37,587 bases of DNA from the NCBI GenBank assembly GCA_023485405.1, contig JAMCZU010000023.1, positions 1 through 37,587 on the forward strand. The letters run 5' to 3'. The notes beneath the pieces are model-generated. The model did not search any database. It had not been told where the DNA came from and saw nothing but the letters and a program-made list of their open reading frames with translations. The translations under genes were made by a program, and so were the position numbers. This stretch comes from Patescibacteria group bacterium (GTDB lineage Bacteria; Patescibacteriota; UBA1384; UBA12157; JAENIV01). The stretch's first letter is position 1, and the number at the start of each line of letters is the position of its first letter. Of this stretch, positions 1 to 37,587 are shown piece after piece.

Positions 1-127
1 TTCTATAATTATCACCGACCACACTTTGGCTTAGGCATGGATGGTCGCATCCCTTATATGCAACTTAGAAAATATATTAACGATAACAGACAGAATATCA
101 ATGTCAAAAGAACTATGATACTGTACA
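1..127 (+). mobile_element. 3' end of an IS481-like insertion sequence (left contig end)
   Basis: The first 128 bases are the exact reverse complement of the last 128 bases of the window. The element appears to end in TGTACA at position 127, which fits the TGT...ACA termini of IS481-type elements. The transposase 3' end points into the window. Only the end is present, so the family is inferred from the C-terminal protein motif and the terminal bases. Sequence after position 128 differs between the two ends, so these are two separate insertions and not one hairpin. Confidence 0.75.
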
Positions 128-135
128 TAAGTTGA
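1..135 (+). pseudogene. Transposase C-terminus (DDE integrase type), cut by the contig end
   Basis: The open frame starts at base 1 and reads FYNYHRPHFGLG then MDGRIPYMQL, ending at TGA 133-135. The YNxxRPHxGLxGxxP pattern is typical of the C-terminus of IS481/IS3-type rve transposases. It is partial because the contig begins inside the gene, not because of a visible mutation. The last codons and the stop lie just beyond the probable IS end (127), so the stop comes from flanking DNA. At the other contig end the stop falls at the same codon position, again in flanking DNA. Confidence 0.7.
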
Positions 136-160
136 CAATCAAATATTTTGATGGTATACT
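132..160 (+). promoter_or_regulatory. Sigma-70 promoter next to the left IS end
   Basis: TTGACA at 132-137 and TATACT at 155-160 are separated by 17 bases, a near-consensus promoter. It starts 4 bp beyond the probable IS end and should start transcripts near 167, giving a leader of about 75 nt for the ThrRS gene at 242. Confidence 0.75.
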
Positions 161-241
161 TTGGGACAACATGGTTGTGTTGCAAAAAATACCTTGACAA
201 CTTGACTAGTTCATGGCCTCGGTCAGAAAGGAAAAAGCATT

Positions 242-1675
242 ATGCTAAATCGAAATGATATAGTAGCAAAGATTGACTCCCAATTCTTCATCTTGATGCC
301 TGACGGAACTGAGATAGCTCTGGAACATAATCAGCCGCTCCCCGAATCACTCCACGCTTATCCCAGCCTCTACGCCCTGGCCAACATCGAGATGAATGGT
401 AGCCAAGGTGGACAAGAGCCTCCGTCGATCCGCGCCATGCAGGAATTGGAAATGGTTGATTACGAACCAGCGTCGGATAAAGGCCATTTCCGTTTTTACC
501 CCAAAGGGAACCTGGTTAAAGAGTTGCTCCACGATTGGGCTGAGATGATCGCTCTAGAGAGGCTGCAAGCCTATCCAATTGAAACCCCCATTCTTTATCG
601 GGCAGACGAGCCGGACATCAAAGGCCAGGCAGAATCTTTCCATGAACGCCATTACAGCGTTTATGGCGCCGATAACGACGAAAGGTTCATTCTTCGCTTT
701 GCCGGCGATTTTGGGCTCTTCCGAATGATGAAGGACGCCCAGTTGACTTATCGTCACTTGCCTGTACGAATGTACGAGTACAGTCCAAGCTTCCGCTATG
801 AACAAAGTGGTGAACTAACTGGTCTAAGAAGAGTTCGTGGTTTTCATATGCCAGACATTCATAGCTTCTGTGCTTCACTGGACCAGGGCATTGATGAATA
901 TCAAGAGCTCTTCAAGAGCTATACTGATCTGGCCAATGGCACTGGTGTTCACTATGGCATTGCTTTCCGGGTGGTCGAAAGCTTCTATCAAGAGCATGGA
1001 TCGAGTATCCTTGAGATGCTAAAATATGCCAGCGCTCCGGCACTAATCGAGTCGCTTTCTGAAATGAAGCACTATTGGTGCATGAAGCATGAGATCAACA
1101 CGATAGATAACACACAGGGCATCTGCCAGGTTTCGACCGTCCAGCTTGACATCAAAGATGCCTCGCTTTACGGCATCAACTATGTTACGCCGGAAGGTAG
1201 CCTGCGCGGCTGCACGATTGTGCACAGTTCGATCGGTTCGCCGGAAAGATGGATTTTCTCAATCCTTGAGCATGCGCTCAGAGAAAAGCCATATCAACTG
1301 CCAATGTGGCTGGCTCCCGTTCAAATCCGCATCATTCCGATCAGCGAAGAGAAATTCCTGCAGCCCTCAGTTAAACTCGCTATGGAACTGAGAAAGGCAG
1401 AGATCCGCGCTGACATCGACGACCGGGCCGAATCTCTTTCCTGGCGCATCCGCGCCGCAGAAAAGAGAGAATGGATACCTGCCATTGTTGTGCTCGGCGA
1501 GAAAGAACTCGCCGGGAATTTCCTCTCTGTTCGCATTCGCGGACAAGAAAAAGTAGTCCAGATGGGAGTAGAACATCTTTGCTCGGCCATCAAGCACGAG
1601 ACAAAAGACATGCCCTTCCGTCAGCTTCCATGGTTACTGATCTCTAAACGGCCCGTTTTCCGGGCTTCTAACTAG
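242..1675 (+). CDS. thrS: Archaeal-type threonyl-tRNA synthetase, editing domain absent
   Basis: Class II synthetase of 477 aa that charges tRNA-Thr. The N-terminal part has PPSIRAMQELEMVDYEP and a GHFRFYPKG stretch, which I know from archaeal ThrRS. Motif 2 is FRYEQSGELTGLRRVRGF (about 184-201), closer to archaeal than bacterial ThrRS. Motif 3 is GSPERW (332-337). The C-terminal 100 residues form an anticodon-binding domain (DDRAESLSWRIR). There is no TGS or editing domain. Of the three usual zinc ligands, His207 (PDIHSFC) and His328 (IVHSS) are kept, but the Cys position reads Asp156 (RFAGDFG). The start is supported by AAAGGA 9 nt upstream. GC is visibly higher than in the next thrS, so transfer is likely. 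It could be a resistance-type or specialised second ThrRS. Confidence 0.85.
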   Translation: MLNRNDIVAKIDSQFFILMPDGTEIALEHNQPLPESLHAYPSLYALANIEMNGSQGGQEPPSIRAMQELEMVDYEPASDKGHFRFYPKGNLVKELLHDWAEMIALERLQAYPIETPILYRADEPDIKGQAESFHERHYSVYGADNDERFILRFAGDFGLFRMMKDAQLTYRHLPVRMYEYSPSFRYEQSGELTGLRRVRGFHMPDIHSFCASLDQGIDEYQELFKSYTDLANGTGVHYGIAFRVVESFYQEHGSSILEMLKYASAPALIESLSEMKHYWCMKHEINTIDNTQGICQVSTVQLDIKDASLYGINYVTPEGSLRGCTIVHSSIGSPERWIFSILEHALREKPYQLPMWLAPVQIRIIPISEEKFLQPSVKLAMELRKAEIRADIDDRAESLSWRIRAAEKREWIPAIVVLGEKELAGNFLSVRIRGQEKVVQMGVEHLCSAIKHETKDMPFRQLPWLLISKRPVFRASN

Positions 1676-1683
1676 CATCGTCT

Positions 1684-1716
1684 AAGGCACTGTCCCTAAC
1701 AGGATAGTGCCTTTTT
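1684..1716 (+). terminator. Rho-independent terminator after the first thrS
   Basis: GGCACTGTCC and GGATAGTGCC form a stem (one G-U pair) followed by TTTTT, just after the stop codon at 1675. Confidence 0.85.
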
Positions 1717-1738
1717 ATTTAGTTGACGAAACAAACAC

Positions 1739-1767
1739 TTGAAAAGTTAAAAGTTCCTTATTATAAT
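1739..1767 (+). promoter_or_regulatory. Promoter of the second thrS
   Basis: TTGAAA (1739-1744) and TATAAT (1762-1767) with a 17-bp spacer. The predicted transcript starts near 1774, leaving a leader of about 170 nt before the ATG at 1942. Confidence 0.65.
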
Positions 1768-1773
1768 GGTATT

Positions 1774-1917
1774 GGTATTTTTAATTCAGACCGTTGATCT
1801 GGACCCACCAACCAGTGAGGTTTGACGCATGCTCGAGCGAACGAGTGAAATTAAGACCAAATTGGGATGGAACCGTCTAAGTCTAAATTAGGCTCCCATA
1901 AAATCCGGTCTTTTTTG
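1774..1917 (+). promoter_or_regulatory. Candidate T-box leader with terminator in front of thrS
   Basis: The leader contains GGGATGGAACCGTC (1864-1877), close to the T-box core GGGUGGNACCGCG. A following TCCCA (1894-1898) can pair with TGGGA (1863-1867), and AAGACC (1853-1858) can pair with GGTCTT (1907-1912) followed by TTTTT. That is a terminator whose 5' side carries the T-box. Small stems lie upstream (CTCG...CGAG at 1832-1845, CAGA...TCTG near 1787). T-boxes sense uncharged tRNA and commonly precede thrS in Firmicutes. I could not confirm a full Stem I or a Thr specifier codon. Confidence 0.5.
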
Positions 1918-1941
1918 TTATATTAACAGTTAGGAGAAATT

Positions 1942-3669
1942 ATGCCTCAATCATTAGAAACCATTCGCCATTCATTGTCTCATGTATTAGCCGCAGCAGT
2001 CTTAAAAACGTTTCCCGAAGCCAAGCTCGGCATTGGGCCGGCCATTGAAAACGGCTTTTATTATGATTTCGATCTGCCCAAACCTTTAACGCCTGAAGAA
2101 TTAAAGACCCTTGAAAAGAAAATGCAAAAAATTATTGAGGATAGCTTTAAAATTGAACAATTTTCAAAAAGTAAAAAAAATGCGATTGAATTACTTAAGA
2201 AAGACACCCAATCTTATAAAATAGAGTTAATCGAGGAATTACCAGATCCAGAAGTGAGTTTCTATAAATTCGATGGTTTTTCCGATTTATGCAAAGGTCC
2301 GCATATCAAAAATACCTCGGAACTAAAAAAAGTTGGGTGGAAACTTGATAAAATTGCCGGAGCTTATTGGCGGGGCAATGAGAAAAATAAGATGCTTCAG
2401 CGAATTTATGGCCTTGCCTTTGAAACCCCAGAAGATCTCAGGCAATATGAGCAAATGCGTGCTGAAGCAGAAAAAAATGATCACCGCAAACTTGGCAAGG
2501 ATCTGGATTTATTTGTTTTTTCGGACTTAATTGGCCCGGGTTTACCACTTTTTACTCCCAAAGGAACACTTGTGAAAGAATTGCTGCAGACCAAAGTTGA
2601 AAATATTTGCAAAAGATTTGGATTTGATAAAGTTATGACTCCACATCTAGCAAAAATTAAACTCTATGAAATATCAGGACACGCTGAAAAATTTAGTGAT
2701 GAGCTGTTTCGTATAACTTCTAGACACAAACAAGATTATGTAATGAGACCTGTTTTATGCCCTCACCAAACACAAATATACGCTTCAAAACCACGATCTT
2801 ACAAAGAATTACCCATCCGTTATATGGAATCGGAAAAGATGTACCGGGCAGAAAAACCGGGAGAAATAGGAGGATTAAATAGAGTAATTGCTATCACCGT
2901 AGAAGACGGCCACTCTTTTTGTAGAGTTGATCAAGTGAAACAGGAAATTAAAAATATGGTTGAAATAATCAAAAGTTTTTACACAGATCTAGGGATGTGG
3001 GACAATCATTGGATTTCTTTATCAGTTAGAGATTATAGCAATCTGGAAAAATATATCGGTGAGTCCAAAGACTGGGATACATGCGAAAAAATACTTCAAG
3101 AAGTTTCAGATGAGATGAATTTAAATGCAAAAAAACGCGAGGGAGAAGCAGCCCTTTACGGCCCGAAGCTTGATTTCATGTTTAAAGATGCTATAGGCAG
3201 AGAAGTCCAAATTCCTACCGTTCAATTAGATTTTGCTACACCAAAAAGATTTAAGTTATCTTATATAAATGAAGGTGGAAAATCCGATATTCCAGTAATG
3301 GTACATCGAGCAATTTTAGGCTCATATGAAAGATTTATTGCTCTACTACTTGAACGTTTCGGTGGTGCTTTTCCTGTTTGGTTATCACCTGTTCAAGCAA
3401 TTGTGCTTCCGGTATCAGATAAGCATATAGAATATGCCAAGAAGGTTGCCGACGAGCTAAAAGAGGTCCGAATTGAAATCGACGATCGTAATGAATCAAT
3501 TGGTCGAAAAATTCGTGATGCCGAAATCCAAAAAATCCCATATATAATAGTTGTCGGCGATAAGGAAGAAAAAGATGACAACATCACTGTCCGCGAACGC
3601 GGTTCAAAAGAACTCGAAATCCAAAAGATTGGAAAATTTCTAGAGTCAGTCCAAAAAAATATCCAATAA
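1942..3669 (+). CDS. thrS: Threonyl-tRNA synthetase (bacterial type, no TGS domain)
   Basis: 575-aa class II synthetase that begins directly with the second editing domain. That domain's zinc/catalytic set is His10, His14 (RHSLSH), Cys117 and His121 (DLCKGPH). The catalytic core has an RPVLCPH zinc-cysteine stretch, motif 2 around YRAEKPGEIGGLNRV, VEDGHSFC, and motif 3 VHRAILGSYERF. An anticodon-binding domain follows (DDRNESIGRKIRDAE). The second Arg of the usual RVRGFTQDDAH is replaced (RVIAITVEDGH). TGS-less ThrRS is common in reduced genomes. The start has TTAGGAG 7 nt upstream. It lies behind a T-box-like leader and is probably the housekeeping enzyme, 270 bp from the archaeal-type copy. 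Confidence 0.93.
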   Translation: MPQSLETIRHSLSHVLAAAVLKTFPEAKLGIGPAIENGFYYDFDLPKPLTPEELKTLEKKMQKIIEDSFKIEQFSKSKKNAIELLKKDTQSYKIELIEELPDPEVSFYKFDGFSDLCKGPHIKNTSELKKVGWKLDKIAGAYWRGNEKNKMLQRIYGLAFETPEDLRQYEQMRAEAEKNDHRKLGKDLDLFVFSDLIGPGLPLFTPKGTLVKELLQTKVENICKRFGFDKVMTPHLAKIKLYEISGHAEKFSDELFRITSRHKQDYVMRPVLCPHQTQIYASKPRSYKELPIRYMESEKMYRAEKPGEIGGLNRVIAITVEDGHSFCRVDQVKQEIKNMVEIIKSFYTDLGMWDNHWISLSVRDYSNLEKYIGESKDWDTCEKILQEVSDEMNLNAKKREGEAALYGPKLDFMFKDAIGREVQIPTVQLDFATPKRFKLSYINEGGKSDIPVMVHRAILGSYERFIALLLERFGGAFPVWLSPVQAIVLPVSDKHIEYAKKVADELKEVRIEIDDRNESIGRKIRDAEIQKIPYIIVVGDKEEKDDNITVRERGSKELEIQKIGKFLESVQKNIQ

Positions 3670-3692
3670 ATTTCATTTAATTTTTTCCATGA

Positions 3693-3869
3693 AAACAAAC
3701 TATATTATTATTTATATCTAATAATTTAGATTATGCTTTAGAAAAAATTAAAATATTATACGGTGGTAAATGGCAGGTTAGTGAGGAAATCTTTCAGATA
3801 TCGTCGGCTGATCAGAAAAAATACCTTAATATTATTTCCCAAAATATCAGCGAAAATTTACAGTCCTAA
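3693..3869 (+). pseudogene. Possible remnant of a coding region
   Basis: An open stretch of 58 codons with no ATG runs to TAA 3867-3869. It reads LDYALEKIKILYGGKW and then QVSEEIFQISSADQKKYL. This looks protein-like (amphipathic, charged) and differs from the AT-rich noise around it. The family is not recognised. It may be a decayed C-terminus or chance. Apart from this, the 275-bp gap shows nothing else. Confidence 0.25.
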
Positions 3870-3944
3870 CAAATTAAAAGAACCTATTTTTTCAAAACCA
3901 ATCTTGGTTTTGTTCGATTGAGATCGTCACGAAAAGGACAAGAA

Positions 3945-4433
3945 TTAATCCCATCCTTCATTCTTATACACAGCTGCAACTACCGCACAAACTGGCTTAT
4001 TTTCACAACGTATTCCTACAATTTGGTAATGAATTTCACCGAATTTTTCTTTTCTATATTCCACCATATCAGTTAAACTCTCTTTAATCAGACGAATTAC
4101 TTCTGCCTGTTGAGCACCCTCGTGCTCAACAAATAAACCTCTGCCATCTTTTGTTTGAACCCAACCAACCCCTGCCCATGCCTCGCGCCCCTTTTCGCTC
4201 TCTCTTTTACATGCCAAAACAACATAAAGTTTATCACCAAAATTATTCGCGCCATTATCTTTTAAATTCTGAATCTTAATCTGACTATAAGGAGGAATAA
4301 TAGAAGAAAGTCTAATCAAATTAAAATTAGCAATGCCGGCATTCCAAAGCGCCGCATCAAAAGCTGATAATTTTGTTTGACCATTACCGATACCAGATGT
4401 AATATAAATTGTTCTTTTTGATTTTTGATTCAT
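3945..4433 (-). CDS. pdaD: Pyruvoyl-dependent arginine decarboxylase
   Basis: PvlArgDC converts arginine to agmatine using a pyruvoyl group made by self-cleavage. The protein (162 aa from the ATG at 4433) has the family N-terminus ITSGIGNGQTKLSAFDAAL and the self-cleavage region NLIRLSSIIPP, with cleavage expected between the two Ser. The C-terminal half carries AWAGVGWVQT, and HEGAQQAEV follows. A TTG 24 nt further upstream is an alternative start; the GGGAGGG lies between the two, 15 nt from the ATG, so the start is not certain. The enzyme occurs in archaea, Chlamydia and CPR bacteria. It lies downstream of repeat copy 1 and probably uses promoter elements within it. Confidence 0.9.
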   Translation of the reverse strand: MNQKSKRTIYITSGIGNGQTKLSAFDAALWNAGIANFNLIRLSSIIPPYSQIKIQNLKDNGANNFGDKLYVVLACKRESEKGREAWAGVGWVQTKDGRGLFVEHEGAQQAEVIRLIKESLTDMVEYRKEKFGEIHYQIVGIRCENKPVCAVVAAVYKNEGWD

Positions 4434-4477
4434 TTTAAATTTAAAAATCCCTCCCAATTCCCCTAAATTTTCTCACA

Positions 4478-4610
4478 TTTTTATCAAAATGTCAATGGGT
4501 TTGAGACCAAAATCATAAATCATTACTCTGATAATTATACTGTTTTATTTCCGTTCGATGATAATAAGAGTAAAAGATTTTATTTTAATTATAGCAGGAA
4601 ATGAAAAAAT
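4478..4610. repeat. Direct repeat copy 1 (upstream of arginine decarboxylase)
   Basis: A 38-bp core at 4496-4533 (starting TGGGTTTGAGACC) is identical to 6701-6738. Weaker similarity flanks it, and TATAGCAGGAAAT at 4590-4602 recurs at 6847-6859. On the minus strand both copies carry TTGACAT(T/C)TTGAT, a -35-like box facing the downstream gene. The two copies bracket the three-gene cassette 4644-6594. Confidence 0.8.
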
Positions 4611-4634
4611 CCCTTCTGCAAAATTACAGAAGGG
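4605..4634 (-). terminator. Terminator of the PRTase-HAD-hydrolase operon
   Basis: CCCTTCTG and CAGAAGGG (4611-4634) form an 8-bp stem. On the minus strand it is followed by ATTTTTT, directly after the stop of the isochorismatase-like gene. Confidence 0.85.
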
Positions 4635-4643
4635 ACGATTGAC

Positions 4644-5228
4644 TCAGCGGAGCTCTTCCACTTCACTACTGTTAGAAATAGTGGCTACTTTTGACAGTAG
4701 CTTTAGAGCCGACTCATGATCTTCATCGTTGGCGGCTCCACAAAGATCTTTAAGAATAACAACTTTGAAGTCTCGGTCATGGGCATCTCTGACAGTAGAC
4801 TGAACTGCAAGGTCTGTAGCGACTCCACCGATCAGTAACGTCTCCACACCCAATTCCTTTAACTTGGCTTCCAAGGCAGTATTACGAAAAGCACTCACGC
4901 GATTTTTGGTAACCAGATAATCATCCTCTCCTCTATTGATTGCTGAATGTAATTCGGTCGCCCATGTCCCAGACTGAAGGGCACCAAACTTCTTGGCTGC
5001 CCCAAACAAAGGTGAATCCTCTGGCCAATCGGAGTAGTCGGGTCGGAAACTAACGTTAACGAAAATTACAGGCACTCTGTTCACATGAGCCCTTTCGACA
5101 GCTGTTTGAACTTTTGTTAAAATATCATGCTTTTTAACAAAAGCAGCGTATCCCTTTCCTGCCAACTTTCCTTTTTCATCAACAATTTCGTTGATGAAAT
5201 CTACCAAAACCAAAGCTGATTTTTCCAT
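4644..5228 (-). CDS. Isochorismatase/nicotinamidase-fold hydrolase without the catalytic Cys
   Basis: 194-aa protein of the isochorismatase-like fold. Asp10 (LVLVDFINE) and Lys108 (VTKNRVSAF) match the Asp and Lys of the cysteine-hydrolase triad. Where the nucleophile Cys is expected in GVATDxCV, the sequence reads GVATDLAVQSTVRDA (Ala141). True isochorismatases of the PhzD/EntB type also lack the Cys, so it is either a non-thiol isochorismatase-type hydrolase or another subfamily; nicotinamidase activity is unlikely. It is the last gene of a three-gene operon, 20 bp after the HAD gene, with AAAGGAG 8 nt before the ATG. The substrate is unknown. Confidence 0.75.
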   Translation of the reverse strand: MEKSALVLVDFINEIVDEKGKLAGKGYAAFVKKHDILTKVQTAVERAHVNRVPVIFVNVSFRPDYSDWPEDSPLFGAAKKFGALQSGTWATELHSAINRGEDDYLVTKNRVSAFRNTALEAKLKELGVETLLIGGVATDLAVQSTVRDAHDRDFKVVILKDLCGAANDEDHESALKLLSKVATISNSSEVEELR

Positions 5229-5248
5229 TGCTATTTCTCCTTTTGTGA

Positions 5249-5902
5249 TTAAGATTTTTGTAGAAGATTTTGTAGAAAAACCTCAAAATCCTCCACTGTT
5301 TCTATCATATACTCTGGCGAAAACCTTCGTAAGTAGCTCGCCGGATGATAGCCATATCCTACACAGGCAATGTCAATTGGAACATCTCTGCAATAAAGTA
5401 CATCGCTAGCAAGATCTCCAATAAACAATGCTTCCATTGTGTCTACTCGAAACAACTTAAGCGCGTGGCGAATTTTCTCTGTTTTTGTCTTATGCTGTTC
5501 CCGACCGTACACCCCCTGCACAAATTCATTACGAAACACCTCGCATTTCTGAAGAATAGTATATACTGCTTCCGAATAGCTAGAAGTAATAATAACTTTC
5601 GGTAGGTTACAGAAAGCCAATGCTCGAACCACTTTATGGAAAGGTTCCACTTCGCTTGCACGCTGATTCATAGCTTTTGAGTGCTGGTCGAAAAACTCGC
5701 GCGTTTCTTCATCGTCCAACCCAAATGGATACAGCGAATGCCGTAGTTCTACACTGTAAACCCGTGCCATATCTTCCTGACTTCTAACTTCCGGAATAGT
5801 TGGGAAACTCTTGCGTAAACGGTTAATCTCATCAATGCAAATTGTTCTACTGTCAGAGATTACACCATCAAAATCAAGAAATAGCAATCGATATGTTTTC
5901 AT
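5249..5902 (-). CDS. HAD-superfamily phosphatase
   Basis: 217-aa HAD hydrolase. Motif I is FLDFDGVISDS (nucleophile Asp and acid Asp), motif II IITSSYSEAV, motif III Lys in KTKTEKIRHAL, and motif IV FIGDLASDVLYC. An alpha-helical cap lies between motifs I and II, as in phosphoglycolate phosphatase-like enzymes. The start codon overlaps the stop of the upstream PRTase gene as ATGA (5899-5902), so translation is coupled. AGAG lies just upstream. It probably dephosphorylates a nucleotide or sugar phosphate made or used by the adjacent PRTase; that is inference from context. Confidence 0.85.
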   Translation of the reverse strand: MKTYRLLFLDFDGVISDSRTICIDEINRLRKSFPTIPEVRSQEDMARVYSVELRHSLYPFGLDDEETREFFDQHSKAMNQRASEVEPFHKVVRALAFCNLPKVIITSSYSEAVYTILQKCEVFRNEFVQGVYGREQHKTKTEKIRHALKLFRVDTMEALFIGDLASDVLYCRDVPIDIACVGYGYHPASYLRRFSPEYMIETVEDFEVFLQNLLQKS

Positions 5903-6594
5903 TTTAACTCTTCCTTCCGCAAAAGTGGCCATTGATAGATTTTTGGCGCACGGTAAAATTCTGCAAGCATGTCAGCATGTTCTTTTGTCAAGCGGCCATC
6001 CGCCACACCAACTTTAAGAATATTCGGATAACTTGTGAGTGAGTAGACGCCAGCAATGTCCAGTGGGTCAAATTTCGTCCACATGCTCTCAAAACACCAA
6101 TTAGTGATCGTGATAATACCAAGAGTCTTGATTTTATACTCCCACTCAAGCGCTTCGATCGCACTAAGAATAGTGTCGCCACTACCACAAAGGTCGTCAA
6201 TAATGACACCTTTAGTGCTTCGCTCGGGGTTACCTTCCACCAGTTTACCCACACCATACGACTTGGCTGCACCTCTAACAAAGCTCATCGGAAGTGTAAG
6301 GCGAGTAGCAATCCGAGCTGCCCATGATACGCCAGCGGAAGCAAGACCAACAATGATTTGCGTTTCAGGAAACTTGAGACGAATGATTGTCTCAATATAA
6401 GCTGTGCATGCCTCATAAGCAAGATAAGAGCGATTCAAATACCTGCAATTACAGTAGCAAGGCGCCCGAATCCCACTTTTCCACAAAAACCAATCCTCGC
6501 GCGATTTTTCAAAATCTACAAGGTATGACCCTGTTTCAAACAAGAGTCTTGCTGTATGATCGCCAATTTCGTCATTCCAGACTGTGCTACGCAT
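5899..6594 (-). CDS. Orotate phosphoribosyltransferase-like protein
   Basis: Type I PRTase of 231 aa. The PRPP-binding motif is GVIIDDLCGSGDTI, and upstream FVRGAAKSYGVGKLVEGNP matches the YVR-K-x-GxxxxxEG loop of orotate PRTases. LWKSGIRAPCYCNCRYL resembles the OPRT substrate segment (LxSGxxSPxYxxxR). The ATG at 6594 has GGAGG 8 nt upstream; a TTG 15 nt earlier is less likely because it overlaps the SD. It is the first gene of the cassette. No other pyrimidine genes are nearby, so salvage or a specialised nucleotide reaction is as likely as UMP synthesis. GC is higher than in the neighbouring core genes. Confidence 0.8.
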   Translation of the reverse strand: MRSTVWNDEIGDHTARLLFETGSYLVDFEKSREDWFLWKSGIRAPCYCNCRYLNRSYLAYEACTAYIETIIRLKFPETQIIVGLASAGVSWAARIATRLTLPMSFVRGAAKSYGVGKLVEGNPERSTKGVIIDDLCGSGDTILSAIEALEWEYKIKTLGIITITNWCFESMWTKFDPLDIAGVYSLTSYPNILKVGVADGRLTKEHADMLAEFYRAPKIYQWPLLRKEELK

Positions 6595-6667
6595 TACTTT
6601 CGCCTCCAAATTGTGTAAGTTGCAACTGTCAATTTTCTACTGATTTCTATTGAACAGTCAATATATA

Positions 6668-6697
6668 CTTATACCATATTTTTGATCAAGATGTCAA
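6668..6697 (-). promoter_or_regulatory. Promoter of the PRTase-HAD-hydrolase operon
   Basis: On the minus strand TTGACA (6697-6692) and TATAAG (6673-6668) are 18 bp apart. The -35 box belongs to repeat copy 2; the matching -35 box of copy 1 faces the arginine decarboxylase gene but has no comparable -10. Confidence 0.6.
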
Positions 6698-6867
6698 TTA
6701 TGGGTTTGAGACCAAAATCATAAATCATTACTCTGATAGTTATACTATTTTGTTGACGATAGGAAGCTTCTTTAGTAAGTTGATTGATTTTCCATATTTT
6801 TATTATACCGCCGAATATTGCGATATATCAAATGCGGATGAATTTGTATAGCAGGAAATAAAAAATA
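6676..6867. repeat. Direct repeat copy 2 (upstream of the PRTase cassette)
   Basis: It shares the 38-bp identical core (6701-6738) and the TATAGCAGGAAAT segment (6847-6859) with copy 1. About 50 bp of extra AT-rich sequence lies between the two blocks here. The 352-bp gap 6595-6946 holds this repeat, the cassette promoter, and the promoter of the next gene. Confidence 0.8.
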
Positions 6868-6895
6868 AATCCAATAATGTTATAGCGACAATCTC

Positions 6896-6924
6896 TTGAC
6901 AGAATTATCAGAATAAGATAAGAT
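6896..6924 (+). promoter_or_regulatory. Promoter of the TM2-like gene
   Basis: TTGACA (6896-6901) and TAAGAT (6919-6924) with a 17-bp spacer, 22 nt upstream of the ATG at 6947. Confidence 0.65.
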
Positions 6925-6946
6925 TAAACAAATCAAAGGGGGTGAA

Positions 6947-7186
6947 ATGATGAAAAATCCGGGATTGGCAGCCATACTCAGTTTTTTCTGGACAGGTCTT
7001 GGCCAAATTTACAATGGCCAAATCAGCAAAGGCATTGTCTTTATCGTTGTTCAGGGAATTAATGCCATGTTAATGTTTGTCATTATAGGGTTTATCACTT
7101 TCCCCATAGTCTGGATTTGGGGCATGATAGATGCCTACAAAGCGGCTGAAACCTATAATCTTCACAATTTTAACCAACGAAGCTAA
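6947..7186 (+). CDS. Small TM2-domain-like membrane protein
   Basis: 79 aa with two hydrophobic segments (about residues 7-22 and 27-58). The pattern GLAAILSFFWTGLGQIYNGQ, then KGI and WGMIDAYKAAE, matches the TM2/DUF5683-type family, whose biochemical role is unknown. A strong AAAGGGGGTGA sits 4 nt before the ATGATG start. It has its own promoter and terminator, so it is a monocistronic gene. Confidence 0.75.
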   Translation: MMKNPGLAAILSFFWTGLGQIYNGQISKGIVFIVVQGINAMLMFVIIGFITFPIVWIWGMIDAYKAAETYNLHNFNQRS

Positions 7187-7207
7187 AACAGACCCGATCA
7201 ATCTTTC

Positions 7208-7235
7208 TCCTTCCGCCCAAAAGGCGGATTTTTTT
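7208..7235 (+). terminator. Terminator after the TM2-like gene
   Basis: CCGCC-CAAAA-GGCGG hairpin followed by ATTTTTTT. Confidence 0.85.
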
Positions 7236-7268
7236 AATAAATTAATATCATATTATTATACTTTCTAC

Positions 7269-7297
7269 TTGACGATCGGAATTTAAAGTGGTAAAAT
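7269..7297 (+). promoter_or_regulatory. Promoter giving a leaderless PaaX-like mRNA
   Basis: TTGACG (7269-7274) and TAAAAT (7292-7297), spacer 17. The ATG at 7305 follows the -10 box by only 7 nt and no Shine-Dalgarno site fits, so transcription should start at or next to the start codon. Confidence 0.65.
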
Positions 7298-7304
7298 TAC
7301 ACTA

Positions 7305-8042
7305 ATGAAAAAAGAACCGCTTTCTTACAAATTATTACTTTTTGTTGGTTTTATTCTCAAAGAAACCAAATTCGCCTGGTCTTATAAGACTCTGCAGCAA
7401 ACCCTTTATCACCTTGATCATCTTGAGTATGAAATTTCGACGCTTCGAAAAGAATTTTCCAACTTGAAACGCAATGGTTTAATTGAACTTGAAACCTATT
7501 ATCACAAACCAATTCCCGTCCTTTCCCCTCAAGGCAAATTGGCGATTAAAACTAATCTTCCTTTTAAATCTTATGGCACGTGGGACGGCGTGTGGCGCGT
7601 GGTCATTTTTGATATTCCAGAGAAAGAGAGAAAATACCGCTGGGCCTTACGCGATAAACTAACGCGACTCGGGTTTGGTAAACTCCAAAAAAGCGCCTAT
7701 ATTTCACCTTATCCACTATTAAGTCCAATCAACCGTTTTGCAAGCGACCTCGGTATCCGCCAATACCTAAGATTTATGGAAATTTCTAAAATTGATGATG
7801 AAAAAAAATTAGTTGGAAAAACCTGGGATTTAGAAAAAATCAACGAAAACTACCAAGAATTTATCCAAAAAACTAAAAATATCCAAAAAGATAAATTTTG
7901 GCCATTTCGAGCCAAAAAATTAGAACAAGAGTTTGTTGAAATTTACGAAAACGATCCTCATTTGCCGGAAAAATTCTTGCCTAAAAGTTGGTCTGGCCAA
8001 GAAGCTTACAAAACTTTCAAAGAGATCTCAAACTCGTATTAA
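7305..8042 (+). CDS. PaaX/Cas2-like transcriptional regulator
   Basis: 245 aa. The N-terminal 80 residues look like a winged helix (TLRKEFSNLKRNGLIELE). The middle carries the PaaX central, Cas2-like fold signature WDGVWRVVIFDIPEKERK, then LRDKLTRLGFGKLQKSAYIS. A C-terminal helical part follows (about residues 165-245). PaaX represses phenylacetate genes in proteobacteria; no such genes are here, so the target is unknown. Proteins of this layout are widespread in CPR genomes without CRISPR arrays, and no cas genes or repeats are nearby. Translation is probably leaderless. Confidence 0.8.
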   Translation: MKKEPLSYKLLLFVGFILKETKFAWSYKTLQQTLYHLDHLEYEISTLRKEFSNLKRNGLIELETYYHKPIPVLSPQGKLAIKTNLPFKSYGTWDGVWRVVIFDIPEKERKYRWALRDKLTRLGFGKLQKSAYISPYPLLSPINRFASDLGIRQYLRFMEISKIDDEKKLVGKTWDLEKINENYQEFIQKTKNIQKDKFWPFRAKKLEQEFVEIYENDPHLPEKFLPKSWSGQEAYKTFKEISNSY

Positions 8043-8043
8043 A

Positions 8044-8066
8044 AATAACCCGGCAGAATTGCCGGG
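8044..8066 (-). terminator. Terminator of the 101-aa gene (shared convergent end)
   Basis: CCCGGCA-GAAT-TGCCGGG stem (8049-8066). On the minus strand it is followed by TTATTTTTA. It lies just after the stop of the PaaX-like gene and may serve both directions. Confidence 0.7.
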
Positions 8067-8088
8067 CAGTAAGAGTGCAGGATGGTTT

Positions 8089-8388
8089 CTATTTCTTCAA
8101 TTTTCCAGTCACCACTTTCATCATTGCACTACATAAAGTCAGACAGTAAGATATGGCCGCGTTGGAATTGCAGGGCGGCGACTGCTGATAGGAATCTCGA
8201 CCGATTTTGGCCGCGATCTCTGGCGTAAGTAATCTTTCGAATTGCCGACTGTAAATAGTAGCAAAAGTACTCGCGATTTCTCCAGCATCGAATCCCTGAT
8301 CAATATATTTAATCTGAAGTTCAACAATTTCGCTAATTGATCGCAATAACTTTTTTAGATCATCTTGTGAAATCTGCTTTCTCTCCAT
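8089..8388 (-). CDS. Small protein of unknown function
   Basis: 99 aa from the ATG at 8388, which has AGGTG 7 nt upstream; the TTG 6 nt earlier is unlikely. The protein is helical (DDLKKLLRSISEIVELQIKY) with a Cys-containing C-terminal half and a basic tail (VTGKLKK). I do not recognise a family. It is driven by a TTGATT/TAGAAT promoter of the same type as two neighbouring genes and sits downstream of the first coiled-coil module. Confidence 0.6.
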   Translation of the reverse strand: MERKQISQDDLKKLLRSISEIVELQIKYIDQGFDAGEIASTFATIYSRQFERLLTPEIAAKIGRDSYQQSPPCNSNAAISYCLTLCSAMMKVVTGKLKK

Positions 8389-8422
8389 TTCCAATCACCT
8401 CGGCTTTTTACAAAGTAGCCAA

Positions 8423-8451
8423 ATTCTACCAGAGAACAATAAAAAAATCAA
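8423..8451 (-). promoter_or_regulatory. TTGATT-N17-TAGAAT promoter of the 99-aa gene
   Basis: On the minus strand TTGATT (8451-8446), 17 bp, TAGAAT (8428-8423). The sequence CTCTGGTAGAAT is identical to that upstream of the gene at 9676. Confidence 0.65.
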
Positions 8452-8457
8452 TAATTT

Positions 8458-8790
8458 TTAAGCCTTTTTGGTTTCGAGTTTGAGCACGCGGCGATTGAGT
8501 TGATCGGCTTTAATCGAAAAATCATCTTGACGACGAGTAGTAGAACTTAATTTTGTTTCTATCCGCTCAAGGGTGAACCCATGGTCAGATACATCTTCTT
8601 GCAAAATAGTTACCTCAACTTTAGTCTCTGCCACCGCTTCCATAATAGCATCCAATTTCTTTCCATGTTTTTCAAATTTTTCATCATGTTCTTTGAGTTT
8701 AGTTCTGATTTCTTTTAACTCCGGCATAATTTTCTTTTCCAAGGCATTGCCAATAACTTTTTCGAGATCGTTTTTGTCGTTTGAGTTCAT
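8458..8790 (-). CDS. Coiled-coil protein, module copy 1
   Basis: 110 aa, almost entirely heptad-like helix (ELKEIRTKLKEHDEKFEKHG). The N-terminus VIGNALEKKIMPEL and C-terminus RRVLKLETKKA are shared with the 101-aa protein at 9762-10067, showing paralogy. No signal or membrane segment. CGGAG lies 5 nt before the ATG. Function unknown; such proteins often form oligomeric rods or bind membrane partners. The two-TM and four-TM protein gene 8888-9676 lies between the copies. Confidence 0.75.
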   Translation of the reverse strand: MNSNDKNDLEKVIGNALEKKIMPELKEIRTKLKEHDEKFEKHGKKLDAIMEAVAETKVEVTILQEDVSDHGFTLERIETKLSSTTRRQDDFSIKADQLNRRVLKLETKKA

Positions 8791-8807
8791 TTTATCTCCG
8801 TGTTACT

Positions 8808-8838
8808 ACTATATCACAAGTAATATTTTTGCTGTCAA
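8808..8838 (-). promoter_or_regulatory. Promoter of coiled-coil copy 1
   Basis: TTGACA (8838-8833), 19 bp, extended -10 TGATATAGT (TATAGT at 8813-8808). The same arrangement precedes copy 2. The mRNA here has a short leader with CGGAGAT before the ATG. Confidence 0.6.
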
Positions 8839-8851
8839 ATTGTTTATTTAA

Positions 8852-8880
8852 AAAGCGCAAGATTTATTTCCTTGCGCTTT
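8852..8880 (-). terminator. Terminator of the multi-TM gene
   Basis: AAAGCGCAAG and CTTGCGCTTT form a 10-bp stem with a 9-nt loop. Both strands have short T runs; on the minus strand it directly follows the stop at 8888. Confidence 0.75.
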
Positions 8881-8887
8881 GCAATGT

Positions 8888-9154
8888 TTATTTCTTTTGG
8901 GTCTGCTGAATAATTCCGCCGATAAACAACAGCCCGCCAATCACTATTGCGACAATAGAGCTATAGTACTCTAATCGCCATGTCTGGAACTGGTCGGCAG
9001 CGTTCTGGTTTAGAGCTGCGGCAAACTGGCCTAAACCACTGTTGATCTGATCCATTTGAGGAGCAGTATAAACATAGCCTGCAATCCCTGCAATCACAAG
9101 AATTATCCCCCAAATCAACAAAGCTGGCGACATCCGACTTTCTTGAGTTTCCAT
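8888..9154 (-). CDS. Possible internal in-frame gene (88 aa, two TM segments)
   Basis: The ATG at 9154 has an excellent Shine-Dalgarno site (AAAGGGGGTGAG, 4 nt spacing), close to the one before the TM2-like gene at 6947. The product would start METQESRMSP and hold two TM helices around a polar segment (MDQINSGLGQFAAALNQNAA). It is in frame with the longer ORF with no stop between. Confidence 0.4.
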   Translation of the reverse strand: METQESRMSPALLIWGIILVIAGIAGYVYTAPQMDQINSGLGQFAAALNQNAADQFQTWRLEYYSSIVAIVIGGLLFIGGIIQQTQKK

Positions 9155-9676
9155 TTTCTCACCCCCTTTCTCTGAATTCCACTCGCTTCGTATCAAGCTC
9201 TTTTCCCAATTTCGAAATCCATTCCAAACAATGCCACCAAAGACCCCAACCTGAACAATTGTCAATAAAATTGCTTTGACAAGATCTGTATTAAATTCAG
9301 AAGCTACCTGATACGAATTCTTAGCTATAGCTCCATCAATAATAAAGTCCGCAACTAAAACTCCAACTAAAGAAACAAGAGCGAAAACCATAATAGTTGG
9401 AACTGTATATTCTGTTGGCTGATTTATTAAGGTTCTGCTCTTAACATAATTCAGTGCATAAACTGAGCCGCTGGCAATGCCAGTTATAACCATCAAGGTA
9501 AGAAGCCAACTTAAATTGCGTGCCCCTTCTAGTATTTGATTTTGGCTGGAACCATATTGCAAATAAAGAATCCCGCACCACACACAAAACATCAAAAACG
9601 GCATCGAGAATGCAGATGTGACTACAATCGTGCTTATAACCCACGCTTGTGATCGCGATTCTTTTTTTGCACTCAT
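8888..9676 (-). CDS. Six-TM membrane protein with an internal start, unknown function
   Basis: 262 aa from ATG 9676 (GGAGG 7 nt upstream). Four TM segments lie in the first 175 residues: AWVISTIVVTSAF..., LSWLLTLMVITGI..., IMVFALVSLVGVLVADF and ILLTIVQVGVFGGIVW. Two more follow (LLIWGIILVIAGIAGY and IVAIVIGGLLFIGGII). Between them, at 9154, lies an in-frame ATG preceded by AAAGGGGGTGAGAA, as strong as any gene start here. The last 88 residues may therefore also be made alone, or two neighbouring genes have fused. Family not recognised. It lies between the two coiled-coil modules and shares their promoter region. Confidence 0.65.
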   Translation of the reverse strand: MSAKKESRSQAWVISTIVVTSAFSMPFLMFCVWCGILYLQYGSSQNQILEGARNLSWLLTLMVITGIASGSVYALNYVKSRTLINQPTEYTVPTIMVFALVSLVGVLVADFIIDGAIAKNSYQVASEFNTDLVKAILLTIVQVGVFGGIVWNGFRNWEKSLIRSEWNSEKGGEKMETQESRMSPALLIWGIILVIAGIAGYVYTAPQMDQINSGLGQFAAALNQNAADQFQTWRLEYYSSIVAIVIGGLLFIGGIIQQTQKK

Positions 9677-9725
9677 AGAATTTCCTCCACTTTTCAAGTT
9701 TCACTTCCAATCAGAAGCTAGAAAT

Positions 9726-9754
9726 ATTCTACCAGAGAACAACAAAAAAATCAA
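9726..9754 (-). promoter_or_regulatory. TTGATT-N17-TAGAAT promoter of the multi-TM gene
   Basis: TTGATT (9754-9749), 17 bp, TAGAAT (9731-9726), same class as at 8423 and 13450. About 50 nt upstream of the ATG at 9676. Confidence 0.65.
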
Positions 9755-9761
9755 TAGTTTT

Positions 9762-10067
9762 TTAGGCTTTTTTGCTTTCGAGTTTGAGGACTTTTATATT
9801 TAATTTCTCAATTTTAGCACCGTGTTCATCACTTCTTTTAACTTCACTATCAAGTTTTAGTTCGATTCGCGTTGTTGTATCTTTAAGATACTCCGAATCG
9901 CTATCAAGTTTTTCCAGTTTTTCATTAACGCTCTCTATTTTTTCATTTTGTTTTTCTTGCTTATCTTCAATACTTTGCAGGCGTGGTAAAACTACCTGCT
10001 CTAAAGCATTACCAACAACTCTAACCATCATTTTTTCGATTTTTGTTTCATCATTTTTATCTAACAT
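9762..10067 (-). CDS. Coiled-coil protein, module copy 2
   Basis: 101 aa, helical heptads throughout (LQSIEDKQEKQNEKIESVNE). It is paralogous to the protein at 8458-8790: VVGNALEQVVLPRL and VLKLESKKA align with that protein's ends. The ATG lies 6 nt after the -10 TATAGT (10079-10074), and no Shine-Dalgarno site exists, so the mRNA should be leaderless, unlike copy 1. Function unknown. Confidence 0.75.
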   Translation of the reverse strand: MLDKNDETKIEKMMVRVVGNALEQVVLPRLQSIEDKQEKQNEKIESVNEKLEKLDSDSEYLKDTTTRIELKLDSEVKRSDEHGAKIEKLNIKVLKLESKKA

Positions 10068-10073
10068 ATTACT

Positions 10074-10104
10074 ACTATATCACACGCAATGTTTTGGCTG
10101 TCAA
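10074..10104 (-). promoter_or_regulatory. Promoter of coiled-coil copy 2 (leaderless)
   Basis: TTGACA (10104-10099), 19 bp, TATAGT (10079-10074) with an upstream TG. The start codon follows after 6 nt. Confidence 0.6.
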
Positions 10105-10112
10105 ATAGTTAT

Positions 10113-10147
10113 TTAAAAAAATAAAACGGCCCAGAGAATGGACCGTT
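10113..10147 (-). terminator. Terminator of the secreted 275-aa gene
   Basis: AACGGTCC / GGGCCGTT hairpin on the minus strand followed by TTATTTTTTT. Confidence 0.8.
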
Positions 10148-10180
10148 AATAAACTTGAATCTTAATAATCATTTAGAATA

Positions 10181-11008
10181 TTAAAACGCTAATTCAACGT
10201 GACTGTCTGCACAACCATAAACACTTACCCTTTTCCCTTGTAATTGATGGCGAAAAACCACATCTCTACCATTCTTGTCACACTCAAATATAGCTTTTGT
10301 GTAACAAAAATCTGGGAAATTATTTAGGTTCTTGCCAACCAGTTCGAGATTTAGGCTGTAGCTATAGCCTTTTCGATTAAAATTAAGCGGACAATGAAAC
10401 ACTCGCTTATCATGAACATAAATCCCAACAGTTTTTTCTAAATTATTTGATGATGGGAAAGCACCGTTATTGCTATCACAATACTGCACAAGTGCACACC
10501 CAAGTTGCTTAACATTGTTCTGACAACGATAAAGAAGTTGTTCTTCTAAAAATCGTGGCTCAGTCAAAATTCGATACCATAACTTAAGAAAACATTCTTC
10601 TTCACGCGCATATTCGTCAATATTCGTCACCTGCCATGATCCTTCCAACTTTTGAAGGTCTGCATGTGCCGCATGGTTTTTCTCTCCCGAATCTACATCG
10701 CCTAGAAATATGGATGCAGAGACATGGTCTTCCGATATGTATCGTAATTCAGTTATCTTATATTTGTATTTAGAAGAAAAACCTAAATCCGATAAACGGA
10801 TTTTTCCTAATAGCTGATGTGGATCATAGAAATAGAGTGCTGGCCCAGAGATTTGGTGGTCTCTTTCTTGCCATCCCTTGAGAAATGCGTTCAAGGTCGC
10901 TTGTGGTTCAGGATATGTTCTTCGTGTACTTCCCTTGTCCCCAGTAATTGTTATAACAACGATAATTACTACAACAAGCAAAACCACTAACAGCACAAGC
11001 CGTTTCAT
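10181..11008 (-). CDS. Secreted/anchored protein with a DUF1559-like segment
   Basis: 275 aa from the ATG at 11008. The N-terminal membrane segment VLLVVLLVVVIIVVITI is a signal anchor. The middle (about 30-130) looks like an NTF2/lumazine-like secreted domain (LNAFLKGWQERDHQISG). The C-terminal half has CQNNVKQLGCALVQY, then GAFPSS, HCPLN and a CADSHVEL end. This resembles the post-pilin region of DUF1559 proteins, which read NLKQIGLAxxxY...FPP. Another ATG, 15 nt upstream (11023), also has a GGAGG, so two starts are possible. Function unknown; pseudopilin-like or surface role inferred only from similarity. Promoter TTGATT-N18-TATAAT lies upstream. Confidence 0.6.
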   Translation of the reverse strand: MKRLVLLVVLLVVVIIVVITITGDKGSTRRTYPEPQATLNAFLKGWQERDHQISGPALYFYDPHQLLGKIRLSDLGFSSKYKYKITELRYISEDHVSASIFLGDVDSGEKNHAAHADLQKLEGSWQVTNIDEYAREEECFLKLWYRILTEPRFLEEQLLYRCQNNVKQLGCALVQYCDSNNGAFPSSNNLEKTVGIYVHDKRVFHCPLNFNRKGYSYSLNLELVGKNLNNFPDFCYTKAIFECDKNGRDVVFRHQLQGKRVSVYGCADSHVELAF

Positions 11009-11060
11009 CGCACCATCCTCCATTGTTAAAATTCCTCCACCATAAATGGAGCTTGGCCGT

Positions 11061-11090
11061 ATTATACCAGAAGATTGTCCTAAAAATCAA
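11061..11090 (-). promoter_or_regulatory. Promoter of the DUF1559-like gene
   Basis: TTGATT (11090-11085), 18 bp ending CTTCTGG, TATAAT (11066-11061). It resembles the promoters at 8423 and 9726. Confidence 0.6.
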
Positions 11091-11599
11091 TGATCTTTTC
11101 TCTTAAATCGCCAAAGCCAATCTTTGCTACTGCCGGCATAATCAACACCGACGCGTTTTAAAGCTATAATTTCTCTTTTAATCCCTCTATCCTCTACCCA
11201 CAAAATATTCCCGATCAGATCTAAACCATTATGAATTTCTTTGGTAATTTTAAATTCTCGACAAAGTTTACCCGGTCCGTCGGCGTTTGGATAATCCAAT
11301 CCACGAATGAGCACCGCGGCCGGATAATCTTTTTTCTCCGTCACAATATTTAAACAATAGTACATTCCATAAATTAAATAGACATAGGAAAAACCTGGAA
11401 GTCCAAACATTATCTCATTTCTTTGAGTTTTTCCCCGTGAGGCGTGCGAAGCCCTGTCTTCAAAACCGGCATAAGCTTCAGTTTCGGTAATTTCAGCCGC
11501 TAAAATTTTGCCATCAATTTTATGGACTAAAAATTTACCAATTAAATCTTTGGTTACTTCCACTGTCAGCCGATTGTAAAAAGATCTTTTAAGTTTCAC
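11087..11599 (-). CDS. mpg: 3-methyladenine DNA glycosylase (AAG/MPG family)
   Basis: 170 aa. It removes alkylated purines such as 3-methyladenine from DNA (base excision repair). Family signatures are in order: ITETEAYAGFEDRASHA (catalytic Glu region), RGKTQRNEIMF, GFSYVYLIYGMYYCLNIV (active-site Tyr, His replaced by Tyr), AAVLIRGLDYP, and ADGPGKLCREFKI. It is slightly shorter than typical bacterial members (about 190-200), losing mainly the end. The 3' end overlaps the -35 box of the next gene's promoter. The ATG at 11599 has no good SD; a terminator separates it from the PHP gene upstream. Confidence 0.9.
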   Translation of the reverse strand: MKLKRSFYNRLTVEVTKDLIGKFLVHKIDGKILAAEITETEAYAGFEDRASHASRGKTQRNEIMFGLPGFSYVYLIYGMYYCLNIVTEKKDYPAAVLIRGLDYPNADGPGKLCREFKITKEIHNGLDLIGNILWVEDRGIKREIIALKRVGVDYAGSSKDWLWRFKRKDH

Positions 11600-11609
11600 A
11601 AACTTATTT

Positions 11610-11643
11610 TAACAAAAAAGCCCCCGGGTCATAAACCCAAGGG
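11610..11643 (-). terminator. Terminator of the PHP gene
   Basis: GCCC-TTGGGTTTATGACCCGG-GGGC stem on the minus strand followed by TTTTTTG, between the PHP stop (11652) and the glycosylase. Confidence 0.75.
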
Positions 11644-11651
11644 CAAAATAT

Positions 11652-13406
11652 TCAATAACCAATATGAATTCTGTCCCACATCCGATCGTTGGCCCACATG
11701 CCGGAATTTCCCCTCTGTGAGACCGGACCGTAATATCTGTTTAACTCGGCCGTAAAGACATTGACATCGTCCCAACTGTAAATCATCATCTGCGTCGGCA
11801 GAAGGTTGCTGTCTTTGCGACCAATGGCAATAATCTCACGGATGAGTTGTTGTATTTTCTGGTGAGCCTTAGCCTTTTTAGCCGAATCGGCACTTACCTG
11901 CCAAGCAATTTCCACCCCGTCGGCACAGAAAATATCGTAAGCTTGAGCGGTAAAATGAGCCGAGATGTTCGGCATTCCCCCCGAAGGAGCAGTTTCACGT
12001 GAAATCCAGCACCGCTCATTCTGATAACCAATTTTCATTCTGATAGCCAAGGTGTGAGTTTTTGCTAGTTCAAGTAAAGCCATCAATACTCTTCTGTCAG
12101 CATCGTAGTTCCTGATATAATCTTGGTCTTCTTTTGCTATCACTAGATGAGTGGATTTTTCTTTCGTCTGCCACAATCTCGCAAGATTCTCCTTAATCGG
12201 CTCGTCAATAGCATCCCGATATAAAGAAGAGTTGATTGTTTTATTTGGGATTGATCGCACAATAACTTTTGCTGGAGCTGGTTTGCTACCCGTCACTTCC
12301 AAACCTATTGGTGAAGTAATAAGACAACCTTCAACCTCAATTACATATCTATGCTTGCCCGGTTTGACAACTTTATCTTCACAAGTATAAGAATATTCTT
12401 TAAGGCCAACGGGTAAAGATTTAACACTCCCCTCTGCCAATTGACCATCGCGATAGATTCGTAACACTTTAGACGACGTTGTCTTCTTTGAAAAACCAAT
12501 ACTCAGCTTAAATTTTGGTCGATCAACTCGCCAATAACACTTACCAATGATATAGTTTATATCCTTAAAATAAGCACCATTATTGGCCGCGTAAGTCTGA
12601 CCATATGTAATATCCTCAAATAAAATCTCAGGTGTTAAAACTCTGTCCGAATACACCATCGTCCGTCGTTGCCAACGCTTGGTATCATTAACTGGCTCAA
12701 GTAGTGGAGAGTGACTGTCACAACCCGCGGTCACAAAAGGACTTTCACCTTTAGCAATCAGACCCAAATACCATTTAAGAGTCTGTTGATACCCAGCCTC
12801 ATCTTCGTTGAAAAATTCGATACCAGAAAGACCTTTGCACTGGCTCTTATTATAGGAAAAATCAGAGCATTCACCTCTCCAAGTTTGTGTCCCAATGGCC
12901 GTAATTAAACTCGGATGAGCCGCCACCGACAGAAATCCTTTCTGATTAAGGTAATCAATCACAGCTTGTTGATTTCCTTCTTTGCCTTGCAAATCCATTA
13001 AACCCTGGTCATATTTCAAATCACCAAGGACTAGAGTATGAACTCTGGCATTTCCTCTTCGAGTCTCGATTTCTGCTCCTCTTACTATAATTAGATTATT
13101 TGAAGAAAACTTCTGCCAGTAGTTGTTAAAACCATAATCCTTAACAAGGCGCGACCGAAGTGTTTGTGGTTTTTCGATTTGTTCATAATGGTCAGTTTCA
13201 ATCAAAAACTGAAAACCAGCTTTTTCGGCATTTCGAATCACCATCCCCGGTGTCCGGTCACCATCCGAAAAAGTTGAATGGACATGAATAATACCCGAAT
13301 ACCACTTGGCACTCGCGCTACGCGACACCAGAATCAACAGAATACAAAATATCACAAACCATGTCGAATCGAAAACTCTCCAAATCGCGCGGCAAACTAC
13401 TCTCAT
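11652..13406 (-). CDS. Secreted PHP-domain metallohydrolase (CehA/McbA-like)
   Basis: 584 aa. The signal peptide (STWFVIFCILLILVSRSASA) is followed by a PHP domain. Metal ligands are His41 and His43 (HVHSTFSDGD), the ETDHYEQ His, Glu in RGAEIETRRG, AAHPSL, and GCDSHSP. An Ig-like part follows (GKCYWRVDRPKFKLSIGF to about 370). The C-terminal 200 residues include AFDIF-like and WSDDVN-type segments and are not recognised. The PHP part should hydrolyse a phosphoester outside the cytoplasm; the substrate is unknown. AGGAGGG lies 7 nt before the ATG. GC is higher than in neighbours. Confidence 0.8.
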   Translation of the reverse strand: MRVVCRAIWRVFDSTWFVIFCILLILVSRSASAKWYSGIIHVHSTFSDGDRTPGMVIRNAEKAGFQFLIETDHYEQIEKPQTLRSRLVKDYGFNNYWQKFSSNNLIIVRGAEIETRRGNARVHTLVLGDLKYDQGLMDLQGKEGNQQAVIDYLNQKGFLSVAAHPSLITAIGTQTWRGECSDFSYNKSQCKGLSGIEFFNEDEAGYQQTLKWYLGLIAKGESPFVTAGCDSHSPLLEPVNDTKRWQRRTMVYSDRVLTPEILFEDITYGQTYAANNGAYFKDINYIIGKCYWRVDRPKFKLSIGFSKKTTSSKVLRIYRDGQLAEGSVKSLPVGLKEYSYTCEDKVVKPGKHRYVIEVEGCLITSPIGLEVTGSKPAPAKVIVRSIPNKTINSSLYRDAIDEPIKENLARLWQTKEKSTHLVIAKEDQDYIRNYDADRRVLMALLELAKTHTLAIRMKIGYQNERCWISRETAPSGGMPNISAHFTAQAYDIFCADGVEIAWQVSADSAKKAKAHQKIQQLIREIIAIGRKDSNLLPTQMMIYSWDDVNVFTAELNRYYGPVSQRGNSGMWANDRMWDRIHIGY

Positions 13407-13449
13407 CGCTTTTCCCTCCTAAATTGTGTAGGTGCAAGAAACTAGCCCT

Positions 13450-13478
13450 ATTCTAGATGAAAAATATCAAAAAATCAA
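13450..13478 (-). promoter_or_regulatory. TTGATT-N17-TAGAAT promoter of the PHP gene
   Basis: TTGATT (13478-13473) and TAGAAT (13455-13450), spacer 17. It overlaps the divergent kinase promoter, whose -10 is at 13480-13485, so the two transcripts may compete. Confidence 0.6.
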
Positions 13479-13479
13479 C

Positions 13480-13485
13480 TATACT
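13480..13485 (+). promoter_or_regulatory. -10 box giving a leaderless kinase mRNA
   Basis: TATACT at 13480-13485 is followed after 6 nt by the ATG at 13492. No clear -35 box is seen. The spacing matches the leaderless genes at 7305 and 10067. Confidence 0.45.
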
Positions 13486-13491
13486 GGAGCT

Positions 13492-14802
13492 ATGGAAGAT
13501 AAATCTATCCCAGCGTGGTCTGAAATTAAAGGAAAAATCAACCGCTACGAAAAGATTATTGAAGTCTCAACTTGGGTGGTTGTGATTGCCATTATTTTTG
13601 GAGTTCAATTTATCCCTAACCACAATACTGACGACGCTAAAGCATATTTTCTAATTGGGGTGATTATCGCCTTTGCTCTACTCTACTATTTAATCATTTA
13701 CAAATATTTTTCTCGCTCGAAACGACTTTATATTAAAGATATTGCTGATATTATTTTAATCGGCAGTTTAATTCTAGTTTTAAAAGATTGGGGACAATAT
13801 TTTTATGCTTTGTTTTTCTTGCCCATCGCCGCTGCCGCTTTGTCACTAGAATTTATTAACGCGCTACTGATTGCCGTGGTTGCTTCTTTATTTGTAGTTT
13901 TTGAAATATTTTTAGGTTCGCAAGGCCTTTATCCCCAAAGTGGTCAAATTTATCAAGGTGTTTGGCAAATTGGTCTGATTCTTTTAATTACTATTTTTTG
14001 CCGACTTTTAGCCATCCAAATCCGCGAGGAAAGAAGCGCCAAAGAGGAATCGTTGGTCCGCCAAAAAGCTTTGGAAGAAGAATATCAACGTCAAAAAGAA
14101 TTTTTATCAATGACTTCACATCAACTTTTTACGCCACTTTCGATGATCCGTGGCTTTACTTCAATGCTTCACTACGGGACACTTGGTAAATTGGCACCCA
14201 AACAACAGGAAGCGGTTGGTGAAATCTATATGAGCTCTAAAAGAATGGTAGATTTAGTGACTGAGCTTCTTTCAATTTCCAGAATTCAATCCGGCAAATT
14301 AGAGCTAAAAAAAGAAGAAACAAAAATCGAAGACTTAATTCAAGAATCAGTTAACCAATTTAATCACGCCCTACCAAAAAAGAATGTTGCCTTAAATTTT
14401 GAAAAACCCGGCAATCTTCAGCCAACTCAGATTGATAAAGAAAAAATTCGGCAAATTATTTATATTTTGCTAGATAACGCCATCAAGTACACTACTTGTG
14501 GTTCAATCACTATCAGTTGTCGCCAAGAAAACAACGAAACTATTGTTTTGGTTAAAGATGAGGGTGTTGGTATTAAAAAAGAAGATTTTGAGAAAATTTT
14601 CCAACCATTTTTCCGTGGTAAAAATATCTTAGAGTTGGATAACAAGGGAACTGGATTGGGTCTTTATATTGCCAAATTACTAGTAGAAACTCATCAAGGT
14701 AAAATTTGGGTCGAGTCACCCGGCATAGGCAAAGGGGCAACTTTTACTTTTTCAATACCAATGATACAATCAGAAAAGATAAATGGAGGTTTTAATTTAT
14801 GA
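13492..14802 (+). CDS. Membrane sensor histidine kinase
   Basis: 436 aa from ATG 13492; an upstream GTG at 13432 would overlap the promoter. About six hydrophobic segments fill residues 25-175, with almost no extracytoplasmic domain, so the membrane part may sense a lipophilic or membrane signal. A short coiled coil leads to the H-box MTSHQLFTPLSMIRGF (His210). Then come N-box IYILLDNAIKYT, G1 VKDEGVGIKKE, F-box and G2 GTGLGLYIAKLL. The stop overlaps the response-regulator start by 4 nt. Target genes are unknown; the divergent neighbour is the secreted PHP protein. Confidence 0.9.
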   Translation: MEDKSIPAWSEIKGKINRYEKIIEVSTWVVVIAIIFGVQFIPNHNTDDAKAYFLIGVIIAFALLYYLIIYKYFSRSKRLYIKDIADIILIGSLILVLKDWGQYFYALFFLPIAAAALSLEFINALLIAVVASLFVVFEIFLGSQGLYPQSGQIYQGVWQIGLILLITIFCRLLAIQIREERSAKEESLVRQKALEEEYQRQKEFLSMTSHQLFTPLSMIRGFTSMLHYGTLGKLAPKQQEAVGEIYMSSKRMVDLVTELLSISRIQSGKLELKKEETKIEDLIQESVNQFNHALPKKNVALNFEKPGNLQPTQIDKEKIRQIIYILLDNAIKYTTCGSITISCRQENNETIVLVKDEGVGIKKEDFEKIFQPFFRGKNILELDNKGTGLGLYIAKLLVETHQGKIWVESPGIGKGATFTFSIPMIQSEKINGGFNL

Positions 14803-15215
14803 AGGTATTAATTATTGACGACGAAAGAGGGATTCTAAAAATGTACAGTGAGTACTTGAAAATTTCTGGATTCGAGGTCATTCAGGCGAATGACGGTCAA
14901 ACTGGCATTAAACTTATCAAAGAACAAAAACCTGATGTTATTTTGCTTGATATTATTATGCCTCGATACAATGGGTTGGATGTTTTAAAAGATATTAAAA
15001 AAGATCCAGAAATAAATAAAATTCCTGTTTTTTTACTGACTAATTTACCCGAAGAAAGTTCGGGTGACAAAGCTAAAGAACTTGGTGCTTACGGTTATTT
15101 AGTCAAAGCCCAATATGAACCAAAGATGGTCGTTGATGTGATCCGTGAAGCCATTGGTGATAACAAAGAAAAAATCTTCGATCAAAAAGATTTAAAATCA
15201 ATTTTGAGTAATTAA
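14799..15215 (+). CDS. Single-domain response regulator
   Basis: 138 aa CheY-like receiver with phospho-acceptor Asp51 ([12 protein letters not shown]), acidic pair Asp7/Asp8, Thr81 and Lys103 (YLVKAQY). No output domain; a 20-residue polar tail remains. It is translationally coupled to the kinase and has TGGAGG 7 nt upstream. It must act through protein contact or pass phosphate on. Its 3' end overlaps the convergent trxB end by 18 bp. Confidence 0.92.
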
Positions 15216-16106
15216 AAACTTCCAAGCACTCAAAGCCACTTTGGCACCATCACCGGCAGCAATGACAATTTGTTTAAATGGTGTATTTGTGACATCGCCA
15301 GCGGCAAAAATACCAGAAACTGAAGTAGCACCATTTTGATCAACTTCAATTTCTTGAAGTTGGTTTATTTTAATCGTATCTTTAACAAAATCAGTTGAAG
15401 GAGTCCAACCAATTTCCACAAAAATGCCATCACAGGGCAAATCAATGATTTGACCGGATTTTTGATCTTTATATTTTAAACCTTTAACCAAGCCTTCGCC
15501 ATAAATTTCTTGAGTTTCGGCATTATAAATTATTTTACCCTTAGGTGATTTTTCAAAACGTTCTTTTAAAATTGCATCACACTGAAGCTCTGGCAAAACA
15601 CTCAAAACAAAAACCTGCTGGGCATATTTTTCAATTTCTGTCGCTGCGTCCATCGCCGAATTGCCACCGCCAACTATTACCACTGTTTTATCTTTTAACA
15701 GTGGACCATCGCAAGTCGCACAATAACTCACGCCCTTACCCACAAATTCGTCTTCGCCAGGCACATTTAATTTTCGATGAGTTTTGCCTGAACAAATAAT
15801 GATTGATTTTGTCTGGTAAGATTGAGCTTTAGTCACAACTTTAAATCCATCTTCAATTTTCTCGATTGACTTGGCCTCTTCACTTATATTTTCTACGGTT
15901 AAATCTTCGATTTGCTTAACCATCAGATCAATTAGTTCAATGCCACTAATCTTTTCAAAACCCGGGTAGTTTTCAATTCCTGCTGCTTTGGCGGTTTGCC
16001 CACCAAAATCAGGGCTTAAAAGAAGTATCTTCATTTTTTTACGAGCTAGATAAATGGCCGCGGTCAGACCTGCCGGTCCGCCACCAATAATAAGACTGTC
16101 ATACAT
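15198..16106 (-). CDS. trxB: Thioredoxin reductase
   Basis: 302-aa flavoprotein that reduces thioredoxin with NAD(P)H. FAD-binding [10 protein letters not shown] is at the N-terminus. The redox-active pair is Cys129-Ala-Thr-Cys132 (YCATCDG), followed by the nucleotide-binding [10 protein letters not shown]. The second FAD motif is [12 protein letters not shown] near the C-terminus. The NADPH-recognition segment after the second Rossmann strand reads SVLPELQCD instead of the usual basic HRR..., so cofactor use may differ (possibly NADH or ferredoxin). GGAGG lies 6 nt before the ATG. It follows a ferredoxin gene and a CcdA-like gene, suggesting a thiol-redox cluster. Confidence 0.92.
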
Positions 16107-16151
16107 ACTACCTCCGGTAGAATTTTCAATTTCTAATTTTAAATTTAAAAT
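16107..16151. repeat. Duplicated ribosome-binding/spacer sequence, copy A
   Basis: The sequence upstream of trxB (TACC-TCC..GGTAGAATTTTC on the plus strand) is nearly identical to the one upstream of the ferredoxin gene (16371-16415). The copied block includes the SD and about 40 bp of AT-rich spacer. Confidence 0.65.
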
Positions 16152-16370
16152 TTAACTTTGTTCCAACCAGGAAATGGCATGGGCTGGGCAATTATCAATT
16201 GCTTCCTGGCAATTACACTTGGCACAGCCGGATGGATTCTTAACATAAGATTTGCCGTCGTCGGCTAAAGCAAAAACATCACCACAGGTTGTTACACAAA
16301 GCCCGCAGCCAATACAAAGATTAGGATCAACCCGGGGGATTTTATTGTTAGTCTGATTTTGATCAGTCAT
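16152..16370 (-). CDS. Small ferredoxin with extra cysteines
   Basis: 72 aa. Cys19, Cys22 and Cys25 (CIGCGLC) with Cys61 (NCPAHAI) make a [4Fe-4S] site, as in monocluster ferredoxins. Cys29 and the group Cys49, Cys52, Cys54 (CAKCNC) are additional; they may hold a disulfide or a second cluster. TGGAGG lies 6 nt before the ATG. Set between ccdA-like and trxB genes, it may feed electrons into thiol reduction; inference from context. Confidence 0.9.
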   Translation of the reverse strand: MTDQNQTNNKIPRVDPNLCIGCGLCVTTCGDVFALADDGKSYVKNPSGCAKCNCQEAIDNCPAHAISWLEQS

Positions 16371-16415
16371 ATTACCTCCAGTAGAATTTTCAATTTCTAA
16401 TTTTCAATTTTAATT
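16371..16415. repeat. Duplicated ribosome-binding/spacer sequence, copy B
   Basis: Matches 16107-16151 (GTAGAATTTTCAATTTCTAA shared). The following 70 bp up to ccdA are low-complexity AT. Confidence 0.65.
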
Positions 16416-16487
16416 AAATTTTAAAATTCGAATTTTGAAATTGATTTGAAATTTTAAACTTAAAATTCATAATTCAATCTCATTTTA

Positions 16488-17168
16488 TCACTTCGTTAGC
16501 CACAAAACCAGAATCAAGCCCATCGCTAAAGTAATTAAACCAATAATCAGCCGAAAAAGCGGGCTATTCTTTTCGTTTAAATTAATTATTTTTTCTGCTA
16601 CTAGCCTATTGGTCGTAGCGGCAAAAATAAGAATTAAGGGCAATACAAACATTAAGTTATATAAAAGAAGATAAAAAATACCTTTAAAATAAGTCTCTTT
16701 AACCGAAAGTAAGGCTAAAGTCGCTAGATAAATCCCGCCAGTACAAGGAAAGCCAAAAATAGCGACCAAAAATCCCATTACCAAAGTGGCGGGAATAGTT
16801 ACTTTTTGAGCATACTGCGCAATAATTTGCCGACCAGAAAGCGAAATTGAAAGTCGAAAAGGCAATTTTGGGAAAAGATAATCTTTCACACTCCAAAGTC
16901 CCCAAAAAACTAATAACCAACCGATAATTTGGGTAAAAATTTTAGGAATACTAAAAAGATTAATGGCCCGCAAAAGCCCGACACCAATGGCCAAATAGGT
17001 AATATAAACTGAAAAGATATAAGTTAAACCCAAAATAATAATCGTTTTTCGATCTTTTTTTAGTGTGAGCATTAAAGCGATAAAAATTAAAAGAATCGCA
17101 ATCGCACAAGGATTGAAGCTATCAAGCAGACCGGCGCTGACAACTAAATAAAAAAGAGAATGGCTCAT
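16488..17168 (-). CDS. CcdA/DsbD-like membrane thiol transporter
   Basis: 226 aa with six to seven TM segments. The two membrane cysteines typical of CcdA are present: Cys21 in SFNPCAIA and Cys142 in FGFPCTGGIYLAT. CcdA passes electrons from cytoplasmic thioredoxin to extracytoplasmic thiol proteins. With trxB and ferredoxin downstream, this forms a likely pathway for reducing secreted proteins; many secreted proteins in this window carry several Cys. No thioredoxin gene is present here. A TATATT lies 9 nt before the ATG, so the leader may be very short. Confidence 0.85.
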   Translation of the reverse strand: MSHSLFYLVVSAGLLDSFNPCAIAILLIFIALMLTLKKDRKTIIILGLTYIFSVYITYLAIGVGLLRAINLFSIPKIFTQIIGWLLVFWGLWSVKDYLFPKLPFRLSISLSGRQIIAQYAQKVTIPATLVMGFLVAIFGFPCTGGIYLATLALLSVKETYFKGIFYLLLYNLMFVLPLILIFAATTNRLVAEKIINLNEKNSPLFRLIIGLITLAMGLILVLWLTK

Positions 17169-17193
17169 CTCTTATCTAATATATCAAATTTAA

Positions 17194-17234
17194 AAATAAA
17201 AAAAAGGCGGCAGAAACTACATAGCTTCTGCCGC
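17194..17234 (-). terminator. Terminator of the secreted 326-aa gene
   Basis: GCGGCAGAA and TTCTGCCGC form a 9-bp stem (17207-17234), followed on the minus strand by a run of nine T. Confidence 0.88.
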
Positions 17235-17310
17235 GAATAGTGAGATAGCAGGACTCCGGCCACGGTATCTCTGCCATCTCTTGGTTATTGGCAGTAAAAT
17301 TCCTGCCAAA

Positions 17311-18291
17311 CTAGTGGACGATTTTACCACTCCGTCTTGGTATACCTATATTTTCCCGTTCCTCTAGCGGCAAGACGGACTGACTTACTATCTTACGAAG
17401 CATACGGTTTAATGGAAAACACCCAATTCTGATTGCATCAACATCTTTACTCAACAACTGGATAGTGTTCCCATTTTTGGAAATTATGCCTTCTTCTACT
17501 TGTATCAGCTGATGATCGTTTTTGTCATTTACCCCAATGTAAATACCAAACCGATCACTTCGACACCGATAGTAGTAAAGGCAACGAGTCGGTGATTCTC
17601 CTTCCTTCCTAAAGCCATGATAAACGAAAGTGCCCCGTGAGTTGTTGACGAACTCAATAAACTCGACTGCTCCACGGAACCACTCTTGGCTACGCGAAAG
17701 CTTGCCAGAAAGAGGCTGAGCCTCATACCGACCTTCTAAATGTCTTCTTTGCGGTACCGCCTTTGACTCAACCAGAATCAACTGACCTCGGTGTGTCAGC
17801 ACTCGTTGTCGTTGTTCCCTGGTTAGTTCATTTTCCCAAAGGTCAGTCCACACGCGTTGAACCGCCAACGGCGGTTTGACTGAAGGTAGTATATTTGGAC
17901 CAACAGCTTTTCCTTCTGCCTTTAAGGATGTAATACCGTTCTTGTTTTTTACCAATTTACAAGACATTCCTCGTACACATCGATTGTGCATCGTGAATGG
18001 ACAATTAGATGTGCCCATTGCTCGCTGCTGCCACTCGGGCGCTGTGTGCATTGTCAACCAATCGCCACATCGCCAATAAGAATAGATTTCACCGGAATTT
18101 CCATAAGTCGCAATGTCCACATGACAGCTAATTCCGGATTTATGAAACCATAGATACTGCCGAACAAAAGCATCCATTCGCCATCCAACACAATAGTTGA
18201 CATAAGTAGTTTTATAGCTACTACTTGATCCAGTGCACAAAACACTAGAAGTCAGAAGCATTAGCACAAGTAACCAAACGATCCTCCTCAT
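17311..18291 (-). CDS. Secreted protein of unknown function, Cys-rich
   Basis: 326 aa. The N-terminus MRRIVWLLVLMLLTSSVLC is a signal peptide; no proper lipobox. The mature N-terminal third has paired Cys (NYCVGW, ISCHVD, WRCGDW, SNCPF, NRCVRGMSCKL) that could form disulfides. The C-terminal part has a charged beta-type domain (GTFVYHGFRKEGESPTRC). Family not recognised. GGGAGG lies 7 nt before the ATG. It is 69 bp downstream of the 1197-aa gene with a hairpin between, shares its higher GC, and is likely co-expressed in part. Confidence 0.65.
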   Translation of the reverse strand: MRRIVWLLVLMLLTSSVLCTGSSSSYKTTYVNYCVGWRMDAFVRQYLWFHKSGISCHVDIATYGNSGEIYSYWRCGDWLTMHTAPEWQQRAMGTSNCPFTMHNRCVRGMSCKLVKNKNGITSLKAEGKAVGPNILPSVKPPLAVQRVWTDLWENELTREQRQRVLTHRGQLILVESKAVPQRRHLEGRYEAQPLSGKLSRSQEWFRGAVEFIEFVNNSRGTFVYHGFRKEGESPTRCLYYYRCRSDRFGIYIGVNDKNDHQLIQVEEGIISKNGNTIQLLSKDVDAIRIGCFPLNRMLRKIVSQSVLPLEERENIGIPRRSGKIVH

Positions 18292-18315
18292 TCCACACCT
18301 CCCAGGTGTTTATTT

Positions 18316-18352
18316 GGGCCTCGAGGCCACACAAATGGTAACCTCGAGGCCT
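18316..18352 (-). terminator. Strong hairpin between the two secreted-protein genes
   Basis: GGCCTCGAGG and CCTCGAGGCC pair over 10 bp with a 15-nt loop. The T tract is poor (CCCAAATAAA), so it may be a partial terminator or an mRNA 3' end stabiliser. Confidence 0.6.
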
Positions 18353-18360
18353 ATTCATGG

Positions 18361-21300
18361 TTAGTCTAATGTTGCATTCAGATTAGTACTGTGATGCATA
18401 CGAGTAAACGGATCTCCGAAGAGAAGAACCATTGGCATTGACTGACCAGGATTTTTCATACACCAATCCTCGGCCTCAGCATAACCTAACTTTATCGCTG
18501 CCCAAGCTGAATGACCCAACCTCATATACTTCGAAAAGGCAATAGTGAACTTAGATATTGCACCAGCAGTTCCCTTGGTTACCTTTTTGACATTACCGAG
18601 TCGGTCATCAGTAATGATTGTCCGTTGGGAAAATCCGATAAAGCAATGGTCCAAAGTTACAGAACTCTGGTAGGTAACACGACTGTTACTAGGTATTATT
18701 TGTTTGCCACAATCATTAGAACCTACCATATAAGTTGAGCCTGGGTAGTTACCTGAAATACTCAATCCGAATACCCCTGCCCATCTCCAAGTGTCAATAC
18801 CAGAAAACACAACGATCCGAAACTTTCGATATTCCGGCAATGGCACATTGATCTTATTAACTGGAGGTTCTAACAAATTACCAGGAGGATCTTGTGTATT
18901 TACACCCCAAGAATTTAACCCTGTCGGTATCGCTGAGAGCGAATTTTTAAGGCTAGACCATGAGACATGCATCCCAGTATGGTCATGATTGGAGTTACCA
19001 AGAAGTAGGCAAAGCGGGCAGACAAACCAGAAATGACCAGTATATTTTGATGGATGGCCTAGCTCTGTTAGTCCAAATACTCCCCAGTTTGTCTGAGAAT
19101 TGGTCCAGTATCCCCATATAACCTCGCCTTTTTTCTTTGGCGAATAATAACTTGTCCTGCATTCGGCCGCCAAGTACCAGATATCAATGTCGCTATCATT
19201 ACCTCCATTAAAAACCTGGAAAGTACTTGTTCCGAGCTGATTACTGAGCTCTGGACCATCCAAAATACCAGCATTGCAATACGAGGCCCCAAACAAAACT
19301 GGCGTATTGCCATAATCGTAATGCTGCGCTAGCTGCAATCCAGTATAATAGCGAGCATCACTCCACTCGTTATTTGAGCTCCAGGGCATAGAGTTAACCA
19401 AGTTGTTGGTACACCACATCCGATTGGTGTGGTTACTGTTATCACCGCTTCTTTTTTTAGTCGCGGACCTCTTCTTAACAACCTTTTGTTGGCCGTTTTC
19501 ATCATAGGTCAATGTCAAGACCATATCTATCGAACCATTACTAGCACCGGCACCATCCCATGAGGTGTCCAAGCTAGTCCCCGACCCTGTAAGTTGGCCC
19601 ACCAAGCTACCTGCTTGATAGAAACCCAGTGACCAGCTTGTCTGACCGGCAAAATCTCCCGTGACTGTACATGGCAAATTATCCCCGATATATTCAGAGA
19701 CTTTGAATTTACCAATCCGCTGATTGACTGTAAACGTTGTTGAGTCCCAGCCAATAAAGCTGTTTAAGAAGTAATCTTCCGACTCACCAACTCTTAATTC
19801 AAAGGCATGCTGTCCAGCAGAGTATTCCGACATGTCGTAAACAATAACTCGATCATTTTCAATCGGATACTCCCGGATTTCATTGCCATCAATACAGAGA
19901 CGAATATTCTCCGGTGCTGGATACCGACCAGGGGTGAGAGTGTAGTTGATTGCCACATAACCTGCATTGTTAACATCTTCGGTGATGTGATCTATTGTAA
20001 TAGACCACGCTTCTGCCGATGGATTAGCATTCACAGAAGATAAGTAGGCGCTCTCAATAGCATTTGCGCTGATAGACGAAATACCATATAAGGTGTAAAC
20101 ACCATAGGTATCCCAATCACTATTAGCTACCGAAGCATCCGTGTATTCTATCTCGGATGTCACAACAGGGGTCCAATTACTATCCCAACCGTAGACCCAA
20201 CTTTGAGATCCTTCGTCCCACCAATACCAGCCTCGATAGATCTTGTAGCTTACTGCACCTGGAGCTGCATCCCAGGATAAGTAAACTTTCCCGTTACCAG
20301 AATCCGCAGTGAGGTTAGCCGGCGGTTGGATGATATTCTCATTAACCACTGGGTCAATTTCTGAACTTATTGTTCCCTCAAGCAACGGAATAGATCTGCT
20401 GTTGACCATATCCCAAAGCGTGGTTAAATAACCAGGCACCGTGATCGAATTACCAACGGTCATTTCATTTATACGCAGACACTTCACCCGAATCCCAATA
20501 ATTGGATTGGAGTATTCGTCCAACGTTCCATCCTGCGTGTTGGAGCCATCATCAACATAGATATAACCGAAGTTAGGATCTACGTAAGTGATCTTTCCAA
20601 CAATCTTGACAGGAAGATCAAGCATATTCAATCCCTTACCGTTATAGACCCCCGCGGAATATTTGTTAAAACTTCCGCAGAAAAGATTCTTAATTGGGGT
20701 GTAACGGAATCTGGGAACCGAGGTTGATACGTTGCTCGTCAACAAAACACCAGTGTTAAGTTGTCTATCAACGACTTGCTGAGAATAGATGTCATACTTT
20801 CGCGACATAGTGCCGTTCAAGTTATGAACAGAACCAGGGGAAACATTACTGCCGAGATTGCAAGTAACAACTAACCCCTGTGTACCAGTAGTATCGGTCA
20901 TATAGACCGTGGCATAGGTTTCACTATAAATGTAAATTCTTTCCGCTACTACCAGCCCTTCCAGAGCATACGTCCGACCGTCAGTCGGTAAAGTCGTGTT
21001 GTCAGGGAAAGTCTTAGCCCAAGCAATTGTACCGGAAGTCACCTTCTGGAGATTACCGGGCACAAAACTTTGGGTCCAACCCGGCCCCGCATCCACGTCA
21101 ATCCAATAGTTGCTACCATCTTTGATGACAGTTCCGAACACTTTGTTGATCCGATCGGTCGCCGTGATTCCACTAGTCAAAGTATAGACTGTAATGGAAT
21201 CATTGCTCTCCGAAAGCGTAAAGTGGTTTGGACTGCCAGTAACTGGATTATCAATGTCCTTACACTGGAGTTCCACTGTCACTTGCGGATAAGTTGTTAC

Positions 21301-21954
21301 ATTATAGTAGGTGTCATATGCCGTCCGCGCATCGCCAATAGTTTCGCAAACAATTGGCGCTGGTGGTGGATTTGGACTCGGACCAGGCGGATTTGTATCC
21401 AAAAACTGGATTTGTCCGGCGCTTTGAATGGCGCTTTGAACCCGTACATCAACATTAGTATCAGATGAAATCACCTGTTTGTTTGGCCATTCGACCGCCT
21501 CGCCACCCCATGGTAGTTTCGGCATTGGGCAAATCAACCGTCCGCGGCTATCAAAATAACCGTAAACAGTGCAATTGTTCAATGTCCGATTGCCTTCGGC
21601 CGTCATCGAGAGTGTTCCCTCAACGTCAACTGTCACACCGATAAATGATATTAATTGAAAATCAGTCGGGTTCGGAAGACTGGCCATGACTATCAGCCGA
21701 TAATCTTGTTTGTTTACTCTTTCTGTAACCACAAAGTATTGCGGTTGCAGCAAAGAAAATGCCCAGATCTTTTCGATTCGGACATTGTTGACGCGAATTC
21801 GCTCACCATTGGTTTGCGAAATGTCACCGATAGTGTCCACTGGTTGCGGACTGACTATTGGCTTACCTATCTCGTTTGCCAAAATAGGTAAAGTGGTGAC
21901 AATCAATACCACCAGAGATAGTACGATCAGAATTACCTTGCGTTGCATTTTCAT
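18361..21954 (-). CDS. Large secreted multidomain protein (OB-like, FnIII, FlgD-Ig-like, unknown C-domain)
   Basis: 1197 aa, signal peptide MQRKVILIVLSLVVLIVTTL ending ...ILA. Residues about 30-170: N-terminal beta domain. About 205-555: OB-fold-like repeats, with YIYVDDGSNTQDGT and VYMTDTTGTQGL as repeat markers. About 560-655: a fibronectin III domain (PPANLTADSGNGKVYLSWD). About 760-850: a FlgD-like Ig domain (WSLGFYQAGSLVGQLTG with TSWDG). The last 330 residues form an unrecognised domain with TPVLFGASYCN, AAECRTSYY, FVCPLCLLLGNS and a late VLLFGDPF. A GDP motif near the end occurs in C25 peptidases, but I see no convincing Cys-His dyad. Promoter TTGACA-N17-TATATT lies at 22088-22116. Confidence 0.75.
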   Translation of the reverse strand: MKMQRKVILIVLSLVVLIVTTLPILANEIGKPIVSPQPVDTIGDISQTNGERIRVNNVRIEKIWAFSLLQPQYFVVTERVNKQDYRLIVMASLPNPTDFQLISFIGVTVDVEGTLSMTAEGNRTLNNCTVYGYFDSRGRLICPMPKLPWGGEAVEWPNKQVISSDTNVDVRVQSAIQSAGQIQFLDTNPPGPSPNPPPAPIVCETIGDARTAYDTYYNVTTYPQVTVELQCKDIDNPVTGSPNHFTLSESNDSITVYTLTSGITATDRINKVFGTVIKDGSNYWIDVDAGPGWTQSFVPGNLQKVTSGTIAWAKTFPDNTTLPTDGRTYALEGLVVAERIYIYSETYATVYMTDTTGTQGLVVTCNLGSNVSPGSVHNLNGTMSRKYDIYSQQVVDRQLNTGVLLTSNVSTSVPRFRYTPIKNLFCGSFNKYSAGVYNGKGLNMLDLPVKIVGKITYVDPNFGYIYVDDGSNTQDGTLDEYSNPIIGIRVKCLRINEMTVGNSITVPGYLTTLWDMVNSRSIPLLEGTISSEIDPVVNENIIQPPANLTADSGNGKVYLSWDAAPGAVSYKIYRGWYWWDEGSQSWVYGWDSNWTPVVTSEIEYTDASVANSDWDTYGVYTLYGISSISANAIESAYLSSVNANPSAEAWSITIDHITEDVNNAGYVAINYTLTPGRYPAPENIRLCIDGNEIREYPIENDRVIVYDMSEYSAGQHAFELRVGESEDYFLNSFIGWDSTTFTVNQRIGKFKVSEYIGDNLPCTVTGDFAGQTSWSLGFYQAGSLVGQLTGSGTSLDTSWDGAGASNGSIDMVLTLTYDENGQQKVVKKRSATKKRSGDNSNHTNRMWCTNNLVNSMPWSSNNEWSDARYYTGLQLAQHYDYGNTPVLFGASYCNAGILDGPELSNQLGTSTFQVFNGGNDSDIDIWYLAAECRTSYYSPKKKGEVIWGYWTNSQTNWGVFGLTELGHPSKYTGHFWFVCPLCLLLGNSNHDHTGMHVSWSSLKNSLSAIPTGLNSWGVNTQDPPGNLLEPPVNKINVPLPEYRKFRIVVFSGIDTWRWAGVFGLSISGNYPGSTYMVGSNDCGKQIIPSNSRVTYQSSVTLDHCFIGFSQRTIITDDRLGNVKKVTKGTAGAISKFTIAFSKYMRLGHSAWAAIKLGYAEAEDWCMKNPGQSMPMVLLFGDPFTRMHHSTNLNATLD

Positions 21955-22087
21955 TCATCCTTTCCCAAACAGAATCAAACAGAGATATACAGACACTTCG
22001 AAAATCTACGCAGTCAAGCAACCACCCCCTTTCTCAATTGTCAATAAAAACTATCATAAAACAGCAAAGTTTTACGATATAGTTGAA

Positions 22088-22116
22088 AATATACTAAAAA
22101 ATCATCAATTTGTCAA
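22088..22116 (-). promoter_or_regulatory. Promoter of the 1197-aa secreted protein gene
   Basis: TTGACA (22116-22111), 17 bp, TATATT (22093-22088) on the minus strand, about 130 nt upstream of the ATG at 21954. Confidence 0.65.
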
Positions 22117-22185
22117 TAGATATGATATAATTTAAATATAAGAAAAAATATTTATCAATTAATCAGTCTGGGATTTGCAATCGCT

Positions 22186-22641
22186 ATGATTGGCGAATTT
22201 TTTGATAATTTTATTGTTAATCATCGTGCACCGATGATTATTTTAGGTATAGTTCCCGCTTATTTAATTTTCTTTATATTGGCTTTTTATCTTTTTATTT
22301 ATTTCAAACCCAATAAATTGCTTTTTTCGTCTTTAGCCGGACTGTTTGGGCTAATTATAATTGAAGATATTATTCTCCAGCACTTTAATTTAGCTTGGCC
22401 AATTCAAATTTTTATGTTTTGTTATTGGTTCTCACTGATATCATATTCACTCATTTTAACATCTTTAAAATCAGCACGACTTTTTTTATTGCCATTGTTT
22501 TTAAGTCTAGTAATATCGCTGGTTACTTTTTTAATCTCAAAAAATACTTATCTTTCTCTGGCTATTTTAGAAATGTTTTTTTGGATAATTTCAGCTATTC
22601 GTAACGGAATTTTATTACAAAAAACCACCAACACTAGTTGA
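22186..22641 (+). CDS. Hydrophobic membrane protein, unknown
   Basis: 151 aa with five TM segments and a short polar tail (QKTTNTS). No family recognised. The ATG at 22186 has no good SD. The frame stays open back to a stop at 22123-22125; TATAAT (22126-22131) is followed after 6 nt by an ATA codon that starts RKNIYQLISLGFAIA, continuing into this frame. The true start may thus be further upstream on a leaderless mRNA with a non-standard codon. Confidence 0.6.
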   Translation: MIGEFFDNFIVNHRAPMIILGIVPAYLIFFILAFYLFIYFKPNKLLFSSLAGLFGLIIIEDIILQHFNLAWPIQIFMFCYWFSLISYSLILTSLKSARLFLLPLFLSLVISLVTFLISKNTYLSLAILEMFFWIISAIRNGILLQKTTNTS

Positions 22642-22647
22642 TGATCT

Positions 22648-22705
22648 TTTAGCAGCCTCAACGGGAGTCAAACCCCTGTTACCAGAATGCTCAACGCGCA
22701 GCGTT
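22648..22705 (-). pseudogene. tRNA-like remnant (T-arm-like hairpins)
   Basis: Directly downstream of tRNA-Glu on the minus strand lie AACGC-TGC-GCGTT and a T-arm-like AACAGGGG-TTTGACT-CCCGTT with one bulge, then GAGGCTGC without CCA. The order resembles the 3' half of a tRNA, but no complete cloverleaf can be drawn. Confidence 0.35.
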
Positions 22706-22708
22706 ATT

Positions 22709-22785
22709 TGGCAGCGTGTACGGGATTCGAACCCGTGATCTTCGCCCTGAGAAGGCGATGTCCTAGACCACTAGACGAACACGCC
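22709..22785 (-). tRNA. tRNA-Glu (CTC)
   Basis: Acceptor GGCGTGT pairs with ACACGCT (one terminal G-U), followed by G and an encoded CCA. The anticodon loop TTCTCAG sits on stem TCGCC/GGCGA and gives CTC. The T-arm is CACGGG-TTCGAAT-CCCGTA with a normal 7-nt loop, and the D-arm contains TCTAGTGGTCTAGGA, typical of Glu tRNA. GluRS lies 11 kb away in this window. Confidence 0.92.
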
Positions 22786-22798
22786 ATAAACAACATTT

Positions 22799-23314
22799 TT
22801 AACTTAAGAATTTGACAATTTTTTCCGCGAACTCCAAAGCGGCCTTAGGACCATTAGCTGTGATAATACTATCATCAATTTCCACTGGATTGCCAGTATA
22901 AATTGCGCCCTTAGCTTTCAAGGCCTCTTCTTCTTCTGGAGTCACGGTTGCCTTTTTACCTTGCAACAGTCCAGCATTAGCCAAAATTTGCGGGGCCCAG
23001 CAAATAGCTGCCACTAATTTACCAGCACTTGAAAAATCACGAGCAAGATTTAAGGCTTCAGGATTATTTAAAAACTGAACTGTACCTGATCCACCGACAA
23101 AAACAACTGCGACATAGTCATTAAGATGAATTTCAGAAAAAGCATAATCAATTCTGATTCTGGTACCCATTTTACCAATCGCTTCTCCTTGACTTAAAGA
23201 AGCGGTCTTTATTTGAAAACCAGATTTTTGAAAAACATTTTTAGAAACTTCGTATTCTTCGTCACGAAAATTTTCTAATGGTAATACTATAAGTATAGTT
23301 TGATGATTATGCAC
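22799..23314 (-). CDS. DJ-1/PfpI family protein
   Basis: 171 aa. The nucleophile elbow AAICWAPQIL carries Cys105; the residue after it is Trp instead of the His common in PfpI proteases, so classical peptidase activity is doubtful. NFRDEE supplies the usual acidic residue near Cys, and VFVGGSG and GNPVEIDDSIITANGP are typical family segments. DJ-1/PfpI members act as glyoxalase/deglycase-like or chaperone proteins. The start is GTG at 23314 with GGAGG 4 nt upstream. Monocistronic. Confidence 0.88.
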   Translation of the reverse strand: MHNHQTILIVLPLENFRDEEYEVSKNVFQKSGFQIKTASLSQGEAIGKMGTRIRIDYAFSEIHLNDYVAVVFVGGSGTVQFLNNPEALNLARDFSSAGKLVAAICWAPQILANAGLLQGKKATVTPEEEEALKAKGAIYTGNPVEIDDSIITANGPKAALEFAEKIVKFLS

Positions 23315-23374
23315 TTTGCCTCCTTTTTAAACGACAGGTTTATTTTACTATTTTTCTTAATCTTTTTCAATTCT

Positions 23375-24253
23375 TTATGGAAAAGTAGCTCCTTGAGTCG
23401 CACCATGATTAGTCTCATCATCGTAAGCTTTTTCGCGAGCATTGTAATCTGCAAAAATATTGTTGCCTGTACTGCTGACTAAACTCTGGACATCTTCACC
23501 ACAAGTGGCCGAATTTGGTAGCGACAAAAGAGCATTTAAAATCGCCTGCGCTCCTTCAACTGCAATGTCTTTATGACCATTTTCATGAGTAATTAAGTTA
23601 GTCATATATCTTTGCCAATTTTCTGCTAATCCTGCTTGAGCATTACCTGGATCTTCCCATTTGGGATAGAAAAAATCCACCTTAACACCAACAGTAACAT
23701 CTTTGATATTGCAACCACCAGCGACTGGTTTGTAATTATATACCCAGCTAATGTAATAGGAAGTATAAGCGTCATAAGCTTCCCCTCCACTTTTAGCACC
23801 ACATTCATTTAACTGAGCTCTCACTTCATAAGGAGTGTAACCATAAACTTGATAATAATGCGTATCAATATCTTGCTTTAATCCTGGATTACTAGGACTA
23901 ATATTTGTCGGGATAGAATCTACTAACTGAAGATGCTCGCAAGATGAAGGTTCAGGGTAGCTTTGATTTTGAGTCGTTTTTGTTGCTTTTGGTGTCGCTG
24001 TTGGAGAAATATTTATTGGTGTAGCACTACTACTAAATTTAGGTGAAGGAATCTTGGTATCGGCGCTAGATCTAAAAAGTGAGAGAAAAGGAAAAATACC
24101 TGAAAGAACAATCAGGATTAACAATAAAAGACAACAGCCACCACCCAAAAAACACCAAAGTTTATTACGTTTTGGCTTTGACTCTTTTTTATCTTTAACC
24201 GGTTCTTTTTCTTCTGGTATAGTTCCCTCCCGGGTAGTAGAACTTCGACACAT
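23375..24253 (-). CDS. Membrane-anchored HExxH metalloprotease-like protein (DUF922)
   Basis: Up to 292 aa: a short charged cytoplasmic N-terminus (EEKEPVKDKKESKPKRNK), a TM segment (CFLGGGCCLLLLILIVLSGIF), a Ser/Thr/Pro linker, then a DUF922-type domain. That domain has HYYQVYGYTPYEVRAQL, the zinc motif His223-Glu-Asn-Gly-His227 (ITHENGHKDIA) and several Cys. It should be a zinc peptidase facing outward. The start is uncertain: ATG 24253 has no SD and its first codons lie in an inverted repeat, while GGGAGGG is followed 4 nt later by ATA (codon 12). Confidence 0.8.
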   Translation of the reverse strand: MCRSSTTREGTIPEEKEPVKDKKESKPKRNKLWCFLGGGCCLLLLILIVLSGIFPFLSLFRSSADTKIPSPKFSSSATPINISPTATPKATKTTQNQSYPEPSSCEHLQLVDSIPTNISPSNPGLKQDIDTHYYQVYGYTPYEVRAQLNECGAKSGGEAYDAYTSYYISWVYNYKPVAGGCNIKDVTVGVKVDFFYPKWEDPGNAQAGLAENWQRYMTNLITHENGHKDIAVEGAQAILNALLSLPNSATCGEDVQSLVSSTGNNIFADYNAREKAYDDETNHGATQGATFP

Positions 24254-24297
24254 TTTTAAAAAAATGCGATAGCATTTGTCGAAGTTTCACTACCCGG
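24230..24297. repeat. Inverted repeat with nested terminator hairpin
   Basis: Left arm 24230-24250 (CCGGGTAGTAGAACTTCGAC) and right arm 24277-24297 match inversely in 19 of 21 positions. The loop contains AAATGC-TATC-GCATTTTTTT on the minus strand, a Rho-independent terminator for the upstream gene. The left arm includes the first codons of the DUF922 ORF. Confidence 0.8.
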
Positions 24298-24314
24298 CCT
24301 CCTGTTTAAAATTT

Positions 24315-24827
24315 TTAAATCTTTGCTGCTTTAATTATACCCGTTTTTCTTTTTGTCACAAAGAGCACAAATTCATAAAATCCAAACATTGAGCCGACAT
24401 AAAAAAGATCACCTAAAATAGTATTTTTAAAAAACGGAATAGCCAAAAAGTAACACTGCGTAATTCCTTCAATGGTTTTTGGATACCAAGGAGTAGCAGC
24501 CCAAACAGCAAAATTAGTCATCAAAAAAAAGATGACTGAGCCTAAAAATGTTGCCCCTAAAATATTGGAAAAATTTTTATGGTTTTTAAGCCATAACCCA
24601 ATCAAACCAATCAGTAAGAAACTTAAGTAAATTGAAAAAGTAACCCAAAACTCAGCAAAACCAATAAAAATATCTGAAAAAAGCATCGCCAAAAGTGGCA
24701 CCGCTAAAGCATATTTTTTATTTAAGTAAACACCGCCAAAAAGCCCTAATGCCGCAATCGGCGCAAAGTTCGGCAGATGAGGTATTAGTCTTAAAACAAC
24801 ACCTGCAATAATAAAGAAAATCGCCAT
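24315..24827 (-). CDS. DUF6580-type membrane protein (ECF S-component-like)
   Basis: 170 aa, five to six TM segments. The signature RLIPHLPNFAPIAALGLFGG, then FSDIFIGF and TNFAVWAATPWYPKT, matches DUF6580 proteins, which resemble substrate-binding S components of energy-coupling-factor transporters. It lies downstream of a cobalamin-riboswitch-controlled gene, so uptake of cobalamin or a related corrinoid is the natural inference. No EcfA or EcfT gene is in this window. GGGAG lies 6 nt before the ATG. Confidence 0.75.
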   Translation of the reverse strand: MAIFFIIAGVVLRLIPHLPNFAPIAALGLFGGVYLNKKYALAVPLLAMLFSDIFIGFAEFWVTFSIYLSFLLIGLIGLWLKNHKNFSNILGATFLGSVIFFLMTNFAVWAATPWYPKTIEGITQCYFLAIPFFKNTILGDLFYVGSMFGFYEFVLFVTKRKTGIIKAAKI

Positions 24828-24888
24828 TATTTCTCCCGCTCCGTGTCCCGCCGTAGCGAGACCGGAAGTCCTCCGAAGCGAAATCTAT

Positions 24889-24918
24889 TTGCAAATTCCA
24901 ATAATTTGGATATTGCAA
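24889..24918 (-). other. Hairpin between the DUF4430 and DUF6580 genes
   Basis: TTGCA...TCCAA-ATTA-TTGGA...TGCAA-type inverted repeat in the 124-bp gap. It has no T tract, so it is more likely an mRNA processing or stability element than a terminator. The rest of the gap is GC-richer (CGCTACGGCGGGACACGG) and unexplained. Confidence 0.4.
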
Positions 24919-24951
24919 GAGATTGAGCGCTGGAGGATATTACATTTATTT

Positions 24952-25602
24952 TTATTCAAATTTCCAAGTTGTCACATCGTTGACAAAAACCGGCTGACTC
25001 GATGCCCCCACTGACGAAAATTGACCATTATAGTAAAACATCCAATATTTCTGATCTTTGCCACCACATATTCCACTAATACAATTTATCATCGCGCCTA
25101 AATCGCCATAGTATTGGTAACTCAATGTAAAATTATTTTCCTCGGAAGCACGAAGTAAAACCGAAAAAGCTGTATCGTTTTCTTTTAGATTTACTTTGTA
25201 ACTTGGTAGGCCCTGAATTTCAACTGTGGCTGTTTTTTGAGGTATTGGCGTAGATGTAGGAGTAGCAATAGGAATTGAGGTGGGCGCAAAATTAATTGCA
25301 GTCGAACTGCGATGTGGTTTTGACGTTGAATTTGGTGTTAGCGTTGGCACAAAAACGGGTGTTTCTTGCGTTACCAAAAATGGAGTTGATTGAGTTTCGA
25401 CTGATTGGGGTGTTGGTATAATTTGATTTTTAGTTGGTTGAGCTGTTGGCGTAATATTAGATGTTACCGCCACCGGCACTTTTTGTTTTATCTTGGCTTC
25501 AGCCAATTTTGGGTTTTTTAAAAACACCCCGCCTAAATAAATTAAACCAATTAAAGTCATTGCCACAACCGGAAACCAAGTAAATTGCCAAAATTTTTTC
25601 AC
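24952..25602 (-). CDS. DUF4430 surface protein, probable corrinoid binder
   Basis: 216 aa. One N-terminal TM segment (FTWFPVVAMTLIGLIYLGGVF) anchors it; a Thr/Pro-rich linker (about 45-125) spans the envelope. The C-terminal 90 residues form a DUF4430 domain (transcobalamin-like C-terminal domain): NDTAFSVLLRASEENNF, YYGDLGAMINCI, KYWMFYYNGQ. Such domains bind or recruit cobalamin-like ligands at the surface. The gene follows a cobalamin riboswitch with terminator, which supports a corrinoid role. AAGGAGG lies before the GTG start at 25602. The next gene downstream is the DUF6580 transporter-like protein. Confidence 0.8.
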   Translation of the reverse strand: MKKFWQFTWFPVVAMTLIGLIYLGGVFLKNPKLAEAKIKQKVPVAVTSNITPTAQPTKNQIIPTPQSVETQSTPFLVTQETPVFVPTLTPNSTSKPHRSSTAINFAPTSIPIATPTSTPIPQKTATVEIQGLPSYKVNLKENDTAFSVLLRASEENNFTLSYQYYGDLGAMINCISGICGGKDQKYWMFYYNGQFSSVGASSQPVFVNDVTTWKFE

Positions 25603-25617
25603 TAAACCTCCTTAAAA

Positions 25618-25682
25618 TTAAAAAATCCTTAGTCAGTCGAAACAAAATAAAAAACTAAGGTTTTATTTGCCTTTTCGACCGA
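25618..25682 (-). terminator. Riboswitch-controlled terminator with competing antiterminator
   Basis: On the minus strand CCTTAG (25660-25655) pairs with CTAAGG (25632-25627), followed by ATTTTTT. An alternative stem joins TCGGTCGAAA (25682-25673) with TTTCGACTGA (25642-25633). The two stems cross and exclude each other, as expected for a transcriptional riboswitch. Confidence 0.75.
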
Positions 25683-25693
25683 AGGCTTAAAAT

Positions 25694-25793
25694 TAACTTA
25701 TAAGTAGGTTTTCTGGCTTGTCCGACGTCATGTCGGATTCACAGTAGCGGGACTGCTCCTGATTCCCACAGGATTACCCATACTCATAAGTTT
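25694..25793 (-). promoter_or_regulatory. Cobalamin riboswitch
   Basis: The minus strand carries GGGAATCAGGAGCAGTCCCG, then CTACTGTGA, a variable stem (TCCGACATGACGTCGGA) and the B12 box AAGCCAGAAAACCTACTT. AACTTAT and ATAAGTT close it as P1 (25792-25786 with 25701-25695). At about 100 nt it is a compact form. It lies 90 nt upstream of the DUF4430 gene and is followed by a terminator/antiterminator pair, so cobalamin should switch off the DUF4430-DUF6580 genes. Confidence 0.92.
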
Positions 25794-25888
25794 AAATTTT
25801 AAAGGTAGTTTTAAGTTATCAATGGTATATTTCTTTGTCAACTGTGGATAAGTACACCCAACAGTTTTTAATTATAATAAAATATTAG

Positions 25889-27637
25889 TTACCTTAACCC
25901 AATCTTGTCAACCACAATTTGACGAGGGTCAGAAGGACCTGCACACGCTATTTGTACAATCACCCGAGTCGCCCATGCTGGTGGATTAAGTGGCACATAT
26001 ATCCACTGATTAGTTACGCCCGCCAAGTATGGATTTGTCTCCAATGCACCAGTATTTGTTATAGTTGAGTAATATCGAACATACACCCCATTCCAATTCG
26101 TTGACGTATGATCCGGCTGATATAAATACTGGATGTTTGTCTGTACCAAAGAGTTTGCACCTACTATCTGTACCTGTGCTCTAAATATCATTGGTCTTCC
26201 AGTTTGTATGAGTCTATCCATACCAACAGTTTGACCATTATTAAGTGTAGCTGGTAGTGCCACAGTTGTACCACTACCATCATTCGGCCACGGTGCAGAC
26301 CAAGCAGTTCGACCTAACACCGCTCCAGTAGCGGCATCAATAAACGGAGCAATTGTCTTGGCGAGAGCTAGAGTATCAGGATGAACCAAAGCAATATATC
26401 CAGCATTGCGAGCAGCAATCAAGCGATCAATATCTGCTTTCCAAAACGCCCAGTTATGATTAATACCATTGGCATGGAAATTAAACATAGTACGAGCATC
26501 AGTATACCTCAAATTAGTGGCGTTAGCGGCAACACAGTTAGCGGCTTCTCCTATTGTAATTCTATGTATAAGATAACGCGGTTGACTGACACTCCCATTT
26601 TTGCTATAAATATTACCTCCATCAAGACCACCAGTAGAAAACAGGTAACCTCCACGAGTTAATTCGCCATAGTTACCTCTCATATTGTCAATCCCAACAT
26701 TAGCATTATCAGGAAATCCACCATTAGCAGCATAAGCTCTTACATTTGCCCCAACTTCTTTATAAATATATTCAGTCATAGCAGCATCTGAGCTAACTGC
26801 ACCAGCTTTAATCGGTCTATAATACCAATTCGTGATATTTACAGTCGCATCTGCAACAGCAGCTTCAGTAGATAAACTATTTAAATAATCTCTACTAGCA
26901 ATTAATTCTTTTATCCAATTTGAATCGGTTACTGGATAAGAGTTACTGTGTGTCCAGGTATGTCCTAAAATTGATGCGCCAGCTACAGTTTTTAACATAT
27001 GTAAATGACGAGCATACATCTTTCCAGCAGTTCCAACAAAACTAGAAGGCACAGAATGGCCACAGGGAACTCCATTTTGAATAAGATACTGAAATGGAGT
27101 AATACCACCACCAATATCAGCAGTAAAAAAATTATCAGCACCGTCATCATTTGTGAGTGCTACCAGCGGCATGTCCCAATCTGTACCCCAATAATCATTG
27201 GGTATATTAGGAGTTTGAGTACCAAGCTGTCCAACTTTGAGGGAAATATCAGAGGAGCGCATTACTGTTATATACGCATTGTTAGATGGTGTAGGAATTA
27301 CACCCTCACCACAAATTACTGTATATCTATTTGTTTCAGATGCTCCCGCGGCAACCGCCGCATCTACAGCAGCCTGAACAGTAGTATAATCACAGCCACT
27401 CGTACCAACAGTATAAATATTGGAAGGTTTACCAGCTTTTAAATTAAGGGCAGTTTGGGTAGCAGTTGAAACTGGCTTGTTGGCATCGGAAGTATTGTCA
27501 ACATTAGTTAAACCAACCTTACTTTTATCAATTGGTTTTAGAGTCCCATCAGCTTCGTGAGAAGTATTTAAAAATTCATTTAAAATATTCCCCCAATTAC
27601 CATCATCACCACCAGGGATAGGCAATCTGGCTGTCAT
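25889..27637 (-). CDS. Tail-fibre-like protein with NodB-like deacetylase domain (copy 2)
   Basis: 582 aa. Residues 1-35 hold LPIPGGDDGNWGNILNEFLN, shared with the paralogue at 27897. Residues 38-70 (VGLTNVDNTSDANKPVSTAT) match a repeat typical of phage tail fibres. From about 145 a polysaccharide-deacetylase-like domain follows: LTNDDG (NodB motif 1), GHTWTHSN (motif 2, metal His), and late FNFHANGINH and VHPDTL. The end (from about 480) is beta-rich and probably binds carbohydrate. No signal peptide of its own. Its ATG overlaps the stop of the Tat-signal gene as ATGA, with AAGGGG upstream. It is the last gene of the Tat operon. It would act on an extracellular glycan, if exported through the partner. 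Confidence 0.75.
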   Translation of the reverse strand: MTARLPIPGGDDGNWGNILNEFLNTSHEADGTLKPIDKSKVGLTNVDNTSDANKPVSTATQTALNLKAGKPSNIYTVGTSGCDYTTVQAAVDAAVAAGASETNRYTVICGEGVIPTPSNNAYITVMRSSDISLKVGQLGTQTPNIPNDYWGTDWDMPLVALTNDDGADNFFTADIGGGITPFQYLIQNGVPCGHSVPSSFVGTAGKMYARHLHMLKTVAGASILGHTWTHSNSYPVTDSNWIKELIASRDYLNSLSTEAAVADATVNITNWYYRPIKAGAVSSDAAMTEYIYKEVGANVRAYAANGGFPDNANVGIDNMRGNYGELTRGGYLFSTGGLDGGNIYSKNGSVSQPRYLIHRITIGEAANCVAANATNLRYTDARTMFNFHANGINHNWAFWKADIDRLIAARNAGYIALVHPDTLALAKTIAPFIDAATGAVLGRTAWSAPWPNDGSGTTVALPATLNNGQTVGMDRLIQTGRPMIFRAQVQIVGANSLVQTNIQYLYQPDHTSTNWNGVYVRYYSTITNTGALETNPYLAGVTNQWIYVPLNPPAWATRVIVQIACAGPSDPRQIVVDKIGLR

Positions 27638-27835
27638 TTCAATACCCCTTCTTTACCCCCATAACTGTTTGACCCAAATCCATTTGTTTTCTTTAAAAGA
27701 TGAGGGTTAGATAGAGTTCGCAGAAGGGCACTAATACCAATTACCGCTAGAAGCAAAGCGCCAATATGAACTAAAAATTCCCGTCTGTCCATTTCCTTTT
27801 CCAAGAGCTCTTTAAATAAATTCACTTTCCCTCCC
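27563..27835. repeat. 273-bp direct repeat, copy A (Tat-signal gene and deacetylase start)
   Basis: Identical to 29706-29978 except for one base (the deacetylase codon region). It covers the SD and whole small gene plus the first 25 codons of the deacetylase. Outside the repeat the deacetylase genes are widely diverged. Confidence 0.95.
27634..27825 (-). CDS. Small twin-arginine-signal membrane protein (copy A)
   Basis: 63 aa, protein identical to the copy at 29777. An amphipathic N-terminus (NLFKELLEKE) is followed by DRREFLVHIG, which fits the Tat consensus (S/T)RRxFLK, and a hydrophobic stretch ALLLAVIGISALL. A short tail ends in GFGSNSYGG. There is nothing else, so it is a Tat signal/anchor without a passenger. 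Start is GTG with GGAGG 4 nt upstream. Its stop overlaps the deacetylase start (ATGA). TatA and TatC are encoded just upstream. Likely role: partner, carrier or frameshift-fused signal for the deacetylase. Confidence 0.8.
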   Translation of the reverse strand: MNLFKELLEKEMDRREFLVHIGALLLAVIGISALLRTLSNPHLLKKTNGFGSNSYGGKEGVLK

Positions 27836-27896
27836 TAAGAAATAGCTTTTAAGTTAGAATAATACATTAGATATTATAGCAGTATTTATTTTCATT

Positions 27897-29780
27897 TTAA
27901 TCAAGCATACAATTAATATTTGTAATTTGAAAAGTTGCACCATCAGGAACACGAAGTAATATTTCAGTACGACCATTAGACCAATCAGGCACAAGAATAG
28001 GGATTGAAAAAGTAGACCAAGTATTCGGCACATATCTACTATCCCAAAGAACATAATATAAAGCTGTTTCAGTTAGATTAACATCATCAGTAGGATCATA
28101 AAAAACACCATAAGTCCATTCAACATTAGCAGCAACAGCAAGTTTTATTCTCATGCTAAATATCGAATGACGACCAGGAATACAATTTAAATATAAAAAG
28201 ATATTTTTTGTAGAACCAGAAGAATTAACAACTTGGAGATAATTACCTTCAGTTACATCATTACCAATAGTAACTGTACCACCATCAACATTTATAAAAT
28301 CAGCTCGATCGGCTGGCCAAGCTCCAACACTAAAATTCCAAAAATCTTCACGAGTTATCATACCAACAGGTGATTGAATAATATGCGCAGCATCGTAAAT
28401 TGGTGATTGAGCTTGAACACCAAGATGAAGAGCATCGCAAGTCACAGCATCAACACGCCTGGTCGGATAAGTTGCTCGATCTTCACGAAGAGCCACAACA
28501 GCTTGAACAAAATATGTAAGCGGTAATTTATTCGCAGCATCTAAAGGGTCATGAATTAAAACTTCTAATCTTGCACCAGGCCTAGCACAACGCTCAAGCA
28601 AAGCCTTTGCAGCAGCCAATGACGAAAAGACACTAATGCCAATATACCTTTTAAAATGAGGAATTGGTCCAGGCCAACCAATCGAACCGCTATCCCCAAT
28701 AACATAAGAAGAAGACCACTCAACATTTTCTCGAATATGGCGCGCTATCCATTTATCAAGATCAACAGAATTTTCAACCAATGATGCAACATTAGCAGCA
28801 TCACCAGCAGTTCCCCAAGTACCAGGAAAAACAAAACCACGAATTGGCGCACCTAATCTATTGGAAGGAGCAGAAGCTCTAGTAATATCACGAAGTTCAG
28901 CAATAGAAGTATTAACTTCATTAGTTAGCTCAGCCATTGTAGCCGGGCCATTTCCATGAGTATACGAATGAGAAGCAAGAGAGCAACCATATTTTTCAAC
29001 TAAAGTACAAATTTGAGCAGTGGTGAAATGACTGGCAGTGCCAATAAGATTATTCACTATGGCATGTGTGACTGGTATACCATAATAAGCACAATACTCA
29101 GCCGCAGACTTATTCACACCATTAATAGCAAAAGCGGCATCAGCAATCAGCCAGTTTGAATATCCATCATCTGACCGAAGAGCAACCAACATTCCAGTTT
29201 GATTTAATGAATAAGGAAATTGGGTTACTTCATCGGCAGGATATAATCCTTGGCTATGCCGAACTGGAGCATTTAAAAATTTTACATCAACATTGGCCGC
29301 TTTAGTAAAAACATGATCGCAGCCCGGCATACCTAAAATTAAATAACGATTACTTGCAGTCGCTATTGCCGCAGCAGCTGTAACTGCATCTTGTAAAACA
29401 GTATAGTCACAGCCAGAAGCACCAACCGTGAAAACATTGGCTTTTTTTAATAAATTTGATTTAGTAATTTTCTTGGCAGTGCCACCATCGTTGATGGGAA
29501 TTTCTAAAGTCTCATTGGTCGTGGCAAGAGCAGACAGTCCAGCTGTTGCAGGTTGTTTGGTGTTAAAAGTAACATGGTCTCCTTGAGTTAAATAACCATC
29601 TTGACCATCAGTGGCTGCCCCTAATTTTGTTTTGATCGTTGCTTGAGTTTCATCTCCAGTATTAGTACCTGTGGTATTCTTTAGAGTACCATCATCATTA
29701 TGCGCAGTATTTAAAAATTCATTTAAAATATTCCCCCAATTACCATCGTCACCACCAGGGATAGGCAATCTGGCTGTCAT
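27897..29780 (-). CDS. Tail-fibre-like protein with NodB-like deacetylase domain (copy 1)
   Basis: 627 aa. The N-terminus shares LPIPGGDDGNWGNILNEFLN with the other copy. Then comes TGTNTGDETQATIKTKLGAA and a TQGDHVTFNTKQP segment, both like phage tail-fibre repeats. The deacetylase-like domain has LRSDDGYSNW (NodB motif 1 Asp), SHSYTHGNG (motif 2 His pair), GFVFPGTWG and LIHDPLDA. A C-terminal beta-sandwich (about 500-627) looks carbohydrate-binding. No signal peptide. ATGA overlap with the Tat-signal gene upstream. It belongs to the tatA-tatC transcript. Enzyme activity is inferred from motifs only. Confidence 0.78.
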   Translation of the reverse strand: MTARLPIPGGDDGNWGNILNEFLNTAHNDDGTLKNTTGTNTGDETQATIKTKLGAATDGQDGYLTQGDHVTFNTKQPATAGLSALATTNETLEIPINDGGTAKKITKSNLLKKANVFTVGASGCDYTVLQDAVTAAAAIATASNRYLILGMPGCDHVFTKAANVDVKFLNAPVRHSQGLYPADEVTQFPYSLNQTGMLVALRSDDGYSNWLIADAAFAINGVNKSAAEYCAYYGIPVTHAIVNNLIGTASHFTTAQICTLVEKYGCSLASHSYTHGNGPATMAELTNEVNTSIAELRDITRASAPSNRLGAPIRGFVFPGTWGTAGDAANVASLVENSVDLDKWIARHIRENVEWSSSYVIGDSGSIGWPGPIPHFKRYIGISVFSSLAAAKALLERCARPGARLEVLIHDPLDAANKLPLTYFVQAVVALREDRATYPTRRVDAVTCDALHLGVQAQSPIYDAAHIIQSPVGMITREDFWNFSVGAWPADRADFINVDGGTVTIGNDVTEGNYLQVVNSSGSTKNIFLYLNCIPGRHSIFSMRIKLAVAANVEWTYGVFYDPTDDVNLTETALYYVLWDSRYVPNTWSTFSIPILVPDWSNGRTEILLRVPDGATFQITNINCMLD

Positions 29781-29978
29781 TTCAATACCCCTTCTTTACC
29801 CCCATAACTGTTTGACCCAAATCCATTTGTTTTCTTTAAAAGATGAGGGTTAGATAGAGTTCGCAGAAGGGCACTAATACCAATTACCGCTAGAAGCAAA
29901 GCGCCAATATGAACTAAAAATTCCCGTCTGTCCATTTCCTTTTCCAAGAGCTCTTTAAATAAATTCACTTTCCCTCCC
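29706..29978. repeat. 273-bp direct repeat, copy B
   Basis: Partner of 27563-27835, one mismatch in 273 bp. Confidence 0.95.
29777..29968 (-). CDS. Small twin-arginine-signal membrane protein (copy B)
   Basis: 63 aa, same sequence as copy A (DRREFLVHIG plus hydrophobic core and GFGSNSYGG tail). The GTG at 29968 matches the only start possible in copy A, so the upstream TTG here is not used. It lies 41 bp after tatC and overlaps the following deacetylase by ATGA. The order tatC - Tat-signal protein - deacetylase makes it the probable dedicated Tat client of this operon. Confidence 0.8.
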   Translation of the reverse strand: MNLFKELLEKEMDRREFLVHIGALLLAVIGISALLRTLSNPHLLKKTNGFGSNSYGGKEGVLK

Positions 29979-30008
29979 AAAGAACAATATTAATTTAATA
30001 ATATAAAA

Positions 30009-30815
30009 TTATTTATTAGATATCAATAAAACATCAAGAACTACCAACATTGTTATGATTGTCACCAGGAAAAAAATAAAGAAATACCAAACAAAAGTAT
30101 CTTTTCGAAACGGTTTTTTATCCTTATTGACCATCCAGACAAGAAAAACAGAAAGTTCGTATAAGATTATAATCGGCAAAGCCATAATGGTTTGGTTAAC
30201 TGGGTCAGGTGTCGGCGTGAGAATGGCAGCCACAATAAAACTCGAAACAATCATTATTTTTTGCCACTTCATTAGTTGTTTTATGCTTATTTGATGGGCA
30301 TAATTTATCAATAATATGATGACTGGCATTTGGAATAATATCCCCAGTCCAATCAAATAGATCATAATAAAAGAAAAATACTCACTGGTAGTGATAAGTG
30401 CCTGTATTTGCCCGTTACCAAAACCTTTTAAAAAATGAATGGCAGCCGGAATAAAGAAATAAAAACCAACTAGTAAACTAATGATTAGTAAACAAAAAGA
30501 AAAAAAGACCAGTTTGGGTACAATTTTTTTAACATTTTCAGATAAAATAGGCTGGCAGAATTTTATAATTTCATAAGTTAAAATTGGCAAAGAAACTAAA
30601 AAACCAAAAAGGATAGCTGTTTGCATCACAAAATTAAAACCACCCATCGGTGAAGTATAAAACAAAGATTCCCCTAAGGGTTTAACTAACAATGTGAGTA
30701 AAAAATTGCTTTTAATAAATCCGATTACACTTCCGAGAATAAAAAAAATAAACCAAACTAACAAACGTAGTCTGAGTTCATTAATATGATCAGAAAACGA
30801 TTGTTTTGTTAACAT
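30009..30815 (-). CDS. tatC: Twin-arginine translocase subunit TatC
   Basis: 268 aa with six TM segments. Conserved features: FSDHINELRLRLL at the N-terminus (signal recognition), a periplasmic-loop YTSPMGGFNF, and LTPTPDPVNQTIMALPIIILYE before TM5/6. TatC binds the RR motif of folded Tat substrates. It starts 5 bp after tatA's stop and leads to two predicted RR-signal proteins downstream. Confidence 0.95.
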   Translation of the reverse strand: MLTKQSFSDHINELRLRLLVWFIFFILGSVIGFIKSNFLLTLLVKPLGESLFYTSPMGGFNFVMQTAILFGFLVSLPILTYEIIKFCQPILSENVKKIVPKLVFFSFCLLIISLLVGFYFFIPAAIHFLKGFGNGQIQALITTSEYFSFIMIYLIGLGILFQMPVIILLINYAHQISIKQLMKWQKIMIVSSFIVAAILTPTPDPVNQTIMALPIIILYELSVFLVWMVNKDKKPFRKDTFVWYFFIFFLVTIITMLVVLDVLLISNK

Positions 30816-30820
30816 CTACC

Positions 30821-31018
30821 TTAAGCCTTTTTTTCGGCATCTCCTTGGTGTTCTTTTTTATCTTCGGCCTTAGCATGCGGATCGTCAGAAAGTCCCTTTC
30901 GAAGTTCCCTAATTGATTGACCAATGCCCTTAGCTAACTGCGGCAACTTGGTAGCCCCAAATAACACTAGTACTATTATTAATATGAGGATTAATTCCTC
31001 TGTACCTAATCCAAACAT
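30821..31018 (-). CDS. tatA: Twin-arginine translocase subunit TatA/E
   Basis: 65 aa. N-terminal TM (ELILILIIVLVLFGATKLP) with the FG-x-x-x-LP hinge, then an amphipathic helix (AKGIGQSIRELRKGL) and an acidic/basic tail. This is the TatA/TatE layout; no separate TatB is seen, consistent with minimal TatAC systems. AAAGGA lies 7 nt before the ATG. First gene of the operon. Confidence 0.93.
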   Translation of the reverse strand: MFGLGTEELILILIIVLVLFGATKLPQLAKGIGQSIRELRKGLSDDPHAKAEDKKEHQGDAEKKA

Positions 31019-31103
31019 CTTATTTTCCTTTCTTTTGTTAGCTTCATGTTATAATATTAATAACGAAAGATAAATATAATCTAATATTCAGGAAAGATAC
31101 TAA

Positions 31104-31541
31104 ATGATTCAACAATTACATATTAGCAAATCAAAGAAAAAAAAGATAGTGATTAATTTATTTTTGTTAATAGTTTTTATAATCGCCACTACATTTATAT
31201 TGCCAAAAAATGTTCTAGCTAGCCCATATGGCACGTCCAATTATAACGCTGGACAATACGGACAACAAGGAACCACCGGCTCTTCTGTGGTTTCACAATC
31301 ATCAGTTAACAAAGTTCAAAAAGCTGTTAACGATATTAAATTAAAATTACAGAAGCTTAGACTAAAAAAATTAAAACCAAAATTAAAAGAAGTCACTCAA
31401 AAACAAATAACTAAAGTCAAAATAGCCAAAAAAAATCTCGAAATCAAACTTAAAAATCTTAAAAACAAATTGCTTCAACAAATTAAGAAAAAAACATCTG
31501 AAAATAAAATAATACTTCCTAGCTATTATATGCCTGCTTAA
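31104..31541 (+). CDS. Secreted very basic helical protein
   Basis: 145 aa. A signal sequence (KKKIVINLFLLIVFIIATTF) ends near NVLAS. A YG-rich stretch (SPYGTSNYNAGQYGQQG) follows, of a kind I associate with CPR surface proteins. Residues about 65-135 are a Lys/Leu-rich amphipathic helix (IKLKLQKLRLKKLKPKLKEV) and the end is SYYMPA. It could bind DNA, the anionic cell surface or membranes; unknown. Weak SD AGGAAAG. It is divergent from tatA with AT-rich overlapping promoters (TATAAT at about 31053 and 31074). Confidence 0.7.
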   Translation: MIQQLHISKSKKKKIVINLFLLIVFIIATTFILPKNVLASPYGTSNYNAGQYGQQGTTGSSVVSQSSVNKVQKAVNDIKLKLQKLRLKKLKPKLKEVTQKQITKVKIAKKNLEIKLKNLKNKLLQQIKKKTSENKIILPSYYMPA

Positions 31542-31688
31542 AAATATTTGGGTGTAAAATTAGGACCTAAAATTTTAAGCAGTTTTTTAGTATATTGAAT
31601 TAATTTCTAAATAAGAAAAATTTAAGTTTTTTTCAGCCATTTTTCAACTTAACTATTTATAATCAAATTAAGAAAGGAGGTGATTAAA

Positions 31689-31736
31689 ATGATGATGATG
31701 AAAATGATTAAAAAAATACCAGATTGCGGTTGCTAA
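31689..31736 (+). CDS. 15-residue micro-ORF with near-perfect SD
   Basis: AAAGGAGGTGATT (31673-31685) is an almost full complement of the 16S anti-SD, 3 nt before ATG. The frame reads MMMMKMIKKIPDCGC and stops at TAA. TATAAT at 31658-31663 could start a short transcript. Four consecutive ATG codons and a terminal Cys-Gly-Cys are unusual. It may be a real micropeptide or a translated leader. Confidence 0.45.
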   Translation: MMMMKMIKKIPDCGC

Positions 31737-31786
31737 AAACAAATAAATCCTCTGATAAAAACATGTATTAAAAAGCTATATGTTTA

Positions 31787-31817
31787 CCAAATGTCCACCT
31801 ACGAGGTGGACATTTGG
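31787..31817 (+). repeat. Perfect palindrome hairpin, copy 1
   Basis: CCAAATGTCCACCT-ACG-AGGTGGACATTTGG, a 14-bp perfect stem with a 3-nt loop. A 25-bp core recurs in reverse orientation at 36417-36441. It may end the micro-ORF transcript, though the T tract is poor. Confidence 0.85.
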
Positions 31818-31831
31818 GTTAAATTTAATTT

Positions 31832-31905
31832 TGGCTCCCGGGCTTGGATTCGAACCAAGGTTACGAGGACCAGAACCTCGCGTACTACCGCTATACGACC
31901 CGGGA
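31832..31905 (-). tRNA. tRNA-Gln (CTG)
   Basis: Acceptor TCCCGGG pairs with CCCGGGA, followed by G and encoded CCA. Anticodon loop TTCTGGT on stem CGAGG/CCTCG gives CTG. T-arm CTTGG-TTCGAAT-CCAAG and a D-arm TATAGCGGTAGTA are complete. 74 nt. Confidence 0.93.
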
Positions 31906-31942
31906 ATAATTCAATCCGCCAAAAGCGGATTTCGGTTTCACC

Positions 31943-32749
31943 TCAACTTTTCCGATACAATTTTAAATACAAATCAAATGGGACAGCAAAAAAGGCTTCC
32001 GCAAACCCAGAAATTTTATTGATTTCTGCCCGATATTGGTTGAGACCAAGAATGGCTTTATCATACCCACGCGTTTTAAGTTGCGATTCGTGCGCCAAAA
32101 TCGCTTCTTTTTTAGTTTTAATATAGAGCGTGATATCAACTAACCGATTGGCTAAAATCGGTGTCCAAATTTCATAAGCCCAAATCTGAATTTTAGAAAT
32201 TTCCGGATATTTTCGAGCGGCATTGATAAAAATTTCATTGACGACTCGGTGATCGCCGTGGTTATCTAAAAAAGAAGGCAAAAAGATTATATCAGGTTTA
32301 ACTTTCTCAATCAAGTCTTCTAAGGCCATGGTCGCGGCGGTTCCTGACGCTAACTTACCATCCGGATAACCCCAAAAAACCAATTCGTTAATACCTAAAA
32401 TAGCCGCTGCTTTTTCAGCTTCAGTCTTACGCAAAGCGATTAAATTTTCATCGCGGCGTGACGAAATACCTAATTCTTCCCCTTCACCACGACCTTCTTT
32501 TACTCCGCCCGAACCGTCACAAAAATAAGCTACCGTCACTTTTGTCCCATAAGTTGTCATTTTTTTAATTGTCCCACCTAAGCCAAAAGTATCATCGTCC
32601 GGGTGGGGCGAAAGAACTAAAGCATTTTTAAATTCTAACTTGGGCTGACTAATGTGGAGATCAAATTTAGTGGCCGCAAAAAAGCTCCCAAAACCTAAAG
32701 CCCTGCGGAGACTGACTAAACTAAGCCCGGTTTTGAGCAACCTTTTCAT
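31943..32749 (-). CDS. PIG-L/LmbE family N-acetylglucosaminyl deacetylase
   Basis: 268 aa from ATG 32749 (AGAAGGA 4 nt upstream; the ORF extends to a TTG at 32770). Zinc motif SPHPDDDTFGLGG (His, Asp) and the third ligand in DNHGDHR. LmbE/PIG-L proteins remove N-acetyl from GlcNAc-linked compounds. It overlaps the glycosyltransferase gene by 29 bp, suggesting joint work on a glycan or glycolipid. A hydrophobic N-terminus (LLKTGLSLVSLRRALGFGSF) could associate with the membrane. Confidence 0.9.
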   Translation of the reverse strand: MKRLLKTGLSLVSLRRALGFGSFFAATKFDLHISQPKLEFKNALVLSPHPDDDTFGLGGTIKKMTTYGTKVTVAYFCDGSGGVKEGRGEGEELGISSRRDENLIALRKTEAEKAAAILGINELVFWGYPDGKLASGTAATMALEDLIEKVKPDIIFLPSFLDNHGDHRVVNEIFINAARKYPEISKIQIWAYEIWTPILANRLVDITLYIKTKKEAILAHESQLKTRGYDKAILGLNQYRAEINKISGFAEAFFAVPFDLYLKLYRKS

Positions 32750-33824
32750 AAATTCCTTCTGTTTCTTCAATTAAATCTTTTAAATTAAATCTAATTTTTG
32801 CCTCTTCGGCCCCTAATTTGCCCATCTCTTTGGCTTTTTCTTGATCACGGAGCAAAGTTAAAATAGCGCTGGTTAAAGCCGAGGGACTCGCTGCCTCCAC
32901 CAAAAGACCAGTCTTACCAGTAGTGACTACTTCCGGAATACCACCCGTGTTTGTGGCCACCACCGGCAGACCTAAATCCATCGCCTGAACAATGGCTAAA
33001 CCAAAACTTTCTGAAATTGACGGTTGAACATAAATATCAAAATTAATCATTTCCTCTTCGATATCTTTGGCAAAACCAGTAAAAGTCACTGACCGACTAA
33101 GTTTCATTTTTCGAACCAGCTCTTTCAAATGATCTTTGTAAAATCCTTCTCCAACGATTACTAATTTTGTTTTTGGAAATTCTTTAATTATTTTTGGCAT
33201 AGCTGAAATTAAATGCTGAATTCCTTTTTGAAGATTTAAAGTACCAACAGTACCAAGCGTCACATCTTTGCCAGAAAAGATTTTGGCTTTCTTTTTAGAT
33301 GGCGAAATCGCATTATAAATTACTGTAATTTTTTCCGCGCGCGAAACCTGGCTTTCTACCATAAAATCTTTGACCGCTTGCGAGACAGCAATATTTTGAT
33401 CGGTAAACATATCCAAAAACCACAAGCCAGTAATTTGTAAAATATTTTCTAAATGCGAGGATAAATGATAATCCCTGGTCCAAAGATGCTCAGTATAAAT
33501 TAAAGGAAATTTTAAACCAATGGCCGCTAGTCTTCCGAGCAACCCAGCGCGAGTGCCATGAACATGAATTAAATTTGGTTTAATATGTTTGATATTTAAT
33601 CTTATTTCCTTAATTGCCTTTAGATCAAACCTTGAGTGCATCGGCACAATATATAAATTGACTGATTCTTTCAGTGTTTTAATTTCTCCTGCTAATGGCC
33701 CTGGCGGACAAATCACAAAAATTTCAAATTTTTTATAATCAAAATTTTCCAAGAGCGTCAATAAGTGCCGCGGCGCCCCTGCCAAAGTCGCATCGCCAAT
33801 TATCTCTAAGACCTTTAACTTCAT
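32721..33824 (-). CDS. GT4-family glycosyltransferase
   Basis: 367 aa, GT-B fold. N-terminal acceptor domain with GAPRHLLTLL and HVHGTRAGLLGRLAA; C-terminal donor domain with LGTVGTLNLQKGIQHLI, VGEGFYKDHL and the EX7E motif ESFGLAIVQAMDLGLPVVAT. It transfers a nucleotide sugar to an unknown acceptor. Paired with the PIG-L deacetylase downstream, as in GlcNAc transfer followed by deacetylation; inference. It follows gltX by 4 bp. Confidence 0.93.
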   Translation of the reverse strand: MKLKVLEIIGDATLAGAPRHLLTLLENFDYKKFEIFVICPPGPLAGEIKTLKESVNLYIVPMHSRFDLKAIKEIRLNIKHIKPNLIHVHGTRAGLLGRLAAIGLKFPLIYTEHLWTRDYHLSSHLENILQITGLWFLDMFTDQNIAVSQAVKDFMVESQVSRAEKITVIYNAISPSKKKAKIFSGKDVTLGTVGTLNLQKGIQHLISAMPKIIKEFPKTKLVIVGEGFYKDHLKELVRKMKLSRSVTFTGFAKDIEEEMINFDIYVQPSISESFGLAIVQAMDLGLPVVATNTGGIPEVVTTGKTGLLVEAASPSALTSAILTLLRDQEKAKEMGKLGAEEAKIRFNLKDLIEETEGIYEKVAQNRA

Positions 33825-33828
33825 ACTT

Positions 33829-35274
33829 TTATTTTATCACTTCGATCGCTTTTTTAATACGCTTTAAACTTTCTTCTTTCCCTAAAGCTTCCAAAACTTC
33901 AAAAGTACCAGGCGAAGCTATTTTGCCAGTTAGTGCCACTCGAATTGGCCACAAAACAACACCCGCTGAAAAACCATTTTTAGTCGCCACCGCTCGAAGC
34001 AACTGCTCTAAAGAATCACGGCCGAAATCGTTTTCTTCTTCCAGATATTTTAGAGATTCTACTAAAGCTTTTTTAGTTTTTTCCAAAGTGCCATTTTTAG
34101 GCACGATTATATCTTTGTAAGACGAGGGTTCTTTAAAAAAGAATTCAATTTGTTCGGGTATTTCGGAAAGATTTTTTAGTCTTTCCTGAACTAATGAAAG
34201 TGCCACCATAAATTTATTACCATCTTTAACCATTTCATTTTTACCTAAAAAGTCAGCCGCAATTTTGGCTAAATCACCAATTGACATCTTACGAATATAG
34301 TAACCATTCAAAAAATCTAATTTTTTTTGATCAAAAACCGATGGACTTTTGCCAACATTATCAAAACTAAACTCATTAATTAAATCTTTAAGGGTCCAAA
34401 ATTCTTGGCCACTTTCTGCTGACCAACCCATTAGAACTAGGAAATTAATCATTGCTTCGGGTAGATAACCTTTTTTTATAAAATCCTCCGAAAGCGACGT
34501 CGGATTTTTGCGTTTTGAAAGTTTCGTTCGATCGGGATTCAAAATTAAGGGTAAATGACCATATTCGGGAATAGCAAAATTAAGCGCTTCGTCTAACAAA
34601 ATTTGACGAGGAGTATTAGAAAGATGATCCTCACCTCGAATAACATGAGAGATTTTCATCAAGAAATCATCAATCGCGCCGGCGAACATAAAAGTTGGTG
34701 TACCGTCTGATTTCATAATGACAAAATCGCCAAATAAACCAGTATCAAACTCTACTATTCCTTTAATTAAATCTTTAAATTTAATTTGTTTGGATTCAAC
34801 TTTAAACCTAACTGAAGGTTTGCGACCTTCAGCTTTAAATTTAGCAATCTGTGATTCGGTTAAATTACAACAACGACCGCTATATTTAGGCGCTTGTTTA
34901 TTTTTTGATTGTTCCTTTCGCTCTTTTTCTAATTCTTCAGGGGTACAATAACAATAATAAGCTTTTTTATTGTCCAAAAGTTCTTGAGCATATTTTTTGT
35001 AAATCTCGAAGCGCTTGCTTTGCAAGTATGGACCATAACCGTCACCACGTTCCGGTCCTTCATCCCAATCAAGCCCGAGCCAAATCAGACCATCGGTGAT
35101 ATCGTCAATAAACTCATCACGAGAACGTTCTTTATCCGTATCTTCAATCCTCATAATAAACTTACCCTGCTTTGAGCGAGCAAAAAGCCAGTTAAATAAA
35201 GCGGTGTGTGCCGTACCTACATGCAACAGTCCAGTTGGACTGGGTGCTATTCTTGTTCTAATTTCTTCATTCAT
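33829..35274 (-). CDS. gltX: Glutamyl-tRNA synthetase
   Basis: 481 aa class I synthetase. APSPTGLLHVGTAHTALFNW contains the HIGH-type signature HVGT; LSKRKNPTS is the KMSKS-type loop. A helical anticodon-binding C-domain ends near VALTGKIASPGTFEVLEALG. In CPR it may charge both Glu and Gln tRNAs, the latter corrected by GatCAB; no GlnRS is seen here. Cys residues in YYCYCTPEELE suit a zinc site. The 35275-35489 gap upstream holds AT-rich sequence and a structured GC-rich element. Confidence 0.96.
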   Translation of the reverse strand: MNEEIRTRIAPSPTGLLHVGTAHTALFNWLFARSKQGKFIMRIEDTDKERSRDEFIDDITDGLIWLGLDWDEGPERGDGYGPYLQSKRFEIYKKYAQELLDNKKAYYCYCTPEELEKERKEQSKNKQAPKYSGRCCNLTESQIAKFKAEGRKPSVRFKVESKQIKFKDLIKGIVEFDTGLFGDFVIMKSDGTPTFMFAGAIDDFLMKISHVIRGEDHLSNTPRQILLDEALNFAIPEYGHLPLILNPDRTKLSKRKNPTSLSEDFIKKGYLPEAMINFLVLMGWSAESGQEFWTLKDLINEFSFDNVGKSPSVFDQKKLDFLNGYYIRKMSIGDLAKIAADFLGKNEMVKDGNKFMVALSLVQERLKNLSEIPEQIEFFFKEPSSYKDIIVPKNGTLEKTKKALVESLKYLEEENDFGRDSLEQLLRAVATKNGFSAGVVLWPIRVALTGKIASPGTFEVLEALGKEESLKRIKKAIEVIK

Positions 35275-35358
35275 AATTTAAAAAATTCCAATTTTTAATT
35301 TTAAATTTTCATTGAATTTTCAATGATATAATTTTCAAACTTTTCTTAAGCGAGCCAT

Positions 35359-35479
35359 ATATTTATCAAAGTAAATCGCGGAGCCGAGCGGGCAGGTGTG
35401 AACGCAGTGAACGAGCGAGGCGAGCGCTTAGGACCGATTTTCACGCTGGGAAAATCGAGTCCGGTACTTTGATGAATAT
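35359..35479 (-). other. GC-rich structured intergenic element
   Basis: Outer arms ATATTTATCAAAGTA (35359-35373) and TACTTTGATGAATAT (35465-35479) pair over 15 positions with one G-U. Inside are GATTTTC-ACGCTGG-GAAAATC and repeated GAGCGAG/GCGAGCG words. The element is far GC-richer than its flanks. No ORF or known RNA family recognised. It lies between yraN and gltX and would be a 5' leader structure or a small mobile repeat. Confidence 0.6.
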
Positions 35480-35489
35480 TGGCGAACAA

Positions 35490-35840
35490 TCATTCTTCAA
35501 CAGCATTAACTATATGTTCTATTTTTTTATTTCTATCGTCAACGGCAATTACGTCAATTCTGATTGTTTTATTAGGATATTTTTGCCATAAAGCCTTTGC
35601 CAGCTGCAATAATTTCTTTTTCTTTTTATAGTTTACCATTTCTTGAGGTAAACCAAAACTTTCATCCGATTTAGTCTTTACTTCTACGATTACCAAAGTA
35701 TCTTGGTCACAAAATAAGAGATCAATTTCACCACAAAAAAGCCTTAAGTTTCTAGCTAATAGTTTATAGCCCTTCTGCTCAAGATATTTTAAAGCGAGAT
35801 CTTCCCCGTGTTTCCCCAACCTTTTGCGACTAAAAGTCAT
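35490..35840 (-). CDS. YraN family (UPF0102) nuclease-fold protein
   Basis: 116 aa. The restriction-endonuclease-like core has GKHGEDLALKYLEQKGY, CGEIDLLFCDQD and VIVEVKTK (the GEID...EVK active-site pattern). The cellular role is not settled; it is often linked to DNA processing. It lies 2 bp downstream of rplS, a common order in bacteria. Confidence 0.9.
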   Translation of the reverse strand: MTFSRKRLGKHGEDLALKYLEQKGYKLLARNLRLFCGEIDLLFCDQDTLVIVEVKTKSDESFGLPQEMVNYKKKKKLLQLAKALWQKYPNKTIRIDVIAVDDRNKKIEHIVNAVEE

Positions 35841-35842
35841 TT

Positions 35843-36361
35843 TTATTTAGACGTTTTTTCTTCTTGAGTGTGCTGTGAAACTGCTTGTTCAAACTGCTTT
35901 TCGAGTTGCTCTTTTTCTTTGGCTTTCTCTTCTGCTTTCTTTTCCGCTTCTATTTTCTTTTCTTCTTCAATCTTTTCTATTTCTTCTTCTGCGACTGCTT
36001 CTTCCCACATTTTGTAGTCTTTTTCTTCACGGGCTTTTTTAGCTTTTTTACCAACTAATCCACGAACAAAGTAGAGTTTAGACTGTCTGACCTGACGAGA
36101 TTTTATCTTTTCAATTTTGGTCACGAGTGGTGAATGTAAAGGAAAAACTCTTTCCACTCCAATACCCGAAGAAATTTTTCTGACCGTAAAACTGCCATTG
36201 AGGCTTTGGCCATTTTTAAGAGCAATGCAAATTCCCTCAAAAGCTTGAATGCGAGTTTTTTTACCTTCAGTAATTTTAAAAGAAACCCGAATCGTATCAC
36301 CCGGATGAATTTGAGGAATATTTTTTTTGCCAAATTGTTTGGTTAATTCTTGTAATTTCAT
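35843..36361 (-). CDS. rplS: Ribosomal protein L19 with long charged C-terminal tail
   Basis: 172 aa; the L19 domain fills about 1-112 (IHPGDTIRVSFKITEGKKTR, IQAFEGICIALK, SGIGVERVFPLHSP, GKKAKKAREEK). The remaining 60 residues are a Glu/Lys-rich helix (EEEIEKIEEEKKIEAEKKAE), not part of usual L19 (about 115 aa). L19 sits at the 30S-50S interface, so the tail could reach outside the ribosome. Promoter TAGACA-N17-TAAAAT lies just upstream; the leader is about 5 nt. Confidence 0.94.
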   Translation of the reverse strand: MKLQELTKQFGKKNIPQIHPGDTIRVSFKITEGKKTRIQAFEGICIALKNGQSLNGSFTVRKISSGIGVERVFPLHSPLVTKIEKIKSRQVRQSKLYFVRGLVGKKAKKAREEKDYKMWEEAVAEEEIEKIEEEKKIEAEKKAEEKAKEKEQLEKQFEQAVSQHTQEEKTSK

Positions 36362-36372
36362 TTTCTTTTTTC

Positions 36373-36401
36373 ATTTTAGCATAAGGATTTAAATTTGTCT
36401 A
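36373..36401 (-). promoter_or_regulatory. Promoter of rplS-yraN
   Basis: TAGACA (36401-36396), 17 bp, TAAAAT (36378-36373); the ATG follows after 11 nt. Confidence 0.6.
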
Positions 36402-36416
36402 TCCTTTTCCACCGTT

Positions 36417-36441
36417 AATGTCCACCTCGTAGGTGGACATT
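36417..36441 (-). repeat. Perfect palindrome hairpin, copy 2
   Basis: AATGTCCACCT-CGT-AGGTGGACATT is the exact reverse complement of 31790-31814. It lies between the terminator at 36454 and the rplS promoter. Confidence 0.85.
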
Positions 36442-36449
36442 GGTTTAAA

Positions 36450-36476
36450 GAAAAGCCCCAGCAAAATGCCGGGGCT
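36450..36476 (-). terminator. Terminator of the right-end operon
   Basis: AGCCCC and GGGGCT with inner GC pairs form the stem (36454-36476), followed on the minus strand by TTTTCTTT. It overlaps the stop codon of the upstream gene. Confidence 0.85.
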
Positions 36477-37041
36477 AAGTATCGGTTCGATGCGCAACAA
36501 AATCTTTGATGCGCTTGATAATAGGGAAATCTCTTCCTTCGAATAAAGCGTTAAGGTATCCAGTAGTCAATCTTTCCAGATCGTTAAACTCTGGTGGTGG
36601 TTCTACTTCGTGGAAGCAGAGAATACTATAGATCGTCTTATGCCATCTGCTTCTTTTGTTCCGACAAGTGTACCAGACAAATTCATGGTCACCATAACCA
36701 AGTTGACTGGAAACATCATCAAAGGCTTGCGCGGCAATATGTTCCCAAAGATGTCCAAGCGATCCCGCTGTTCCTTCTTCAAGTTCACGGATAAAATCCA
36801 TATCTCGGCCGCAAGTAATCCCACCATGTAAAGCTGAAAGTTGCGGAAATTCTGCCACTACACTTTCTATCAAATTAGGATGGCTAGAGCAAAGTTGCTG
36901 CTCTGAAGGCAGATTAATCTCTATCTTGATCGAGCGATACCACCGAAATTTCTCCCCCACAATTTTGAGTAAAGAGGGAGGAGTCGGTCGGTATTCGCTT
37001 GCCGCGAGAAGGTTGAAGACAAATCTTCGTAGTTCCGCCAT
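36475..37041 (-). CDS. Stand-alone homologue of the cyanophycin synthetase N-domain
   Basis: 188 aa. FPQLSALHGG... followed by FIRELEEGTAGSLGHLWEHIA (His97, Glu100, His101) and FVWYTCRNKRS resembles the N-terminal domain of CphA: its LEEGTYLGHVxEHVALELQ segment is followed by a tyrosine-rich strand. The ATP-grasp and Mur-ligase parts of CphA are absent, so it cannot make cyanophycin alone; it might bind a polymer or substrate. GGGAGG lies 7 nt before the ATG. It follows a 78-aa gene from a promoter at the right IS end. Higher GC than the rplS region. Confidence 0.55.
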   Translation of the reverse strand: MAELRRFVFNLLAASEYRPTPPSLLKIVGEKFRWYRSIKIEINLPSEQQLCSSHPNLIESVVAEFPQLSALHGGITCGRDMDFIRELEEGTAGSLGHLWEHIAAQAFDDVSSQLGYGDHEFVWYTCRNKRSRWHKTIYSILCFHEVEPPPEFNDLERLTTGYLNALFEGRDFPIIKRIKDFVAHRTDT

Positions 37042-37091
37042 AACTTACCTCCCTCTTGGTTTTGCTTCTTTTTCCCTTTCAGCGTCAGCAG

Positions 37092-37325
37092 CTATCTTTG
37101 CATTTCGGCCGTGAAAACCTCATGGAACAGACGTGCTTGCTTTCTGCTTCGATTAATGATCGAAGCAGCCTCTTCAGCCGTTTCTGCTCCAATAGCTTGT
37201 CTAGCCGCAATTGTTGCTGCCGTCCGTCTTGCTTCCTGCCGTTCTCCTGGCTTTGGTCCAACAGACTGTTTGAATAGTCCGTGACCCGTACAAGATGAGC
37301 GAGGAAACTCATCGTATTTCGCCAT
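37092..37325 (-). CDS. Small basic/helical protein, unknown
   Basis: 77 aa. The N-terminal half (YDEFPRSSCTGHGLFKQS) is followed by a helix rich in Ala, Arg and Glu (RQEARRTAATIAARQAIGAE). No family recognised. ATG 37325 has GGGAGGG 8 nt upstream. The same DNA also has an overlapping frame, but only this one has a proper ribosome site. It lies 50 bp before the CphA-N-like gene and is probably co-transcribed with it. Confidence 0.6.
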   Translation of the reverse strand: MAKYDEFPRSSCTGHGLFKQSVGPKPGERQEARRTAATIAARQAIGAETAEEAASIINRSRKQARLFHEVFTAEMQR

Positions 37326-37340
37326 TTCCAAACCCTCCCT

Positions 37341-37382
37341 TCATTTGGCGAAATTGATGGAGAAACACGAATTACTTGCCAT
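37341..37382 (-). CDS. Possible 13-residue upstream ORF
   Basis: AAGGAGGTGG lies 4 nt before ATG 37382; the frame reads MASNSCFSINFAK and ends TGA at 37341, just before the SD of the 77-aa gene. It may be a leader peptide that couples translation. Confidence 0.35.
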   Translation of the reverse strand: MASNSCFSINFAK

Positions 37383-37425
37383 CCTACCACCTCCTTGTGT
37401 TGCAAGGTACGATTAAATTGCGCCA

Positions 37426-37456
37426 TTAGTATAACACGAACCCTTTGAAAAGTCAA
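37426..37456 (-). promoter_or_regulatory. Sigma-70 promoter next to the right IS end
   Basis: On the minus strand TTGACT begins about 4 bp inside the IS end and is followed by 17 bp and TATACT. Same spacing and same distance from the IS as at the left end (132-160). Confidence 0.75.
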
Positions 37457-37587
37457 AAAATGTACAGTATCATAGTTCTTTTGACATTGATATTCTGTCT
37501 GTTATCGTTAATATATTTTCTAAGTTGCATATAAGGGATGCGACCATCCATGCCTAAGCCAAAGTGTGGTCGGTGATAATTATAGAA
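37453..37587 (-). pseudogene. Transposase C-terminus (DDE integrase type), cut by the contig end
   Basis: Reading from base 37587 inward, the same protein end as at 1-135 (YNYHRPHFGLG...), with the last residue before the stop changed by the flanking DNA. The identical DNA part is 128 bp. Confidence 0.7.
37461..37587 (-). mobile_element. 3' end of an IS481-like insertion sequence (right contig end)
   Basis: Inverted copy of bases 1-127, with terminus TGTACAGTATCATAG at 37461. The transposase 3' end points into the window, as at the left. Confidence 0.75.

What the first reader, a model, noticed from the sequence alone, without database searches (positions are those of the whole stretch)
24315..25793. 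Cobalamin riboswitch controlling a surface DUF4430 protein and an ECF-S-like protein
A compact B12 riboswitch with mutually exclusive terminator and antiterminator stems precedes a membrane-anchored DUF4430 protein (transcobalamin-like) and a DUF6580 membrane protein. This looks like a minimal corrinoid capture and uptake route in an organism expected to lack B12 synthesis, and gives a function to DUF6580 in this context.
Basis: partly seen in the sequence, partly recalled or inferred. Interest (0 to 1): 0.65.

Follow-up and report, generated by a model that had tools for sequence, protein, structure and literature searches.

The report
Solitary vitamin B12 uptake system, Patescibacteria
A tiny bacterium that cannot make vitamin B12 carries a B12-sensing RNA switch in front of two genes, one for a surface protein related to the human B12 carrier proteins and one for a small membrane protein of previously unknown function that is very probably the B12 transporter itself.

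Summary
A compact cobalamin riboswitch (RF00174, 48.9 bits; 25802-25686, minus strand) with a terminator/antiterminator platform precedes a membrane-anchored DUF4430 protein and a DUF6580 membrane protein. It is the only such riboswitch in this 832-kb genome, which is related to Berkelbacteria. The biology holds. The genome has a B12-dependent ribonucleotide reductase (NrdJ) followed by the adenosyltransferase CobA, and none of 195 relatives has CbiC of B12 synthesis. In those relatives DUF6580 and DUF4430 co-occur (61 genomes share both, 12 have only one), and 48 of 67 DUF6580 genes lie within 6 kb of NrdJ or CobA. In Bacteroidota/Ignavibacteria, DUF6580 sits under cobalamin riboswitches beside BtuB-like receptors instead. 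Its predicted fold matches ECF S-components, with BtuM bound to cobalamin as top hit, and its sequence profile hits only CbrT, the B12-specific S-component. One correction: there is no ECF module. EcfT is absent here and from every DUF6580-bearing relative checked, so DUF6580 probably works alone, as BtuM does. Best reading: a riboswitch-controlled B12 capture-and-uptake pair (transcobalamin-type beta domain plus solitary S-component-like transporter) feeding NrdJ. No binding or transport was measured.

The parts
25882..25911 (-). promoter-like site (TTGACA, 18 nt, TAATAT) upstream of the riboswitch
   Evidence: consensus scan only, 10 of 12 matches; not above chance in number
25686..25802 (-). 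cobalamin riboswitch aptamer, compact form (17-nt P6 extension only, short P2 loop)
   Evidence: RF00174 48.9 bits, E 2e-9; only hit in genome
25669..25686 (-). P13-like hairpin GCCUU-CGGUCGAA-AAGGC, competing with the antiterminator
   Evidence: sequence and energies; CTTCGG hairpin at the corresponding place in 9 of 20 leaders incl. the window
25634..25681 (-). antiterminator: 25681-25673 (CGGUCGAAA) pairs with 25642-25634 (UUUCGACUG)
   Evidence: equivalent, partly changed pairings readable in L044, L045, L053 leaders
25618..25660 (-). intrinsic terminator CCUUAGU...ACUAAGG followed by a U run
   Evidence: nearly the same terminator (CCUUAGUU...AACUAAGG-UUUUUU) in L038 from another family of the order
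25607..25613 (-). ribosome-binding site AAGGAGG
   Evidence: read from sequence
24952..25602 (-). 216-aa protein: N-terminal membrane anchor, Pro/Thr-rich linker, C-terminal DUF4430 (transcobalamin-type beta domain)
   Evidence: PF14478 E 6e-12; family profile hits haptocorrin E 4e-8, intrinsic factor and transcobalamin-2
24315..24827 (-). 170-aa DUF6580 membrane protein, proposed solitary corrinoid transporter of ECF S-component fold
   Evidence: PF20221 E 5e-49; model pLDDT 93; S-component fold matches; CbrT profile hit E 9.5e-6

Best explanation
This is a B12 (corrinoid) scavenging operon of a Patescibacterium that cannot make B12. When intracellular cobalamin is low, the leader RNA forms the antiterminator and the two genes are transcribed; when cobalamin binds the aptamer, the terminator forms and transcription stops (OFF direction inferred from known uptake riboswitches). 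The membrane-anchored DUF4430 protein captures corrinoid outside the cell. DUF6580, a solitary protein of ECF S-component fold related to CbrT and resembling BtuM, carries it across the single membrane without an ECF module. CobA then converts it to adenosylcobalamin, which traps it and supplies the B12-dependent ribonucleotide reductase NrdJ, the one B12-dependent enzyme found. Shown here by computation: riboswitch, gene order, homologies, conserved linkage, fold, absence of EcfT, FecCD and CbiC hits. Inferred: OFF direction, corrinoid binding by both proteins, ECF-independent transport.
For: Riboswitch and platform. NrdJ (NF006417, 1085 bits) and adjacent CobA in the genome. Synteny riboswitch-DUF4430-DUF6580-thioredoxin, with CobA and often NrdJ just upstream, in relatives. 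In 195 genomes DUF6580 and DUF4430 share 61 genomes (67 each; Fisher p 3e-36); 48 of 67 DUF6580 genes lie within 6 kb, same strand, of NrdJ or CobA; 17 lie within 3 kb downstream of a cobalamin riboswitch. Independent context in Bacteroidota/Ignavibacteria/Zixibacteria: 17 of 28 DUF6580 loci carry a cobalamin riboswitch, with TonB receptors whose best NCBIfam hit is the B12 receptor TIGR01779. Fold: the top 12 PDB matches are ECF S-components, rank 1 being BtuM with hydroxycobalamin; a model of the Bacteroidota branch again finds S-components as its only good matches. Sequence: only PDB hit CbrT of 6FNP, E 9.5e-6. DUF4430 to human B12 carriers. No CbiC in any of 195; no FecCD or B12-binding domain hit in this genome. 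Solitary transport precedent BtuM: PMC6072759.
Against: No binding or transport was measured. Foldseek E-values are weak (0.09 and above), so the fold match rests on TM 0.5-0.6 and on the uniform identity of the hits. The CbrT hit is lost with the narrower profile (E 0.27) and with the Bacteroidota profile. Solitary CbrT failed to support growth of E. coli (PMC5997447), so relation to CbrT does not itself predict ECF-independent transport. BtuM's invariant cysteine has no invariant counterpart here (C125 is Cys in 37 and Ser in 11 of 48). The DUF4430 protein lacks the alpha domain of animal carriers. No L5-L13 kissing loop was recognised, so how ligand binding drives the switch is unresolved. 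The genomes compared are not independent of each other.
Confidence: 0.82

Rival explanations
1. DUF6580 is an ordinary S-component that borrows an ATPase/transmembrane motor too divergent to be recognised, so transport is ATP-driven.
For: The fold is that of S-components. CbrT needs its ECF module (PMC5997447).
Against: CbiQ/EcfT is absent from this genome and from every DUF6580 genome among 195 relatives; the one genome with it lacks DUF6580. The small residues of CbrT's AxxxA in helix 1 are not conserved. No ABC gene recurs in the clusters seen.
Confidence: 0.2
2. DUF6580 moves another compound coupled to the B12 economy (for example cobalt, a lower-ligand base such as dimethylbenzimidazole, or a nucleoside for the reductase), and the DUF4430 protein delivers corrinoid to some other transporter.
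For: The gene neighbourhood is tied to NrdJ and CobA as strongly as to the riboswitch. Ligand cannot be read from the fold alone.
Against: Neighbours BtuB-like receptor and DUF5074 beta-propeller in Bacteroidota, similarity to B12-specific CbrT, and no other B12 permease hit in the genome (FecCD absent). Cobalt alone is of no use without corrin synthesis (CbiC absent).
Confidence: 0.1
3. The riboswitch controls DUF4430 only; DUF6580 is a passenger reading through.
For: A 124-nt spacer separates the two genes. In several relatives DUF4430 alone follows the riboswitch and DUF6580 lies elsewhere with NrdJ.
Against: In other phyla the riboswitch is directly upstream of DUF6580 (L132, L133, L138, L139, L145), and where DUF6580 lies elsewhere it stays with NrdJ/CobA.
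Confidence: 0.06

Closest known systems
BtuM of Thiobacillus denitrificans (PMC6072759)
   Same: small S-component-fold membrane protein linked to B12, in genomes without an ECF module; best PDB fold match
   Different: BtuM has an invariant cobalt-binding cysteine and is mainly proteobacterial; DUF6580 has no invariant cysteine and a different partner set
ECF-CbrT of Lactobacillus delbrueckii (6FNP; PMC5997447)
   Same: B12 S-component encoded with nrdJ and an adenosyltransferase; only PDB sequence hit of the DUF6580 profile
   Different: CbrT needs EcfAA'T and does not work alone in E. coli; EcfT is missing here; the adenosyltransferase is CobA-type rather than PduO
Transcobalamin / intrinsic factor / haptocorrin
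   Same: C-terminal beta domain is homologous to DUF4430
   Different: the window protein is membrane-anchored and lacks the alpha/alpha-barrel domain, although relatives encode toroid proteins with or next to DUF4430
Bacteroidetes Btu loci (BtuB, BtuG, BtuH; PMC8941943)
   Same: cobalamin riboswitch controlling surface capture plus uptake
   Different: those loci use BtuFCD at the inner membrane and BtuB at the outer membrane; here DUF6580 takes the inner-membrane place and there is no TonB receptor in the operon
Cobalamin riboswitch RF00174
   Same: core aptamer and B12-box region
   Different: compact, without the large peripheral P8-P12 region; leader hairpin and terminator shared with near relatives

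Membership tests
Cobalamin riboswitch (RF00174) | covariance-model score above the gathering score | tested here: met
   48.9 against 31.5 bits
Cobalamin riboswitch (RF00174) | ligand-dependent binding and switching | not testable with these tools
   needs in-line probing or in vitro termination
Cobalamin riboswitch (RF00174) | L5-L13 kissing loop linking aptamer to platform | tested here: inconclusive
   no obvious complementarity between L5 and the downstream hairpin loop by eye
DUF6580 (PF20221) | profile score above cut-off | tested here: met
   167.1 against 27 bits
ECF-type ABC transporter | S-component fold | tested here: met
   top 12 PDB matches are S-components, TM 0.48-0.58; weak E-values
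ECF-type ABC transporter | EcfT/CbiQ in the genome | tested here: not met
   none in the genome; 1 of 195 relatives, and that one lacks DUF6580
CbrT | sequence relationship | tested here: inconclusive
   E 9.5e-6 with the broad profile, 0.27 with the narrow one, no hit with the Bacteroidota profile
CbrT | gene cluster with nrdJ and adenosyltransferase | tested here: met
   48 of 67 DUF6580 genes within 6 kb of NrdJ or CobA; in this genome they are on another contig
BtuM | invariant cysteine ligand | tested here: not met
   no invariant cysteine; C125 is Cys 37, Ser 11 of 48
BtuM | occurs without an ECF module | tested here: met
Transcobalamin family | beta domain (DUF4430) | tested here: met
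   PF14478 E 6e-12; PDB carriers
Transcobalamin family | alpha/alpha-barrel domain | tested here: not met
   no such Pfam match in the 216-aa window protein
BtuCDF importer | FecCD permease in the genome | tested here: not met
   no hit in this genome

The most novel reading that the evidence does not exclude
DUF6580 is a large, previously unassigned family of stand-alone B12 transporters with S-component fold, spread over Patescibacteria and Bacteroidota-type phyla, that works without any ATP-driven module and changes its outer partner with the cell envelope: transcobalamin-type capture proteins in single-membrane cells, BtuB/BtuG-like proteins in double-membrane cells.
Probability: 0.55. Interest if true: 0.74.

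Novelty: new variant of a known kind. Interest (0 to 1): 0.65.

Why it matters
It proposes a function for a domain of unknown function for which no paper was found in the library held here. It gives an explicit route by which many Patescibacteria, which cannot make B12, obtain the cofactor for DNA-precursor synthesis. It ties a bacterial relative of the human B12 carriers to a specific membrane transporter. It also makes a clean test possible of whether S-component-like proteins can import without an ECF motor.

Tried and rejected
ECF module: PF02361 searched in the genome and 195 relatives, absent. BtuCD: FecCD hits in relatives are weak and none is in this genome. Other B12 enzymes: no B12-binding domain (PF02310) hit in this genome. 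A genome-contig scan with the diverse alignment failed for lack of conserved stretches; the narrower alignment A3 worked. Toroid proteins from relatives gave no convincing PDB hit by sequence. Literature searches for Patescibacteria or CPR with cobalamin riboswitch or B12-dependent reductase found no relevant paper in the held library.

Full report
WHAT IS THERE. On the minus strand of the window a cobalamin riboswitch aptamer (RF00174, 48.9 bits, 25802-25686) is followed by a 216-aa DUF4430 protein (25602-24952) and a 170-aa DUF6580 membrane protein (24827-24315). It is the only cobalamin riboswitch found in this 832-kb, 95% complete genome.

THE SWITCH. After the aptamer come a short hairpin (25686-25669), the 5' terminator arm (25660-25654), the 3' antiterminator arm (25642-25634), the 3' terminator arm (25633-25627) and a U run. 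Antiterminator and terminator interleave, so they exclude each other, and the short hairpin uses the antiterminator's 5' arm. The computed energies are close: -12.1 kcal/mol for hairpin plus terminator, -11.2 for the antiterminator with its flanking CCUU/AAGG. The leader as a whole folds better than shuffles (z -3.0). The platform is shared: L038, from another family of the order, has almost the same terminator. The loop strand CGGUC meets GAUCG in L044, GACCG in L045 and CGACUG in the window and L053, all still able to pair by eye. A terminator-like hairpin lies between aptamer and gene in 13 of 20 leaders against 1.65 expected, and a CTTCGG hairpin sits at the corresponding place in 9 of 20. 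The OFF direction is inferred from known B12-uptake riboswitches, which repress with the vitamin (for example PMC8941943). No kissing loop was recognised.

WHO USES THE B12. The genome encodes a B12-dependent ribonucleotide reductase (NF006417, 1085 bits) followed directly by a CobA-type adenosyltransferase. CbiC of corrin synthesis was found in none of 195 relatives although it was found in 7 of 14 control genomes. No B12-binding domain (PF02310) was found in this genome. Demand is therefore for adenosylcobalamin in DNA-precursor synthesis, and supply must come from outside.

GENE COMPANY IN RELATIVES. Of 195 relatives, 49 have a cobalamin riboswitch, one each. The recurring order is NrdJ, CobA, riboswitch, DUF4430, DUF6580, thioredoxin. 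DUF6580 and DUF4430 each occur in 67 genomes and share 61. Of 67 DUF6580 genes, 40 are next to DUF4430, 48 are within 6 kb on the same strand of NrdJ or CobA, 17 are within 3 kb downstream of a riboswitch, and 61 have at least one of these. The genomes are related to each other, so the p-value of 3e-36 overstates independence. In the window's own genome the pair has been separated from NrdJ-CobA: contig C11 begins with a second DUF4430 gene followed by thioredoxin and the same downstream genes as in L038, so the riboswitch cassette has probably moved.

A SECOND, INDEPENDENT CONTEXT. A scan of named genomes found DUF6580 also in Bacteroidota, Ignavibacteria and Zixibacteria. No DUF4430 gene was detected beside it in those loci, apart from one weak hit in an unclassified bacterium (L135). 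Instead 17 of 28 tested loci have cobalamin riboswitches. Some lie directly upstream of DUF6580 (L132, L133, L138, L139, L145). Others lie upstream of a TonB receptor that precedes it. All five receptors tested have the TonB B12 receptor model TIGR01779 as best NCBIfam hit, though below its cut-off, and the beta-propeller neighbours are DUF5074; that these are BtuG-like is my inference. The partner changes with the envelope while DUF6580 and B12 control stay, which makes DUF6580 the common inner-membrane step.

FOLD AND SEQUENCE OF DUF6580. The AlphaFold2 model is confident (pLDDT 93, pTM 0.85). The 12 best PDB matches are all ECF S-components, rank 1 being BtuM with hydroxycobalamin (E 0.09, probability 0.99, TM 0.52). 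A separate model of the Bacteroidota branch again finds S-components as its only good matches (TM 0.56-0.59 for the three with probability 0.8 or more). The 34-sequence profile has one PDB hit at E up to 10: chain A of 6FNP, the ECF-CbrT entry (E 9.5e-6). With narrower or more distant profiles that hit is lost, so the link to CbrT is suggestive. R13, H17, N20, D52, G56, F100, N105, Y115, G121, P131 and F132 are conserved in both branches.

NO ECF MODULE. EcfT/CbiQ is missing from this genome and from every DUF6580 genome among the 195, and CbrT's AxxxA positions in helix 1 are not kept (that AxxxA is the EcfT docking motif is from general knowledge). BtuM works alone in E. coli (PMC6072759) but solitary CbrT did not (PMC5997447). 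Solitary transport by DUF6580 is therefore plausible but unproven; trapping by CobA could supply direction (inference).

DUF4430. The family profile finds haptocorrin (E 4e-8), intrinsic factor and transcobalamin-2 in their C-terminal beta domain. The window protein has an N-terminal anchor and a Pro/Thr-rich linker, so the domain should face outward; some relatives look like lipoproteins. In other Patescibacteria cobalamin riboswitches precede alpha/alpha-toroid proteins fused to or next to DUF4430, one with a sub-threshold match to the eukaryotic cobalamin-binding family (L069). That is the two-domain layout of the animal carriers.

VERDICT. The function assignment (corrinoid capture and uptake) is strong for a purely computational case. 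ECF-independent transport is likely but open. The system is a new variant of a known kind.

Noticed in passing
L033, L046, L050, L060, L061, L067, L037, L047, L064, L048, L054, L049, L068: In more distant Patescibacteria, cobalamin riboswitch hits lie just upstream of large soluble proteins; those scanned have no Pfam family, and in L033 a ClpB-like AAA protein follows. They fall into several unrelated families; role unknown.
   Followed up: partly
195 relatives: 62 genomes with NrdJ above cut-off have no DUF6580, so other unrecognised B12 routes must exist in this phylum.
   Followed up: no
window 24230-24297: 24-nt inverted repeat, 88% complementary, spanning the start of the DUF922 gene and the gap before DUF6580.
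   Followed up: no
window 25889-27637 and 27897-29780: Two neighbouring paralogues share the N-terminus MTARLPIPGGDDGNWGNILNEFLN, each preceded by a nearly identical 63-67 aa ORF with a Tat-like signal.
   Followed up: no
G000:C15, L184 5401-5715: Third, weak DUF4430 relative in the genome, a 104-aa protein with a lipoprotein-like signal.
   Followed up: no
L034, L041, L055, L062, L040, L069, L072: Bacterial two-domain transcobalamin-like layouts (alpha/alpha toroid with or next to DUF4430) under cobalamin riboswitches.
   Followed up: partly

What the first reader, a model, noticed from the sequence alone, without database searches (positions are those of the whole stretch)
25889..31018. Split Tat substrate: a signal-only RR protein coupled to signal-less deacetylases in a tatA-tatC operon
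Seen: tatA and tatC are followed by a 63-codon gene whose product is only DRREFLVHIG plus a hydrophobic core and a GFGSNSYGG tail. Its stop overlaps (ATGA) the start of a 627-aa NodB-like protein without any signal. The same pair is repeated directly downstream. Known: Tat can carry a signal-less partner bound to a signal-bearing one (hitchhiker export, as in hydrogenases). Inferred: the small protein is a carrier or anchor for the deacetylase, or a -1 shift at the ATGA overlap makes a fused Tat precursor. A small gene dedicated to supplying the Tat signal, next to the translocase itself, would be a new arrangement.
Basis: partly seen in the sequence, partly recalled or inferred. Interest (0 to 1): 0.85.

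Follow-up and report, generated by a model that had tools for sequence, protein, structure and literature searches.

The report
Tat adaptor for phage-fibre-like surface proteins
In ultra-small (Patescibacteria-type) bacteria, a tiny membrane protein carrying the export signal appears to pair, through a conserved 34-residue leader, with many signal-less phage-tail-fibre-like proteins, so that one small gene beside the Tat export machinery could export and display a whole set of surface proteins.

Summary
tatA and tatC are followed by two [63-aa RR protein + signal-less 'deacetylase'] pairs with ATGA overlaps. The two small genes, their SD and the first codons of the partners are one near-identical DNA cassette (230 bp exact).

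It generalises. Across 380 genomes of the phylum, the partner's N-terminal leader (MxxRLPxPGxDDGxWGxxLNxFL..HxxDGTLK) occurs in 21 genomes (59 proteins). All 21 have tatC (33/380) and the small protein. None of the 59 shows a signal of its own. Eleven TatC genomes without the leader lack the small protein. Most genomes have one small gene against 1-7 partners, mostly elsewhere, so it must act in trans.

The partners are tail-fibre/tail-spike-type proteins; phages carry the same leader. The small protein keeps xRxxFL, a TM helix and a C-terminal [YF]Gxxx[YF]G tail. TatC of these genomes has mostly lost the Glu that reads the second Arg, and that Arg is relaxed in the small protein.

Best reading: a trans-acting Tat signal/anchor carrying folded fibre-like proteins to the surface. 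A frameshift fusion is rejected. Binding and export are inferred. NCBIfam already names relatives 'TatB_1', without a mechanism.

The parts
30821..31018 (-). tatA (65 aa)
   Evidence: Pfam TatA_B_E 2.3e-14, above cut-off
30009..30815 (-). tatC (268 aa); lacks the Glu equivalent to E. coli E103 that pairs with the second Arg of Tat signals
   Evidence: Pfam TatC 3.9e-48; alignment to Aquifex TatC 4b4a and to 29 other phylum TatCs
29777..29968 (-). small RR protein, copy 1 (63 aa): DRREFL motif, hydrophobic core, tail FGSNSYGG
   Evidence: ORF; NCBIfam NF038009 TatB_1 45 bits, below its 100-bit cut-off; family alignment A4
29915..29932 (-). Tat-type motif DRREFL of copy 1
   Evidence: sequence; first R and F conserved in the family
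29801..29821 (-). C-terminal [YF]Gxxx[YF]G tail motif (FGSNSYG) of copy 1
   Evidence: found in all 23 aligned small proteins
29777..29780 (-). ATGA stop/start overlap, pair 1
27897..29780 (-). signal-less client 1 (627 aa): N-terminal leader + neck + NodB-like domain + C-terminal beta-rich region (the last by composition of a poor model only)
29679..29780 (-). N-terminal leader module of client 1 (34 aa)
   Evidence: alignment A1; hits in 21/380 genomes
27634..27825 (-). small RR protein, copy 2 (63 aa, identical product)
27658..27678 (-). tail motif FGSNSYG of copy 2
27634..27637 (-). ATGA stop/start overlap, pair 2
25889..27637 (-). signal-less client 2 (582 aa): leader + actinophage tail-fibre-like neck + NodB-like region
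27536..27637 (-). N-terminal leader module of client 2 (34 aa)
29749..29978 (-). duplicated cassette copy 1 (SD + small gene + start of leader), 230 bp exact identity
27606..27835 (-). duplicated cassette copy 2
31104..31541 (+). divergent Sec-signal protein with YGTSNYNAGQYG right after the signal; candidate surface acceptor (role inferred)
   Evidence: the same kind of gene lies in the sampled loci of most related genomes

Best explanation
The 63-aa protein is a dedicated, uncleaved Tat signal-anchor that works in trans. Its N-terminal xRxxFL motif and hydrophobic helix dock in TatC. Its C-terminal [YF]Gxxx[YF]G tail (or a nearby part) captures the conserved N-terminal leader of cytoplasmically folded, probably trimeric, tail-fibre/tail-spike-like proteins. 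The complex crosses the membrane through TatA/TatC (hitchhiker export), and the small protein stays as a membrane anchor, or the fibre is passed to Sec-exported surface proteins that bear the same [YF]G motif. The two window clients are NodB-like enzymes on such fibres, probably acting on glycans of a partner cell or of the cell's own surface. Shown: the gene order, the cassette duplication, absence of signals in clients, complete co-occurrence, tail-fibre nature of clients, TatC co-variation. Inferred: physical binding, Tat export, surface display, the role of the tail motif, enzymatic activity.
For: Co-occurrence in the same 380 genomes: leader in 21, all 21 with TatC and all 21 with the small protein; 1 genome has the small protein without the leader; 11 have TatC with neither (Fisher 1e-33 naive, 6e-8 within TatC genomes). 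None of 59 clients has a signal; the leader starts within a few residues of the apparent start in all. About 15 of 25 small genes lie within ~3 kb of tatA/tatC. 11 clients directly follow a small gene, and a decayed small-gene remnant sits 12 nt before another. The window cassette that was duplicated is small gene + leader. Clients carry pectate-lyase-like, DUF5907, BppL_N, endosialidase-N, S74 chaperone, collagen and GDSL domains and PHROG tail fibre/spike matches. Such fibres fold in the cytoplasm (general knowledge), which fits Tat. TatC Glu103 is lost in 19/22 system genomes but kept in 7/7 scorable TatC-only genomes; in the 3 system genomes that keep it the small protein always keeps the second Arg, in the other 19 it is R in only 4 (p = 0.02). 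Few or no other Tat signals are detectable in these genomes. One signal peptide per oligomer suffices for Tat (PMC13323110).
Against: No physical interaction or localisation data. Both AlphaFold2 runs were of clients, not complexes, and gave unusable models (pLDDT 32). The 22 system TatCs form one group (support 89/86), so the co-occurrence reflects few independent events and its p-values are inflated. The second Arg of the Tat motif is often replaced, which weakens a simple 'canonical Tat signal'. G383 has tatC and the small protein but no recognised client.
Confidence: 0.62

Rival explanations
1. The small protein is a resident translocase component (TatB-like adaptor). It is not itself exported; it stays at TatC and recognises the client leader as an unusual export signal.
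For: NCBIfam names the closest family TatB_1, 'Tat system-associated'. There is one per genome serving several clients. The second Arg is relaxed. No TatB-like gene besides the single tatA was seen at the locus.
Against: It has Tat-signal order (n-region xRxxFL, then helix, then short tail) and not the TatB order (N-terminal TM helix then long amphipathic helix). The window's hit is 45 bits against a cut-off of 100. The tail motif is shared with Sec-exported proteins, which suggests an outside role.
Confidence: 0.18
2. The small protein is only a surface anchor/docking site. The fibres leave the cell by another route (lysis, unknown secretion) and are captured outside by the [YF]G tail.
For: Tail motif would lie outside; same motif sits at the mature N-terminus of Sec-exported neighbours. 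Clients resemble phage fibres, which have no export route of their own.
Against: Does not explain why the clients occur only where tatC is present, why small gene and client are translationally coupled at several loci, or why TatC co-varies with the small protein.
Confidence: 0.12
3. A programmed frameshift or stop readthrough fuses small protein and client into one Tat precursor.
For: ATGA overlap in the window; 4 of 9 tight junctions happen to be in frame.
Against: Spacings and frames vary, stops are TGA, TAG and TAA, there is no slippery heptamer in the window, and most clients are not adjacent to a small gene at all.
Confidence: 0.02
4. The clients are prophage remnants or cytoplasmic proteins, and the neighbourhood with tat is incidental.
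For: The same leader is found at the N-terminus of fibre proteins in phage contigs.
Against: Complete co-occurrence with tatC and the small protein over 10 families, several scattered copies per genome without phage neighbours in the window, conserved coupling.
Confidence: 0.05

Closest known systems
Tat hitchhiker co-export (NiFe hydrogenases, formate dehydrogenase, PaoABC)
   Same: A signal-less folded protein leaves with a signal-bearing partner (PMC10924467, PMC4273604).
   Different: There the signal sits on a functional subunit of one enzyme; here it sits on a protein that is almost only signal and anchor, it appears to serve many unrelated clients through a shared leader, and the clients need no evident redox cofactor.
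NCBIfam NF038009 'TatB_1', twin-arginine translocation system-associated protein
   Same: Same small-protein family by profile (E 7e-12; 22 of 380 genomes at E <= 0.001, two of them weak and discounted).
   Different: No genome reaches the curated cut-off of 100 bits; the name implies a TatB role, and no client or mechanism is given there.
Phage tail-fibre / tail-spike proteins with N-terminal attachment modules
   Same: Same leader LPTxGGDxGxWGxxLNxFL at the N-terminus, same neck and C-terminal domains.
   Different: Encoded in cellular genomes next to tat or scattered, each apparently served by a small RR protein instead of a phage tail.
CE4/NodB polysaccharide deacetylases
   Same: DDG and HxxxH motifs kept in both window clients.
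   Different: Below Pfam cut-off; no signal; the C-terminal domain is found in essentially no other genome of the phylum sample.

Membership tests
Tat signal peptide / Tat substrate | S/T-R-R-x-F-L-K twin-arginine motif before a hydrophobic core | tested here: met
   Window: DRREFL (met). Family: first R nearly invariant and F invariant, but second R replaced by K/T/Q/G in 15 of 22 genomes, so only partly met family-wide
Tat signal peptide / Tat substrate | Transport depends on TatC | not testable with these tools
   Only indirect: all small-protein genomes have tatC and TatC Glu103 co-varies
Tat hitchhiker complex | Signal-less partner encoded with a signal-bearing one | tested here: met
   11 adjacent pairs; 59 clients without signals, all in genomes with the small protein
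Tat hitchhiker complex | The two proteins form a complex before export | not testable with these tools
NF038009 TatB_1 | Score at or above the curated cut-off (100 bits) | tested here: not met
   45 bits in the window; best in the phylum sample 66 bits
TatB | N-terminal TM helix followed by a long amphipathic helix | tested here: not met
   RR n-region, then TM, then a short G/Y-rich tail; judged from sequence
NodB/CE4 deacetylase | Pfam PF01522 above cut-off | tested here: not met
   18.1 and 11.8 bits against 23.1
NodB/CE4 deacetylase | TFDDG and H(S/T)xxHP metal-binding motifs | tested here: met
   SDDG/HSYTH and NDDG/HTWTH; the Pro after the second His is absent
Phage tail-fibre-type protein | Profile match to tail fibre/spike families | tested here: met
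   582-aa client: phrog_35419 tail fiber 7.5e-15 and 60-80% identity of the neck to actinophage minor tail proteins; many of the 59 clients. The 627-aa client itself has no PHROG hit
Programmed frameshift fusion | Conserved slippery site and fixed frame relation | tested here: not met

The most novel reading that the evidence does not exclude
A previously undescribed surface-display pathway of Patescibacteria-type bacteria: a dedicated Tat signal-anchor ('adaptor') with a [YF]Gxxx[YF]G docking tail exports and shows, in trans, a set of domesticated phage tail fibres/spikes that share a leader module. The docking pair was taken over from phage tails, and TatC is specialised for this single adaptor.
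Probability: 0.45. Interest if true: 0.93.

Novelty: new variant of a known kind. Interest (0 to 1): 0.82.

Why it matters
How these tiny, mostly uncultured and often host-dependent bacteria put recognition proteins and enzymes on their surface is largely open. A leader sequence that marks signal-less, tail-fibre-like proteins as exported would let their surface proteins be read directly from genomes; ordinary signal-peptide predictors miss all 59 found here. It would also explain why some of these reduced genomes keep a Tat system though few or no ordinary Tat substrates are detectable, and it would be a case where the export signal has become a separate, reusable protein.

Tried and rejected
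Frameshift or readthrough fusion: rejected by variable spacing, frames and stops. Single-sequence search for the small protein in near relatives: nothing outside this genome; only profile searches worked. Single-sequence search for the leader in the class: nothing. Leader against GenBank phages by tblastn: none; it was found only in metaviral contigs. Deacetylase domains against viral contigs and phages: none for the 627-aa client; neck only for the 582-aa client. Solved structures: no significant match. AlphaFold2 of both clients: pLDDT 32, so no fold search was run. An in-frame small+leader read-through from related genomes was considered for a complex model, but loci from that source are outside the stated rule of the structure tool, so it was not sent. 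Tail-motif enrichment in leader-bearing phage loci (28 observed, 5.4 +/- 2.5 shuffled) is kept as a lead only: it was not controlled against phages without the leader, and motifs cluster in a few proteins. Papers: no description of this system found in the held library.

Full report
Observation. The window (contig 12 of an 832-kb genome) holds, on the - strand, tatA, tatC, a 63-aa RR protein, a 627-aa protein, a second 63-aa protein and a 582-aa protein. Both small genes end in ATGA overlaps with the next gene. The two small genes, their SD and the first codons of the partners are a 230-bp exact duplication that fades after about codon 25 of the partner; downstream the two proteins are only distantly alike (31% overall). 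So the unit that was copied is small gene + partner N-terminus.

The small protein family. The window protein matches NCBIfam NF038009 (TatB_1, 'twin-arginine translocation system-associated protein') at 7e-12, below its cut-off. That profile finds 22 of 380 genomes of the phylum at E <= 0.001; two of these (G085, G378) are weak hits inside long reading frames and were discounted after a search with a dedicated profile. A dedicated alignment of 23 members shows three constant features: xRxxFL, a hydrophobic helix with no obvious cleavage site, and a C-terminal tail with [YF]Gxxx[YF]G. About 15 of 25 small genes lie within roughly 3 kb of tatA/tatC.

The client leader. The partners in other genomes begin MxxRLPxPGxDDGxWGxxLNxFLxxxHxxDGTLK. 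A profile of these 34 residues finds 59 proteins in 21 of 380 genomes. The leader starts at or within a few residues of the apparent start in all 59; the open frame upstream is at most 31 codons and shows no signal peptide. Beyond the leader the proteins are unrelated in length and content; over the full alignment mean column identity is 8%.

Co-occurrence. TatC is in 33 of the 380 genomes. All 21 leader genomes have TatC, and all 21 have the small protein (19 by NF038009, G100 and G314 first seen by eye next to tatC; all confirmed by the dedicated profile). One genome (G383) has TatC and the small protein without a detected leader. Eleven genomes have TatC and neither; their three hits (all in G059, about 1e-4) lie in ~360-aa proteins and are not the small family. 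Naive Fisher values are 1e-33 (leader/small), 2e-26 (leader/TatC) and 6e-8 within TatC genomes. These overstate independence: the system TatCs form one group apart from the TatC-only group (89/86). The leader genomes still fall in ten families, and family f61 contains both states.

In trans. Most system genomes have one small gene but 1-7 clients. Eleven of 59 clients directly follow a small gene; a truncated small gene lies 12 nt before a twelfth in G368, whose intact copy is elsewhere. Spacings at the nine tight junctions are -4, -4, -1, +2, +3, +3, +6, +11 and +18, without a common frame or stop codon, so a fused precursor is not the mechanism.

What the clients are. Pfam finds pectate-lyase-like domains, DUF5907, BppL_N, endosialidase N-terminal extension, collagen, GDSL lipase and the S74 fibre chaperone; PHROGs finds tail fibre, tail spike, minor tail and pre-neck appendage families. 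The neck of the 582-aa window protein is 60-80% identical to minor tail proteins of actinophages. The same leader stands at the N-terminus of fibre proteins in phage structural modules. The two window clients add a NodB-like region: profile support is weak but DDG and HxxxH are kept in both. The deacetylase domain has no close relative in the sampled phylum, so C-terminal domains turn over while the leader stays.

TatC co-variation. In the E. coli core complex the second Arg of the signal pairs with TatC Glu103 (PMC13323110). By alignment to Aquifex TatC and within the phylum, that Glu is present in 7 of 7 scorable TatC-only genomes but in only 3 of 22 system genomes. Those three (family f33) have small proteins with the second Arg kept (SRRDFLKG, SRRDFLKG, TKRQFIKS). 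In the other 19 the second position is Arg in 4 and K, T, Q or G in 15 (Fisher p = 0.02). Some of these TatCs have an acidic residue about two positions earlier, so compensation is possible. A TAT_signal profile finds few other candidates in system genomes, whereas several TatC-only genomes have ordinary RR proteins; that profile is insensitive.

The tail motif. Divergent or neighbouring Sec-type proteins carry YGxGxYG-like motifs just after the signal in most sampled loci; the window has one at 31104-31541. Where the small-protein tail is of the Phe type (G240, G383), the neighbouring Sec protein is of the Phe type too (PFGxxxFGADVPFG). Leader-bearing phage loci are also richer in the tandem motif than shuffled proteins (28 against 5.4). 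This suggests, but does not show, that the motif is the docking site of the leader.

Mechanism. The simplest model that covers all this is Tat hitchhiking with a separate, reusable signal-anchor: the clients fold and trimerise in the cytoplasm, bind the small protein through the leader, cross as a folded complex and stay at the surface. One signal per oligomer is enough for Tat (PMC13323110), and hitchhiking is established for redox enzymes (PMC10924467, PMC4273604). The main rival is that the small protein is a resident adaptor of the translocase, as the NCBIfam name implies. Binding, export and display remain untested.

Literature. Tat has been noted in Microgenomatia, Paceibacteria and Saccharimonadia (PMC9166423) and in one Saccharibacteria genome with four predicted TAT-motif genes, two of them of unknown function (PMC6031116). 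No paper in the held library describes the leader, the clients or the pairing. A named Saccharibacteria contig shows the same set: tatA, tatC, small gene and a leader protein (L032).

Noticed in passing
window 25686-25802 (-): Cobalamin riboswitch (Rfam RF00174, 48.9 bits) upstream of a DUF4430 secreted protein (24952-25602) and a small multi-helix membrane protein (24315-24827); looks like a B12 uptake unit.
   Followed up: partly
window 31104-31541 (+) and neighbours of small genes in L035, L036, L037, L045, L046, L048, L049, L052, L032: Sec-signal proteins whose mature N-terminus carries YGxGxYG (or PFGxxxFG) motifs, usually close to the tat operon or the small gene; they may be surface acceptors.
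   Followed up: partly
L089 4287-5996, L090 4314-5981, L175 2205-3890, L085 5518-5700: Phage structural proteins next to leader-bearing fibres carry tandem YGxGxYG repeats; 28 motifs seen against 5.4 expected from shuffles, without a control set of other phages.
   Followed up: partly
L120 (G132): TatC-only genome with an 83-aa RRRKFL protein right after tatC and a phage-like protein upstream; possibly a parallel variant without the YG tail.
   Followed up: no
L112, L115, L117 (G318, G196, G097): TatC-only genomes share a Sec-type protein 'FxPGxxVTxGEFxxDDxxxPxT' next to tatC; another Tat-linked surface gene of unknown role.
   Followed up: no
window 242-1675 and 1942-3669 (+): Two consecutive threonyl-tRNA-synthetase-like genes, the first divergent (recognised by eye only).
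   Followed up: no
G101 C76:256333-262648 (L142): Four leader-bearing genes in tandem (about 670-680 aa each); signs of recent amplification of clients.
   Followed up: no
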